Virus record (IMG/VR): IMGVR_UViG_3300037427_001009
Location: 1-36,817 of that record
From: a virus
DNA: 36,817 bases
Strand: one strand, 5' to 3'
Shown here: positions 1 to 36,817 of the stretch, one piece after another
How positions within the stretch are numbered: position 1 is the stretch's first letter
How the letters are laid out: each line of letters starts with the position of its first letter
Made by a program: the position numbers and the translations under genes
The notes under the pieces: generated by a model
Databases searched by the model: none
The model's input: only the letters and a program-made list of their open reading frames with translations
Told to the model about the DNA's origin: nothing

Positions 1-3000
1 CCTTATCCCAGCCGTTACTTGAAGTTGGAGTTGTTCCAACTGCATTTCCAGATTCTAATCTAAGTCTATCTTCAATCTCAAGTGATTGAGAGAAACCTAT
101 TTTTGCAAGGTCACCTAGTGTTGGGCCTAGTCTTTCGACTGGTTCACCAAATGATATTGCATTTTCTTGGATTATTCTTGTATCATCCTCATATACAAGT
201 GTATCTTGTACTTCGGATTTCATAAAGTATGAACCCAAGTTAAATGACCTCTCGGTCACAAACCTTTCATTCTTTTCTATATCTGTTGCATCTTCTAATG
301 CAAGTCTATCACCAGTTTCTAATGTTAGTTCTTCTGTTGGGTCTACTGTCCACAAATCACCAACATAATAGTGACCATCGGATGTAGTAACAGAATTGTA
401 TCTTTCTGGTTCTGGTTCTGCCATTAAGAAACCATGGTCTATCTCTTCTATTAGATATAAACCATCTTCTGTAATTATAAACTCTTCATCAACATTTGCA
501 ACTGAGTTGATTCGTTTTGCATCGGATGGAATCATTGCATGTGCAAATAATCCACCAACATTATTTCTATCTGATTGTTTAACTATTGTACTAGAACCAT
601 CAGAAGAATTTATAGTATTAGTTCTTTTTGCAGATGCTTCTAGGTTATTAATTATAGAATCTCTGTTTGCACTCTTAATTGTTTCACCCCATTCAAGTCC
701 ACCAACCAATGCAATCGTAGTTGCATTCGCACTTCCTCTTTTACCATGTTGATTTACAACTTCATTAATATCTGGAACAACTGATAATGTTCTACCAGAC
801 CTTGTAGTTGCAGTTGCAAAGGTTTGTAGTATTGTAATGTTCTTTCTATGTTGTCTTGTCTCACCATCGTAGAATTCAGATTTATAAAGAGTATGTGCAT
901 TTGGGTCAACTGATATTGATGGTCTAGATGGAGTAGTAACTGTAGTATAATGTCCCTCAGAGAAATCAAGTATTCTTTCGTGGACATGATGTAGTTCTAC
1001 TGTAGTTGCAATAAAGTGTGTTGTATTTCCTGCTTCGTTTGTTACTGCACTTGCAGTGAAACTTCCTATGTTTGCACCAAATTCATCTGAAGCAGACCAG
1101 ACAATAATAAACTTATTGACTGTATCGTGTTCCATAACACGACCCAATACACCATTGTTTTTAATTGTTTGTCCTATTGTAATTGCATTGTTAAGTGTGG
1201 TATAATATATTCTGTGATGTGCATAATGAGGATATATCTCTATTTCTTTTTCTACCTTATGTCCATGCACTTGTACATTTGCACGAATAATCCTATCGTA
1301 TAATCCAACATCTGATTCAGTAATATCTTCACCAACAATAAATGCTTGACCAGAACCTTGGTCTGTTTTAACATTGTTATCTACTACAGAATTAAGAATT
1401 GCTTTCTTACCAGAAGATGCACCAACAATACCATGTACAAATTCTATGTCTGTATCTGACTGGTCTGCTTTCCAATCACCACTGGTCTCCATGAACCATC
1501 CCCAGATACCACCTCTTCCACCTTCTGATATGTACTGTTTGATTGCAGTGTGGTCTGGTGTTATTTGGTCAATGATTATATAAGTTGGGTCTGCAAGTAA
1601 ATTACCACTTCCATCTCTTTCTCTGTCTACAACTCTACCTGTAATCGTTGCAATGTCTCCACTTGTAGTTTTAAATTGATTCTGTGATACTGTTTCACCA
1701 ATCGTAAATGCTCTTGAACCAGCAGGTGACATATCTGTTGTAGTTAGATTTAATCTTAATCTATCATCTGCAAGGAATCTTTCTGTTACTGCAACACCTT
1801 CTCCAGATTCTAGAATTACATTTTGTTCATCTGCATAGAATACATCTTCTTCTCCAGATGCAACTGTACCTTCCTCTAAAATAATTTTTGATGGGTCAAT
1901 CTTAGAACCAATATACAATGTTGGTACGAATGACCTTGTTACCCTGTCTCCATCAAACCCAGCATCATTTGCACCAGCACGATATGTTTCTGCACTACCA
2001 TCAAGGTTGTTTGTAATTGCAACTTCACCAAAGAAGATTGTTCCAGCTGGATTTAATAATTGTTGAACAACAGAACGATATTTGTTTATACTTTGACCAA
2101 CTTTAATTACATAAGAGAAACTCTGATAGAATTTTGAATCTTGAATTCTTTGTGATGTTACAGATGGGAAACCTATATCACTTGTATAGTTTCCATCTAT
2201 CCTTGATATAGTGTTGTGTTTACCACTAACTGTTGCTGGATTACCTTCTAGTATCTGGAATGTCTTTCCATCTGATGCAGTTACAGTTTCATTTACTTTA
2301 AACATCCCAGTTGTAGGTGTAATAGTTATTAAATTTATATCACCATTAACAGAAGTAACTGTACCTGTTGCTTTACTAAAATCACCTGTAAGTGTAGTGT
2401 CAACTACTGGATTTGCAGATGCCCTACCAAAAATAAACTTATGATTGAAGGCTGGAATACCATTTGATTTATCGAAATGATTTCCTGGCTGTATAACTCT
2501 AAGTTGTCCAATCGTTCCAATTGATTTACCATATGCTAAAAGGTTTGCACCAACCCCTGTTGTAAAACTGTTTTGTTTGACTGTACAAGTCGTACCAGAA
2601 GATGAACCTGTAATTGTATCTCCTATACTAAATGTTGTAGTATCGGTTGTAGTTTGTAGTTTACCTATGATAAGTTTATCTGCACCTTTGTCATGGTCAA
2701 CCAGAATACCAGTCGTACTTCCAGATGTAACTGTTTCTCCTATTATAAAATTTGATTTTATTGCACTACTCACATAGTCTAAATCTTCATTATAGAATAC
2801 TTCACCGCCTGGGTATATTTTAGGTAATGATGTATATCCTACACCACTTGTTTTAACTCTAACCTTTGAGATTGCACCAGTTGGATTTGCACCAGACTGG
2901 TCGTAAATAATTTTGTTTTCTCCAGTAACCTGTAATCCCTCTTCCAGAATCAAAGTTGTTTCTTCTGGTTCTGCAAACACTTCTATGATAGTATTAGCAC

Positions 3001-4804
3001 CACCTACATAATTTGCATGAGAAGCGTTTGCATAAGTTCCTGTGAATACAATTGATGTACCATTGAGTCCTACATTTGCAACTCCTTTAACTTCTTCGAA
3101 TACTGTAAATGGAACACCACCACCTTGAGCTGCAATTGTTTGTGATACATTTGCCCTCTTAACTCTGACCATAACTTTCTCTGGGTCATAAACTAAAATG
3201 TTATTATATCTGTCTCTTCCAGTGAATGTAGTTTGTCCAGAAGTTGCAATAAACTCAAATGAACCAAATGTAGTTCCAGATTCTAAAAGCATGTCTCCAG
3301 AAGTAGAGGTTACTTCACCCATTCCAAGTGTACCACCAGTTGCTCTATTATCAAATACAACTAGGTCACCATCACTATATCCTGTTCCTCTATTACTTGG
3401 GTCTACAATAATCTTTTCTACTTTACCATCATTAACTTGACCAACTATTGTTCTTGCTTCCTTACCCACACCAAGTTCTGATTGTGGTATATTAACTTGT
3501 ACATTTTCTGATGGAGTATATAATGAACCTATTGAAATCTCTTCATCTTTTAATGCACCACCAATCACTGCTGTTGTACTTGTGGTGTTTACTGTCTCTA
3601 AAACTAATATCGGAGTTTTACCATGAACTTCATTTAGAGTATTGTCTGATTGTGTTGCAGTCTCTAATAGAATTATATCTCCTGTTTCTTCGTTTTCTAA
3701 ATGGAATCCTTCTGTATTGTCTGATTCGGTTGAAACAAATCCTGTTTCATTTTCCATTGCAACTAAAACATTACCTTCTTCTTTATCAAGGTCTGATATA
3801 ATTCCTCTTACTGTTGCCTCATGGAATTTTAAACTACTTTCTCTTGATTGTAGTTCTACTGAATCACCAATACTTAATGAACCAATGTATGGCTCCATGA
3901 TTACCACTCGGTAAATGTTTTCGGTTTCTCCAGACATTTCCAGTCTAGAAATAGTATCTGCTTGAATCTCAGTTATTATATTTTGGTCACCATCTTTTTT
4001 TACTATCTTTCCTTTTTCATATTCTAATAAATTCTTTGTAGAATATAAATTAAGAACTGTATACTCTGACCATTTAGAATCAGATGGTGCAATCATTTGG
4101 TCTTTAGGATATATAATATCTATGTCTTCATTGTAGAGAACCCTAAAAAGAAAATCGTATGATGCCATACTACCTTTTGCAAGATAGATGCTATTAATAT
4201 GTTTTGCAAGTAATCTCTTATCTGCAAGTATCTTTGTATCAATCGAAGGCATGAAGTCTTTTCGGAAGTATTCCAAAAAGTCTCCTGTTGTCTTATCTAC
4301 ATCTGCATAGTCTAACAGATTGTTTGCAGCGAATAATGCACCACCTTCAAAGGCATCAACCTTTGCAGTGTATCCACTATTCTGACCAACGATTGTTTCA
4401 TCTGGTAAAAATTGTGCTTCGGTAAATATTTCAATGTATAGTTTATTAGTTGTACTTCCTATAACATCGATTCTTGCAGTTGCACCAGATGTTGAACCAA
4501 CCACATATTCACCTATTTCCCAAGAACCAGTTTGTGACTGTCCAAGAGAATCTTGTTCGTATATAAACCTTGCACTGTCTAAAGGTGATGGAGAGAAGGT
4601 TGCAGTCTCTTGTAAAACTGAACCCTCTCCATCTTCTAAACCTACTTTGTCAAGGTCTGTACCCTGTTTATGAATAAGAATACCTTTCTCAAGAAAGTCA
4701 AAGTATGCAGACAAGAACTTCTTGAGTCCTTGTCCTTCCTCACTAATGTACTCTGGTAGGAGTTCATCAAGTTGGTCTACTAACCTATCATTGAGAATTG
4801 GCAT
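1..4804 (-). CDS. Giant gp7-like baseplate wedge / virion protein (3' end outside window)
   Basis: The frame is open for about 1601 codons from an ATG at 4804 and leaves the window at position 1, so the C-terminus is missing. Around residues 145-185 the protein reads like the C-terminal part of T4 gp7: a run containing 'YLAKGSMASYDFLFRVLYNE' matches gp7 'STKGIEASYKFLFKVLYNE'. In T4 that segment lies late in the protein; here it is near the N-terminus and is followed by over 1000 residues of beta-rich sequence. The extension contains many small modules of the type (F/I)IGETVTGSTSG. gp7 is the central baseplate wedge protein binding gp6, gp8 and gp10. The position directly after gp25, gp6 and one small gene matches T4 order 6-7. 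A GGAT motif lies 7 nt before the ATG. The wedge assignment rests on the one domain; the repeated part could instead contact fibres or the host surface. Confidence 0.75.
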   Translation of the reverse strand, partial: MPILNDRLVDQLDELLPEYISEEGQGLKKFLSAYFDFLEKGILIHKQGTDLDKVGLEDGEGSVLQETATFSPSPLDSARFIYEQDSLGQSQTGSWEIGEYVVGSTSGATARIDVIGSTTNKLYIEIFTEAQFLPDETIVGQNSGYTAKVDAFEGGALFAANNLLDYADVDKTTGDFLEYFRKDFMPSIDTKILADKRLLAKHINSIYLAKGSMASYDFLFRVLYNEDIDIIYPKDQMIAPSDSKWSEYTVLNLYSTKNLLEYEKGKIVKKDGDQNIITEIQADTISRLEMSGETENIYRVVIMEPYIGSLSIGDSVELQSRESSLKFHEATVRGIISDLDKEEGNVLVAMENETGFVSTESDNTEGFHLENEETGDIILLETATQSDNTLNEVHGKTPILVLETVNTTSTTAVIGGALKDEEISIGSLYTPSENVQVNIPQSELGVGKEARTIVGQVNDGKVEKIIVDPSNRGTGYSDGDLVVFDNRATGGTLGMGEVTSTSGDMLLESGTTFGSFEFIATSGQTTFTGRDRYNNILVYDPEKVMVRVKRANVSQTIAAQGGGVPFTVFEEVKGVANVGLNGTSIVFTGTYANASHANYVGGANTIIEVFAEPEETTLILEEGLQVTGENKIIYDQSGANPTGAISKVRVKTSGVGYTSLPKIYPGGEVFYNEDLDYVSSAIKSNFIIGETVTSGSTTGILVDHDKGADKLIIGKLQTTTDTTTFSIGDTITGSSSGTTCTVKQNSFTTGVGANLLAYGKSIGTIGQLRVIQPGNHFDKSNGIPAFNHKFIFGRASANPVVDTTLTGDFSKATGTVTSVNGDINLITITPTTGMFKVNETVTASDGKTFQILEGNPATVSGKHNTISRIDGNYTSDIGFPSVTSQRIQDSKFYQSFSYVIKVGQSINKYRSVVQQLLNPAGTIFFGEVAITNNLDGSAETYRAGANDAGFDGDRVTRSFVPTLYIGSKIDPSKIILEEGTVASGEEDVFYADEQNVILESGEGVAVTERFLADDRLRLNLTTTDMSPAGSRAFTIGETVSQNQFKTTSGDIATITGRVVDRERDGSGNLLADPTYIIIDQITPDHTAIKQYISEGGRGGIWGWFMETSGDWKADQSDTDIEFVHGIVGASSGKKAILNSVVDNNVKTDQGSGQAFIVGEDITESDVGLYDRIIRANVQVHGHKVEKEIEIYPHYAHHRIYYTTLNNAITIGQTIKNNGVLGRVMEHDTVNKFIIVWSASDEFGANIGSFTASAVTNEAGNTTHFIATTVELHHVHERILDFSEGHYTTVTTPSRPSISVDPNAHTLYKSEFYDGETRQHRKNITILQTFATATTRSGRTLSVVPDINEVVNQHGKRGSANATTIALVGGLEWGETIKSANRDSIINNLEASAKRTNTINSSDGSSTIVKQSDRNNVGGLFAHAMIPSDAKRINSVANVDEEFIITEDGLYLIEEIDHGFLMAEPEPERYNSVTTSDGHYYVGDLWTVDPTEELTLETGDRLALEDATDIEKNERFVTERSFNLGSYFMKSEVQDTLVYEDDTRIIQENAISFGEPVERLGPTLGDLAKIGFSQSLEIEDRLRLESGNAVGTTPTSSNGWDK

Positions 4805-4814
4805 TTAATTATCC

Positions 4815-5285
4815 TTATGCAACAGTGTAGTTGTGACCACCTATCACGACCCAACCATAAGTTGAACCTGTGTATAGCATGCATACAGTGTCACCAGCTG
4901 TGTTAAGTTCAACATATGAACCACCAGTAAATGTACCAGAAGGAGTCACACGAGTGTCCTTGGCATTATCTACTGCAAACACAAACCATTTGATTTGTCC
5001 TGTAGAACCATTTCCTAATGTAAGGATATCTCTAGTTCCACTTGAGCTACCTGTGATAAAGTGAGCATACTTACCTATTGTTGCAGTTGCAGCGTTTGAA
5101 CTGTATGTTACAGCCTCTGCCGATTGTGCAAATCCAAGGTAGTCTGGAAGGTTATTTAAAACATTACTGACTGACACCTTTTTGTTTACTGGAGTTCCAG
5201 AAGGGTCGTCAATAACATGAAGCAAGTCTTCACCTGCGATGCCTGTCCCTAAGTCGGACAATGCTGTTACTTTTTTATCTGCCAT
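4815..5285 (-). CDS. Small virion-associated protein
   Basis: This is a 156-aa protein between gp6 and the gp7-like gene. The N-terminal 45 residues (KVTALSDLGTG..LLHVIDDPSGTP..KKVSV) resemble the short anchoring segment seen at the start of many phage decoration or fibre proteins. The rest is Gly/Thr/Ser-rich and probably beta-structured, ending in a stretch rich in aromatics and glycine (YGWVVIGGHNY). There is no signal peptide, membrane segment or catalytic motif. It sits 10 nt upstream of the gp7-like start, so the two are probably co-translated as late structural proteins. A fibre-like or baseplate-decorating role is inferred from context only. Confidence 0.7.
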   Translation of the reverse strand: MADKKVTALSDLGTGIAGEDLLHVIDDPSGTPVNKKVSVSNVLNNLPDYLGFAQSAEAVTYSSNAATATIGKYAHFITGSSSGTRDILTLGNGSTGQIKWFVFAVDNAKDTRVTPSGTFTGGSYVELNTAGDTVCMLYTGSTYGWVVIGGHNYTVA

Positions 5286-5319
5286 TTTTAGTTCCTCTCT
5301 AATTTAGCATTATTATAAA

Positions 5320-5360
5320 CCCACGACATGTGGGAATTCTACTTCATGCATATACATGAA
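5320..5360 (-). other. Two adjacent hairpins after gp6
   Basis: The 82-nt gap between gp6 and the 156-aa gene holds two perfect inverted repeats. One is CCCAC/GTGGG with a 5-nt loop (5320-5334). The other is TTCATG/CATGAA with a 6-nt loop (5343-5360). Neither is followed by a U-run on the minus strand, so they look like mRNA-processing or stability elements rather than terminators. Confidence 0.4.
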
Positions 5361-5367
5361 TCATAGT

Positions 5368-7239
5368 TTAGGAGTAACTAGAAGAGGATGTATATCCAAC
5401 CCCAGCACTCGTATCACCAGATGCAATAGAGTCTGCGACTCCAGTTGCACTTATCAATGATGTGTTGATATCTAGAAGATTACTTCTGTATGCAACTGCA
5501 TCATATGAATTCGGAATTACTGTAAAGTAAATAGTATCATCTGTATTAGATGTCTCTATTATGTTTATTCCATTTACAGTTATTTTACCATTTGTATAGT
5601 CTACAGTTCCTGCTTGAGTATCTGCATAGACTCTTGTTGAACCACTAAATGAATATCTTCGGAGATTACCTTCTCCATCATCATCAAAGTAGTATGTATC
5701 TGTATACCCAGATACTTTAAATCCTGTTGTGGTAGTTATACCACCATTTGCTTTATTGTATCCTACATTAGGACTATGGAATGAATTACCACTTCCAAAC
5801 TCTACAGTATATCCTAATGACTGACTTAATGTAGGTGAAATTGACTTACGAAGTTTGATAGTTGTAATGTTCGAAAGAATCGAAGATTCTGCACTGTCTA
5901 TATCTGTTGCTAGAACTGAGTGCCTAAAGATACTATCAAAACCACTTAAGTAAGTACTGTCGTGTGTAACGATTGCAGCCCTTACTAATGTTTCTAATTC
6001 AGATGCAGTTTTAGTTGTTGCACGAGGATTGAATTTAAAGTTACAATCAATTATAATATCAATTATATTTGCATCAACCAACTCTGGTCTGACTGTTAAC
6101 ATATTTAATGAACGCAACTTATCTCTTAACAAAACCTTTTCTGAACTTGTTAGTTTGTTTACATTCTGAGAAGGTTTAATAGAAATAAATATCTTTCCAT
6201 ATTGTGGTGGGTTGTTATCTTCTCCACCCCAGACTGCAATTGAATCTGCGCCTGGATATAAAGTTTGTAGTTTAGATTTGTAATCGTCTACTGTTACTAA
6301 TCTGTTTTGTGAGGTATAGAACTTGGAGGCTGCAAATCTAATTGATTCAATTCCTTCTTTATCTTTACCACCAGAGGATGCCTCTTTAGATGTAATAGTT
6401 ACATCTGAATTTCCTGCTATTGCATCAGTCATTGTAAATATACTTGCACCTTCTGTATGTGTTTCGTTTGTTACCAAGTATGAGATTGTAATTGTATCTC
6501 CATCTAAAGGTTCTGCACTAATAACACCATCACCAAAATATACTTCAAAGAGACCTTGGTCATTCTCTTGAACATACCATACTTTACTATCTTTGTCCAC
6601 TGAACTAATATCAGTTGATTGTGTCCACGCAGAAGTTGAACCACCAGTAGATGATATTGTAACTGTAACACTTGTAGTGTCTACTAAACTTTCTGTTAAT
6701 GGAAATCTTTGATTTTGTATCTGACCATTATATGCAAAGATATCTGAGTTCATTGTCCCTTGAGATAACTTAAGGTCTTCAAATTTAAAGATACCATTTA
6801 ATGGACTAATTGTTTTTGTTTCTAATAATACATATGGGAATACGAATCCATCATAAGTTGTTTTAAATTTATGTCCTCTATTAAGAGTTAATGATGAAGG
6901 TGTATTTCCACCAATCAAAGGATTGTTCACTGTTAAGTCAACTATTGATGTAGAAGCAGTTGCACTAGTAGGAGTATAACCAATCTCTTTTGCACGAGAT
7001 ACTACATTCTTTCTTATTTGTGCAGTGTCTAAAAACAATTCAGACGCAACCATATTTGCATTAAACGCGGACACATGTGAACTGTATGCAAGAAGGTCTA
7101 TGAGTAAACTAATATTACTACCTTCAAAGTTGTAGTCTTTAAGAGTTGTCTGACCTTTAAGATATTCTTTTAAATTGGATGCAATATCATCGAAATCTAA
7201 ATCGGTAATATTGACTTGTGAACTTTTTACTGTTGCCAT
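5368..7239 (-). CDS. 6: Baseplate wedge protein gp6
   Basis: This 623-aa protein is close to the T4 gp6 length (660 aa). gp6 dimers form the continuous inner ring of the baseplate, and the family is related to the P2 J / Mu gp47 wedge proteins. The N-terminus (residues 1-75, with DIASNLKEYLKGQTTLKDYN and LIDLLAYSSHVSAFNANMVASE) is typical of this family. The middle part around residues 295-390 is a J-like core (RFAASKFYTSQNRLVTVDDYKS), and a serine/threonine-rich tail follows. Its ATG overlaps the gp25 stop by one base (TAATG), indicating translational coupling, and the order gp25-gp6 is conserved in T4-like phages. Confidence 0.9.
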   Translation of the reverse strand: MATVKSSQVNITDLDFDDIASNLKEYLKGQTTLKDYNFEGSNISLLIDLLAYSSHVSAFNANMVASELFLDTAQIRKNVVSRAKEIGYTPTSATASTSIVDLTVNNPLIGGNTPSSLTLNRGHKFKTTYDGFVFPYVLLETKTISPLNGIFKFEDLKLSQGTMNSDIFAYNGQIQNQRFPLTESLVDTTSVTVTISSTGGSTSAWTQSTDISSVDKDSKVWYVQENDQGLFEVYFGDGVISAEPLDGDTITISYLVTNETHTEGASIFTMTDAIAGNSDVTITSKEASSGGKDKEGIESIRFAASKFYTSQNRLVTVDDYKSKLQTLYPGADSIAVWGGEDNNPPQYGKIFISIKPSQNVNKLTSSEKVLLRDKLRSLNMLTVRPELVDANIIDIIIDCNFKFNPRATTKTASELETLVRAAIVTHDSTYLSGFDSIFRHSVLATDIDSAESSILSNITTIKLRKSISPTLSQSLGYTVEFGSGNSFHSPNVGYNKANGGITTTTGFKVSGYTDTYYFDDDGEGNLRRYSFSGSTRVYADTQAGTVDYTNGKITVNGINIIETSNTDDTIYFTVIPNSYDAVAYRSNLLDINTSLISATGVADSIASGDTSAGVGYTSSSSYS

Positions 7240-7658
7240 TATCGTATTCTCTGTAGTATAACTTCTATTTCTTGAGGTTCTTGTACACCTCTGATTCCAT
7301 AATGCAAGTTAACATGCATTGTGTTTGCCCTTGAATTGTTTAAATATATCTCTTCAATAGAAACTCTAGGTTCTAATTGAGTTATTGCTTCAATTATCTG
7401 TGACCTTATTTCAAACTTTGTTAAGTCATCTGCAAGTTCAAATAGGAGTCCCCTAAGATTTGCACCAAAGTTTGGTTTGAAAGGTCTCTCATAATTGTTA
7501 GTTAACATGATATTTCTTATTGACCTTTTAACTGCATCTATATCTTGCTTTAAAACTAAGTCACCAGAAGAAGGATGAGGTGTGATATTTAAATCAATAT
7601 CAGTGTACCATCTTCTTGCAGTAATTTTACTTTTGTTTTTTAGATAATTCTGACTCAT
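7239..7658 (-). CDS. 25: Baseplate wedge / sheath initiator gp25
   Basis: The 139-aa length matches T4 gp25 (132 aa). It belongs to the gp25/W lysozyme-like fold family, which joins the wedge to the first sheath ring. Recognisable family segments are a polar N-terminus, 'GDLVLKQDIDAVKRSIRNIM' at about residues 32-51, 'RPFKPNFGANLRGLLFE' at about 58-74, and the conserved turn 'LEPRVSIEEI' near residue 95. The start has no clear Shine-Dalgarno sequence; the bases before it read ATAAATAATAGT. Coupled to gp6 by a TAATG overlap. Confidence 0.9.
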   Translation of the reverse strand: MSQNYLKNKSKITARRWYTDIDLNITPHPSSGDLVLKQDIDAVKRSIRNIMLTNNYERPFKPNFGANLRGLLFELADDLTKFEIRSQIIEAITQLEPRVSIEEIYLNNSRANTMHVNLHYGIRGVQEPQEIEVILQRIR

Positions 7659-7666
7659 ACTATTAT

Positions 7667-8728
7667 TTATGTCCCTTCTAGTACTAGATTATCAATTGAT
7701 ATCTCTTTTGGAAAACCAATTGCAGTTAGGAATGTACATAGAGTAAATGGAATCGGAATCGATGATGGAATAAGGAATGATATTAGTTTAGTAAGTTTTT
7801 CTAGACATGCTTCAAGTAATATTTGAGGTAAGTCTTTTATAAATGAATCAAACTTATTTTTTATTTTCTGTGTATCCCAATTAGGAAAATCTATTTCTTT
7901 AAATTCACCACTTACATCTAAGTCAATTAAATCACCTATGGTTTTAGGTAATACATCTTCAAGTCCTAGAATAGAAGGTACTTCGGAAACAAAAGGTATT
8001 TCAAACTCAAGTAACATTTCTTTAAAGTCTTCACCCGCTTCTTCTGCTTGTTTCTGTAAGGACTTAAATAATTTTTCTGAGTCAAAGTCATATCCACCTT
8101 TAGGAACAGAAATAATAAGTTCAAGTAGGAATCCTATAGGGTCTGGTAATAACTCTACTATTTCTTTTACTGGTGACTTACCAAGAATTTCTCCTATACC
8201 AAGAAACATTGATTTCGATAATATAGTTTTTATTTCTTCTACTAATTCTTTCCAAGCTTGGGATAATTTAATATCTGGTACATCAATACCATTTGTTCCA
8301 TCCCATTGTTCTAAGTTCCAACCATCCATTATTTTAGAAATGTCAACAGACTCTTCTAATTCTTTTAATAGTTCTGCTTTATATCCAGGCTCTGTAAATA
8401 ATCTTTGACAATCAACTGTAATACCAAAAGGTGGTACTGGAATTTTTAATGGGATAGATAGGAACTCACATATTTTTACTATAGGATATAATTTAAATTC
8501 TTCTATAATACATTGTATCTTTCCTTCCCATTCTAATTCTGGAATATCTAGATTAACTTTATTCCATGTATGAGATAAAGGAAACGCACCTAATAATTCT
8601 TCAATAGGTTGAATATATTCCCAACCATATTGATTCCCTATTTGTATTATTATTTTTTCTAGGTCATCTGCACTAGGAATAACAACTTGAGGACATTCAA
8701 TTGCAACTGGTGTTTGTGCTTCAGACAT
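7667..8728 (-). CDS. Unknown protein of the baseplate operon
   Basis: This 353-aa protein lies between gp5 and gp25 in the late operon and is not recognised. It is acidic and rich in Ile, Leu, Glu and Pro. It has several hydrophobic, Pro-containing stretches (IPLKIPVPPFGITVDC, LLPDPIGFLLELIISVPKG, LISFLIPSSIPIPFTLCTFL) separated by charged helices. These look like amphipathic or buried segments rather than regular transmembrane helices, and there is no signal peptide. In T4 the gp5-gp6 interval holds small spike and baseplate genes such as 5.4, but this protein has no PAAR motif. Co-transcription with hub and wedge genes suggests a structural or assembly role; function is unknown. Confidence 0.7.
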   Translation of the reverse strand: MSEAQTPVAIECPQVVIPSADDLEKIIIQIGNQYGWEYIQPIEELLGAFPLSHTWNKVNLDIPELEWEGKIQCIIEEFKLYPIVKICEFLSIPLKIPVPPFGITVDCQRLFTEPGYKAELLKELEESVDISKIMDGWNLEQWDGTNGIDVPDIKLSQAWKELVEEIKTILSKSMFLGIGEILGKSPVKEIVELLPDPIGFLLELIISVPKGGYDFDSEKLFKSLQKQAEEAGEDFKEMLLEFEIPFVSEVPSILGLEDVLPKTIGDLIDLDVSGEFKEIDFPNWDTQKIKNKFDSFIKDLPQILLEACLEKLTKLISFLIPSSIPIPFTLCTFLTAIGFPKEISIDNLVLEGT

Positions 8729-8772
8729 TATAATACCATCTTAACCATGAACCAATATAATCTAAATATTCT

Positions 8773-9864
8773 TTAGGATTCATCGTAAGCACTTCCATTA
8801 ATAGATACTTTACCTTTTAATCTAATTGCTTTCTCACTATCGGTTGCATTAATTGTAATATGTCCACCATGAGAATTAAATGTAATATTTCCACCATCCT
8901 CTGTCTTACCTTTATAAGCATTAATATTATAATTACCATTAGACAATTCAATATCGGCACTACCAGCAATTAATACTTTCTTATCTTTTAATATTATTTC
9001 GTAATTATTATTTGCAACCTTAAGAGTCATATCACCATCTCGTAGGAACTCTATTCTACTACCAGACCTGTGATATAAGTGCAACCTTTCTGCATTAGGA
9101 GTGTCATCCATCTCTAATATATGTCCACTCTCAGATTCAATCATATGATTATAAGGATATGCTGGAGATATACTTTGTCGAGTCGGTTCTTTAACAGATG
9201 TACCTTCGTGTTTTAATATAATATCATTGGGATAGGTTGCAGAAGACCCCACGATTGCATTTTCATTTACATCGGACTTTGAATCTTTGGTGTAGGAGTC
9301 CCTTGGATACCTTTCACCTTTGTCATTATTTTCAATGGTTGTACCAGAACCATCCACTGGAGTAACAGTAGTAAGAGTCGGTCTTCCCAGAGGTGCTGTG
9401 TCTAGAGCCCCTGTAAGAGTAAAGTTGCGACCATTCTGGGGTTTATCAAGACTTTCTGCATAATCGCCTTTAGAATCCCTTCTAGGGTCGTTAAAACCCT
9501 CATCTGCACTCCTTGTGACTGCATTATCCACTTTATTGTTCGGAATCTTCCATTTATCACTGGGTTTTCCAAATAATGAACCCAAAACCACGAAATCTTG
9601 CATTCCAGACTCATCTCGGTACATTCCCATGACTGTAGAACCTTCTACGAGTCCATGAGGAGATAATCCCAGTCCAGAAAGAGAAGGAGAGGTTACAGGC
9701 ATAAGAACATCACTCCAAGGTAAATCTGGAGTCGGTATTAGGGATTTGTCGTCTGTGTGAAGTCCATAGACACGAACTCTCACACGACCCAAAGATAATG
9801 GGTCATGTCGGTCTTCTACGACACCTGTGTAGAAATTATTCTTTAATCCTGCGAACTCTGCCAT
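8773..9864 (-). CDS. 5: Baseplate central spike gp5-like, without lysozyme domain
   Basis: This 363-aa protein is homologous to T4 gp5 (575 aa). Residues 1-105 are the OB-fold domain: 'FYTGVVEDRHDPLSLGRVRVRVYGLH' is nearly the T4 sequence, followed by LPWSDVLMPVTSPSLSGLG and GLVEGSTVMG. The central T4 lysozyme domain is absent; instead a polar 110-residue linker leads to 'MIESESGHILEMDDTPNAERLHLYHRSGS' (about residues 240-268). That stretch matches the start of the gp5 C-terminal beta-helix needle, which is short here. The protein should form the membrane-puncturing spike on the gp27-like hub. Start is preceded by AAAGGA. Lack of the lysozyme means peptidoglycan hydrolysis, if needed, comes from another protein. 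Confidence 0.9.
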   Translation of the reverse strand: MAEFAGLKNNFYTGVVEDRHDPLSLGRVRVRVYGLHTDDKSLIPTPDLPWSDVLMPVTSPSLSGLGLSPHGLVEGSTVMGMYRDESGMQDFVVLGSLFGKPSDKWKIPNNKVDNAVTRSADEGFNDPRRDSKGDYAESLDKPQNGRNFTLTGALDTAPLGRPTLTTVTPVDGSGTTIENNDKGERYPRDSYTKDSKSDVNENAIVGSSATYPNDIILKHEGTSVKEPTRQSISPAYPYNHMIESESGHILEMDDTPNAERLHLYHRSGSRIEFLRDGDMTLKVANNNYEIILKDKKVLIAGSADIELSNGNYNINAYKGKTEDGGNITFNSHGGHITINATDSEKAIRLKGKVSINGSAYDES

Positions 9865-9889
9865 GTTTTAATCCTTTATTATAACCATC

Positions 9890-9935
9890 TTTCCATATGA
9901 AATAAACCATAGGTATTAATATTACCATATGGAAA
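9890..9935 (-). promoter_or_regulatory. Alternative-hairpin leader between panD and gp5
   Basis: TTTCCATATG (9890-9899) and CATATGGAAA (9926-9935) are perfect 10-bp inverted repeats. Within the same stretch, the minus-strand RNA can instead pair CCATA-U-GGUA with UACC-UAUGG (nine pairs with one bulged U). The two structures share an arm and so exclude each other. It lies in the 83-nt gap between panD and gp5, upstream of the gp5 ribosome binding site. A folding switch or RNase processing site is an inference; no U-run follows. Confidence 0.4.
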
Positions 9936-9947
9936 ACCAGTACAATA

Positions 9948-10361
9948 CTATCCATCTATATGTTTCCTTAACTTCTCTGAACTTCCATCAAGTCCCAGCA
10001 ACTCTCTATAAATTCGGTCTTTGGGGTCTATAATCTTAATCTTCGGAGTATGCCTGAGAGGTAATGTCTCCATGCTCTCATCCAATTGTATATAAGAACA
10101 AATAATAAGTTCATCACCTATGTCGGTCAAATGAGCACCAGCACCATTGACTGACACCTCATTAGACCCTCTAGGTAATGGTAGGACATAAGTTGTATGT
10201 CGGTTACCATTTGTTTTATTATATACATCAACCTGTTCATTAATAAGGAGTCCCACCTCATCAATCCAGTCTTCATCTATGAGAATACTACCCTCATAGT
10301 CCAAATCCACATCGGTACAGATACAACCATGTATCTTTGCACCTAATAAAGTTCTAATCAT
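9948..10361 (-). CDS. panD: Aspartate 1-decarboxylase (PanD), pyruvoyl enzyme
   Basis: This 137-aa protein aligns without gaps to bacterial PanD over about 90 residues. PanD converts L-aspartate to beta-alanine for pantothenate and coenzyme A synthesis in the cytoplasm. All residues known to matter occur at E. coli numbering: Lys9, Tyr22, the self-cleavage pair Gly24-Ser25 (in DYEGS), Arg54, Thr57, Tyr58 and Asn72 (in SVNGAGAH). The zymogen should cleave itself and form the pyruvoyl group at Ser25. The C-terminal 35 residues are unlike the bacterial enzyme and more basic. The gene sits on the same strand inside the baseplate operon, between the hub gene and gp5. It follows two micro membrane genes and is bounded by hairpins and repeats, so it looks like an inserted cargo gene. 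Confidence 0.92.
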   Translation of the reverse strand: MIRTLLGAKIHGCICTDVDLDYEGSILIDEDWIDEVGLLINEQVDVYNKTNGNRHTTYVLPLPRGSNEVSVNGAGAHLTDIGDELIICSYIQLDESMETLPLRHTPKIKIIDPKDRIYRELLGLDGSSEKLRKHIDG

Positions 10362-10364
10362 AAT

Positions 10365-10529
10365 CTATTGTATCCAACAGACTGGATATACACACCAATA
10401 GGGATTAGCAAACCCTAACATCCATAGTATTAATATGAATAAAGGTATCTTTACCCAAGTCTTTCCTTCTGACCACTCTCTAAATCTAAGAGCATGTGGT
10501 ACTAATTTATTATATAACCAATTAGTCAT
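10365..10529 (-). CDS. Micro membrane protein upstream of panD
   Basis: This 54-aa protein begins at the ATG directly after the stop of the preceding micro-gene (TAA-ATG) and ends three bases before panD. Residues 1-27 are polar and basic (RFREWSEGKTWVK). Residues 28-42 form one membrane helix (IPLFILILWMLGFAN), and the short tail carries two cysteines (CVYPVC). Tight spacing on both sides argues that it is a real, co-translated gene. Function unknown; a small membrane partner of its neighbours or a holin-like factor would be guesses. Confidence 0.6.
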   Translation of the reverse strand: MTNWLYNKLVPHALRFREWSEGKTWVKIPLFILILWMLGFANPYWCVYPVCWIQ

Positions 10530-10670
10530 TTAAAATAACCATACTATTAGTGCAGTAAATAATGCACCCTTTAAAAAACAAAACCATGCTAATCCATATT
10601 CATCCATGTCTGTCACATCCAAGAAGGTGAACATCATCTTCTTATGTGAGTGTAGAATATTTTTTATCAT
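10530..10670 (-). CDS. Micro membrane protein
   Basis: This 46-aa product has a polar, basic N-terminus (HSHKKMMF) and a hydrophobic C-terminal helix (about residues 27-46, AWFCFLKGALFTALIVWLF). GGAG lies 5 nt before the ATG. It is adjacent to a second membrane micro-gene and to panD, and the three probably share a transcript. No family recognised. Confidence 0.6.
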   Translation of the reverse strand: MIKNILHSHKKMMFTFLDVTDMDEYGLAWFCFLKGALFTALIVWLF

Positions 10671-10696
10671 ACATTCTCCATTTCTTATTTAATATT

Positions 10697-10814
10697 TAGG
10701 AGTCCCATAAAAGGTCTAGGAGTCCCACCATAGGAAGCTTACTTTTTCTAATAAAACTTCCCAACATATTATATGGGGTTGCATAGCCCCTGCTTTTTTA
10801 TTCTAGGAGTCCCA
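10697..10814. repeat. Three TAGGAGTCCCA direct repeats
   Basis: TAGGAGTCCCA occurs at 10697-10707, 10717-10727 and 10804-10814. The last two share 13 bp (TCTAGGAGTCCCA). They lie in the 170-nt non-coding region upstream of the micro membrane genes and just downstream of the gp27-like stop. The same core (GGAGTCCC) also occurs inside gp25 (7445), gp5 (9295) and panD (10247). The region holds no other gene. Confidence 0.6.
10775..10800 (+). terminator. Terminator-like hairpin (plus-strand orientation)
   Basis: GGGGT and GCCCC (10775-10790) can pair around a 6-nt loop and are followed by TGC and six T's (10794-10799). This has the form of an intrinsic terminator for rightward transcription, although no rightward gene lies upstream in the window. 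On the minus strand it is a hairpin without a U-run. It lies between the second and third TAGGAGTCCCA repeats. Confidence 0.45.
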
Positions 10815-10843
10815 TAGCACTGTGGCTAGCAGGTCTCAGAGAA

Positions 10844-12370
10844 TTAATATTGTTGTGATAGTCCTAAACCTTCCCAAGTATCTGGATTGACTTGGAATCC
10901 ATCTGTGGTACAGCTGAGCTGCGTCTCTAAGCCATCTCTATTACCCTTCCAAGTAATACCTTCTATCAATAACCTACCATTATGTTGTATCTCATCATGC
11001 TCACCACCTATCTGTGTGGGCATAGGTATGTCTACCTGTATAATCATACCAGCAGATATATTAGTTCTACCAGATAGTTGAATGTTTATTCTATTGAGGT
11101 CAAAGAGTCTCTCTACTCTTGCTCTATTGTATACTGTATGTGTACCACCAGAGGATAAACTACCACCAGATGTCTCTATCTTGTTACTGAATGCACTACT
11201 CTGATTGTAATTAAAGTTGACAGCAGCTCCAAATCGTTCTATAATGGGGTCTCCATGCACCGCGATAGGAGCGGGTGGCATTACTTCTCCCTCTGCACCA
11301 CCATCATCTGGTACTCTGATACCCTCTGCACCTACTCTGAAGCTAGGGGCCACTGACAGAAGCTCCTTTTTATAAGTACCATCCTCTCCAATCTCGAATT
11401 GTTGCGTAAATTGACTATCAATATAGGTGATTTGCTTGGAGATTGTGTCATAAGATACTATCTTACCAGCATAAAGTGCATCTTGGTGACCTAAGAGAGT
11501 GTCAAAAGAGTCCACTTTGTTGTAGGAGAGGATGTCATTACCCACACCTACCTCATCATCGTAGTTTTCTGGCAGCTCAGCGCCTGAATCCCTTGGTGCA
11601 AACTCTACTCCACCATCCAGATACACTATATTCTGCATGGTATCTATGTTACAGAACCTAAAACCATCGAGAGCAGTCTGATAGAAGTAGTAAGAATTGC
11701 CATAAGGTTGATTAGAATCGTCTGAGGTGGAGTCTCTCAGATGCTCTAAGACCCTATGCACACTCCAATTAGGTGCTAGAAACCCAGATACCTCTCCCAC
11801 ATCACTATCGAATACAGAGAAGAAGTTACCGAGTTCCTTCCCCCCAGCTGTAAGGGGTTTAGAATCATTTTCTATAGAGTATGCTGCGTCTTTTTGCTCA
11901 ATAAAATTTAATTCTTCCTTACATATTTTATTCAATATATCCCCAGACTTCCCTCTATACATCCTAGAGAGTCTCTTAGTCTTTGCTTCATAGAGTAGAG
12001 GAGAGCATAAATCTAACTTATACATGACATGTGATAGGTTCTCAGAGGTATCTCTAAGGTAATTAGAGACATTAAATATACGAAACACTTGATTTATATG
12101 TTCGTCTTCTGGTACTTCTTCTTCATTACCCTGTATACCAGCAAAATGTATTCGAATATATTCTTGTCCAGTGAAATTAACCCTTGCAAATATGTTCATA
12201 TTATCAAATATTGATATAGAACCTGTAAGGAACATCTGATATATGCTCTCATTAATCTCAAAGGAGTCTACGAGATTACTTACATCCCATGAACTACCTT
12301 CATTGTTACTGATGGTAACTGCTATTAACCTATAAGAATTAGGTTTATTTAACCCTATTGCTTGACCCAT
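10844..12370 (-). CDS. Baseplate hub protein, gp27-like
   Basis: This 508-aa protein has an N-terminal segment typical of gp27/VgrG-type hub proteins: 'WDVSNLVDSFEINESIYQMFLTGSISIFDNMNI' (about residues 28-60), followed by a beta-rich part with FTGQEYIRIHFAG. Family members form the trimeric hub ring that holds the spike and matches six-fold tail to three-fold spike. T4 gp27 is 391 aa; the extra length is in the middle and C-terminal thirds. The C-terminus (RTNISAGMIIQVDIPMPT..., GRLLIEGITWKG) resembles hub OB-like strands. It starts two bases after gp53 and is followed by the panD insertion and then gp5, its expected partner. Identification is by pattern and context. Confidence 0.75.
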   Translation of the reverse strand: MGQAIGLNKPNSYRLIAVTISNNEGSSWDVSNLVDSFEINESIYQMFLTGSISIFDNMNIFARVNFTGQEYIRIHFAGIQGNEEEVPEDEHINQVFRIFNVSNYLRDTSENLSHVMYKLDLCSPLLYEAKTKRLSRMYRGKSGDILNKICKEELNFIEQKDAAYSIENDSKPLTAGGKELGNFFSVFDSDVGEVSGFLAPNWSVHRVLEHLRDSTSDDSNQPYGNSYYFYQTALDGFRFCNIDTMQNIVYLDGGVEFAPRDSGAELPENYDDEVGVGNDILSYNKVDSFDTLLGHQDALYAGKIVSYDTISKQITYIDSQFTQQFEIGEDGTYKKELLSVAPSFRVGAEGIRVPDDGGAEGEVMPPAPIAVHGDPIIERFGAAVNFNYNQSSAFSNKIETSGGSLSSGGTHTVYNRARVERLFDLNRINIQLSGRTNISAGMIIQVDIPMPTQIGGEHDEIQHNGRLLIEGITWKGNRDGLETQLSCTTDGFQVNPDTWEGLGLSQQY

Positions 12371-12371
12371 A

Positions 12372-13100
12372 TTATGCTCTTATGAAACTCTTGAATTCTC
12401 TGATGAGTTGTGGTATATATTGTGGTTTGATATACTTGATACTTCTCTTGGAATCGTTATGTTCTTGCTCATAGTCGTTATTGGAAACTGCTGTATTACT
12501 CGTTGAAATAGTGGTTTTATTACCCTCTGAATCTGTATAGTGATGAGGTGAGTCTTGGAAATTCCGAACCGAACTGAGAGTAAAACTCTTGTCCGACTTG
12601 GAGCCTGTGACAGTTTCACCATTAACGAATACTCCCTGTATATCGTTTAATATGATTTGTTTATTGGTAGGGTCTATCTTGGTGACATATCCAAATGCCG
12701 AACTGGTAGAACCTACTACCTTTTCCCCTTGGAGAAATTTAGATGTATTTGATAGTACTATATCTCCTTGTGCCGAACTGACGAGTGCTTTGCCTGAATA
12801 TTTTCTTGCAATATATCTCTCTAGTACTCTTTGAGACTTTGGCCAGTCACTATGTACTGCAAGTTCTTCATTAACCATCCAGAATAACCAATATAAAGTT
12901 GCATCTCCATACAGTTTAGTTGCAGTTACATCTGGTCTATCTTGGTCTTGTACATAATAATATTCGTATCCTGCGACACCCTCTATTGCATTTGATTGTA
13001 TTCGTATACTTCTGAATATATCTTTTGCTTTAATTAAATTACCATCGTTTTTAAGGTCAAAATCGATACTTGGATAGTGTTTAAAATATTGCTCTGCCAT
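12372..13100 (-). CDS. 53: Baseplate wedge protein gp53 with inserted beta module
   Basis: This 242-aa protein is homologous to T4 gp53 (196 aa), which joins neighbouring wedges. The N-terminus is diagnostic: 'FKHYPSIDFDL' then 'KDIFRSIRI' and 'DRPDVTATKLYGDATLYWLFWMVNE' (about residues 55-79). The C-terminal segment 'KRSIKYIKPQYIPQLIREFKS' is also typical. Between about residues 105 and 170 lies an insertion with two copies of a short motif (GEKVVGSTSSAF and GETVTGSKSDKS). It resembles the modules in the gp7-like protein at the other end of the operon. GGAG precedes the ATG by 8 nt. Confidence 0.88.
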   Translation of the reverse strand: MAEQYFKHYPSIDFDLKNDGNLIKAKDIFRSIRIQSNAIEGVAGYEYYYVQDQDRPDVTATKLYGDATLYWLFWMVNEELAVHSDWPKSQRVLERYIARKYSGKALVSSAQGDIVLSNTSKFLQGEKVVGSTSSAFGYVTKIDPTNKQIILNDIQGVFVNGETVTGSKSDKSFTLSSVRNFQDSPHHYTDSEGNKTTISTSNTAVSNNDYEQEHNDSKRSIKYIKPQYIPQLIREFKSFIRA

Positions 13101-13103
13101 GTC

Positions 13104-14633
13104 TTAATCTCCACCAGACTGACTAGTTGTCTGATTGCCTGTATAATTGTTTCTATTTGGTATTGGGGAATCATGTTCGAAACTATACCCAACATTATTC
13201 TTCATATTGAAAGGAAGAGGCATTCCACCAGGCCCTACTCCTTGTGACCAATAAGAACCTTTTCTTCTTGCTTTTCTTATTTGTGCATTAGTTGGGTCTG
13301 TACCATACTTCTCTCTATAGAGTGCTTTGAATTCTTCCTCACTATCTGTTTTATATTCAGTAGTCTCCATTTGTGAATCACTTTTGTGATTATTATATTC
13401 AAAGTCTTGTAGTTCATCAAGAGCATGTTGTCTTGCACCCTCTGCTTTTGCACTTACTCTACCGACATATCTAAGTCTATCTAGGTTCAATATCTCTTTA
13501 AATGTAAGGGTCATTATGACTCCATTAGGATAATGTTGTACTTTATGGTTCTTAGCTTTATTTACACTACTCTCATCGAAGTTATCATCTGATGCTCTTC
13601 CTGCCTCTATTTCTTCTTTAATAGACTTTCTATCTCTTGCTTCTGCACCAGCACTCTCAATGAATGACATATCCTTTCCACCAGAATAGTCTACATCTAC
13701 AGTTGCAAGGAAACAGTTTTGTGGATGTTCTATATGTCCTAATATAGGCCCCATGAAATTGATTTCCCATTCTGGTGGTAATATCATGATTCTAGGGTTC
13801 TTTTGTGATGACATAGGTAATGCCATTAACTTAAACCAATGGATTATTTCTGTTATTTCTTTTGAATCTGATTCGTTATATGGGTTTAAATTAAAGGTAT
13901 ATTGATGTTCTCTCATTGTAACACCTTGATATCCTAAAAACTTAGGGTTACCTGTTGCAATACCTTCTTCCATTGACCTCATTGCAACCATACTCTGTTT
14001 CATTCCTTCTGTCATTTCACCGAATATACTACCCATATCTGGGAAGTCCCAATTCATTAGGTCATTTACAGCAGTATCTCCTAGTCCTACCTCTTTTACA
14101 TCGTAGTCAACTTGAACAGTATCCTTAACATTGTTAGGGAAATATAATGCAATAGTCACATCTTTATTCTGGAAGGTTGATTTTTCACTCTTACCCTTCT
14201 TCCCATTAGTACCTGTAACAACACTACCACCATGAGATGAACCTGTATCTGAATATAGAGTACCAGTCATATGCTCACCTTCTATTACTCTAGGTAGTGT
14301 TCTGAATATAACCCAGTTATCAATGAATCTATTATTAGATGTTGGAAACTTCATCATTGCTCTTTCTTTAGGAGCCCCTTTTGCATCTTTGGAACCAGCA
14401 TCTGAATTAGGCATTTTTATCTTTAACCTTCTAGCCTCTCCTGCTAGTGCAGCCTCTTCTGTTATTTTAGATGGAACATTGGATATGTTAATACCAGTCT
14501 TCATTGCAATCAAGTCATCTAATGCACCAGATATCTTGGAGTTGAATAATGCTTGTTTACCACCTAGTGCAGAATTGAGGTCTTCCTTAATTGACCCCAA
14601 TATAGACTCTTTTAGATTCTTGAAAAATTTCAT
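13104..14633 (-). CDS. 48: Baseplate tail-tube cap gp48-like
   Basis: This 509-aa protein is the first gene of the leftward baseplate operon. T4 gp48 (364 aa) caps the hub and starts the tail tube. The strongest similarity is near residues 300-400: 'INFMGPILGHIEHPQNCFLATVDVDYS' and 'YPNGVIMTLTFKEILNLDRL', corresponding to the T4 end 'PSTFTLEITMREIITLNRA'. The C-terminal 120 residues are an extra, charged and probably flexible tail ending in Asn/Gly/Ser-rich sequence. The ATG lies just inside the divergent late promoter; GAGAG upstream can serve as ribosome binding site. A gp54-like alternative is possible because gp48 and gp54 share a fold. Confidence 0.75.
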   Translation of the reverse strand: MKFFKNLKESILGSIKEDLNSALGGKQALFNSKISGALDDLIAMKTGINISNVPSKITEEAALAGEARRLKIKMPNSDAGSKDAKGAPKERAMMKFPTSNNRFIDNWVIFRTLPRVIEGEHMTGTLYSDTGSSHGGSVVTGTNGKKGKSEKSTFQNKDVTIALYFPNNVKDTVQVDYDVKEVGLGDTAVNDLMNWDFPDMGSIFGEMTEGMKQSMVAMRSMEEGIATGNPKFLGYQGVTMREHQYTFNLNPYNESDSKEITEIIHWFKLMALPMSSQKNPRIMILPPEWEINFMGPILGHIEHPQNCFLATVDVDYSGGKDMSFIESAGAEARDRKSIKEEIEAGRASDDNFDESSVNKAKNHKVQHYPNGVIMTLTFKEILNLDRLRYVGRVSAKAEGARQHALDELQDFEYNNHKSDSQMETTEYKTDSEEEFKALYREKYGTDPTNAQIRKARRKGSYWSQGVGPGGMPLPFNMKNNVGYSFEHDSPIPNRNNYTGNQTTSQSGGD

Positions 14634-14640
14634 ATAAATA
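14633..14640 (+). promoter_or_regulatory. Late promoter, rightward operon
   Basis: TATAAATA is an exact match to the T4 late promoter element. It should start transcription near 14646, about 30 nt before the gp4 ATG. It forms one arm of an inverted repeat with the leftward late promoter. Confidence 0.75.
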
Positions 14641-14668
14641 CTCTCTATAGATTTAGTTATGTATAGAG

Positions 14669-14676
14669 TATTTATA
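14669..14676 (-). promoter_or_regulatory. Late promoter, leftward operon
   Basis: TATTTATA on the plus strand is TATAAATA on the minus strand, giving transcription toward gp48 (start 14633). The element touches the first base of the gp4 start codon. The arms TATAAATACTCTCTATA (14633-14649) and TATAGAGTATTTATA (14662-14676) are complementary apart from a two-base length difference. Confidence 0.75.
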
Positions 14677-15107
14677 TGAGTTACAAGGGAAGATTCAAAC
14701 CAAAACAGTATAAAAAGTATAAAGGTGACCCCACCAAGGTTGTGTATCGTTCTATGTGGGAATTAAGATTCATGAAATATTGTGATAAGAACCCTTATAT
14801 ACTTGAATGGTCAAGTGAAGAGGTCATAATACCTTATCGTGGATTAGATGGTAAAATCCATCGTTACTTCCCAGACTTCAAAATAAAATATAGAAATGCA
14901 AGGAATGAAATGATTGTAGAGATTATTGAGGTCAAACCTAAAAGACAAACCAAGAAACCCACCAAGAAAAACAAACCTTATGGTAGATACTTGAAAGAAG
15001 CACGAACCTATGGTATCAATCAACTGAAATGGGAAGCTGCAGAAGAGTACTGTAAGGATAGAGGTTATAAATTTAGAATAATTACCGAAGACCACCTTGT
15101 AAAATGA
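14676..15107 (+). CDS. 4: Head completion nuclease gp4
   Basis: This 143-aa protein is close in sequence and length to T4 gp4/gp50 (150 aa). 'KYKGDPTKVVYRSMWELRFMKYCDKNP' (residues 15-40) matches the T4 start almost residue for residue. A PD-(D/E)XK-type nuclease signature is visible: Glu of WSSEEV, Asp of RYFPDFKI, and Glu/Lys of IIEVKPK. gp4 acts on filled heads before tail joining. It is the first gene of the rightward cassette, behind its own late promoter. Confidence 0.9.
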   Translation: MSYKGRFKPKQYKKYKGDPTKVVYRSMWELRFMKYCDKNPYILEWSSEEVIIPYRGLDGKIHRYFPDFKIKYRNARNEMIVEIIEVKPKRQTKKPTKKNKPYGRYLKEARTYGINQLKWEAAEEYCKDRGYKFRIITEDHLVK

Positions 15108-15120
15108 CCTAAATACTATC

Positions 15121-15705
15121 ATGGCAGGTAAACTATTTGATAAATTAGAGCGAGAAGCATTTCGTGGTGGTATTCAAGCAAGAACCCAAGAATCCATGAG
15201 ATGGTTTCGTACTCGTGTATCTCAAATAAAAGGTGTAAGTAGACAAGAACTACTAAGGGATGCAAAGAAAAGAAAGAGACAAATATTTGGTGACATGTAT
15301 ATGTACATGTATGACCCTAAACACAAGAAGACACTACCTTATTATGATAGGTTTCCCTTGTGTATACCAGTAGAACCTGCTAAAGGTGGATTTTATGGAT
15401 TGAATCTACACTATCTACCACACTCATTACGAGCACAATTTTTAGACGCATTGTATGATAGAACAAATAACGATAAATTTGATGAGACAACAAGATTTAG
15501 ATTAACATACAATTTACTTAAGAGTATAAAGGGTAAACCTTACTACAAGGCATGTTATAAACATTACCTCTCAACACATGTAAGAAGTGGATTTGCAAAA
15601 GTAGACAGTGCAGACTGGGAAATTGCAATATTCTTACCAACAGAATCATTTAAGAAATCCAGTATGCAATCAGTCTGGAAAGAAAGTAGGAAGAAAATGG
15701 CATGA
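15121..15705 (+). CDS. Conserved T4-like phage protein of the tail cassette
   Basis: This 194-aa basic protein follows gp4 and overlaps the next gene by four bases (ATGA). It begins with a charged helix (residues 1-60, rich in Arg/Lys). A likely globular core follows with 'GDMYMYMYDPKHKKTLPYYDRFPLCIPVEPAKGGFYGLNLHYLP' split across residues 57-100. The motif 'LPYYDRFPL..GLNLHYLP' recurs in T4-like marine phages, but I do not know a proven function. Location between head completion and tail genes suggests a structural or assembly role. There is no Shine-Dalgarno; TAAATACTATC directly precedes the ATG. Confidence 0.75.
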   Translation: MAGKLFDKLEREAFRGGIQARTQESMRWFRTRVSQIKGVSRQELLRDAKKRKRQIFGDMYMYMYDPKHKKTLPYYDRFPLCIPVEPAKGGFYGLNLHYLPHSLRAQFLDALYDRTNNDKFDETTRFRLTYNLLKSIKGKPYYKACYKHYLSTHVRSGFAKVDSADWEIAIFLPTESFKKSSMQSVWKESRKKMA

Positions 15706-16313
15706 GGATAGATAGATTTAAAGCACAGATAGACAATCTACAAAGAGCAAATAGATACAATGTATCTTTCTTTGGTACTGGTGGTAAGAACAGTGGACTT
15801 GCAATAAGAGGAATTAGATGTGAAACTGCAGCTTTGCCTGGCAAAGGATTCTTTGCAGTAGAAGATTCAGAGTATGGCCCGAAGAGAGCAATAGTACATA
15901 AACCACAATACGATGCATTTGATTGTTCTTTCTATTTAACCAACGATATGGAAGATAGAGAGTTGATTGAGTTATGGATGAGTACTATGAATGGTGGTTC
16001 TAGTCAAAATTTCCATAGTAGATACCATGATGATTATACTGGACTGATATATCTAGAAGCATTAGATAATACAGATGGTGTCAATTATAGATGTATAATG
16101 ACCGATGCATTTCCAGTGCAATTAGGTGTTGTCAATTTTGGTTATGCGAATTCAGAAGTACAAAAGTTTAATGCTCAGTTTCGTTATAGATTCTGGGAAA
16201 GTGAGTTCTTGAACTCAAAACAAGATGGTTTAATTACTGGGTTTATGGATAAACACATAAGTAAACTAGAGAATAAGGTAAGAAGAAAAGTTGAGGATGC
16301 AGTCTTCGGCTAA
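15702..16313 (+). CDS. Tail-tube-fold protein (gp54/gp19-like)
   Basis: This 203-aa protein resembles tail tube or tube-initiator subunits. The N-terminus 'RANRYNVSFFGTGG' corresponds to the usual start strand of gp19/gp54-like tube proteins. 'LTNDMEDRELIELWMSTMNG' matches the helix after the first sheet, and 'GVVNFGYANSEVQKFNAQFRYRFWE' matches the last strands. In T4, gp54 starts tube assembly on gp48 and gp19 is the tube itself. Neighbours (gp26-like chaperone, tape measure) favour a gp54-like baseplate role, but the short length also fits gp19 (163 aa). Confidence 0.65.
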   Translation: MRIDRFKAQIDNLQRANRYNVSFFGTGGKNSGLAIRGIRCETAALPGKGFFAVEDSEYGPKRAIVHKPQYDAFDCSFYLTNDMEDRELIELWMSTMNGGSSQNFHSRYHDDYTGLIYLEALDNTDGVNYRCIMTDAFPVQLGVVNFGYANSEVQKFNAQFRYRFWESEFLNSKQDGLITGFMDKHISKLENKVRRKVEDAVFG

Positions 16314-16333
16314 TATTGAAATAGGAGTATATT

Positions 16334-17062
16334 ATGGGATTACCTAAATTAAATTCAGTGGAGTACTTTGGTACACTACCGATATCACAAATAGAAGTGA
16401 AGTATAGACCTTTTAATGTAAAGGAACAAAAGATTTTGTTACAAGCATTAGAAGAGGGGCAAACGAAAGGGATTGCCAATTCATTGATAGGATTGATAGA
16501 GTCGTGTGCAGAACTCCAAGCTGATAACTGGCAAGTAGAAGACTTATCCAATACAGATTTAGAATGGTTATTTGTACAAATAAGAATGAAATCTGTAGGT
16601 GAGACTACTCAAATAAGATTGGGATGTAAGAAACAAAGTTGTGATGGACATACCCCAATTGAGATTGAGTTTGATAAGATGGAGATTGAAGGTGAACTAA
16701 GAGACAATAGAGTTATGCTAACAGATGAAGTTGGTGTAGTTTTAAGGTTTCCAAGTTACACTGATATGCAAGAGATATATGCAGATGGTGAGGTTGAGGG
16801 TCATGTGACCAACAATCTTTTTGAAGTCTTGAATAGATGTATTATTCAAGTATTTGATGGTGAAGAAGTTCATGAAGTTCATGAATTTACCGCCAAAGAA
16901 GTAAATGACTTCGTTGACAATCTTCAAATTGACCAGTTCAATATTATGATGGATTGGTTTGGTTCAGTTCCAAAGATGGTATATAAAGTAGATTACGAGT
17001 GTGAAGAGTGTAGTTTAAGACAACAACAAACACTAGAAGGGTTACAGAATTTTTTCGTATAG
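16334..17062 (+). CDS. 26: Baseplate hub / tail assembly chaperone gp26-like
   Basis: This 242-aa protein is similar to T4 gp26 (208 aa) and cyanophage homologues. The start 'MGLPKLNSVEYFGTLPISQ..VKYRPFNVKEQKILLQALE' is typical, and 'LEWLFVQIRMKSVGE' near residue 77 is a family motif. Two CxxxxC/CxxC pairs (CKKQSC near 97, CEECSL near 226) could bind zinc. gp26 acts in hub assembly and is not a major virion part. AGGAG lies 8 nt before the ATG. The frame ends two codons after a U-UUU-UUC slippery site; a -1 shift there adds the 62-residue gp51-like segment, giving a 303-aa product. Confidence 0.85.
   Translation: MGLPKLNSVEYFGTLPISQIEVKYRPFNVKEQKILLQALEEGQTKGIANSLIGLIESCAELQADNWQVEDLSNTDLEWLFVQIRMKSVGETTQIRLGCKKQSCDGHTPIEIEFDKMEIEGELRDNRVMLTDEVGVVLRFPSYTDMQEIYADGEVEGHVTNNLFEVLNRCIIQVFDGEEVHEVHEFTAKEVNDFVDNLQIDQFNIMMDWFGSVPKMVYKVDYECEECSLRQQQTLEGLQNFFV
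17050..17056 (+). promoter_or_regulatory. -1 ribosomal frameshift heptamer T-TTT-TTC
   Basis: In the gp26 frame the codons read AAT-TTT-TTC-GTA-TAG. Slipping back one base on TTT-TTC gives TTT-TTT, then CGT-ATA-GCC and an open frame to 17244. The downstream frame has no start codon near its beginning; its first ATG is at 17152. No strong downstream stem-loop is visible. Confidence 0.8.
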
Positions 17063-17244
17063 CCCTTTCTCATGAGACACTAGCAAACTACATACAAACT
17101 AACTTTGGGTTAATCCAACATCATGGTTGGTCATTAACAGAATTGGACTCGATGTATCCATGGGAAAGGGAAATATACATTTCCTTACTATTGCAACACC
17201 TTGAAGACCAAGAGTTGCAATCTAAACAGGCTCAAAATAAATAA
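17056..17244 (+). CDS. 51: gp51-like segment expressed by -1 frameshift from gp26
   Basis: The shifted frame encodes RIALSHETLANYIQTNFG...HHGWSLTELDSMYPWEREIY.., about 62 residues. It is helical and charged, and of the kind found after gp26 in T4-like phages and as the distal part of tail-assembly chaperone pairs. It lacks its own start and ribosome binding site. The reading frame is blocked upstream by a TAG at 17011, so fusion by frameshifting is the simplest expression route. The pair precedes the tape-measure candidate, as the lambda G/GT chaperone pair precedes the tape-measure gene. Confidence 0.75.
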   Translation, partial: RIALSHETLANYIQTNFGLIQHHGWSLTELDSMYPWEREIYISLLLQHLEDQELQSKQAQNK

Positions 17245-17256
17245 TAGGAGAGTATT

Positions 17257-17640
17257 ATGAGTGATGACAGAGAAAGATTTGGTGGAGACATGAGTCGAAA
17301 CGAAGTCGAAATGGACTTATCGAAGTTTATGGAGATGATTCAAGAGAATGGTGCCCTTAAAGATGAGATACGAGACCTTAAAGCAAACGATACAGTGAAC
17401 CCTTGGCAAAAGTGGGTACACCTTGCAAGAACAGTTGATGCATGGAGAATATGGCCTCGTGCATTCTTAAGTGTTTACATATTCTTAGTGTACTATGCAG
17501 CCATTTGGTTCATGGATTTACCAGAACCTTCAATGGAACAATCTGGTCTTATCAGTATTCTGGTAGGTGCTGGAGCAGCATGGTTTGGACTATATGTTAA
17601 TAGTGCAGCTAAAGAACATTCAACTAACAACGAAAAATAG
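17257..17640 (+). CDS. Holin-like membrane protein
   Basis: This 127-aa protein has a polar, acidic N-terminal half (residues 1-50, partly coiled-coil-like: FMEMIQENGALKDEIRDLKAN). It is followed by a conserved amphipathic lead 'WQKWVHLARTVDAWRIWPRAF' (split here), then two membrane helices (about 66-85, LSVYIFLVYYAAIWFMDL; about 97-115, LISILVGAGAAWFGLYV). The layout is common in marine phage proteins annotated as holins. It is the only lysis candidate in the window. AGGAGAG precedes the ATG. The position between the chaperones and the tape measure is unusual, so a tail role is not excluded. Confidence 0.65.
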   Translation: MSDDRERFGGDMSRNEVEMDLSKFMEMIQENGALKDEIRDLKANDTVNPWQKWVHLARTVDAWRIWPRAFLSVYIFLVYYAAIWFMDLPEPSMEQSGLISILVGAGAAWFGLYVNSAAKEHSTNNEK

Positions 17641-17652
17641 ATAAATACTACT

Positions 17653-19611
17653 ATGGCAGAACTAACAGATAGCGAAAAGAAAGCTCAACAAGAAACAATG
17701 GAGCTCCAAGCTAAGTGGTTAGAAACACTTAGTGTTAAGATGGATACTTTGGTCAGCGAGACCAAATCTCAATCTTCTATGGATACTGTTAAAGCTTTTA
17801 AGCAAGCACTGAAAGAAGGTGGTGCATCAACCGAAGATGAGGAAGCATTACAAAATAAACTTGGGTTAATGCAACTTGGTTATTCTGAGGATGATGCAGA
17901 CCTAAGAATATCTGCCAATAAGATGTTGAAATCAAATCAAGAAGAACAAAAAAGACTGACAGATTTACAAGAAGAGTTTGGTGGGTTAACTGCAAGGGAT
18001 AGCACTATTCTCAAGCAACTCAAATATGATGAAGAGAATATGATTAACATGCGTAAGTTTGGTAGGAATCTTTCTGCAATGGAAAAAGGTCTTATGTTCT
18101 TTTCGAAAGATTGGGTTGAAAAGTTATTAGAAGACAGAGCAAACGAAGACTCCCAAATGAATAAACCATGGCAAGGCTTGATGGGAGACTTAAGAGGTGA
18201 CTTTGATAAAGTTACTGCATTTCTAGGGCCTGCTGCTGGTGCAATACAAAACCTACCATTCCTTGGTACTATAGCAAAATTTGCTGGTAATTTCCTCAAG
18301 AAACAAATTGCAAACTTCATTATCTGGAGAAGGGAAAGAAAATTAGACCGAAAACACCAGAAGAAGATAGAAAAACAAAATGCAGACTCCAACAAAATGG
18401 AGAAGAAACAGTTAGAGGATAACTTAAGAAGAGATGCAAAAGCATTCATTGCTCCAACATCAAGTTTGACTGGTGGACTCAATGAACCAGATGTTGAAAA
18501 AGGTGAAAAAGGTGAAGGTGATGGTGGATTGTTTGAAGCTGCTGCTGGAGCAATGGCACTAGGTGCAACTGCACCAATATTTAATCCTGCGACAATGACA
18601 GCATTTGTGACTGCATCTGCACTTGCAGCTGCGGGTCTACTTTTATTAGGTGCTGGTGTTGCAGGCTTTATTGCATTGGTTGGATTAGGTGCTGGTGCAG
18701 CTATTGGTGCATTGATGAAGGGATTTGCAAATGGGATTGCATCGTTTGAAGAAACTGGTGCAAATGACTCCCTTGAGAGGATGGAAAAGATAGACATGGT
18801 TAAGGTTGCAGCTGGTCTTGCAGCGTTGGCTGGTGCATCTGTCCTTAATTCAATTGCTGGATTGATAGACCTATTACCTGGCGATTCAAATGTATATACA
18901 AAACTAGGTGAAGATGCAGCTGGATTTGCAAATGCAATCAATGGTAGTGGATTCATGGACATTGATACTGAAAAGTTCAATAATAGTGTCGATATGTTAT
19001 TTGGTGCATCTATGCAAAGTTCTTTTGCTGGATTCTTATCTTGGTTTAAAGGTGATGCAACACCATTTACTGATATGGGTCAAGATGTTGCTGGATTTGC
19101 AAATGCAGTTAAACCATTCATGGACATGGAAACAGATACCTTTGTAGATAACATAACCAAAATCAAAGAGGCAATGGCAGACTTTGAATTACCAGAGAAT
19201 AAAGATGGATTACTTAAGAGTTTATTTGGTGAGTCTGGTGTTGACCAATTAGCATCCCTTGCAAAAATCAAATTCGTAGACCCTCATCTGGGTTCAAATA
19301 TGGTTGCTTTAGGTGCTGGTGTTAACAGTATATCAGCTGGTCTTGAAGACTTAGATTCTAGTAAACTAAAATCATTTGTCAAACAAATTGATGACTTTGA
19401 GAATATAACTCTAAACTTTGGTGCAAGTCCAACTACTGCTGGTGCAACTTTTGATGTAAAAGGTGGTGGTAAAGCAGAACAAGTCAATAATGTAGTGACA
19501 CAAATTGTACCTACATCAAATCAGATGAGAGTACAAAAGAACTTTGCTGCAACTGGTACTGCACATAGAAACAGTCGTGCAAACCATCACATCCATTCTA
19601 CACTACATTAA
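17653..19611 (+). CDS. Tape measure protein candidate (gp29-like position)
   Basis: This 652-aa protein follows the chaperone pair, as tape-measure genes do. Residues 1-160 are charged and coiled-coil-like. Residues 185-215 are hydrophobic, and 215-260 are very basic (RRERKLDRKHQKKIEKQ). Residues 290-370 are a long Ala/Gly hydrophobic stretch with probable membrane-insertion helices. Three degenerate repeats follow around residues 415-570 (GEDAAGFANAI..MDIDTEKF, GQDVAGFANAV..MDMETDTF, GAGVNSISAG..LDSSKL). The C-terminus is His-rich (HHIHSTLH). This layout fits tape-measure proteins, which set tail length and enter the membrane at infection. Similarity to T4 gp29 (590 aa) is by size and place only. 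There is no Shine-Dalgarno; GATAAATACTACT precedes the ATG. Confidence 0.7.
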   Translation: MAELTDSEKKAQQETMELQAKWLETLSVKMDTLVSETKSQSSMDTVKAFKQALKEGGASTEDEEALQNKLGLMQLGYSEDDADLRISANKMLKSNQEEQKRLTDLQEEFGGLTARDSTILKQLKYDEENMINMRKFGRNLSAMEKGLMFFSKDWVEKLLEDRANEDSQMNKPWQGLMGDLRGDFDKVTAFLGPAAGAIQNLPFLGTIAKFAGNFLKKQIANFIIWRRERKLDRKHQKKIEKQNADSNKMEKKQLEDNLRRDAKAFIAPTSSLTGGLNEPDVEKGEKGEGDGGLFEAAAGAMALGATAPIFNPATMTAFVTASALAAAGLLLLGAGVAGFIALVGLGAGAAIGALMKGFANGIASFEETGANDSLERMEKIDMVKVAAGLAALAGASVLNSIAGLIDLLPGDSNVYTKLGEDAAGFANAINGSGFMDIDTEKFNNSVDMLFGASMQSSFAGFLSWFKGDATPFTDMGQDVAGFANAVKPFMDMETDTFVDNITKIKEAMADFELPENKDGLLKSLFGESGVDQLASLAKIKFVDPHLGSNMVALGAGVNSISAGLEDLDSSKLKSFVKQIDDFENITLNFGASPTTAGATFDVKGGGKAEQVNNVVTQIVPTSNQMRVQKNFAATGTAHRNSRANHHIHSTLH

Positions 19612-19807
19612 CCTTAGTAAAGGTCACTAAAGAATCATCATCCACTTCAACTAGAATGTGGTCACCCTCTTTCCAATTACCTTGTGTTAAGGTATCAAGA
19701 GTTAACTCTGAATCTAATTGTATCTTACAATCTTCTGTTCTGTAGATATCATAATCTGCGAATGTAATTTTACCTACCGAGTAGGTCTCGTACTTGGAAT
19801 AACTCAT
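19598..19807 (-). CDS. Small unknown protein
   Basis: This 69-aa acidic protein with mostly beta-type sequence (ILVEVDDDSLVTFTKVNVV at the end) has a good ribosome binding site (GGAGAA) before its ATG. Its 3' end overlaps the tape-measure gene by 14 bases on the opposite strand. It is the last gene of the short leftward unit that begins with the structured leader at 20206. No family recognised. Confidence 0.65.
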   Translation of the reverse strand: MSYSKYETYSVGKITFADYDIYRTEDCKIQLDSELTLDTLTQGNWKEGDHILVEVDDDSLVTFTKVNVV

Positions 19808-19819
19808 GATGTTATTCTC

Positions 19820-20020
19820 CTATTCTGATTTGTATTTTTGGTGTCTTGGAATGACTTTGGTTTTATCCTTATGGACTCGTGTTACACTATGGTCTGGTTG
19901 ATGCTTGCGTGACTTTATATCTGGTTTCTTCTTACCGAAGATTTTTTCCCAGTTATCACCATACAGTTCTTCATTAGAATCTCTTCTCTTAGAACCTTTG
20001 CCACCATGCCAGTTACTCAT
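19820..20020 (-). CDS. Small basic protein conserved in T4-like phages
   Basis: This 66-aa, Lys/Arg-rich protein has the segment 'GGKGSKRRDSNEELYGDNWEKIFGKK', here quoted in parts as GGKGSKRRDSN and YGDNWEKIFGKK. That pattern recurs among T4-like marine phages. It has no enzyme motif; the charge suggests nucleic-acid contact. It lies directly downstream of a long GC-enriched leader and a late promoter. Confidence 0.7.
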   Translation of the reverse strand: MSNWHGGKGSKRRDSNEELYGDNWEKIFGKKKPDIKSRKHQPDHSVTRVHKDKTKVIPRHQKYKSE

Positions 20021-20206
20021 TATCTTGTCTCTTGGAAAAATTAGAATTGTTAAACCTGCCCCTCAGTCCCGCAGTCTAACCGATATCCTCTGCCGCATTT
20101 GATATCTTACCTCGATATGTATACCCAAACCTCTGCCATCCTACTTGGTATAACTCTCTGGGTCTCAGTGTTAACCCAGTCCCCTCAATCCTATTAGTGC
20201 ATAGTA
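20021..20206 (-). ncRNA. Structured leader / candidate non-coding RNA
   Basis: A gene-free stretch of about 185 nt lies between a late promoter and the 66-aa gene. By my count 20041-20200 is about 46% G+C, clearly above the AT-rich surroundings. On the minus strand several hairpins are visible in order: CUGGGU/ACCCAG (10-nt loop); UAUACC/GGUAUA; AUAUC/GAUAU or the competing GAUAUC/GAUAUC; and UUAGACUGC/GCAG-G-UUUAA (nine pairs, one bulge). GGCAGAGG occurs twice. Two tiny frames of 10 and 11 codons exist but lack convincing ribosome binding sites. It could be a stable RNA or a regulatory 5' leader. Confidence 0.55.
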
Positions 20207-20214
20207 TATTTATA
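20207..20214 (-). promoter_or_regulatory. Late promoter before the structured leader
   Basis: The plus strand reads TATTTATA, i.e. TATAAATA leftward. It lies in the gap just downstream of gp32, so it separates the late leader and small-gene unit from the gp32 transcript. Expected start near 20201. Confidence 0.65.
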
Positions 20215-20241
20215 ATTCAATAACTTTAGGATTGCGTATCC

Positions 20242-21132
20242 TTACACATCATTTGCAAGTTTTTGGAAGTATGAGAGTGACTCATCTTCATCTACATCTG
20301 CACTTGCAGTTGTAGGTTCTACAATTGATGGTTCTGGACTTGGAAATGCAACATCATCCATATCAGATGCAACCGAAGCTGCAGTTGATGTTGATGCTGT
20401 CATCCCTAAAACTCTGTCGAGTTTTTGTTTGAGTTCATCATACGATTTGAACTCACTTGGTGCAATCACATCCTTTAATGAATGTTGACTATTCCAGATT
20501 GCTTCCAGTTTTTCATCATCCTCTGATAATGGTTTTGCAGTTGCAAACTCTGATTTATCATAGTTCCAGTAGCCATCTACTTTACGAACTTTAATTTTAA
20601 AGTCTGCACCTTCCCATAAATCAAATGGATTTAATGGTGTTTCATCTTGAAACTGTGGTTGCATTCTGTCTTTCAACATCTCGAAGATTTTCTTTCCATA
20701 TCTGAAAAGCATAACCTTTCCTTCATTTTCTGGATGAGTTGGGTCAGAAACTACAAGAATGTTTGACACATAGTGCAACCTTCTTTTTTGTTTCCTTGCA
20801 ATATCCTTGTTTGACTCAATACCAGAGTTCCACAATTCAGTATTGTGTTCTGACACTGGGTCTTTATCATTAAGAGTCGTTAGAGACTTCTCAATGTACC
20901 ATCCACCTGGCCCTTGGAAGCCATGGTCAAAGTATTGAATCCAAGGCATATCCTCGTTTTGAGGTGCTGGTAGGAATCTTACAACTGCATAACCATTACC
21001 AGTCTTATCTAAGTCGATTTTCCAGTATCGTTCATCGTTGTAGGATTTAGTTTCACCACTAGAAACCTTTTCTAATGATGCTTGTAAGGTGTCGAATCCA
21101 CCTCTAGATTTTTTTAAGTCTTGAAATGACAT
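20242..21132 (-). CDS. 32: Single-stranded DNA-binding protein gp32, without zinc site
   Basis: This 296-aa protein compares with 301 aa in T4. gp32 coats single-stranded DNA in replication, recombination and repair. The N-terminal basic/cooperativity region (residues 1-20), the core with 'YVSNILVVSDPTHPENEGKV' and 'LFRYGKKIFEMLKDRM' (about 120-155), 'WEGADFKIKVRKVDGYWNYDKSEF' split around 170-195, and the acidic C-terminal tail (DVDEDESL) are all present. The zinc-binding segment of T4 (CPVC..) is replaced by DPVSEHNTELWNSG, and the whole protein has no cysteine. The start has GAGGAT 6 nt upstream; TATAAT-like sequence near 21170 may be its own promoter. A small hairpin AGGAT/ATCCT lies at the stop (20228-20242). 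Confidence 0.93.
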   Translation of the reverse strand: MSFQDLKKSRGGFDTLQASLEKVSSGETKSYNDERYWKIDLDKTGNGYAVVRFLPAPQNEDMPWIQYFDHGFQGPGGWYIEKSLTTLNDKDPVSEHNTELWNSGIESNKDIARKQKRRLHYVSNILVVSDPTHPENEGKVMLFRYGKKIFEMLKDRMQPQFQDETPLNPFDLWEGADFKIKVRKVDGYWNYDKSEFATAKPLSEDDEKLEAIWNSQHSLKDVIAPSEFKSYDELKQKLDRVLGMTASTSTAASVASDMDDVAFPSPEPSIVEPTTASADVDEDESLSYFQKLANDV

Positions 21133-21179
21133 ATATTTATCCTCGTATTTGCATTGTATTGCATTTTATTACTATTATA

Positions 21180-21995
21180 TTAAACTAAGTATTGTTCCAA
21201 AGGTTCAACACTTAATTCATCCTTCATTATATAATAATCTATGTTTTGGAATCTGTCAACTAAAATCTTTAGTTGTTCTGTCTGGGATATCCAACCTTGG
21301 TCACCAGTCTCAACAAGTCTGTTGTTCTCTGGGTCGTCTTCTGTCCCATAACATTCAGTTCCAGCATAGATGTTATTATATTTAGTCGTATCGTAATTCC
21401 AAATAGAATCAAATCCGACAAAAACTACATTACTGTAGTCGTGGTTCATAGATGCCATTGCAGCTGCAGTAGTACCTGCGAACCAATTCTCAAATAGATG
21501 GTAGTCATCATCTGGCCCACCAACACTTGAAATCTTATAGTCATTCTCTACTCCTATTGCTTGCATTTCTAGGATACCAATGTTTCCATTACCTTTTCCA
21601 TGCATAGTCACTTTAGAATGACTTGGGTCTATCCACTCTTTTACTGGGACACCCATTGTTCCTTTAATCATGTTATACTCTTCATGTCCTAATGGGTCAT
21701 CCCATTCTCCAGAGAAATAACATTTGTTGTATTTTGGATACTTTGTCTTACAACATTCACCCATGATACTTACATCTACTATTGTAAGATAATCTGGAGT
21801 GTAGTCTCTAAACAGTGCATTACAACCCCATATGTCTCCACCAAGCAACTCTAAGTCTAATCCTATCCTAGACTGACCATTACCTATGATGTATGCAGTT
21901 CCATTTTCTGGTAACTTCACATTACTAATATAGATTCCTTGCTTATTTAAGTCTTGCCAACTTTGTGCTTCAAAATCAAGAGTCTCAAGAGTCAT
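21180..21995 (-). CDS. Rossmann-like protein (DUF115/MptE-like), unknown substrate
   Basis: This 271-aa protein overlaps the end of gp59 by 11 bases. 'AYIIGNGQSRIGLDLELLGGDIWGCNALFRDY' (from residue 29, quoted in parts: YIIGNGQSRIGLDL, IWGCNALFRDYTPDYLTIVD) is a nucleotide-binding-like start. It is also seen in DUF115 / 6-hydroxymethylpterin pyrophosphokinase-like and flagellin-glycosylation proteins. 'AGTTAAAMASMNHDYSNVVFVGFDS' near residue 170 is the second typical element. It is inserted between gp59 and gp32, which are adjacent in T4. Sugar transfer or nucleotide-linked modification are possibilities; the sequence does not decide. Confidence 0.55.
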   Translation of the reverse strand: MTLETLDFEAQSWQDLNKQGIYISNVKLPENGTAYIIGNGQSRIGLDLELLGGDIWGCNALFRDYTPDYLTIVDVSIMGECCKTKYPKYNKCYFSGEWDDPLGHEEYNMIKGTMGVPVKEWIDPSHSKVTMHGKGNGNIGILEMQAIGVENDYKISSVGGPDDDYHLFENWFAGTTAAAMASMNHDYSNVVFVGFDSIWNYDTTKYNNIYAGTECYGTEDDPENNRLVETGDQGWISQTEQLKILVDRFQNIDYYIMKDELSVEPLEQYLV

Positions 21996-22572
21996 ATACT
22001 TCTAATACCTTCTGTTTCAATTTGTCTTGGTTATATCCAATGAATCCTTTTGTCTTCTGGATTCGTTGTTTAAGTTCAGGCCATACATATTGTTCTGTTA
22101 TCTTTATGCTGGAACTCCATTGTAAGAGGGAGTCCAATAATACTCCAGTTCCAAATGATATGGATTTTGATAACAAAGACTGAACGATGATAGGATGACT
22201 AGAACCAGTATTAACAAATAAGCTGTCCAGAACTCCTTCAAGTGAGTTAAGATATCTGATATCTTTTTCGAAACAGTAGAGAAGAGATTGGTTGTACTTC
22301 TTCCACTCTGTATAGTTTTCTTTTGATTCTTCACCGAATAAATCTCCTACCCAAAAATCCTTGTACATGAAGTTTGCAATATAGAAATCCTTAAGTTGTC
22401 CATTGTGTTGTTTCCTAAGTTTTGCAAACTGGAACTTATCGTTCCTCTTGAGATAACTCTCAAATGATGCAGACACTTTTCCATTGTACTTGTTGAAATC
22501 ATAATCTGAATTATAATGTAATTTTATACCAAGATAAAGTTTGTAACTTTCATATCCAAATCTTGCATCCAC
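21985..22572 (-). CDS. 59: Helicase loader gp59
   Basis: The 195-aa length compares with 217 in T4. gp59 loads the gp41 helicase on gp32-covered forks. Shared features include 'YESYKLYLGIKLHYNSDYDFNKYNGKV' (T4: VYKLYLMIKQHMNGKYDVIKYN), 'RNDKFQFAKLRKQ', 'FYIANFMYKDFWVGDL' (T4: FISNLVANQDAWIGDI), and 'QSLLSKSISFGTGVLLDSLL' (T4: KLLQSNIISFETFILLDSFL), quoted in parts. It lies between bS21 and the Rossmann-like gene within the T4-type 33-59-32 cluster. Confidence 0.92.
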   Translation of the reverse strand: MDARFGYESYKLYLGIKLHYNSDYDFNKYNGKVSASFESYLKRNDKFQFAKLRKQHNGQLKDFYIANFMYKDFWVGDLFGEESKENYTEWKKYNQSLLYCFEKDIRYLNSLEGVLDSLFVNTGSSHPIIVQSLLSKSISFGTGVLLDSLLQWSSSIKITEQYVWPELKQRIQKTKGFIGYNQDKLKQKVLEVYDS

Positions 22573-22575
22573 CTA

Positions 22576-22854
22576 CTAATTCCTATGTGTTCTTTTGTAG
22601 TGTTCAAGTGCAGCTTGTTCTCTCCACTTATTAATCTTGATTTGTCTTTTCCAATCGTTCTTCTTTTTCTGTCTTTTTGCAGAAGGTTTTTCATAGTATT
22701 GTCTCTTACGAACCTCTGCAACTATTCCATCTCGTTCACACTTCTTCTTGAATCGTCTAAACAAAACATCAAATGGTGGTGGCCCAGATGGTTTCTTTGG
22801 TTTTCTTCCCCATTCCTTTTGTCTTTGTGGTCTACGATTGTCAAACTTCTTCAT
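22576..22854 (-). CDS. rpsU: Ribosomal protein bS21 homologue
   Basis: This 92-aa protein has residues 27-62 matching bacterial bS21: '[22 protein letters not shown]' in parts ([33 protein letters not shown]) versus E. coli [34 protein letters not shown]. It is followed by the usual very basic helix. An extra basic, Pro-rich N-terminus of about 25 residues precedes it. bS21 binds the 30S platform next to the anti-Shine-Dalgarno and helps initiation; phage copies could replace the host protein. It overlaps gp33 by four bases (ATGA), so translation is coupled to a late-transcription factor. Confidence 0.93.
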
Positions 22855-23081
22855 ATTGGTAATTTACCTTTTCCTTTCTTTGCATTTGGTTTTAATAGAT
22901 TGTAAGATAACGCATCACTTTCAATCTTTTGTTTAAGAGGTGGAGTGATTAGATTCTTTACTGATTCTGGGTCAAGGTGTTGTGTTTCACAAAAATGCAC
23001 GATTGCATCAATGTAGTTCAATCTCTTTGTCAATACTATATTCTCAATTTGTTCTGCAAACCTTTTCTTGGTCAAAATCAT
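22851..23081 (-). CDS. 33: Late transcription co-activator gp33
   Basis: This 76-aa protein is identified from place (directly before gp59 and gp32, T4 order 33-59-32) and from pattern. The N-terminal '[29 protein letters not shown]' is helical and typical of cyanophage gp33 (quoted in parts: [24 protein letters not shown]). '[19 protein letters not shown]' and a basic C-terminal tail ending KLPI follow. gp33 bridges RNA polymerase and the sliding clamp at TATAAATA promoters. It is shorter than T4 gp33 (112 aa). A sigma70-type promoter sits just upstream. Confidence 0.75.
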
Positions 23082-23110
23082 ATAATCACTTTTATTTTCA
23101 TTACTATATT

Positions 23111-23138
23111 AGTATACTACAGAACTGATATCTGTCAA
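23111..23138 (-). promoter_or_regulatory. Sigma70-type promoter for gp33-bS21-gp59
   Basis: TTGACA (plus-strand 23133-23138) and TATACT (23111-23116), spaced by 16 bases, lie in the 60-nt gap between iscU and gp33. The expected start near 23104 gives a leader of about 23 nt. Confidence 0.7.
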
Positions 23139-23141
23139 GTT

Positions 23142-23606
23142 TTATTTTTGTATAGGATACTCATTAAACTCTCTGCACTGGTCACTTCCATATCGTTGGT
23201 TGTGTCTTCTATATTTGGTTTTCTCTTCCCAGTTTTCGATTGCTTTTCTGATTCCTTCTTCTGCAAGGACTGAACAGTGGAGTTTGATTGGTGGTAATTC
23301 GAGTGCATCTGCAATCTCTTTGTCTTTGATAAGTTTTGCTTGGTCGATAGTTTTGCCTTTAAGCATTTCAACAAACATTGTACTGGATGCAATTGCAGAA
23401 CCACATCCATAAGTTTTGAATTTGACATCTTCTATTGTGTCTCCATTCATTTTTAAATCAAGTTTCATTACATCACCACATGCAGGAGCCCCAACCATTC
23501 CAGTTGCAACATTAGGGTCATTGGGGTCAAACCTTCCAACAGAATGTTTTTGTGGGTTCTCTAACACATCGTTGAATCTATCTACTACTTTTTTTGAATA
23601 TGCCAT
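23142..23606 (-). CDS. iscU: Fe-S cluster assembly scaffold IscU
   Basis: This 154-aa protein is closely similar to bacterial IscU (about 128 aa). IscU receives sulfur from IscS, builds [2Fe-2S] clusters and hands them on with HscA/HscB. All functional residues are kept: Cys and Asp of GAPACGDV, Cys of TYGCGSAIASS, and His-Cys of LHCSVLAEE. The HscA-recognition motif LPPIK directly precedes the latter (LPPVK in E. coli). Additions are a short insertion near residue 18 and a 25-residue polar C-terminal extension with one extra Cys. It lies upstream of gp33 on the same strand, with a divergent micro-gene on the other side; GAAAATATTTTC, a perfect 12-bp palindrome, is at 23611-23622. Confidence 0.95.
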   Translation of the reverse strand: MAYSKKVVDRFNDVLENPQKHSVGRFDPNDPNVATGMVGAPACGDVMKLDLKMNGDTIEDVKFKTYGCGSAIASSTMFVEMLKGKTIDQAKLIKDKEIADALELPPIKLHCSVLAEEGIRKAIENWEEKTKYRRHNQRYGSDQCREFNEYPIQK

Positions 23607-23625
23607 AATTGAAAATATTTTCCCT

Positions 23626-23633
23626 TATAAATA
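23626..23633 (+). promoter_or_regulatory. Possible late promoter for the lone plus-strand micro-gene
   Basis: An exact TATAAATA lies on the plus strand in the divergent iscU/micro-gene region, about 75 nt before the micro-gene ATG. A weaker sigma70-like pair (TTGTAA 23658, TATTAT 23681, spacing 17) also exists, so which one acts is open. Confidence 0.45.
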
Positions 23634-23708
23634 TAGGTGATAATTATTCATAACTCGTTGTAATTTATCATTATACTAACTATTATTTATAAGGAGACCG
23701 AACCTAAA

Positions 23709-23852
23709 ATGAGTCGTGCTATTACCTATATCTATGAACACCGATGCGAAATCTGTAAGAACATTAGAGAACTAACTGAATTCTCGTTCTACATGTTAGC
23801 ACCGATGGCTGTGCCGTTTTTAATAATCTGGTTGTCATCAACTAATTTCTAA
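23709..23852 (+). CDS. Micro-gene: CxxC plus one membrane helix
   Basis: This 47-aa protein is the only plus-strand gene between 20 and 37 kb. Residues 11-17 read HRCEICK, a CxxC pair that could bind metal or be redox active. Residues 27-43 are one membrane helix (FYMLAPMAVPFLIIWLS). AAGGAG starts 18 nt before the ATG (spacing 12). Its stop overlaps the stop of the opposite-strand nuclease gene by four bases. No family recognised. Confidence 0.6.
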   Translation: MSRAITYIYEHRCEICKNIRELTEFSFYMLAPMAVPFLIIWLSSTNF

Positions 23853-24523
23853 ATACCATATTCAGTTTTATACTGACTACGAAGTTCATGTAACTTCTCA
23901 ACATACTTTTCACTTGGTTCTTCGATGAAAAGTTGACTTGTCCCATTACTCACTGCAATTAATGTCACAATTGACTCTATTCTTTGCCCTGTAAGTTCTT
24001 CAAACATTTTTGCATATGCAGTTTCCTGTATAAAATAATTCTGTATCCACTCTTCCTTTTTTGGTTTTGCACTGGTCTTAAAATCGATTACTGATAGTTT
24101 ACCATTCCACTCTGCAATACAATCTACCCTACCAGCGAGTTGTAGTTTGTGAGAGTAAAGTGGTGACTCAAGTCCATGAACAGTTCCTATCTGATTAAGT
24201 TGATTTTCTAATGAGATGAATGCTTGTTGAGTCGTGGGCATTGCACCCTTGAACTTCTCTTCAAAGTTATCATTACGAATATAGTCTTCAAATAGTTGAT
24301 GGGCAGATGTTCCATGTCTTGCAGCTTGAGTAGATATCTTGTTTGCTGTCTTTGCACCAACTCTCTTTCTCCATTCTTGGATACCCTTTCTACTCATAAG
24401 TCCAGTGACCGATGTAACAGAAGGATACTTCTCACCTGTTGGAGTTACATAATATCGTTTACCATCAATATTTTCTGTGGGTAATGATTCAAACCCATAA
24501 TCTAGAATTTCAAATGTTTTCAT
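23849..24523 (-). CDS. PD-(D/E)XK exonuclease, RecB/Cas4-like
   Basis: This 224-aa protein carries the RecB-family nuclease core. 'RHGTSAHQLFEDYI' (about residues 70-83) supplies the conserved His. Then 'LQLAGRVDCIAEWNGKLSVIDFKTSAK' in parts (GRVDCIAEW, LSVIDFKTS) supplies the Asp and D-x-K, and 'YFIQETAYAKMFEEL' the Gln-x-x-x-Tyr motif. Similar single-domain enzymes occur in marine phages and in the mitochondrial MGME1 group. It probably processes DNA ends in recombination or replication. No iron-sulfur cysteines of the Cas4 type are present. Confidence 0.85.
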   Translation of the reverse strand: MKTFEILDYGFESLPTENIDGKRYYVTPTGEKYPSVTSVTGLMSRKGIQEWRKRVGAKTANKISTQAARHGTSAHQLFEDYIRNDNFEEKFKGAMPTTQQAFISLENQLNQIGTVHGLESPLYSHKLQLAGRVDCIAEWNGKLSVIDFKTSAKPKKEEWIQNYFIQETAYAKMFEELTGQRIESIVTLIAVSNGTSQLFIEEPSEKYVEKLHELRSQYKTEYGI

Positions 24524-24729
24524 TATGAAGTAAGTAAGTCTAATTTATCCCAATCGTGTTGTCCATAAACTGTCACATTATATGTGTCATCATGAAGTTT
24601 TTCTGCTTGAAAGAGCATTTCATAATTACCATCTTCTAAGATAGTTGCTTTAGAAACAAACTCTCTGTATTCATCTGCTGTCATTGTTACTTTTTTAACA
24701 ACATTCATGTCTACTGTTTTATTTGCCAT
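24523..24729 (-). CDS. Small unknown protein
   Basis: This 68-aa acidic protein overlaps the nuclease start by one base, so the pair is translationally coupled. Residues 8-30 look like a small helix (KKVTMTADEYREFVSKATIL) and the rest like beta strands. GGAGAACAT precedes the ATG. No family recognised. Confidence 0.65.
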   Translation of the reverse strand: MANKTVDMNVVKKVTMTADEYREFVSKATILEDGNYEMLFQAEKLHDDTYNVTVYGQHDWDKLDLLTS

Positions 24730-24737
24730 ATGTTCTC

Positions 24738-25262
24738 CTACTGAACTGGATGATAATAATCCATATCACCATGCATGTCCCAGTTAAAATTAATAGTTAT
24801 CTTACGAGAGTGAACTGGGTCACACTTGTGAGGTTGCATAGAAGGAAATAATATGACTTCACCTTCTTTAATAGGTTCTTCATATCCTTCAATGTTTGTA
24901 TAGTCTTGTTCATCATCAAGTACCAGATGAATTACACCCGCCATGTTTGCTCTTGAGTGTGTATGATGTATGTATTCACCACCATCGTTATATTGATGAC
25001 ACCAAACTGTTACTACATCCCAATTAGGACATCCCCATGATTTAATGTATTTTTCTACTGGTTCAGTTATCATATTTAGGAAAAGTTGAACATACCTTGA
25101 ACTCCTATTCTCTGGTCTATTTGTATATGGAGAAAAGAGTGGTTCATTGACATTGTAATCTCCAAATAATGATTGAGTTGGTCTTAGTTCTATCTCTTTA
25201 AGAAACTCTTCACGAAGATTCTCAAAATCTGTTATAGGATAGGTCTTAATGTATTCCATCAT
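24738..25262 (-). CDS. 2OG-Fe(II) oxygenase-like protein (divergent)
   Basis: From the ATG at 25262 (ATGA overlap with the lipoprotein stop) it is 174 aa; an ATG at 25289 would add nine residues. The layout matches the phage 2OG-Fe(II) oxygenase family. A Trp/Tyr-rich strand (WDVVTVWCHQYNDGGEY) leads to His-rich HHTHSR, then GEVILFPSMQPHKCDPV and SRKITINFN, i.e. distal His and Arg/Lys. The usual HxD is HTH here, so iron binding may differ or activity may be lost. A second, standard oxygenase lies at 26720. Substrate unknown. Confidence 0.65.
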   Translation of the reverse strand: MMEYIKTYPITDFENLREEFLKEIELRPTQSLFGDYNVNEPLFSPYTNRPENRSSRYVQLFLNMITEPVEKYIKSWGCPNWDVVTVWCHQYNDGGEYIHHTHSRANMAGVIHLVLDDEQDYTNIEGYEEPIKEGEVILFPSMQPHKCDPVHSRKITINFNWDMHGDMDYYHPVQ

Positions 25263-25453
25263 TGTGCAAGCAACATACAATTTGTCCATACTTCTGGGTC
25301 AACATCTATCCATTGTTTACAAATATCCCATTCATCCTCTTTAGGTTCTTCACACAAGTATGTCCCCTCTTTATCTGTATAACAAAGTCCTTCTAGTGGT
25401 TGATAAACACTACAACTTGTTAAGAGTACTAGTAATATTATTATTCTATACAT
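25259..25453 (-). CDS. Small lipoprotein
   Basis: This 64-aa protein has a short signal peptide (MYRIIILLVLLTSC) ending in a lipobox (LLTSC), predicting lipid attachment at Cys14. The mature part is acidic and has four more cysteines. It could be an outer-membrane spanin-type protein, but no inner-membrane partner is evident, and superinfection exclusion is equally possible. It ends in an ATGA overlap with the next gene. Confidence 0.6.
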   Translation of the reverse strand: MYRIIILLVLLTSCSVYQPLEGLCYTDKEGTYLCEEPKEDEWDICKQWIDVDPEVWTNCMLLAQ

Positions 25454-25795
25454 TTATTTGTTAAGTTTCTTACCAGCTTTCTTTTGTGCAGTTTGCATCT
25501 TAACATGTTTATCAACGATTGCATCTGTCTTGACTTCCTTTGCACTTCTTCGTCTTATACTCTTACCAAGTTCTGACCTTGGATGGGCATCTGCAACCTT
25601 TGATAACATTTCATTGAATCCACCACTTCCACCTAGGTTAGTTCTACTACCAACTCCAGATGTAATTGCAGGAGCCCCTGTAATAACTTGTTTTAGATGT
25701 GGATTACCTTTCTTATATTCTTGTAAGTCATCCCAAGTCATCAACACATCGTGTTGTTCACCTGTTTCCTTATCTTCTAAAGTATATATTGGCAT
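25454..25795 (-). CDS. FmdB-like conserved phage protein lacking zinc cysteines
   Basis: This 113-aa protein has 'MPIYTLEDKETGEQHDVLMT', which is the start seen in FmdB-type small proteins. The middle 'NPHLKQVITGAPAITSGVGS' and 'GGFNEMLSKVADAHPRSELGK' form a pattern common to T4-like marine phages. The CxxC zinc ribbon of bacterial FmdB is missing. The C-terminus is a basic helix. It is coupled by a TAATG overlap to the preceding micro-gene. Function unknown. Confidence 0.7.
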   Translation of the reverse strand: MPIYTLEDKETGEQHDVLMTWDDLQEYKKGNPHLKQVITGAPAITSGVGSRTNLGGSGGFNEMLSKVADAHPRSELGKSIRRRSAKEVKTDAIVDKHVKMQTAQKKAGKKLNK

Positions 25796-25890
25796 TATAG
25801 TATCTTCTCAAGTATAAAAACTAATGGAATGAATATGTATAATCCTATTAATAGTTTTTCTACTCTATCAAATTGTTCATCTGTTGGCAT
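25795..25890 (-). CDS. Micro membrane protein, 31 aa
   Basis: MPTDEQFDRVEK leads into one membrane helix (LLIGLYIFIPLVFIL). Its stop overlaps the ATG of the FmdB-like gene, and its ATG overlaps the preceding stop, both as TAATG. This tight chain is the main support for it being real. Confidence 0.6.
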   Translation of the reverse strand: MPTDEQFDRVEKLLIGLYIFIPLVFILEKIL

Positions 25891-26042
25891 TATGCACCCT
25901 TAATTCTTTTTTCTAGAGTCTCAATCTGTTTGAGTTGTTCTTTGTTTGGTTCTTTAACCTGTTGTAGTCTCTCTAATGCTCTAGTCCTTCTTCCATTAAG
26001 ACCACCAGTATGACTAAACTTTACTCTTGCTCTACTTCCCAC
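25890..26042 (-). CDS. Small basic protein, GTG start
   Basis: This 50-aa protein starts with GTG, preceded by GGAG at 6 nt. Residues 1-25 are Arg/Gly-rich (RARVKFSHTGGLNGRRTRAL), the rest a charged helix, possibly coiled coil. It is part of a one-base-overlap chain of micro-genes. A nucleic-acid-binding role is only suggested by charge. Confidence 0.6.
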   Translation of the reverse strand: MGSRARVKFSHTGGLNGRRTRALERLQQVKEPNKEQLKQIETLEKRIKGA

Positions 26043-26044
26043 TA

Positions 26045-26173
26045 CTATCTCCAAAAAATATATTCAACAAGGAACTGATATACTATATAAACCATAGCTC
26101 CCCAGAATCCTATACTAACAAAGAACTTTAGAAGTTCTACTGGAAAATTCCAGAACATTAAAAATGTATCCAT
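26045..26173 (-). CDS. Micro membrane protein, 42 aa
   Basis: GGAGG lies 4 nt before the ATG, which overlaps the stop of the 179-aa gene (TAATG). The protein is very hydrophobic (FMFWNF.., SIGFWGAMVYIVYQFLVEYIF), with one or two membrane helices. Function unknown. Confidence 0.65.
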   Translation of the reverse strand: MDTFLMFWNFPVELLKFFVSIGFWGAMVYIVYQFLVEYIFWR

Positions 26174-26712
26174 TATGCCTCCATAAATTGTGGAGTCTCT
26201 TGATTAGTCCACTTTGCAATTTCTTTCTTATACTTTATGTAGTAGTCTTGATATGCATTAACTACATTCTCTTGTTTAACATCATCAGGCATTGCAAGAT
26301 AAGGGTCAACAAAAGGTTCTACTGGTATTTGCATTGGTGGATTTGCAAGTATACCTCTGAGTTTCAAATCAGTTAGATGTACTCTACCATAACGATGCGT
26401 ATATTCATAACATAGTTGTTCCCACATATTGTATAACCAAATGTAATGGTTTTGTGAGTCTCTTACCCACTTACCACTTGGATGGTTTACATGGGATGCC
26501 TTGTATAATAGTTTCTCATGGTTCTCTAGAGGATGTTTCCATCGTTGTATCCTTCTACCATTTGCAGTTCTATCTGTATACTGGTCACCATCTAAGACAC
26601 GATGTGCAGTAGACATCAACTGTGCATACTCAATAATCATTTTAACCACATGTTTATCACAATGCATTTTTGCACATGCCTGTGGGTCTTTATCTAAATA
26701 AAATATATTCAT
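26173..26712 (-). CDS. Conserved phage protein of unknown function
   Basis: This 179-aa protein has an N-terminal signature 'DKDPQACAKMHCDKHVVKMI' and 'EYAQLMSTAHRVLDG', followed by 'WKHPLENHEKLLYKASHVNHPSGKWV' (in parts WKHPLENH, ASHVNHPSGKWVR). It is rich in conserved-looking His, Trp and Asp and recurs in many marine phages. The His/Cys/Asp pattern suggests metal binding or catalysis, but I do not know a tested activity. It heads the chain of TAATG-coupled micro-genes. Confidence 0.7.
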   Translation of the reverse strand: MNIFYLDKDPQACAKMHCDKHVVKMIIEYAQLMSTAHRVLDGDQYTDRTANGRRIQRWKHPLENHEKLLYKASHVNHPSGKWVRDSQNHYIWLYNMWEQLCYEYTHRYGRVHLTDLKLRGILANPPMQIPVEPFVDPYLAMPDDVKQENVVNAYQDYYIKYKKEIAKWTNQETPQFMEA

Positions 26713-26719
26713 ACTACTA

Positions 26720-27283
26720 TTATACCTTGTTAAACATATATGTCAATCCCATTCTTGGGAAAGGTGCATTAGAACTAACTAGTCCAGCTCTATGAGGTAT
26801 TTGACCCCTAAAGAATACTAGACTTCCACCTTTAGGTAATTGACAATGTATTACCTCATCATCCTTGTAAAAGAATGTCTCACCACCCCAATTGTAATTC
26901 CAATTTGGATTCATATAACATATTGCAGTGTATCCTTCTCTATCAGTATGGATAAAAGAATTGTCTCCATGGTCAAATAGATTAATATATGCAATCTCTG
27001 GATAGGCCTTCATGTTTCCACAAGGTCTTAGAGACAACTCAATCTCTCCTATCTTTTCTTCAATCTGTGGACTTATGATATCCCATATAGGTTTCCATCC
27101 TTCTCTAACATCTATATTCTCATCTGGATAGAATAATGGTTTACCCCAAGTTTGTTTTTCCCAAGGAGCATTATCTACTGATTGCATCTTCTTGACATAT
27201 TCATACTCAAGAAACTGTTCATAGAAAGGAACACAATCAAATGCATTATCAATCGTATGTACTCTTGACTCTATAAACGCCAT
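26720..27283 (-). CDS. 2OG-Fe(II) oxygenase, prolyl-4-hydroxylase type
   Basis: From the ATG at 27283 it is 187 aa; a TTG at 27304 would extend it by seven residues and overlap the upstream gene by 14 bases. The iron and co-substrate motif is complete: HTD (in SFIHTDREGYT), distal His (QIPHRAG) and Arg (FPRMGLTYMF). 'WNYNWGGETFFY' is the typical strand before the second half. Enzymes of this group hydroxylate proteins or small molecules using 2-oxoglutarate, oxygen and iron. Substrate unknown. Confidence 0.85.
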   Translation of the reverse strand: MAFIESRVHTIDNAFDCVPFYEQFLEYEYVKKMQSVDNAPWEKQTWGKPLFYPDENIDVREGWKPIWDIISPQIEEKIGEIELSLRPCGNMKAYPEIAYINLFDHGDNSFIHTDREGYTAICYMNPNWNYNWGGETFFYKDDEVIHCQLPKGGSLVFFRGQIPHRAGLVSSNAPFPRMGLTYMFNKV

Positions 27284-27290
27284 ATCTGCT

Positions 27291-27470
27291 TCATGTACTT
27301 TCAATATTATTTTTTACCTCTGACCATTTCTCAAGAACTGGATTATCATGTTGACTGTTTTGTAATTCACCAATTCTCTTGTATGCCCATGCAAGTTGTT
27401 CTTGTAAATCCTTGACATTATTTTCAAGTGCCTTGATTGTGTTCTCTTCTCTCTTGTCTTTTTTTAGCAT
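27291..27470 (-). CDS. Small coiled-coil protein
   Basis: This 59-aa protein is charged and helical throughout the first 40 residues (KKDKREENTIKALENNVKDL, QEQLAWAYKRIGEL). GAG lies 4-6 nt before the ATG. It overlaps the end of the 115-aa gene by 47 bases in another frame and ends just before the oxygenase, so it fills an otherwise empty 120-nt gap. The long overlap makes it less certain than its neighbours. Confidence 0.55.
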   Translation of the reverse strand: MLKKDKREENTIKALENNVKDLQEQLAWAYKRIGELQNSQHDNPVLEKWSEVKNNIEST

Positions 27471-27771
27471 TTTCTCGTTTCCTTAGTTGTGCTAGAACAA
27501 TTACCTTTTCTTTCTCATTAAGACATGTTATATCTTGTGGCCCCCATAGAGTACCAATCCGAGTAAGTTTATCACACGCAGATAACATATGATTCCAGAC
27601 ATCATCCTCTGGATTACCTTTTCTATCTTTTTCAAATAATTTTCTACTGAATCGTAGTGATGTTGTTTTGTGATTATCTGCATAATCTGAAATCTCTCTA
27701 CCTAACTCTGCAAAGAAAAGTTCTCGTGGAGTCATGTCGTATGGACTTGGTTTTTTACCATGTTGGTTCAT
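27424..27771 (-). CDS. Unknown T4-like phage protein
   Basis: This 115-aa protein starts with 'KKPSPYDMTPRELFFAELGR', and 'RIGTLWGPQDITCLNEKEKV' lies in the middle. The last 20 residues are a strongly basic helix. AAGGAT precedes the ATG. No domain recognised. The upstream 65-nt gap holds a TATAAT-like element near 27820 but no clear -35. Confidence 0.65.
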   Translation of the reverse strand: MNQHGKKPSPYDMTPRELFFAELGREISDYADNHKTTSLRFSRKLFEKDRKGNPEDDVWNHMLSACDKLTRIGTLWGPQDITCLNEKEKVIVLAQLRKRENAKKRQERREHNQGT

Positions 27772-27836
27772 TATATATCCTTATTCATTTTATTATGACC
27801 TATAAGTGGCCAATTATATTATAACAAATTATGTAC

Positions 27837-28262
27837 TCATGAATCAAGTGTTTTCTGAGGAAATTGTATAACATTACCCATGCTTTTCTTTTCCTCTTCT
27901 TTCTCTGATTCAAATTCATCTACTTCTTTTTGAAGTTCTGGTGGAGTAGAATAACCCATATCTGTTAAATAGTCTTTTAACACATAAGGGTCTAACATAT
28001 CTGCATTCCACTCTTGTTCTGATATAATGTCTTCTCCAGATTCTTGCATAAGATTCTGTCGACTTCTTAAATAGGTATCACATATCATTGATAGATGTGT
28101 GACTGCTTTATATAATGATATCCACTCTTGTTCTATTTGAACTGGATGGTCATGGTCATCTGCAAATGCGATTGCCATCTTATTAAACCATCCATTATCA
28201 TTATTCACAATAAGAGCAATATCTCCTCTCTGGAGTTTTAAAATGTGTTCTTTGTCGGACAT
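27837..28262 (-). CDS. Unknown acidic protein
   Basis: This 141-aa protein has residues 10-90 mostly helical and probably globular (ALIVNNDNGWFNKMAIAFAD, SLYKAVTHLSMICDTYLRSR). Residues 100-130 are Glu/Lys-rich and likely disordered. It overlaps the virion-like gene upstream by one base (TAATG-type). No family recognised; it may be a partner of the virion-like protein. Confidence 0.65.
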   Translation of the reverse strand: MSDKEHILKLQRGDIALIVNNDNGWFNKMAIAFADDHDHPVQIEQEWISLYKAVTHLSMICDTYLRSRQNLMQESGEDIISEQEWNADMLDPYVLKDYLTDMGYSTPPELQKEVDEFESEKEEEKKSMGNVIQFPQKTLDS

Positions 28263-29359
28263 TAACCTTGTAACTTAAGTTGATTACTGTTTGATACGAT
28301 TTGACTACCAGCATAACCATTAAGTTCTACTGCGTAATCAATCTCACCTTTTTTCCATGAATTTGATTCTATGTTTGGATGTCCTGTTGGTAATCCGAAT
28401 ACACCACTATCTATGGCTTGAAGAGTTGTTGCAACTCTAGAATTACCTGTAAAATTATAACAATCTTTGAAGAGTCTCATACTTCCAGTTACTTTAGGTG
28501 TATGAGTAACATCTACATCTGCTTTGGAAAGTCTTCCAAGACCATTTGCTACTAACCATTTTTCAGATGATACAACATCTGAATTGGATGACCCTTTTGT
28601 AAATTCCATTTTGTATTTCATTCCAGTACCAGAAACTACAAAATCATTTGCAGCTGCAATTGTTATAGGATATGTTTCTCCCCTACCAAAAGTTGGTATG
28701 ATAGGGTCTTTATTTGTTGGTGAAACTTTTGAAGTATCTCTTGAGACTGAATTGCCTTGTGTATTATTTGCTGTTGCACCACCACTACTCTTTGCATTAT
28801 CTTGAATAGTAAATGATGTTGCATCTGGATTTACTTCATTACAAACTGCTTTCCTGTAATCAGATGCAAGTTTCCATGAAGTGATATGTTCTACAGTATC
28901 AAAGTTACCTGTGGATGATACTACTGAACTTCCATTCTTAAATACAAAAGGATGTGAGTAAGCATCTAATCCAGAATTACCTACCCAACAAACACCACCC
29001 CAATCTGCTGTGACTGTTTCTGATGCAGAGTCCCCAGCAAATATTGGTAAGACTACCATTTCATTACCATCAACATTCTTTTCACCTGTAATGTTTAATG
29101 TTCCAGAAAAGTCTTCTTCTCCATTGTGACCTCGTTGATTATCAACCAAGTACTTACCATCCATATGTGTGTTATCTTGTATCTTACCACCTCTAACTAC
29201 AACATTATCATACAATCCTTTCCAGAATGTTTTGAATTGTGTTGCAGATAATGGTGAAGGATGACCACTGTTGATTGTATAAGTTACTTTTGTTTGAACC
29301 TCAAAAGAGTTATCTTCTACCCAAGATGGAATAGTTTGTGATTGTGCATCGTTTGCCAT
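28262..29359 (-). CDS. Virion-like structural protein
   Basis: This 365-aa protein is rich in Ser, Thr, Asn and Gly, with few Lys/Arg clusters and no membrane segment. It is predicted beta-rich (VTYTINSGHPSPLSATQFKT, EDFSGTLNITG, GVCWVGNSGLDAYSHPFVF). This composition is typical of phage decoration or fibre proteins. The block 28262-30431 follows a TATAAATA element at 30437, consistent with late expression. There is no sequence-level match to a T4 gene that I recognise. GAGGAT precedes the ATG. Confidence 0.65.
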   Translation of the reverse strand: MANDAQSQTIPSWVEDNSFEVQTKVTYTINSGHPSPLSATQFKTFWKGLYDNVVVRGGKIQDNTHMDGKYLVDNQRGHNGEEDFSGTLNITGEKNVDGNEMVVLPIFAGDSASETVTADWGGVCWVGNSGLDAYSHPFVFKNGSSVVSSTGNFDTVEHITSWKLASDYRKAVCNEVNPDATSFTIQDNAKSSGGATANNTQGNSVSRDTSKVSPTNKDPIIPTFGRGETYPITIAAANDFVVSGTGMKYKMEFTKGSSNSDVVSSEKWLVANGLGRLSKADVDVTHTPKVTGSMRLFKDCYNFTGNSRVATTLQAIDSGVFGLPTGHPNIESNSWKKGEIDYAVELNGYAGSQIVSNSNQLKLQG

Positions 29360-29360
29360 G

Positions 29361-29780
29361 TTATCCTCTTGTTACCTTTTTAACTCTTTCTATTTGTTGA
29401 GTAATGATTGCTTTTCTATTAGGCCAATAGATATACTCTTTGTCCTCATTCTCCATAAGTTTATGAAGAAGAGGTAAGATAAGTTCTTCTGCATCTGCAA
29501 GATTTGATTTCAATTTGGACACTGCAACATCTGTAGAACTACCCACATTTGTTTTTGCTTCATCCAGTTCATCTAGTGCATTGGATACTAATTTGTTGAG
29601 TACATCAACCTTTGCATCCAAATTTTCTATCTGTTCTGAATTAACTGCACCCTTAGATGACTCTGCAACTTTCTTAAGGTCTTCTGCAATCTTCTCATTG
29701 AGAGCTGCACTTTCCCCTGTCTTCGTTGTGAGTTCATCTTGGTCTACAGCAGTGAAACCAAAATCGAAACTATCTGCCAT
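29361..29780 (-). CDS. Conserved T4-like phage protein
   Basis: This 139-aa protein begins 'MADSFDFGFTAVD' and ends with 'EYIYWPNRKAIITQQIERV', both of which recur in cyanophage-type T4 relatives. The middle (residues 25-105) is a long acidic coiled-coil region. Spaced two bases from the virion-like gene and sharing a base with the next gene upstream. No function established to my knowledge. Confidence 0.75.
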   Translation of the reverse strand: MADSFDFGFTAVDQDELTTKTGESAALNEKIAEDLKKVAESSKGAVNSEQIENLDAKVDVLNKLVSNALDELDEAKTNVGSSTDVAVSKLKSNLADAEELILPLLHKLMENEDKEYIYWPNRKAIITQQIERVKKVTRG

Positions 29781-30094
29781 TACTTCTTACCTTTACTTCT
29801 CTTAAGTTTTTCTCTTGCATCAACAACTGATTCATCAGAAGTTTCATCACCTTCTGTCATACCACCATCAAGATTCATTTCTTGTTGGGCTTGTTGTTGT
29901 GCAGCCTGTCGTAGTTGTGCTTGAGTCTGACTTTCTGCAATTAGGATTTCTCTCAATCTTCCGATAGTTGAGAACTCTTCTGCTTTAAAAGTCCCTCTAC
30001 TTGCAGCGGTATCAATCACTGCAACCATTTGCGCAATCTCTTTCAAACCCAATATCTGAGTTTGTATCAAATCAACTTGCTCTACATTTTCCAT
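29780..30094 (-). CDS. Unknown small protein, Gln-rich helix
   Basis: This 104-aa protein has residues 1-55 as an amphipathic helical part. It is followed by a Gln/Ala-rich stretch (QTQAQLRQAAQQQAQQ) and a charged, disordered tail. GGAGATATT precedes the ATG. It pairs with the coiled-coil protein downstream by a one-base overlap; the two may interact. Confidence 0.65.
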   Translation of the reverse strand: MENVEQVDLIQTQILGLKEIAQMVAVIDTAASRGTFKAEEFSTIGRLREILIAESQTQAQLRQAAQQQAQQEMNLDGGMTEGDETSDESVVDAREKLKRSKGKK

Positions 30095-30119
30095 AATATC
30101 TCCATAATATCTTGTACAT

Positions 30120-30431
30120 CTAGTCCAAAGGATTAGATGGGAATCTTTTTACTGTTGTTGGAACAGAACCACTCCATCCATCAACCTGTTTTACAACTGG
30201 TTCTTCTGCATTATAGTCACAAGTAATACTTGTGCCTGGCACGAACCAATTCTTAGATGTTGAACTATAAATCATTTCATGAGTGAGACCATTCATAGGG
30301 TCAACAATTTTTAACAATCCCATCACTGGGTCATAATGTCTGACTTCTGCAATCTTAACTGCACCATTATCAGTGTAGTTGATTGCCCTTTCAGAATCAG
30401 TAAGTCCTAGTTTGTTGATTGCTTTTTCCAT
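30120..30431 (-). CDS. Unknown small beta-rich protein
   Basis: This 103-aa protein alternates short strands and loops (KIAEVRHYDPVMGLLKIVDP, HEMIYSSTSKNWFVPGTSI). There is no Shine-Dalgarno; the ATG is directly preceded by TATAAATACTACT. If that late promoter is used, its mRNA would begin at or next to the start codon. Confidence 0.65.
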   Translation of the reverse strand: MEKAINKLGLTDSERAINYTDNGAVKIAEVRHYDPVMGLLKIVDPMNGLTHEMIYSSTSKNWFVPGTSITCDYNAEEPVVKQVDGWSGSVPTTVKRFPSNPLD

Positions 30432-30436
30432 AGTAG

Positions 30437-30444
30437 TATTTATA
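30437..30444 (-). promoter_or_regulatory. Late promoter abutting a start codon
   Basis: The plus strand TATTTATA gives TATAAATA leftward, five bases before the ATG at 30431. It would serve the 30431-27837 block of virion-like and conserved genes. Confidence 0.55.
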
Positions 30445-30451
30445 TCAATAC

Positions 30452-31180
30452 TTACTTTGGAGTTAGGTCAAAACCTGCCAATTCACAAATTTCTTTTGTG
30501 ACTGACTTGAAAGGCATAGTCTTATCTTTAATTGCAAGTAAGAATTCTGCTTCAGATTTTTCTAAAGACCTTAAGGTGTTTATGAAAATCTCTTCCTGTT
30601 TTGCAGCTTTACTGGTATTGTTTGCATTACCACCTTTGACCCAATACTGCATTCTTTTATAGATACGAATGAATCTTTCTGGAGCCATATCCATTGCACC
30701 TTCTGGTGTGTCTGGGTCTCCAACAACTACATTCTCTGGTAATCCTTCTGGTAAAGTAAACTCAACCCTAGAATCAAATGCAGCTTTAAGTGCATACTTA
30801 AGGTCTTGTCTTTCAATGTATTCTTTTAGAATATCAACCTTTGCCTGTTTACCTTTGGTTTCATCTGCAAGTGCAAGTATTTCTACAACACTTGGATTTC
30901 TTGGAAGTTTCCTTGGTGTCCATTTAGGTTTTTCAACCTCAATAGTTCCTGTAGTTTCAGATTGAGAAACAATTGCATCTGCAATTTTATGTGCCTCTTC
31001 CATATCAGGCCCCTTAAGGACTTCTTTCTGTGTTTCACCTAGAGATTCAACTACTGGTGAACCATTTGCATCTACACCAATATCTTCTTCTTTGATTCCA
31101 TTAGAACTTGCGTCTAATGTCTCTAGAGTTTTTTTATTGAGTGACCCTTTAGGTCTTCCTCTTCCTCTTTTCTCTGCCAT
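30452..31180 (-). CDS. Conserved phage protein with AT-hook-like N-terminus
   Basis: This 242-aa protein starts 'EKRGRGRPKGSLNKKT', an RGRPKG AT-hook-like DNA-minor-groove motif. Residues 20-80 are acidic and likely disordered. The C-terminal two thirds form a helical domain (RKLPRNPSVVEILALADETK, RFIRIYKRMQYWVKGG, SEAEFLLAIKDK). DNA binding is inferred only from the AT-hook. It lies between RNase H and the late block. Confidence 0.7.
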   Translation of the reverse strand: MAEKRGRGRPKGSLNKKTLETLDASSNGIKEEDIGVDANGSPVVESLGETQKEVLKGPDMEEAHKIADAIVSQSETTGTIEVEKPKWTPRKLPRNPSVVEILALADETKGKQAKVDILKEYIERQDLKYALKAAFDSRVEFTLPEGLPENVVVGDPDTPEGAMDMAPERFIRIYKRMQYWVKGGNANNTSKAAKQEEIFINTLRSLEKSEAEFLLAIKDKTMPFKSVTKEICELAGFDLTPK

Positions 31181-31182
31181 AA

Positions 31183-32028
31183 TTAAAAGTCTCCAATACT
31201 TTCTTCTAAATCCATCAATCTGTTATTGATAAAGTAAGTTAGTAATCCAGCTCTGGATGCAACTTCTACATTATCAAATTCATGAAGAATTTGTTTTTTA
31301 TACTCATTAGGTATATAGGTCAAGTCAATAAGACTCCTATTCCTTTGTAAGTTTCTATCTACCTCATCATCATTTGCAACTAATGGGTCTTTGATAATCT
31401 CTCTTTTCTTCTTGGAAAGAGGTCTTTGTCTTATACCCTCAACAAAACAATCATCTTGAGATAGTACATTAGGAACACCATCACCAGTATCACCACCTAT
31501 AATGTGGTCAACAAGATATGCTTCTGCTTGTTCCTTAGTTAGTTTAATATTCTTCTTGGTTATAGGTGAAAATTGTTTCACTTTACTATATCTTTGAAGT
31601 TGTTGAAAATCCTTATCACCACTAACAATCATGATGTTCTCAGTATCACCATACTTTTCACAAAGTACTCCGATGATGTCATCTGCTTCACATCTATCAA
31701 TCATTAGGTATTTATAAGGGAAATTGTCTTTTAATTCTTGTCTGATTGTAGTTATGCAATCAAATATTAGACCCCAATCTTTGGTATCGTTGTCTCTTCC
31801 TTTCTTACGATTTGCTTTGTAAGGTGGGAATACATCTTTTCTCCATACACCATGAGAGTCATCTGCAAGGACTAACTCTCCAAATGTTCTATGGTATCTT
31901 TTACGATACATTGCAAGGGATTTCAGTGCAATGTGTCTTACTAGAGGTTCATCTATTGGTTCTGTTCCACCTCTGGTCTGTGCCATTAGTGACGCAATTA
32001 GAACCTGCGTTAGGTCAATTAAAATCAT
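31183..32028 (-). CDS. rnh: Ribonuclease H / 5'-3' flap nuclease (T4 rnh family)
   Basis: The 281-aa length compares with 305 in T4. It removes RNA primers and flaps from lagging strands. FEN-type acidic residues are visible: Asp of MILIDLTQ, 'VLADDSHGVWRKDVFPPYKANR' in parts (ADDSHGVWRK, FPPYKANRK), 'RCEADDIIGVL' (E-x-D-D), 'SGDKDFQQL' and 'GGDTGDGVPNVL', the last being the helix-hairpin turn. All metal ligands expected in the family appear present. It overlaps the 371-aa gene by four bases. Confidence 0.92.
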   Translation of the reverse strand: MILIDLTQVLIASLMAQTRGGTEPIDEPLVRHIALKSLAMYRKRYHRTFGELVLADDSHGVWRKDVFPPYKANRKKGRDNDTKDWGLIFDCITTIRQELKDNFPYKYLMIDRCEADDIIGVLCEKYGDTENIMIVSGDKDFQQLQRYSKVKQFSPITKKNIKLTKEQAEAYLVDHIIGGDTGDGVPNVLSQDDCFVEGIRQRPLSKKKREIIKDPLVANDDEVDRNLQRNRSLIDLTYIPNEYKKQILHEFDNVEVASRAGLLTYFINNRLMDLEESIGDF

Positions 32029-33140
32029 TCAGTTCTCAATAATATAGTGTGTTCGTTAATTCTTCCTGTAGGTTTAGATGACTTTGTGTTTATTTCATCT
32101 AATACTTTACTTAATACTATTTTACCACCATCTTGGATTCTGTCAAGGAAAAATTCTGTTTTATTTCCTATTTTCTTCATAGCACTAAGATTGTTAAACT
32201 TTTGAATCGTTGTTCCTTTCACTGCAAGACCCATTCTATCCTCTGCAACAAACTTTGTGACTTCCTTGGTCTTGGTATTGAATGTCCATAGTTGCATTGC
32301 ACCCACGATATTCTCTGGGTTAAGTGATGTAATGTGATACTCTGTATCTGTTATCTTGTAGTTTAGATTCTTTATTTGTTCAGTTGAACTATAAACTTTC
32401 TTCCTTCTTTTCTTTCTGTGTTTTTTCTGACCTTCTGCATACTTGTCACATTCACTTCTAATACTAAGAACATATTTGTAATACTCTTTTAATCCTTTCT
32501 TAGATAAGAATGAATATGCTTCTTTTAATTGGTCACACTTACCTTCTAATGTTTCTTCTAATTCTCTTTCAAGATAATGAAAGTTATCTCCAACCTTAAC
32601 TGCAACTGGAGCTGATACTTTTTCTTCTGTTAGATATTTAAACACATCAAATTTGTTTTTAGGGTCATCTAGATAACAATCTAATTGATATTCAATCTCA
32701 CCAGCATATTCATCTGCCTTGTTTTGAATTCTTTCTTGGATTGATACCTTTGGTTTACTCTTCTTTGTTTTATAGAAGTCTTCTTTGATTGACTTTGCAG
32801 AATTGATATCATGGATACATTTACTGACATGTTCTTTTATGAAATCTGTTGTCTTGGGGTCTAGGAGATTATCTTCATAAACACAAGGCACACCTCTAAT
32901 TTGCATCCTTGCAAGTGCTGCAGCAGTCCTAGGAACATATGATAGTTTCTTTATCCCAGTAATGTGTTGTTTTTCATATCCTCTTTGAGACATCCATTCT
33001 GATAACCATTCACCACATGATTTATTATCACTCATGTAGTTATACCAATTTAAACATTTCGATTTGTCTCTAGTATCCTCTTTATGAGGTTCTACACCAT
33101 AATAGATTTCATCAAGAGATTTTTGATTTCTCTTTCCCAT
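32025..33140 (-). CDS. Conserved T4-like phage protein, unknown function
   Basis: This 371-aa protein has an N-terminal region (residues 1-75) with Trp/Cys-rich sequence (CLNWYNYMSDNKSCGEWLSE). A long charged helical middle and a basic Lys/Arg cluster near residue 245 (KKHRKKRRKK) follow. The C-terminal part (FNTKTKEVTKFVAEDRMGLA, GTTIQKFNNLSAMKKIG) is beta-rich. Similar proteins occur in cyanophages, always poorly annotated. Placement next to RNase H suggests nucleic-acid metabolism, inferred from context. Confidence 0.7.
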   Translation of the reverse strand: MGKRNQKSLDEIYYGVEPHKEDTRDKSKCLNWYNYMSDNKSCGEWLSEWMSQRGYEKQHITGIKKLSYVPRTAAALARMQIRGVPCVYEDNLLDPKTTDFIKEHVSKCIHDINSAKSIKEDFYKTKKSKPKVSIQERIQNKADEYAGEIEYQLDCYLDDPKNKFDVFKYLTEEKVSAPVAVKVGDNFHYLERELEETLEGKCDQLKEAYSFLSKKGLKEYYKYVLSIRSECDKYAEGQKKHRKKRRKKVYSSTEQIKNLNYKITDTEYHITSLNPENIVGAMQLWTFNTKTKEVTKFVAEDRMGLAVKGTTIQKFNNLSAMKKIGNKTEFFLDRIQDGGKIVLSKVLDEINTKSSKPTGRINEHTILLRTE

Positions 33141-33158
33141 GTTAATTACTTATACAAT

Positions 33159-33284
33159 TTACTTTTTTGACCTATCTTTTTTCTTTGACTCAGAAACCAT
33201 TTTAGTTGTTTCCCATGCAAAAAAACCCATAAAGATAGTAATACCAAGGGCAAATAGATTATTGACTATTATTTCCCATTCCAT
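33159..33284 (-). CDS. Micro membrane protein, 41 aa
   Basis: The sequence has one membrane helix (NNLFALGITIFMGFFAWE) followed by a Lys-rich cytoplasmic tail (SESKKKDRSKK). It fills the gap between the 371-aa gene and the 111-aa membrane protein. No strong ribosome binding site is seen. Confidence 0.5.
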   Translation of the reverse strand: MEWEIIVNNLFALGITIFMGFFAWETTKMVSESKKKDRSKK

Positions 33285-33326
33285 ATTATTGACTCCAGTA
33301 TGACAAAGTATGACACTTTTCCATTA

Positions 33327-33662
33327 TTATTGAACCAATGCTATTGCAAGATTCCTTATTAAAAACAAAAGACCAACACCATTCAAAAGAATCAATGCCC
33401 TGTCTTTCCATATGACTGCAACCCATAACCAAAGAGTCACTCCAATAGTAGAAAGCATTAAGTCCCACATCTGAAACTCTGGAACACCTCTTATTGCCAT
33501 TGCACCTAATACAAATACAGATGCAATCCACTTAATATACCAATCAAAGGTATACTTTGGTGTTGCAGATTTGAAAATCCTTGTAGAACCTTCCAGTTCT
33601 TGTTTAGTAAAAGTTGTATCAAGTGCTCTCTTGTATAACTTTTTAAATGGATTAAAACTCAT
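33327..33662 (-). CDS. Three-helix membrane protein
   Basis: This 111-aa protein has a basic N-terminal 45 residues (FKKLYKRALDTTFTKQELEG) and then about three membrane helices (about 44-60 IKWIASVFVLGAMAIRG; 68-84 LMLSTIGVTLWLWVAVI; 90-108 LILLNGVGLLFLIRNLAIAL). It could act in lysis or membrane remodelling; nothing decides. Coupled by a TAATG overlap to the basic gene upstream. Confidence 0.65.
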   Translation of the reverse strand: MSFNPFKKLYKRALDTTFTKQELEGSTRIFKSATPKYTFDWYIKWIASVFVLGAMAIRGVPEFQMWDLMLSTIGVTLWLWVAVIWKDRALILLNGVGLLFLIRNLAIALVQ

Positions 33663-33823
33663 TATCTGCCTTGCCCTCGATATCTTTTGTGAGACCTTTT
33701 CTTTGCCTTGTTCATCGTAGACATAGATATCTTTACTTTTCTACCTCTACCGCCCTGTCCAATACTACTAGACTTCCTACTAGGTGTTATTGCGACTATT
33801 CTTAAACTACTTCTTTTTGCCAT
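33662..33823 (-). CDS. Small very basic phage protein
   Basis: This 53-aa protein is about one third Lys/Arg, with SLRIVAITPSRKSSSIGQGG and a C-terminal 'KRSHKRYRGQGR' pattern that recurs in T4-like marine phages. AAGGAAAA precedes the ATG. DNA or RNA binding is suggested by charge only. Confidence 0.65.
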   Translation of the reverse strand: MAKRSSLRIVAITPSRKSSSIGQGGRGRKVKISMSTMNKAKKRSHKRYRGQGR

Positions 33824-33868
33824 TTTTCCTTATTGTTATTGCTCTCATAATTAAGTGAAGAGGACTAC

Positions 33869-33902
33869 GATGATGGGAAAGGAGAGAGTAAACCCTATCA
33901 TC
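33869..33902. other. Hairpin in the 137-nt gap 33824-33960
   Basis: GATGATGGG (33869-33877) pairs with CCC-T-ATCATC (33893-33902) with one bulged base and a 15-nt loop. There is no U-run on either strand. The gap shows no convincing gene; a 16-codon frame inside it lacks a ribosome binding site. Confidence 0.4.
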
Positions 33903-33960
33903 AGCACCTTTAGGAATTAATCCAATTTACAACTGCCATGTGTAGTCTCTTCGAAACTGT

Positions 33961-34125
33961 TTAGTAACCTTGTGACATGTGAGAATAAGAGTCTGGACAA
34001 TCATCCACATTCTTACCACACCCACAAAGACCTTCATCTGATTGTGCATCAAGACTTGCATCAACATGTGCTTGTTGCTCCTCAGTTAAATTTTCGTATT
34101 CTTTTATCATTTCTTCTAATGTCAT
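33961..34125 (-). CDS. Small acidic Cys-rich protein
   Basis: This 54-aa protein has residues 1-32 acidic and helical (LEEMIKEYENLTEEQQAHVD). The C-terminal part has CGCGKNVDDC, three closely spaced cysteines that could bind zinc or iron. The ATG lies about seven bases after a sigma70-type -10 element, so the mRNA may be leaderless or the real start may be Met6. Confidence 0.55.
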   Translation of the reverse strand: MTLEEMIKEYENLTEEQQAHVDASLDAQSDEGLCGCGKNVDDCPDSYSHMSQGY

Positions 34126-34131
34126 AATTCT

Positions 34132-34161
34132 ATTCTACTATTAAATGTACCTATCTGTCAA
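34132..34161 (-). promoter_or_regulatory. Sigma70-type promoter (twin A)
   Basis: TTGACA (plus-strand 34156-34161), an 18-base spacer containing GGTACATTTAATAG, and TAGAAT (34132-34137). The -35 lies inside the end of the 62-aa gene. Nearly identical to the promoter at 35083-35112. Confidence 0.7.
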
Positions 34162-34339
34162 GTTTTATAAATTTCCTTCTTGATTTAGAAAACAACTTGG
34201 AAGGTTTCCCATAGAAGATTTCTTCTTTAGTTCCTGTCTTAATGTATCCTACATTCTGATTCTTATCATTGAAGATGTAAGTATGATTAGGAACTTTTTG
34301 TTCACCCCAATCTGTTATCTCTTTTAAATATGTGTACAT
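34151..34339 (-). CDS. Small basic unknown protein
   Basis: This 62-aa protein is beta-type in sequence with a basic C-terminus (KPSKLFSKSRRKFIKLDR). It overlaps the metalloprotease-like gene by 16 bases. Its 3' end contains the -35 element of the next promoter. No family recognised. Confidence 0.6.
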   Translation of the reverse strand: MYTYLKEITDWGEQKVPNHTYIFNDKNQNVGYIKTGTKEEIFYGKPSKLFSKSRRKFIKLDR

Positions 34340-34683
34340 TGTTTACTCACCTTTTTATGTAATTTAAATTCTAATCGTTTTGCTTCTCGTTCAGATGGAT
34401 ACTCACCATTCAAAAATTGTTTCACATGAATCATTTCATGTGCAAGTGTCTGATACATGTCTTCTTGATTTCGTGTAAGTTCAATTACAATTCCATCTTC
34501 TAAGTTTCCATAACAACATCCTAACCAATCATAAAAATCTTTAGGAAACTTATTATAAACTATAACATCAATCTCTGCACTTTTTATTTTGAGTTCTTGA
34601 CATGCAACATCAACATACTCTATTATTTTTTCTTCATCTTTTAGTTTTCCACCACGAGGGCCTTCACAATAGATGATTACCAT
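34324..34683 (-). CDS. Small zinc metalloprotease-like protein (HExxH)
   Basis: This 119-aa protein has 'YQTLAHEMIHVKQFLNGEY' (about residues 78-96), an HExxH zinc-protease motif. It is followed by 'EREAKRLEFKL', whose Glu could be the third ligand. The size fits minimal SprT-like or minigluzincin phage proteins. It has no signal peptide, so it acts in the cytoplasm if active. Two bases separate it from the preceding gene. Confidence 0.7.
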   Translation of the reverse strand: MVIIYCEGPRGGKLKDEEKIIEYVDVACQELKIKSAEIDVIVYNKFPKDFYDWLGCCYGNLEDGIVIELTRNQEDMYQTLAHEMIHVKQFLNGEYPSEREAKRLEFKLHKKVSKQCTHI

Positions 34684-34684
34684 A

Positions 34685-35056
34685 TTAATCTACCCAGTTA
34701 TATTCTGCTTTGATATCGTTTTCAATGATTGCATCAATAAGTTCTACTGACTCATATGAGTCACCACCTATGTGCCAACCATATTTTTCAGTTGGTGTAC
34801 CACCTGTTTTCCAATTGTAAACTGTTGCTTTAACATATTCCCAATCTTCTTCACCATATTCATCAGTGAAATAAACCTTACCTTCAATACACCATTCAGT
34901 ATTAACTTTTTCGTATGGGTCTCCATTTGAAGTTGTTGGTTTACCAAACAACGAATATAAAGTATCGTAAGTTGTAAAGGTCTCACCTTTCAATGACCCA
35001 CCTATGAAATCATCAGAGATTTCATATTTTATATTGTCTTTATTAAAATCTAACAT
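34685..35056 (-). CDS. Unknown acidic protein, first gene of an early unit
   Basis: This 123-aa protein is acidic and aromatic-rich (WCIEGKVYFTDEYGEEDWEY, YNWKTGGTPTEKYGWHIGG). It is probably a small beta-sheet domain. AGGAG lies 7 nt before the ATG, and a near-consensus sigma70 promoter lies 27 nt upstream, making it the first gene of an early transcript. No family recognised. Confidence 0.7.
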   Translation of the reverse strand: MLDFNKDNIKYEISDDFIGGSLKGETFTTYDTLYSLFGKPTTSNGDPYEKVNTEWCIEGKVYFTDEYGEEDWEYVKATVYNWKTGGTPTEKYGWHIGGDSYESVELIDAIIENDIKAEYNWVD

Positions 35057-35082
35057 TTCTACTCCTATTTAACTACATGTTC

Positions 35083-35112
35083 ATTATACTATTAAATGTA
35101 CCCATGTGTCAA
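35083..35112 (-). promoter_or_regulatory. Consensus sigma70 promoter (twin B)
   Basis: TTGACA (plus-strand 35107-35112), an 18-base spacer and TATAAT (35083-35088), both hexamers perfect. It lies 5 bases beyond the 3' end of the tRNA gene and drives the 123-aa gene leftward. Confidence 0.8.
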
Positions 35113-35116
35113 GTCA

Positions 35117-35192
35117 TGGTGGAGCTGATAGGAATCGAACCTACGACCTACTGGATGCAAACCAGTCGCTCTCCCTACTGAGCTACAGCCCC
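35117..35192 (-). tRNA. tRNA-Ala (UGC)
   Basis: The 76-nt gene folds as a standard cloverleaf on the minus strand. The acceptor GGGGCTG pairs with CAGCTCC (one G-U), with discriminator A and encoded CCA. The anticodon arm ACTGG-TTTGCAT-CCAGT gives anticodon TGC, and the T arm is GTAGG-TTCGATT-CCTAT. Its first ten bases overlap the end of the nuclease gene, whose TAG stop is inside the tRNA acceptor/D region, so the mRNA and tRNA must share a transcript. Confidence 0.95.
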
Positions 35193-35518
35193 TTATGTAA
35201 TTTCATGAAGTACTCTGCATCTAGAACGACCAGAGGTTTTTGACGATTTCTTTTGATAACTACGAGAGGTTCGTAGTTTCCAGAATTGGATTCTGCTTGG
35301 TCATAGGCAGACCAAACATTTAGTTTTTCTTGATTTTTGCATTCAATAGAATATGGGAACTTCTCTCGTGCAGCTCTTGCCATGATGACATCTTCACCAC
35401 CTGCTCCCATAGATGTGGATTTGATATCCTCTGGATGGATATCTAATTCTTCAATTAGTCTCTCACGAGTCCACTTTTGTAGGTTTCTACCTTTTGCCTT
35501 TGCACTTTGAGGTTTCAT
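35183..35518 (-). CDS. PD-(D/E)XK nuclease-like protein
   Basis: This 111-aa protein matches small phage Holliday-junction-resolvase-like or VRR-type nucleases. 'SMGAGGEDVIMARAAREKFP' contains the Asp after a GGED turn, and 'YSIECKNQEKLNVWSAYDQA' contains the E-x-K pair, followed by a Gln helix. 'PLVVIKRNRQKPLVVLD' forms the last strands. The final codons GGG-CTG-TAG are also the 5' end of the tRNA-Ala gene. Confidence 0.7.
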   Translation of the reverse strand: MKPQSAKAKGRNLQKWTRERLIEELDIHPEDIKSTSMGAGGEDVIMARAAREKFPYSIECKNQEKLNVWSAYDQAESNSGNYEPLVVIKRNRQKPLVVLDAEYFMKLHKGL

Positions 35519-35532
35519 AATATATCTTATAT

Positions 35533-35706
35533 TTATTCATCAAATTCTAACTCACTTTCGATATCAAATTCATCTTCAATATCAAGGTCTGAACCACAAA
35601 ATGGGCAGTATTTAACTTCATATCCATCACCCAATTCATGTTCTATATCACCTTCTGCACCACACTCCATACAATAAAAAGCCCTTACATTTTCTGGGTC
35701 TTGCAT
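35533..35706 (-). CDS. Small acidic zinc-ribbon protein
   Basis: This 57-aa protein has two knuckles, FYCMECGAEG and YCPFCGSD, spaced about 21 residues. They form a typical rubredoxin-like zinc ribbon, followed by a very acidic tail (LDIEDEFDIESELEFDE). Such proteins often bind RNA polymerase or nucleic acid, but this one is unassigned. GGAG lies 8 nt before the ATG. Confidence 0.65.
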   Translation of the reverse strand: MQDPENVRAFYCMECGAEGDIEHELGDGYEVKYCPFCGSDLDIEDEFDIESELEFDE

Positions 35707-35718
35707 GATTGTTTCTCC

Positions 35719-35970
35719 TTACTTATCGTTCCAGTCTTGTTTATGCCATTTGTCTAGTTGGTCATAACCACCTATGTAAGTCCAAGTATTACTTGATTCC
35801 CTAATTCTAATTTGTGGGAATGTTCTTGCAGTTGGAAACTGTTCAAAGAGTTCTTCTCTTGTGAAATCTACATCCAACTGTTTATAGGTGTATTCATAAC
35901 CATTCTGTTCACATAATGCCTTTGCTTTATCACAATAAGGACATTGTGTTTTTCCAAATATTTCTATCAT
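35719..35970 (-). CDS. grx: Glutaredoxin
   Basis: This 83-aa protein has the full thioredoxin-fold glutaredoxin pattern: active site CPYC (residues 10-13), cis-Pro in TFPQIRI (about residue 52), and GGYDQL near the end. It reduces ribonucleotide reductase with glutathione. Its start overlaps the nrdB stop by four bases (ATGA), so the reductase and its reductant are made together, as in T4 (nrdC) and many phages. Confidence 0.93.
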   Translation of the reverse strand: MIEIFGKTQCPYCDKAKALCEQNGYEYTYKQLDVDFTREELFEQFPTARTFPQIRIRESSNTWTYIGGYDQLDKWHKQDWNDK

Positions 35971-36817
35971 AACTTAAATCCCTCAAATGTATCTTCCTTG
36001 ATATCTTGTTTAATACCACCAATGACATAAGACTCAATCTCTGTCTCTTGAGGTGCGTTCTGTTGACCTTTTGATGTCAACCAATGTTGTGTCCAAGGTA
36101 ATGGATTAGTTCTACTTGATATATCATATATAGGTTTTAAACCAATTGCACGAAGTCTTCTATTTGCAATATACTCTACATATTGACCTAACAATGGTGT
36201 TGATAATCCTAACATACTTCCATGTATGAATAGGTATTCTGCCCACTCTTTCTCTTCTTCTACAGCTTCCTCATACATCTGGTAAACATCTGGTTCACAA
36301 TCCTTCATGACCTTCAACATTACTTTATCTTTCTCTTGGTTCTGATAACACTTCAATATATGTTGTGTGATTGCAAGATGTTGTGCTTCATCCCTTGCAA
36401 TCAAACTGATAATCTTTGCAGACCCTTCCATCTTTTTCATTTCTCCAAATGCAAAAGTACATGCAAATGACACAAAGAAACGAATACCTTCAAGTATGTT
36501 GATACTTATCAATGCAAGATATAATCTTTTCTTAAGTTCATACTCATCCTTAACATATCCTAACTGATATTTGTTTGCATATTCTATGAACTCATCATAT
36601 CTTTTTGTGACTGATTCTGCCCTTGCAATGATTTTCTCATCATCTAGAATTGTATCAAATACTTTTGTTGGGTCTGGATACAGATTCTTTATCATATAAG
36701 TGTAGGAACGACTATGGATGGTCTCCATAAAGTCCCATGCAATGATACATCCTTCTAACTCTGGAAGAGTACAGAAAGGTAGTAATGCAGTTGCAGGGCC
36801 TCTACCTTGAACTGAAT
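35967..36817 (-). CDS. nrdB: Ribonucleotide reductase small subunit NrdB (5' end outside window)
   Basis: 283 C-terminal residues are visible and the reading frame continues to the window edge, so no start is inside. Class Ia di-iron features are present. 'DFMETIHSRSYTYMIKN' supplies the Glu, His and the radical Tyr (E-x-x-H-x-x-x-Y). 'NILEGIRFFVSFACTFAFGE' supplies a bridging Glu, and 'LIARDEAQHLAITQHIL' the last Glu and His. The tail ends in EGFKL, likely docking to NrdA. It makes the tyrosyl radical for dNTP synthesis. Together with glutaredoxin it supplies precursors for phage DNA. Confidence 0.95.
   Translation of the reverse strand, partial: SVQGRGPATALLPFCTLPELEGCIIAWDFMETIHSRSYTYMIKNLYPDPTKVFDTILDDEKIIARAESVTKRYDEFIEYANKYQLGYVKDEYELKKRLYLALISINILEGIRFFVSFACTFAFGEMKKMEGSAKIISLIARDEAQHLAITQHILKCYQNQEKDKVMLKVMKDCEPDVYQMYEEAVEEEKEWAEYLFIHGSMLGLSTPLLGQYVEYIANRRLRAIGLKPIYDISSRTNPLPWTQHWLTSKGQQNAPQETEIESYVIGGIKQDIKEDTFEGFKL

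Follow-up and report, generated by a model that had tools for sequence, protein, structure and literature searches.

Results

A gene-free tract downstream of gp32

The window, meaning the whole 36,817-nt stretch of marine T4-like phage DNA that we analysed, carries a structured RNA on its minus strand, immediately 3' of gp32 (Table 1). The earlier note on this DNA had described a gene-free, G+C-enriched tract here, and both descriptions hold: the tract is bounded by gp32 (stop at 20242) and a 66-aa ORF (start at 20020), and the RNA interval has 46.5% G+C vs 35.5% for the window, above 99% of equal-sized windows. On its own strand the RNA is G-rich and C-poor (32% G, 14% C). Genes of the surrounding operon follow the order gp33-S21-gp59-unknown-gp32. 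Searches of Pfam and PHROG gave no match for the 66-aa gene or for the 652-aa ORF convergent with the operon; the latter is also convergent and downstream in group A relatives (groups are defined below). The position of the 271-aa ORF is shared by groups A and B and by most C/D loci.

Table 1. Features at the gp32-adjacent locus, by position in the window
Feature	Position	Strand	Basis
652-aa ORF, convergent with the operon	17653-19611	plus	ORF
66-aa gene, directly after the RNA in group A only	19823-20020	minus	26/26 unique group A sequences
Structured RNA (159 nt in model R1)	20048-20206	minus	model and relatives
Helix P4: GUUAGACUGC (20071-20080) with GCAGGUUUAAC (20049-20059)	20049-20080	minus	arm alignments, covariation
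Helix P3: GAUAUC (20101-20106) with GAUAUC (20082-20087)	20082-20106	minus	equivalent helix in C/D
Helix P2: UAUACC (20147-20152) with GGUAUA (20120-20125)	20120-20152	minus	pair change in group A
Helix P1: CUGGGU (20174-20179) with ACCCAG (20158-20163)	20158-20179	minus	arm changes in relatives
Inverted repeat CAAUCCUA/UAGGAUUG flanking the late promoter	20186-20234	minus	repeat scan
Putative late promoter TATAAATA	20207-20214	minus	octamer match, conservation in groups A/B
gp32 (T4-type ssDNA-binding protein), constant upstream neighbour of the RNA	20245-21132	minus	PF08804 3.7e-43; phrog_224 1.2e-115
271-aa ORF between gp59 and gp32	21183-21995	minus	phrog_30607 (unknown function), sole match
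Ribosomal protein S21	22579-22854	minus	PF01165

The region matched no family at the Rfam 15 gathering threshold and gave no plausible match when the search was relaxed to E up to 5. Rfam likewise returned no match in seven relatives. ARAGORN and Rfam detected neither a tmRNA nor a tRNA at the RNA locus; the only tRNA of the window, a tRNA-Ala, lies elsewhere (35117-35192).

The RNA defines a family in one clade of uncultured marine phages

The relatives comprise those of the 66-aa protein and gp32 that tblastn confirmed, and those from three exact pattern scans of IMG/VR (39, 71 and 90 contigs). After removal of four repeats and one chance match, the RNA was present in about 195 uncultured ocean phage contigs. 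Its sequences fall into three groups, A (the window's own), B and C/D, with 59, 89 and 102 loci respectively when contig repeats are counted, and 113 distinct gp32-downstream sequences. Every pattern match with enough upstream sequence lies just 3' of gp32, except the chance match (L237), which lies inside a long ORF resembling ribonucleotide reductase.

A covariance model built from six group A sequences (R1) picked up group B members, and some from C/D, at the equivalent position (E from 1e-18 to 5e-3). The model built from C/D (R2) detected an intermediate sequence, L097, at 6e-5 and scored the other A/B members weakly (E 0.16-0.43). By RNA model alone, homology between A/B and C/D is weak for most pairs, and the case for it draws on L097, R1, the shared skeleton and synteny. 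In a gp32 tree all RNA-bearing rows form one clade (support 100/98), with group B outside C/D plus A. A phage-genome collection queried by BLASTN with RNAs of groups A, B, C and D gave no match, and neither did the whole Melnitz and HTVC008M genomes searched with R2. In GTDB genomes the A/B core pattern had 46 exact matches, none of which R1 scored (E up to 0.1), and these were set aside as chance. The BLASTN and GTDB negatives hold within the sensitivity of those searches.

Compensatory changes support a conserved fold

The earlier note had listed at least four consecutive hairpins. Folded singly, the window sequence does no better than dinucleotide shuffles (z = -0.36), so hairpin inspection alone is no evidence and the case has to come from comparison. 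There the hairpins stood up, four helices covarying in relatives. In C/D, 98.7% of cells in P2, P3 and P4 are standard-paired, with changes on both sides in 17 of the 24 pairs; the helix equivalent to P3 has all seven of its pairs altered on both sides in some sequences. The five hairpins of group B are paired in 95.5% of cells, and 22/37 pairs show changes on both sides. None of 500 shuffles equalled C/D or B in pairing and covariation score. When the partner was shifted by 1-3 columns, pairing fell to 26-40% in C/D, and to 26-43% across the C/D and B controls together. RNAalifold, supplied with no structure, recovered P1, the extra hairpin, P2, P3 and P4 in group B and P2-P4 in C/D. In group A it returned only P2 and P4, missing P1 and P3 owing to misalignment of P1 and of the P3 3' arm.

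Group A itself contains arms that change together. P1 occurs as CUGGGU/ACCCAG, CUGAGU/ACUCAG, CUAGGU/ACCUAG, AUGGUG/CACCAU and CUCGU/ACGAG, and one P2 pair is A-U in 11 sequences and G-C in 12. Among counted pairs, G.U occupies 87 cells vs 3 for A.C, which identifies the gp32-sense strand as the folded one. A structure conserved through compensatory changes is what a stand-alone phage non-coding RNA would show, and comparison of sequences strongly supports such a conserved, covarying RNA structure in the tract. To that extent the stable RNA proposed earlier stands. The outcomes that had been named as speaking against it, a lack of covariation or a region absent or replaced in relatives, were examined and did not occur, and the covariation search suggested for related phages was positive in both C/D and B.

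Two finer details fared less well. The GAUAUC arms had been read as mutually exclusive, an alternative that relatives do not preserve: the AUAUC upstream of P3 becomes AAUC there, while the GAUAUC/GAUAUC pairing of P3 itself is retained or covaries. The window does contain the duplicated GGCAGAGG, but it is not conserved, its first copy being GGUUGAGG in most relatives.

Across the family, which measures about 150-180 nt and has four helices (five in group B), the loops are more conserved than the stems. Purines dominate in them, and within groups they hardly vary (UACCAAGUAGG, GCGG, GCGGG, GGGGC). An invariant GGGG (20181-20184) precedes P1. The P2 loop, AAGUAGGAUGG..GAGGUUUG (20126-20146), is near-invariant, purine-rich and conserved in group A. 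GAGGUAA (20107-20113) precedes P3, whose loop holds an invariant GCGGCAG, and P4 contains a conserved G-rich internal loop, GGG..GAGGG.

Groups A and B share a late promoter element directed into the RNA

The late promoter element reported beside the tract was found again, on the minus strand. Counts of the octamer alone do not reach significance in the window (7 found vs 4.4 expected), but its position is conserved: in a scan that began 150 nt before the gp32 stop and ended 70 nt after it, 148/148 loci of groups A/B had it at the same spot, pointing into the RNA, against 0/102 in C/D. By sequence, then, the RNA has a promoter of its own directed into it in A/B and lacks one in C/D, where it begins about 10 nt past the gp32 stop. 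Independent late transcription is thus predicted not to be universal in the family. A gp33-like late coactivator gene lies near the RNA locus (Pfam/PHROG profiles). No clear terminator was identified at the 3' end of the RNA.

The late promoter is also flanked by an inverted repeat, which can equally be written CAATCCTA/TAGGATTG and whose two arms are both present in read-through transcripts only. Several relatives having CAAUUCUA have UAGAAUUG too, and both arms are altered in several relatives (CAATTCTA/TAGAATTG). A different inverted repeat spans the promoter in some group B loci (AGGTTATA..TATAACCT in L102).

The downstream gene differs between groups

The gene that follows the RNA is always the 66-aa gene in group A. 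In C/D it is S21, or another gene and then S21; in 15 C/D sequences (e.g., L058) the RNA is separated from S21 by a 295-aa ORF (MKSEYYKNILPWNENERVIDQFG...). In group B the next gene is convergent, its stop codon abutting the RNA 3' end in 38/38 testable loci, so that the promoter there has no co-oriented gene to serve. Since downstream genes vary by group, the constant feature is gp32 upstream and not any downstream gene.

S21 was also found by tblastn within 4.5 kb upstream of the gp32 stop in all A (10/10) and B (26/26) sequences with enough flank. Near gp32 it was not found in 44 RNA-less loci (tblastn), nor by Pfam in 21 RNA-less records, many of them short fragments; in Melnitz and HTVC008M it is located elsewhere in the genome. 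The linkage of S21 to gp32 in RNA-bearing phages may reflect shared ancestry only.

Discussion

The explanation we favour, and consider probable, is a new family of structured non-coding RNA 3' of gp32 that is late, stand-alone and trans-acting and probably part of a ribonucleoprotein. In groups A and B the RNA would be made late from its own TATAAATA promoter, with transcription starting a few nt downstream of the element, and in C/D it would be made from the gp32 transcript. Its action would be in trans and at the RNA level, and its likeliest role would be to scaffold, or serve as ligand for, a protein recognizing the conserved G-rich loops. Candidate partners, suggested by position only, are gp32, the phage-encoded bS21 or the ribosome, and the late transcription machinery. 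A more ambitious version, in which a late phage ribonucleoprotein uses the invariant G-rich loops to reprogram translation or late development, possibly with the gp32-linked S21, is speculative and we hold it to be doubtful.

The strongest rival is a cis-acting element in the 3'UTR of the gp32 mRNA, serving stability, retroregulation or gp32 autoregulation, with the promoter incidental. The constant linkage to gp32, the only constant neighbour, fits this rival as well, as does the C/D arrangement, in which the RNA starts so close to the gp32 stop and no late promoter was detected in the interval, and the L17 downstream element offers a published candidate precedent (PMC2864571). However, the promoter found throughout A/B would yield the RNA without gp32, and a purely cis-acting element needs none. 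We regard this reading as unlikely, though it keeps some weight.

A 5' leader or riboswitch for the downstream genes, the regulatory role for two small genes envisaged in the earlier note, is improbable. The invariable 66-aa gene of group A and the S21 of C/D, whether next or one gene further, would suit it, but the constant co-oriented gene that a leader or riboswitch calls for was not found: downstream genes differ by group, and B has none that is co-oriented. As a general function the leader role is contradicted by group B; one confined to group A may exist.

We think it very improbable that the tract is instead a DNA-level element, a site of replication, recombination or packaging whose single strand folds. 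It does adjoin the gene of an ssDNA-binding protein and, in A/B, lies close to where gene blocks of opposite orientation meet, and the strand bias seen for G.U would also arise from G.T pairs if the folded molecule were single-stranded DNA. Nevertheless, A/B loci have a conserved promoter directed into it, and the consensus fold computed with RNA energies recovers the structure. A short coding region or chance hairpins can practically be dismissed: some C/D sequences have stop-free stretches of up to 57 codons, but the longest such stretches are close to the shuffled expectation and sequence lengths fall in every residue class mod 3, while chance hairpins are already contradicted by compensatory changes that exceed every shuffle.

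The RNA is not described in the literature searched. Among its closest likenesses is the L17 downstream element (RF01708, Weinberg 2010), a candidate located 3' of a gene that it possibly regulates (PMC2864571). Like the present family, this candidate structured RNA sits just 3' of a single constant gene, and in many instances no annotated gene comes after it (PMC2864571). It differs in its hosts (Lactobacillales and Listeria) and neighbour gene, where here we have a phage, gp32 and no Rfam match, and unlike it groups A/B have a promoter inside the gap. The manA, wcaG and PhotoRC-II motifs are, like this RNA, covarying motifs of marine T4-like phages, in their case cyanophages, but they lie in potential 5'UTRs of, or are tied to, specific genes, whereas the gene after the gp32-adjacent RNA is not constant and Rfam gives no match for it. 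Melnitz, a related marine Kyanoviridae phage, also carries a structured RNA, a two-piece tmRNA with a glutamine riboswitch; ARAGORN and Rfam detected no tmRNA or riboswitch in the window. CfrI of cyanophages is another phage-encoded non-coding RNA, an antisense RNA near psbA, whereas the gp32-adjacent RNA is intergenic and structured. Ocean-VI (Weinberg 2010), listed with no Rfam accession, is likewise a marine-only RNA-like motif. A CsrA-type decoy was also considered and rejected, GGA motifs judged by eye not being conserved at fixed positions.

The RNA was found in every testable sampled member of one uncultured marine phage clade and its loops are more conserved than its stems, so it is likely to be important in infection. 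Its covariance model, promoter and constant neighbour provide a concrete target for searches of ocean metatranscriptomes and for tests of RNA-based control in T4-like phages. More broadly, intergenic tracts of uncultured phages can hide RNA families that Rfam-based annotation misses.
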